NCBI GenBank assembly: GCA_030749275.1
Contig: JASMKJ010000068.1
Coordinates: 1 to 7,237, forward strand
Direction: 5' to 3'
Length of the DNA: 7,237 nucleotides
Source of the DNA: Acidimicrobiales bacterium
GTDB lineage: Bacteria; Actinomycetota; Acidimicrobiia; Acidimicrobiales; Poriferisodalaceae
Part shown: one piece after another, positions 1-7,237 of the stretch
How positions within the stretch are numbered: position 1 is the stretch's first letter
How the letters are laid out: each line of letters opens with the position of its first letter
The notes under the pieces: model-generated
What the model was told of the DNA's origin: nothing
The model's input: the letters and a program-made list of their open reading frames with translations, nothing else
Database searches by the model: none
Made by a program: the position numbers and the translations under genes

Positions 1-372
1 TTGTCCCCATCTGACGCCCACAGCGGGCGCCACATAGCGTTGTTTCCCAATGTGATGCGGACATTGCTTCCCAACCACGCATGCACCTTCATTCTCGAAC
101 CGACTCAAGCAGGACAAAGCCGCGAACACATAAGTTGGTCCACCCCTCACGAACCGGACAGCGAGGATTTGAAGAAACTGACCGATTTTTGGCTTCTGGT
201 GAACAATCAAGACATAGAGATCTGCGAAAAAGCCCAACGAGGAATCGATCGCGGACGATTCTCGGGGGGTCGCCTCTCACCGACCCTTGAAGAGCCTTTG
301 CATCGGTTCTACAACATGCTGGCCGACCGCTTCGAGGGCATTGACCGCTGCCCGGAAGGAGATAGGGAATAG
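1..372 (+). CDS. Rieske-type ring-hydroxylating oxygenase alpha subunit, C-terminal part (5' truncated by window edge)
   Basis: This is the last 123 codons of a Rieske non-heme iron oxygenase large subunit; the Rieske [2Fe-2S] domain and the 2-His part of the iron site lie upstream of the window, and the TTG at base 1 is probably an internal Leu. The visible part has the family's C-terminal signature: a strand with LFPN and LLPNHA (residues 14-27), then W64-L-L-V-N-N-Q-D71-I-E-I-C, a Q-R-G turn (79-81), an S-G-G-R-L-S-P segment (88-94) and a final helix with EEPLHRFYNMLADR (97-110). D71 is at the position where this family normally carries the carboxylate ligand of the mononuclear iron. Such enzymes hydroxylate aromatic rings or, in the choline/carnitine monooxygenase branch, quaternary amines, using electrons from a separate reductase not seen here. 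The family call is firm; the substrate is unknown. It is followed by a 63-nt gap and another oxygenase gene. Confidence 0.87.
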   Translation: MSPSDAHSGRHIALFPNVMRTLLPNHACTFILEPTQAGQSREHISWSTPHEPDSEDLKKLTDFWLLVNNQDIEICEKAQRGIDRGRFSGGRLSPTLEEPLHRFYNMLADRFEGIDRCPEGDRE

Positions 373-414
373 TCAGCGAACATGCACGTCCACCGCGCAA
401 TTGGTCTGACTATT
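368..414. repeat. 9-bp inverted repeat spanning the Rieske gene stop codon
   Basis: AATAGTCAG at 368-376 is matched perfectly by its reverse complement CTGACTATT at 406-414, with a 29-nt spacer. The TAG stop of the upstream gene (370-372) lies in the left arm. No T-run follows, so it does not look like a classical intrinsic terminator. It could be an RNA stem between two co-transcribed genes or a bipartite protein-binding site. The repeat is seen directly; the role is inferred. Confidence 0.45.
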
Positions 415-417
415 TGC

Positions 418-433
418 CGATAGCGTCCTATCG
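418..433. repeat. 6-bp stem / 4-nt loop hairpin just before the 2OG oxygenase start
   Basis: CGATAG (418-423), loop CGTC (424-427) and CTATCG (428-433) form a perfect short hairpin ending two bases before the ATG at 436. The same stretch lacks any purine-rich Shine-Dalgarno sequence, so the hairpin occupies the place where the ribosome would bind. A translation-modulating stem or a small operator are both possible. A 6-bp palindrome can also arise by chance. Confidence 0.4.
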
Positions 434-435
434 CA

Positions 436-1227
436 ATGAACTCGGGGTCCCACATCGACAAATGGATCGACCAGAAGCGCCATCCCATCGATGATGTCGG
501 GTATCGACGCGACCAAACAAAAAAATTCAACGCTGCGGGAGCTTTAGTCCTTGCAGGTTTCTTCACCGATGAGTTCGTCACCAGCGTTGTCGATCAGTCG
601 ACCCAACGAGAAGCAGACGCGTTCTTTGCTCACTCCACCCACAACGTGTACCTCACAGAACCAAGTCCAGATATGACCCAAGATCATCCTCTTAATCGGC
701 AGATACTGAGCAGTAAAGGTCTGATCGCCGATGACCAAATTCCCCAAGAGTCTCCTTTGCGGGACGTGTACGGAGACAGCGCCTTTCAGGACTTCCTTTG
801 TTCGCTGCTCAACGTCCGCAACATATTTCCGTACGACGACGATCTATCGTCGATCAATGTTCATTTCGCCCCAGAGGGACGTGAACTGGGTTGGCATTTC
901 GATAACTCCTCTTTCGCGGTCACAACGCTCCTACAAGCCCCCGAAGGCGGAGGAATATTCCAATATGTGCCGGACGTGCGAGATGCCGATAGCGGAGAGA
1001 TGGCTTTTGACAGAGTTGATGCCGTTTTGGATGAACACGAAGACCCTTCAGAGTTGAGTTTCCACCCCGGTGACCTGGTTCTATTTCGCGGACGAAATGC
1101 CCTGCATCGTGTGACACCAACGCGCGGTTCTGTGACCCGAATTCTCGCTGTGTTTGCTTACAACGATCAGCCAGGTATTGGCCTATCCACTTCAGCTCTC
1201 GAAACCTTTTATGGGCGAACAAACTAG
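436..1227 (+). CDS. 2-oxoglutarate/Fe(II)-dependent oxygenase, HalD/BesD/ArpA-like
   Basis: The 263-aa protein matches in length and motifs the double-stranded beta-helix 2OG oxygenases that include the BesD/HalD amino-acid halogenases and ArpA-like proteins. The iron facial triad reads H154-F-D156 (in LGWHFDNSSF) and H224 (in the segment from G219 to T227), with R235 in VTRILAVFAYND as likely 2-oxoglutarate carboxylate binder. The residue two after the first His is Asp, not the Gly of the halogenases, so hydroxylation, desaturation or another oxidation is predicted instead of halogenation. A PEGGGIF stretch (169-175) and SFHPGDLVLFRGR (208-220) are typical core strands. The start is fixed because an in-frame TAG lies at 421-423 and the next in-frame ATG is far inside. 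No Shine-Dalgarno is visible. It follows the Rieske gene by 63 nt, suggesting a common transcript and possibly successive oxidations of one compound. The fold is confident; the substrate is unknown. Confidence 0.85.
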   Translation: MNSGSHIDKWIDQKRHPIDDVGYRRDQTKKFNAAGALVLAGFFTDEFVTSVVDQSTQREADAFFAHSTHNVYLTEPSPDMTQDHPLNRQILSSKGLIADDQIPQESPLRDVYGDSAFQDFLCSLLNVRNIFPYDDDLSSINVHFAPEGRELGWHFDNSSFAVTTLLQAPEGGGIFQYVPDVRDADSGEMAFDRVDAVLDEHEDPSELSFHPGDLVLFRGRNALHRVTPTRGSVTRILAVFAYNDQPGIGLSTSALETFYGRTN

Positions 1228-1240
1228 AGCACCAAGAAAA

Positions 1241-1266
1241 GGTCACCCATACCAGCAACGGGTCAC
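1241..1266. promoter_or_regulatory. GGTCAC direct repeat with 20-bp period upstream of the reductase genes
   Basis: GGTCAC occurs at 1241-1246 and again at 1261-1266, so equivalent bases sit 20 bp apart, about two helical turns. A second near-repeat (AGCAACG 1254-1260, GGCAACG 1267-1273) overlaps it. Same-face spacing upstream of a gene start could be an activator site, but the repeat unit is short and the assignment is only suggestive. Confidence 0.25.
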
Positions 1267-1294
1267 GGCAACGAAATGGCCGACTGGGTAATAT

Positions 1295-1308
1295 CCTCGT
1301 TAACGAGG
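1295..1308. promoter_or_regulatory. Perfect 14-bp palindrome, candidate operator
   Basis: CCTCGTTAACGAGG is a gapless perfect palindrome in the 1228-1354 intergenic space, immediately followed by the overlapping palindrome GTACGTAC (1308-1315). A TAATAT (1289-1294) touching its left edge resembles a weak -10 box, although no good -35 is visible at the proper distance. A dimeric repressor bound here would cover a promoter for the downstream reductase, small-protein and synthetase genes. The palindrome is seen; the promoter and operator role is inferred. Confidence 0.45.
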
Positions 1309-1340
1309 TACGTACAAGTTGTGCGCCTGGAGGGGACACG

Positions 1341-1358
1341 ATGCGAGGGGATTCGTGA
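1341..1358 (+). other. Possible 5-codon leader ORF (MRGDS) with a strong Shine-Dalgarno
   Basis: GGAGGGG at 1329-1335 is the best ribosome-binding sequence in the window and sits at proper distance from the ATG at 1341. That ATG opens only five codons before TGA (1356-1358), and this stop overlaps the GTG at 1355 in the arrangement GTGA. The tiny ORF could deliver ribosomes to the reductase start by translational coupling. Alternatively, one additional G in the GGGG run at 1347-1350 would join ATG 1341 in frame to the reductase, so a base missing from the assembly is a real possibility. Confidence 0.3.
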
Positions 1359-2248
1359 CTGCGGTTGTAGGTGACGTTGAGGAAACCGAACCAGACAACC
1401 TCGAAGCCATAACAAACGCGATCAAACAAGTCGGTATCAACGCGGGGTCCACCCTTGTCGGAGTCGCAGCGGCGGATGCGTTTAACGAGTACGTCCCAGT
1501 GGGCCACCGCCCCGAAGATTTTCTTCCGGGAGCGCAAAGCGTTGTCGTCTGCGCGTCGCTAGGTCCAACAAATGCAGCATGGCAGAGTCCAAATAGGCGT
1601 CTGATGGAGATCACCGGCTATGACTTCAGAGAAAATGTGTCGTCGATTGTTGTCGCCGAGTACATCGAACGGACGCACGGCTATCTCGCGATGCAAGCGC
1701 CAGCACTACCGACCTCGGGTCAGCAGCCGCCTCTGAGCATGATGCTTGCCGCTGTTCTTGCAGGCCTTGGGACAAGATCCATTGCAGCGAACATCATCCT
1801 CAACCCCACATACGGGTTGATGTTCTTTGCCGCGGCAATAACAACGATGCGTCTCACTCCTGACCATCAACTCGAAGAGAATGTTTGTCCAGCCAGATCT
1901 TGTGTCCGCATGTACGAAATGGAAGGCAAGACACCCTGCATGGCGGTCTGCCCCGCTGACGAAGGTGGCTGTATCGACGCGACCATTGAGGACGGAGAGA
2001 TCACGAGCAGTTTCTTTGACCGGGAACGCTGCTCTACTCGAGCCATGAACTTTGGAATTCGTGGCCACATAAAGCAGGTCGAAATACTGACTGGGATCGA
2101 TGACGCAGATCAACGACGGGACCTGATTTACTCAGATGATTTCAGAAGAAACATGTCGTCTATTGGTCGATACAAAGAAAGTGTTTCTCAGTGCTTTGAG
2201 TGCATGCGGGTCTGCCCTGTGGGGCGTTATCGAAGAAAGTTGATGTAA
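1355..2248 (+). CDS. QueG/reductive-dehalogenase-like double [4Fe-4S] protein, first of a tandem pair
   Basis: The 297-aa protein (from GTG 1355) has a two-part layout: an N-terminal alpha/beta domain like the cobalamin-binding part of epoxyqueuosine reductase and reductive dehalogenases (LVGVAAADAF, a DFLPGAQSVVVCA strand, AGLGTRSIAANIILNPTYG at about 136-154), then a C-terminal ferredoxin-like domain. Nine cysteines lie at 178, 183, 195, 199, 206, 226, 280, 283 and 287, including TPCMAVCP and CFECMRVCPVG, enough for two [4Fe-4S] clusters. The pattern C-x4-C-x11-C-x3-CP departs from the compact C-x2-C-x2-C-x3-CP of QueG. The start is uncertain: GTG 1355 has GAGGGG (1345-1350) four bases upstream, while TTG 1319 in the same frame would add 12 residues that look unlike family sequence. 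The stop overlaps the next gene as TAATG. A redox enzyme using a corrinoid is inferred. True QueG is unlikely given the altered cysteines, the paralogue next door and the catabolic context. Confidence 0.75.
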   Translation: MTAVVGDVEETEPDNLEAITNAIKQVGINAGSTLVGVAAADAFNEYVPVGHRPEDFLPGAQSVVVCASLGPTNAAWQSPNRRLMEITGYDFRENVSSIVVAEYIERTHGYLAMQAPALPTSGQQPPLSMMLAAVLAGLGTRSIAANIILNPTYGLMFFAAAITTMRLTPDHQLEENVCPARSCVRMYEMEGKTPCMAVCPADEGGCIDATIEDGEITSSFFDRERCSTRAMNFGIRGHIKQVEILTGIDDADQRRDLIYSDDFRRNMSSIGRYKESVSQCFECMRVCPVGRYRRKLM

Positions 2249-3105
2249 TGGAAGAACTTGACTGGCTATCAATTAAGTCGGGTCTGTTGGATATGGCTCG
2301 TAAACGAGGCGCGGAGGTGGCACGGGTGGGTGACCCGGCGCTTCTCGAAGCGGCTGAACCCGGGCTTCGTCCTTCTGATTTACTCAAGGATGCGAAGTCC
2401 ATGATTGTTCTTGGCGGAGCGGCACCACGCGCAGCTGAATGGCAAAGCGATCGTGTCGAAGTTATGGAAACTACTGGCACAGCGGACCGCATGACTGCGT
2501 TGGGTAGCGCCGTGGCCCGACACATAGAAGAAACGTACGGCTATTACGCCATGAACGTTCCAACTGCGACAGATCAGGACGACAAAGCGTTTCTTGATTT
2601 CAAAGCTGCTGCTGTAGTCGCCGGAGCGGGTACCGCAAGCCTAGCTGGCCCGATTCTCGACCCGACCCACGGGTTCCTTTACCTGACTGTCATTCTCACA
2701 ACTCTGCCACTACCAGCCGACGGACCCCTTGAAGAAGCAGCGTGCCCAGCGCCTCAATGTGTTGACATGTGGGAAGAACAAGGAACAACTCCATGTATGG
2801 CTGTCTGCCCGATCGACGACGGCGGTTGCCTCGGCGGGGAAATAGAGCAGGGACTCATCATTAATAGACGATATGACGCTGAGCGATGCCGAGATCGGGT
2901 GTACCACTACTGGACCCCGGGTTACCAGGCCGCGCTCGAACGAGCCCTAGACGAACCTGATGCCCGAAAGCGAAAGATGATCCTGTACGGCAGCTTCTTT
3001 ACCCGAACCATGTGGTCGATCACCTATTCAGGAGTCAGTCAAGGTCAATGCTTTGAGTGCATTCGGGCCTGCCCGGTGGGGTCAAAAGAGCGAGCGCTTC
3101 AATGA
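2248..3105 (+). CDS. QueG/reductive-dehalogenase-like double [4Fe-4S] protein, second of a tandem pair
   Basis: The 285-aa protein is a clear paralogue of its upstream neighbour. The C-terminal halves align without gaps, and cysteines at 166, 171, 183, 187, 194, 214, 268, 271 and 275 have exactly the same spacings. Shared blocks include GAGTASLAGPILDPTHGF (126-143), a TTLPLPADGPLEE strand-loop (151-163), TPCMAVCP (181-188) with a following GGC, and CFECIRACPVG (268-278). The GxG-to-DPTHG region resembles the part of QueG and reductive dehalogenases that packs on the corrinoid. It retains acidic residues D111, D112 and D117 before this block, where QueG-type enzymes have their proton-donating Asp; the first copy does not. 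The start is taken at ATG 2248, overlapping the previous stop (TAATG). An in-frame ATG at 2200 only reads through the 3' end of the neighbour. No Tat or Sec signal is seen, so it is cytoplasmic. Physiological substrate unknown. Confidence 0.77.
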   Translation: MEELDWLSIKSGLLDMARKRGAEVARVGDPALLEAAEPGLRPSDLLKDAKSMIVLGGAAPRAAEWQSDRVEVMETTGTADRMTALGSAVARHIEETYGYYAMNVPTATDQDDKAFLDFKAAAVVAGAGTASLAGPILDPTHGFLYLTVILTTLPLPADGPLEEAACPAPQCVDMWEEQGTTPCMAVCPIDDGGCLGGEIEQGLIINRRYDAERCRDRVYHYWTPGYQAALERALDEPDARKRKMILYGSFFTRTMWSITYSGVSQGQCFECIRACPVGSKERALQ

Positions 3106-3458
3106 CCAAACCGACCGAACGCGGAGAGATCAACGGTTTCCATGTAGTGGACCCTGACCTGTATGAACGCTATCGAAAAGAAGTCGTAGCGTTGACGAAC
3201 TCCTACCAGGTTGACATCAACGAATTTCTTCCCGACGACGGATCGCGCAAACGTGGTTTGTCGGATGCCGAAATAGCTGAACGCTTAGGACTAGATATCC
3301 GTGATGTCACCGAAATTCGAGTTGTTGCGGAACACGACGAATATCCCATAGAAGAGTACGAAGCATCAGCTCGTTTCAAAGACGCGGCAGCGGAGTCGTA
3401 CTTCGAAGGTGGGGTCAAGAACTTGTACAAAGGTGACCCCCCACCCACGCGGAGATGA
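3102..3458 (+). CDS. Small hypothetical protein with possible helix-turn-helix
   Basis: I do not recognise this 118-aa family. The start at ATG 3102 overlaps the preceding TGA (ATGA), arguing for translational coupling with the reductase pair; an in-frame ATG at 3057 merely reads the end of that gene. Residues 53-72 (L53-S-D-A-E-I-A-E-R-L-G-L-D-I-R-D-V-T-E-I) resemble a sigma-70 region 4 or LuxR-type helix-turn-helix. This is followed by an acidic stretch (EHDEYPIEEYE, 77-87) and an amphipathic tail with ARFKDAAAESYFEGGVKNLYK (90-110). There are no cysteines, signal peptide or membrane segment. The protein is strongly acidic for a DNA binder, so a partner or assembly subunit of the adjacent reductases is as likely as a regulator. 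Its tight placement between reductase and CoA ligase genes shows that it belongs to the same unit. Confidence 0.72.
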   Translation: MTKPTERGEINGFHVVDPDLYERYRKEVVALTNSYQVDINEFLPDDGSRKRGLSDAEIAERLGLDIRDVTEIRVVAEHDEYPIEEYEASARFKDAAAESYFEGGVKNLYKGDPPPTRR

Positions 3459-3502
3459 CAATCACCTTCCTAGTTCCAACAAGAAATGGCCTTTGTCGAT
3501 GA
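3455..3502 (+). other. Possible 15-codon linker ORF between the small protein and the synthetase
   Basis: ATG at 3455 overlaps the preceding TGA (ATGA) and opens 15 codons (MTITFLVPTRNGLCR) ending in a TGA at 3500-3502 that overlaps the ATGATG start region of the synthetase. Both ends show the overlap geometry used for re-initiation, so it could carry ribosomes across a gap that lacks a good Shine-Dalgarno. The peptide itself need not be functional, and chance cannot be excluded. Confidence 0.2.
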
Positions 3503-5034
3503 TGCTCACGTTAGGGGAGGAGATGAGCCGCATCGGTCGCCACTACGGCAACCGAACAGCGGTCGTTGAGGGGTCACAGTCCCTTAGCTGGCGAGACTTC
3601 AGTTCCCGAATCTCCGTAGCCGCAGGAATGCTGCAAGAGCTAGGTGTCAATCCAGGTCAACGGGTCGCTATTTATGCACGTAACTCGGCGCTGTTCGATG
3701 AACTTAAGTGGGGAGCGTTCCACGCAGGGGTGGTCGCAGTACCGATCAACTGGCGATTAGCGCCTCCAGAAATAGCCCACATTCTGCAAGATTCGACCTG
3801 CGAAGCGATTTTCGTCGAAAACGACTTCATCGAGACTTTCAACTCCATCGAGCTGCTGCCCTGGCGCAACAAATTAATTAACCTCACAGGGTCACACGAC
3901 AATGAGCTGGACAGCTATGAGCAACTCTTCCACGCTGCCCAAGATGTCGATGTAGTAGAGGTATCCCCTGACGATGACGCTCTCATTTTATATACGGGTG
4001 GCACTACTGGACGAAGCAAAGGAGTGCGTCTAAGTCACTCCAACATCATTTCGTGTGCATCAGCGTTCACTTTGGCGACTCGAGGTCAACCCGACGACAC
4101 GTACTTACATTTAGCACCCATGTTCCACTCAGCTGACTTGTTGGCGACCGGCTGGATGCTGATCGGCGCAACCCACACCTACCTGCCGATGTTCTCCCCA
4201 GGAGGATTCCTGAACGCGATCAGCGATCAACAAGTCACCATGACTATCGCCGTACCAACCATGTTGATGATGACCCTCACAGATCCAGCAATGGAGTCCG
4301 CTGATACGCGGTCGCTTCGAATGATGGGATTCGGAGCGTCACCCATGGACCCAGCGTGGATAAGAAGAACAGCGGAGGGCTTCCCACACACGTTGCTGTT
4401 CAACTGTTACGGCCTCACCGAAACTTCCCCCGATCTGACCGTTTTCGATCCCGAAGAATTCCGGCAGGCAATTCAAGACGATTCTCCACTACTCGCTTCA
4501 GTAGGCCGACCGAACTGTCTTGTCGATCTCAAGGTGATTGACCTTGATGGGAACACGCTTCCCTCAGGGGAAACAGGAGTACTTCTGGCCAGAGGACCGA
4601 ATATCACCAAGGGTTACCTCAATCTGCCTGAGGAAACCGCCGCTGCATTGCAGAACGGATGGCTACGCACAGGCGACATCGCGCGAATCGACGAAGACGG
4701 ATACGTGTACCTCGTGGACCGAGAAAAAGACCTCATCATCACTGGCGGCGAAAATGTCTATTCGTCAGAGGTAGAAACAGCGCTGTATCAACATCCAGAC
4801 ATTCATGAATGCGCAGTCATCGGAATCCCCGACGAACGCTTAGGTCAACTTGTCACCGCTGTCATTGTTGCAAAGCCCGAAACAGCTCTCGAAGCTGAAG
4901 CAGTCATCGACCACTGTCGTGGGCTGATCGGTGGATACAAAGTGCCCCGCCGCGTCGAGTTCGCCGAAGCGATGCCCAAAAACGAGTTGGGCAAAATCTT
5001 GAAGAACCGGTTACGCGAAAACTACGCCTCGTGA
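3499..5034 (+). CDS. AMP-forming acyl-CoA synthetase (ANL superfamily)
   Basis: The 511-aa enzyme activates a carboxylic acid with ATP to an acyl-adenylate and transfers it to CoA. All core motifs are intact, numbered from ATG 3499: the phosphate-binding loop YTGGTTGRSKG (165-175), YGLTE (304-308), TGD (391-393), the hinge D407-R-E-K-D411, GGENVYSSEVE (416-426) and the C-terminal PKNELGK with the catalytic lysine at K499. Length is normal for the medium/long-chain and aryl-acid ligase group. An upstream in-frame ATG at 3409 would overlap the previous gene and add 30 residues unlike the family. ATG 3502 or ATG 3523 (just after GGGGAGG, but with very short spacing) are alternatives. It closes the packed block that begins at the reductases and probably feeds their product, or the pathway substrate, into CoA-thioester metabolism. 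Substrate specificity cannot be assigned. Confidence 0.93.
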   Translation: MMLTLGEEMSRIGRHYGNRTAVVEGSQSLSWRDFSSRISVAAGMLQELGVNPGQRVAIYARNSALFDELKWGAFHAGVVAVPINWRLAPPEIAHILQDSTCEAIFVENDFIETFNSIELLPWRNKLINLTGSHDNELDSYEQLFHAAQDVDVVEVSPDDDALILYTGGTTGRSKGVRLSHSNIISCASAFTLATRGQPDDTYLHLAPMFHSADLLATGWMLIGATHTYLPMFSPGGFLNAISDQQVTMTIAVPTMLMMTLTDPAMESADTRSLRMMGFGASPMDPAWIRRTAEGFPHTLLFNCYGLTETSPDLTVFDPEEFRQAIQDDSPLLASVGRPNCLVDLKVIDLDGNTLPSGETGVLLARGPNITKGYLNLPEETAAALQNGWLRTGDIARIDEDGYVYLVDREKDLIITGGENVYSSEVETALYQHPDIHECAVIGIPDERLGQLVTAVIVAKPETALEAEAVIDHCRGLIGGYKVPRRVEFAEAMPKNELGKILKNRLRENYAS

Positions 5035-5065
5035 ACGACCAAGCAATCTCGCGTAGTTTGGGTTT

Positions 5066-7003
5066 ATGAGATTTCGCATAGGGTTCGCTGCTGTTTTGTT
5101 GTTTTTGTCGGCTTGTGGTGGGGGAGAGTCGACCACAAGCACACCGACCACGTCTGGGTCCGTTGCTTCGGAAACCACTAGTGCTCCGGTGCCGACGACG
5201 TCAACAACTGCGGCCCCACCCGTCACCACTGCCCCAGCGGCACCCACGACCACGCAAGCTCCGGCAACCCAAACAGCAACTGACACCAATAAGGGATCTG
5301 TTGACCTTGTTGTGTCCCCAGATGGACAATTTGCCGCAACCGTGTCTGAACCAGGTCGGTGGACTTTAAATGTTGAGGGACAAGGCTGGGCCGGTGCTCC
5401 CGTTTTCGTTCTGGTCTGCACAGCAAATGATTTAGCCACGCTGGCTCGAACCGGTCTGGCTACCTGTGACCTCTCAAACTTCCAAATGGGTATGCCATCA
5501 GGAGGTGACTTCAGTTTAAGTTTTGAATTAAACGTCCCTGAACAGGGAATCTGTATCGGAGCAGGTGACCAAGGCCAAGCCGAAACCGGCGGAGCCTGCA
5601 TTTCAATCGGAGCGGCTAACTCAGCTACGCCCACCACGACCACGCCTCAAGCAGTACCCATAGCGTGCGCCTCAGCGACCGCCCCGCTTGCCTACACAGC
5701 TACAGCCGACGGGACTGAAGTTGTCTGGGAGTTCGAAGAAGAACCTGAGTTGTCCAAGATGTACCTACGGACCCGACCGTCCGGTGTCAGCTCGGACGAC
5801 CACAGAAACCACCACAACGGCGGCTTCGGATTGCTGTGGTATCAGCAAGTCGAGGTGCCAATATCCAACAATGGTTCTTATCAAGCCGAACTTCCAAGTT
5901 TGCAAGGACCCAGAGCAACGGTCGACGTCGACCTAGTCACCGTTCATGCAGGTGGTACCGAGTGTGAGTCGCGAATGTTTTCGGACTTCGAATATCCGCC
6001 CTTGACTAGTGCCCAGCAGAACCTGTCGATCCCCGACGGAATAACAGTCGATGTCAGTCGTTATACCGACCTAGAGGTCCCCGCTCCAACAGTTGAGGCT
6101 TTGGTTCACGCCTTCGCGTCCTACAACGGTCGACACATCAGCGGGGCCGAGGAACCCGACTACTCGGTATGGAAAATTGAGGACAACAAAACCATTCGTG
6201 ACTACTCGCCGAAGCTTCGGTACTTCCTCTTCGGAAGCGAGATAGAAATTGGAAATTGGTGGGCGGTAGCACAAATGATGGAACTGATCGCAGCAGTAGC
6301 ACCGCACTTAGACCCCCGGTTCGCAACTTCGATAGACGAAGTGAATTTCCCGGAATTTTTGCCGCTATGTGAACCATGGATGATCGTCGGAGTGGAACCT
6401 CACGGTCGCCAAAGCAAGCTCCAGCAACCATGCCAACGAGATGGCAACGGCGCCTACTTCAGCGACGGCACCGCCAGAAGCGGAGCGGGCAACCCGAATT
6501 ATTCAAAGTCACGAGGCTTCACCTACCACAACAAATTTGTTATCGAACAGAGCGACATGAACCGATCTGACCTCGGATGGGTACGCAACATGACCGTCGG
6601 CCAAGAAATCAACAATCCCTGCTGCACGATCAATTTTCATGAGACAGGGCACGCGTTAGGCGTAGATCACAACGCGTGCGGACACAGTTCCATGTCGTTT
6701 TGGGAGGCTCCAAACACGTCCTACACGACCAAGCCTTGGAACGAAGACGACCTTGCCGGTATGGCAATTCACTTGGACCCAAGAACTACCCACGGAATGA
6801 GCATTGAGGAAGCCGCTTCGGCTCTCGGAATACCCAAAGATGCCCGCTACCAAGAACTGGTTGAAAAACCTTGGAGAGCGTGCGGCAACCAGGATCCAGG
6901 CTGGGACGCCTTCGCAGAGCGACTCTACGAGCTTCACATTTCGACTGAAGGAGTCGAGACGAACCATCCGACCAACCGCGACAAAGTCACCTGGAGCTAC
7001 TGA
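5066..7003 (+). CDS. Secreted lipoprotein with metzincin-type zinc metalloprotease domain
   Basis: The 645-aa protein starts with a short basic N-terminus, a hydrophobic core and the lipobox L14-S-A-C17, so it is predicted to be lipid-anchored outside the membrane. Residues 21-75 are a Thr/Ser/Pro/Ala-rich spacer. Residues 76-183 form a probable beta-sandwich with four cysteines (118, 134, 163, 178), recalling the two-disulfide layout of neocarzinostatin-like domains. A second Thr/Pro linker spans 187-198. The C-terminal part contains H525-E-T-G-H529-A-L-G-V-D-H535, the metzincin zinc motif HExxHxxGxxH, with a Met-turn candidate at M543 (SSMSF) and a DDLAGMAIHL helix (561-570) like matrixins. 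C519-C520 just before the motif and C538 just after it may form structural disulfides. It starts 31 nt after the synthetase stop with no clear Shine-Dalgarno, so co-transcription is possible, but its function looks unrelated. Protein substrate unknown. Confidence 0.88.
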   Translation: MRFRIGFAAVLLFLSACGGGESTTSTPTTSGSVASETTSAPVPTTSTTAAPPVTTAPAAPTTTQAPATQTATDTNKGSVDLVVSPDGQFAATVSEPGRWTLNVEGQGWAGAPVFVLVCTANDLATLARTGLATCDLSNFQMGMPSGGDFSLSFELNVPEQGICIGAGDQGQAETGGACISIGAANSATPTTTTPQAVPIACASATAPLAYTATADGTEVVWEFEEEPELSKMYLRTRPSGVSSDDHRNHHNGGFGLLWYQQVEVPISNNGSYQAELPSLQGPRATVDVDLVTVHAGGTECESRMFSDFEYPPLTSAQQNLSIPDGITVDVSRYTDLEVPAPTVEALVHAFASYNGRHISGAEEPDYSVWKIEDNKTIRDYSPKLRYFLFGSEIEIGNWWAVAQMMELIAAVAPHLDPRFATSIDEVNFPEFLPLCEPWMIVGVEPHGRQSKLQQPCQRDGNGAYFSDGTARSGAGNPNYSKSRGFTYHNKFVIEQSDMNRSDLGWVRNMTVGQEINNPCCTINFHETGHALGVDHNACGHSSMSFWEAPNTSYTTKPWNEDDLAGMAIHLDPRTTHGMSIEEAASALGIPKDARYQELVEKPWRACGNQDPGWDAFAERLYELHISTEGVETNHPTNRDKVTWSY

Positions 7004-7120
7004 ACCAATTATCTAGGCGCGCAACCCGCCATGACCCGCGCAACACCGACTCGGATTACTTTGATCTGAATATTTGCTGTTCGCCCTCGATACCTAGCAG
7101 ACACATAGACGCGACCTAGC
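7004..7120. other. Convergent intergenic region
   Basis: This 117-nt spacer separates the ends of the protease gene and the CoA-transferase gene. It holds two short direct repeats: CGCGCAAC at 7018-7025 and 7037-7044, and ACCTAGC at 7092-7098 and 7114-7120. GCGCG (7017-7021) could pair weakly with CGCGC (7037-7041). I see no stem followed by a T-run on either strand, so no terminator is called, and no gene is visible. Confidence 0.5.
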
Positions 7121-7237
7121 TCACACCGTTACGCCTTCCTGGCGTAACTCGCTGAGCTCTTGTTTTTCCAGACCCAGCAGTTCCGACAGCACCTCATCGG
7201 TATGTTGCCCGAACATTGGAGCAGGTCGAGCGGCACC
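7121..7237 (-). CDS. CaiB/BaiF family CoA transferase, C-terminal end (truncated by window edge)
   Basis: Reading the minus strand from 7237 gives an open frame of 38 codons ending in TGA at 7123-7121. The residues GAARPAPMFGQHTDEVLSEL followed by LGL, a short charged helix and a terminal EGV match the C-terminal tail of family III CoA transferases, where P-x-x-G-x-H/x-T-D-E-V-L-x-E-L-L-G is highly characteristic. These enzymes move CoA between acyl groups, for example succinyl or butyrobetainyl. The rest of the gene lies beyond the window. It is convergent to the other genes, so it is not in their operon, but it adds to the CoA-ester character of the locus. The fragment is short, yet the signature is strong. 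Confidence 0.8.
   Translation of the reverse strand, partial: GAARPAPMFGQHTDEVLSELLGLEKQELSELRQEGVTV

Follow-up and report, generated by a model that had tools for sequence, protein, structure and literature searches.

What reaction is served by two overlapping QueG-like genes that lie between oxygenase genes and a CoA ligase gene? We analysed this arrangement in a 7,237-nucleotide stretch of an Acidimicrobiales genome (the window), where gene A (positions 1355–2248, plus strand, GTG start) encodes a 297-residue protein of the QueG/RdhA type that hhalign aligns with a QueG profile at 95.7% probability. Its TAA stop codon overlaps the ATG of gene B (2248–3105, plus) in the string TAATG, and the 285-residue product of gene B is a paralogue of A, with 41% identity over 255 residues (E 2e-58). 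The stop codon of gene B is in turn shared with the start of gene C (3102–3458, plus) in an ATGA overlap. Gene C encodes a conserved partner of 118 residues that contains an HTH-like stretch and gives weak Pfam matches below cut-off. An acyl-CoA ligase gene with AMP-binding and AMP-binding_C domains (PF00501, 268.6 bits) follows on the same strand at 3499–5034, its start set by analogy with a related locus (L024) and the longest frame beginning at 3409.

A and B share nine cysteines with common spacings of 4, 11, 3, 6, 19, 53, 2, and 3 residues: Cys178, 183, 195, 199, 206, 226, 280, 283, and 287 in A (first to last codon 1886–2215, plus) and Cys166, 171, 183, 187, 194, 214, 268, 271, and 275 in B (2743–3072, plus). 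Given the sequence identity of the two proteins, this likeness is not due to chance. Cys66 of A is additional and non-conserved. The tandem paralogy, the TAATG overlap, and the identical spacing described in the initial annotation are thus borne out, and its broader claim of a shared nine-cysteine pattern holds for the positions and less well for the distances between them. Across 240 homologues (the best 120 of 294 and the best 120 of 620), the nine columns contain Cys or a gap throughout, with Cys in 119–120 of the 120 best-listed A-type and 117–120 of the 120 best-listed B-type sequences at each column. The full pattern including x19 is found in 114 of these 120 B-type sequences versus 52 of the 120 A-type ones, 61 of which have x20 instead. 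Within 67 locus pairs, the cysteines are present in every A protein (67/67) and in 66 or all 67 of the B proteins (one X, one S, and one gap). Deep members place the ninth Cys at x2 or x3 rather than x6; it occurs at x2 in A of L074 and in both proteins of L087 and at x3 in L096–L098, and the single reductase of L095 is devoid of it.

In QueG from S. thermophilus, the distal cluster involves Cys184, Cys187, Cys190, and Cys243 and the proximal cluster Cys194, Cys210, Cys236, and Cys239, as given in PMC4646009. Eight of the nine cysteines match this two-cluster ligand set by order and spacing, which leaves the different cluster ligation that had been suggested for the pair unsupported in that form. 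Because the C-x3-CP and C-x2-C-x3-CP parts are identical in A and B, Cys178, Cys183, Cys195, and Cys287 of A, together with Cys199, Cys226, Cys280, and Cys283, would be the natural counterparts of the QueG ligands. The departures from QueG are a stretched loop holding the first three cysteines, so that the first half reads C-x4-C-x11-C-x3-CP-x5-C rather than the compact C-x2-C-x2-C-x3-CP, and one extra cysteine, Cys206 in A (1970–1972, plus) and Cys194 in B (2827–2829, plus).

Neither protein passes any Pfam or NCBIfam cut-off. Scores against the QueG model TIGR00276 are 13.5 bits for A and 21.8 bits for B (cut-off 200), those against the RdhA model TIGR02486 are 17.7 and 23.1 bits (cut-off 160.35), and the PF13486 profile matches neither. 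A sequence search of the PDB returned only QueG chains, at E values of 0.07–0.2. In the more careful of two phylogenetic trees, the A/B family forms its own branch apart from QueG and RdhA, so the distinct subfamily that had been predicted from the cysteines stands. The internal grouping differs between trees: the careful tree, built without L095, resolves A as one clade (100/100) and makes B two changes, and a quick first tree that included the long row of L095 gives two A groups and one B group. A separate QueG is encoded in the window's genome (232.5 bits), and a search of 41 genomes found one in 38; in one pair-positive relative (G013, 91% complete), none was found. Assignment to ordinary QueG was rejected on these scores and on the separate QueG genes, and assignment to RdhA proper on the cut-offs and the tree.

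The nitroreductase-like, cobalamin-type domain is whole and conserved in the family, and together with the ferredoxin module and the eight cysteine counterparts for two putative [4Fe-4S] clusters it gives A and B the features of class III B12/[4Fe-4S] enzymes. QueG and the reductive dehalogenases were known as members of a B12 and [4Fe-4S] class in 2015, and the Discussion of PMC4646009 holds that further families may exist that lack a searchable motif; base-off cobalamin binding has no sequence motif (PMC4646009). B is predicted to adopt a QueG/RdhA-like fold, and the structure prediction for A (pLDDT 65.6) is too poor for a fold search. CblC and CblD are also among the fold matches, and the title of PDB entry 9mrs describes their complex.

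The two proteins diverge from the known enzymes at the position of the catalytic Asp100-Tyr101-His102 of QueG, whose Tyr matches Tyr246 of the RdhA PceA. A profile alignment to 5d08 places Asp90-Phe91-Arg92 of A here (1622–1630, plus), with Phe or Leu as the middle residue among members, and a sequence alignment places Ala79-Asp80-Arg81 of B here (2482–2490, plus), with Asp, Glu, or Gln in the middle elsewhere. This placement comes from sequence alignment alone at below 25% identity, and the QueG rows used are actinobacterial and themselves not DYH; the Tyr246 position, Phe in A and Asp in B, is likewise read from a distant alignment and, for A, a poor model. Subject to that distance, the replacements make it likely that A and B differ in their chemistry from both QueG and RdhA.

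A and B resemble QueG in the predicted fold of B, in the eight-cysteine two-cluster ferredoxin pattern, and in the N-terminal cobalamin-type domain, whereas they differ in the stretched first loop, the ninth Cys, the replaced DYH motif, their arrangement as tandem paralogues with CoA ligase neighbours, and the absence of a C-terminal HEAT-repeat domain (both end 10 residues past the last Cys). With RdhA they share the fold class and a tie to organohalogen genes, and RdhA occurs beside the family and in the same genomes; they differ in lying far under the RdhA cut-off on a separate branch, in having no PF13486 match, and, as far as the distant alignment shows, apparently in the Tyr region of RdhA. 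A marine member of the Acidimicrobiaceae has T7RdhA, which PMC10008544 presents as a PceA-like RdhA.

We examined 79 loci, the window plus 78 from a scan of named genomes (the best 80 of 102 relatives). Four of these (L095–L098) are a single-gene sister system, leaving 75 A–B loci; in L053, L084, and L094 gene B stands at a contig end where A is untestable, so 72 can be judged for adjacency. A lies immediately upstream of B in 71 of the 72, the exception being L093 with an intervening gene, and C directly follows B in 70 of the 75 (L081, L082, and L093 end there, L044 is without C, and L087 has C 3.3 kb farther on). Neither of the outcomes named as refuting the initial annotation was seen, since the homologues are not ordinary QueG and A and B are nearly always neighbours. 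The conserved pairing makes the proposed hetero-oligomer likely. Evolutionary distances among A and among B proteins correlate closely (r 0.94 for 67 loci, 0.86 for 24 dereplicated loci), with none of 2000 permutations as high.

The A–B loci span at least six phyla, and by record title their hosts belong to Acidimicrobiia (Actinomycetota), Gamma- and Alphaproteobacteria, Burkholderiales, Acidobacteria, Rokubacteria, Tectomicrobia, and Planctomycetes; a sister system occurs, by record title, in Chloroflexi. Judging from isolate names, many source genomes seem to be bins from sponges, the sea, soil, or groundwater. Among whole genomes, the family is present in 10 of 61 relatives of the window and in 6 of 53 genomes of one gammaproteobacterial order, always as two adjacent copies. 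In L052 (9974–10837), B reads as two frames, through either a frameshift or a sequencing error.

The most frequent neighbour besides C is a CoA ligase, which lies within 700 bp of A–B–C in 36 of 75 loci and 14 of 24 dereplicated ones; 10 other ligases occur in 892 kb of flanks, and about 3 would be expected near the unit. No ligase is near in 39 loci, including all 16 acidobacterial loci that bear BoxB; in 5 of the 39 the sequence stops within 700 bp of C. The sister systems L097 and L098 carry the C domain as an N-terminal fusion to an acyl-CoA ligase, L096 has a short form of it, and in L095 C is a separate gene downstream of the single reductase. A protein database search returned 176 matches to the C-like extension, the 120 listed all carrying PF00501; the length limits of this search place free-standing C proteins outside it. 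Two rokubacterial loci (L074 and L085) show, by eye, a divergent CoA ligase upstream of A followed by branched-chain-type ABC transporter genes, which would fit acid uptake. The combination of oxygenases and CoA ligase had been remarked on as matching no familiar pathway, a view that overlooked gene C, its ligase fusions, and the neighbouring reductive dehalogenase genes.

We tentatively propose, with somewhat less than even confidence, that A and B are a likely heterodimeric cobalamin/[4Fe-4S] reductase that acts with C and the CoA ligase to strip a substituent, probably a halogen, from CoA-activated and probably aromatic acids. The ligase would first convert the acid to its CoA thioester. 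Each of A and B would hold two [4Fe-4S] clusters, and the proximal one (Cys199, Cys226, Cys280, and Cys283 in A) would be the electron donor for base-off cobalamin within the nitroreductase-like domain. The heterodimer would use these clusters to make cob(I)alamin and remove the leaving group, most likely a halogen, from the acyl-CoA. C may be an accessory or docking subunit, since it is fused to the ligase in the sister systems. The D-F-R of A versus the A-D-R of B would agree with a catalytic subunit assisted by the other, or with a single site that both share; that the Tyr common to QueG and RdhA aligns with Phe in A and Asp in B weighs against the proposal. Also against it are the presence of RdhA beside a single A–B locus, the uneven distribution of RdhA over pair-positive and pair-negative relatives, the many loci with no ligase nearby, and the poor model of A.

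The link to halogens comes from the genes nearby. In one of the 75 A–B loci (L034), A, B, C, and the ligase come just after a reductive dehalogenase gene that scores 177.2 bits against a cut-off of 160.35 and, for PF13486, 33.9 against 24.3. RdhA precedes the sister gene, in the same orientation, in 8 of 13 sister loci. Six of these, all close relatives, have a ligase between RdhA and the sister gene (L098, L167, L168, L189, L190, and L191), in a tight four-gene run in L098 and with a 1.4-kb gap in L167; in L170 RdhA is 2.6 kb upstream and a ligase match separates the two, and in L171 RdhA is adjacent. Of the other five, L096/L173 and L097/L174 are without RdhA, L169 and L172 are truncated, and L095 shows no RdhA within 4.8 kb. 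The cut sister copies L149 and L152 fall outside the 13, and genes in the GC-rich L168–L170 and L174 were read by similarity to named seeds. Downstream of the ligase in L024, a gene matches the haloalkane dehalogenase model NF002043 at 379.8 bits (cut-off 265) and, in Pfam, general alpha/beta-hydrolase families only; L025 and L026 carry homologues at the equivalent position.

RdhA-type matches also accompany the pair at the genome level, in 6/6 pair-positive versus 9/47 pair-negative genomes of the gammaproteobacterial order and, at E < 1e-30, in 8/10 versus 15/51 relatives of the window (Fisher tests that ignore kinship). In the window's own genus the figures are 2/2 and 0/3. Against such a link, two pair-positive genomes of genus g7 are without RdhA, and the pair-negative G019 and G029 hold RdhA beside pair-positive kin. 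Kinship confounds the co-occurrence, as does genome size in the gammaproteobacterial order, where pair-positive genomes tend to be larger. Five genomes of that order (G079, G095, G097, G131, and G132) have 6–8 RdhA-type matches each. Aerobic coryneforms reportedly dehalogenate 2,4-dichlorobenzoyl-CoA in an NADPH-dependent manner (1996). The kind of reaction proposed for A–B, reductive removal of a halogen from an aryl-CoA, is tabulated in PMC6100074 for 3-chlorobenzoyl-CoA in Rhodopseudomonas palustris; the likeness to A–B is one of reaction.

The same type of enzyme could instead remove a non-halogen group, as a reductive deoxygenase acting on a hydroxyl or epoxide or as a ring or double-bond reductase of acyl-CoA thioesters in aromatic catabolism, a serious alternative that we nonetheless consider unlikely. 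BoxB, the epoxidase of the benzoyl-CoA epoxide route, lies 3–9 kb from C in 16 acidobacterial loci, accompanied by BoxC in 13, and both pass their cut-offs in L058. These genes are confined to the acidobacterial loci and lie on the other strand, so they may reflect synteny and give a weak hint of pathway partners. Rieske genes adjoin the module, QueG itself takes off an epoxide oxygen (PMC4646009), and a second dehalogenase would be unneeded where RdhA adjoins; the RdhA and haloalkane dehalogenase links nevertheless point to halogens.

A and B might alternatively be a cobamide-handling or reactivating pair, similar to CblC and CblD with added Fe-S clusters, that serves RdhA or corrinoid proteins with B12. 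Such a role, which we regard as improbable, draws on the CblC and CblD fold matches: these proteins have a nitroreductase-like fold and were crystallised as a complex according to the 9mrs title. They differ, however, in that the two-cluster cysteine set is present in each of A and B, and CblC is described in PMC4646009 as being without an Fe-S module. Upstream RdhA genes fit the same role, and at L096/L173 (8198–19504) the sister reductase precedes same-strand genes resembling a corrinoid methyl-transfer system, namely an MtaA-like methyltransferase (below cut-off), a B12-binding protein, URO-D, MTHFR, a pterin-binding protein, and an AcsV-like activator. That activator (377.9 bits, below the cut-off of 800) would, however, give the run an activator of its own; RdhA stands beside just one of the 75 A–B loci, what most often adjoins the unit apart from C is a CoA ligase rather than a B12 enzyme, and C is fused to the ligase in the sisters.

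Quite improbable, in our assessment, is that A and B are B12-free Fe-S electron carriers feeding the neighbouring oxygenases or RdhA, as the two-cluster cysteine set and the adjoining genes could suggest. The window begins with the C-terminal part of a Rieske oxygenase alpha subunit truncated by the contig end (1–372, plus; PF00848, 72.5 bits), for which L022, L024–L026, and L028 have longer copies at the equivalent place. In Acidimicrobiia, a HalD/WelO5-type 2-oxoglutarate/Fe(II) oxygenase sits between the Rieske gene and A (436–1227, plus, in the window; PF23169, 55.6 bits, cut-off 26) and recurs upstream of A in L021–L026 and L028. It reads H-F-D in the window and in seven relatives examined. 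Known halogenases have Gly in this motif, which makes the window enzyme more likely a hydroxylase than a halogenase. A luciferase-like monooxygenase gene occurs soon after C, on either strand, in 16 acidobacterial loci (L054, L056, L058–L060, L062–L070, L079, and L086) and fits the same reading. A carrier role is at odds with the whole, conserved nitroreductase-like cobalamin domain, and outside Acidimicrobiia Rieske seeds match near only six A–B loci, all proteobacterial.

A role of A and B as a QueG duplicate that acts on tRNA has a negligible chance despite their weak profile matches and the missing QueG of G013, as the separate QueG already contradicts it in the window's genome, the HEAT domain and (by alignment) DYH are lost, no queuosine gene was recognised by eye in 19 loci, and the tRNA-synthetase-like genes of acidobacterial loci lie on the other strand.

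Should the dehalogenase proposal be right, A–B, a known fold class in a new branch and a new architecture, would be a third branch of the B12 class. A more specific version, which we hold to be doubtful, is that A–B–C with the CoA ligase forms a third class III B12 enzyme family, whose members would be heterodimeric reductive dehalogenases specific for CoA thioesters, with loading of an acid onto CoA, docking via C, and dehalogenation at an A–B site tuned by the ninth Cys, in bacteria of sea water, sponges, soil, and groundwater across at least six phyla. Among the titles and abstracts listed in the literature searches (most subscription papers and all of bioRxiv being outside this scope), no description of the A–B family was found, and alongside QueG and RdhA the pair is unnamed. 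It offers a concrete candidate for a further B12/[4Fe-4S] family that is widespread and nearly always paired, and the third gene and the ligase indicate the kind of substrate to try. If acyl-CoAs are indeed dehalogenated by A–B, genes for CoA-dependent reductive dehalogenation would be at hand, and organohalogen turnover in the sea, sponges, and soil could be approached in a new way.

A plasmid location was rejected, as a search of a plasmid collection gave no match at E 1e-5. Downstream of the ligase, 5066–7003 encodes a predicted secreted protein with a Thr/Pro-rich N-terminus and, by eye, a metzincin-like HETGHALGVDH motif; a Pfam search with it gave no match at E 0.001. At the end of the window, the minus-strand stretch 7121–7237 resembles, by eye, the C-terminal end of a family III CoA-transferase (CaiB), an identification made by analogy with L022, where a complete CaiB gene (365.7 bits) occupies the equivalent place. 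Elsewhere in the window's genome (contig C307, L192), a 781-residue frame with a reductive dehalogenase match adjoins a CaiB-like gene.
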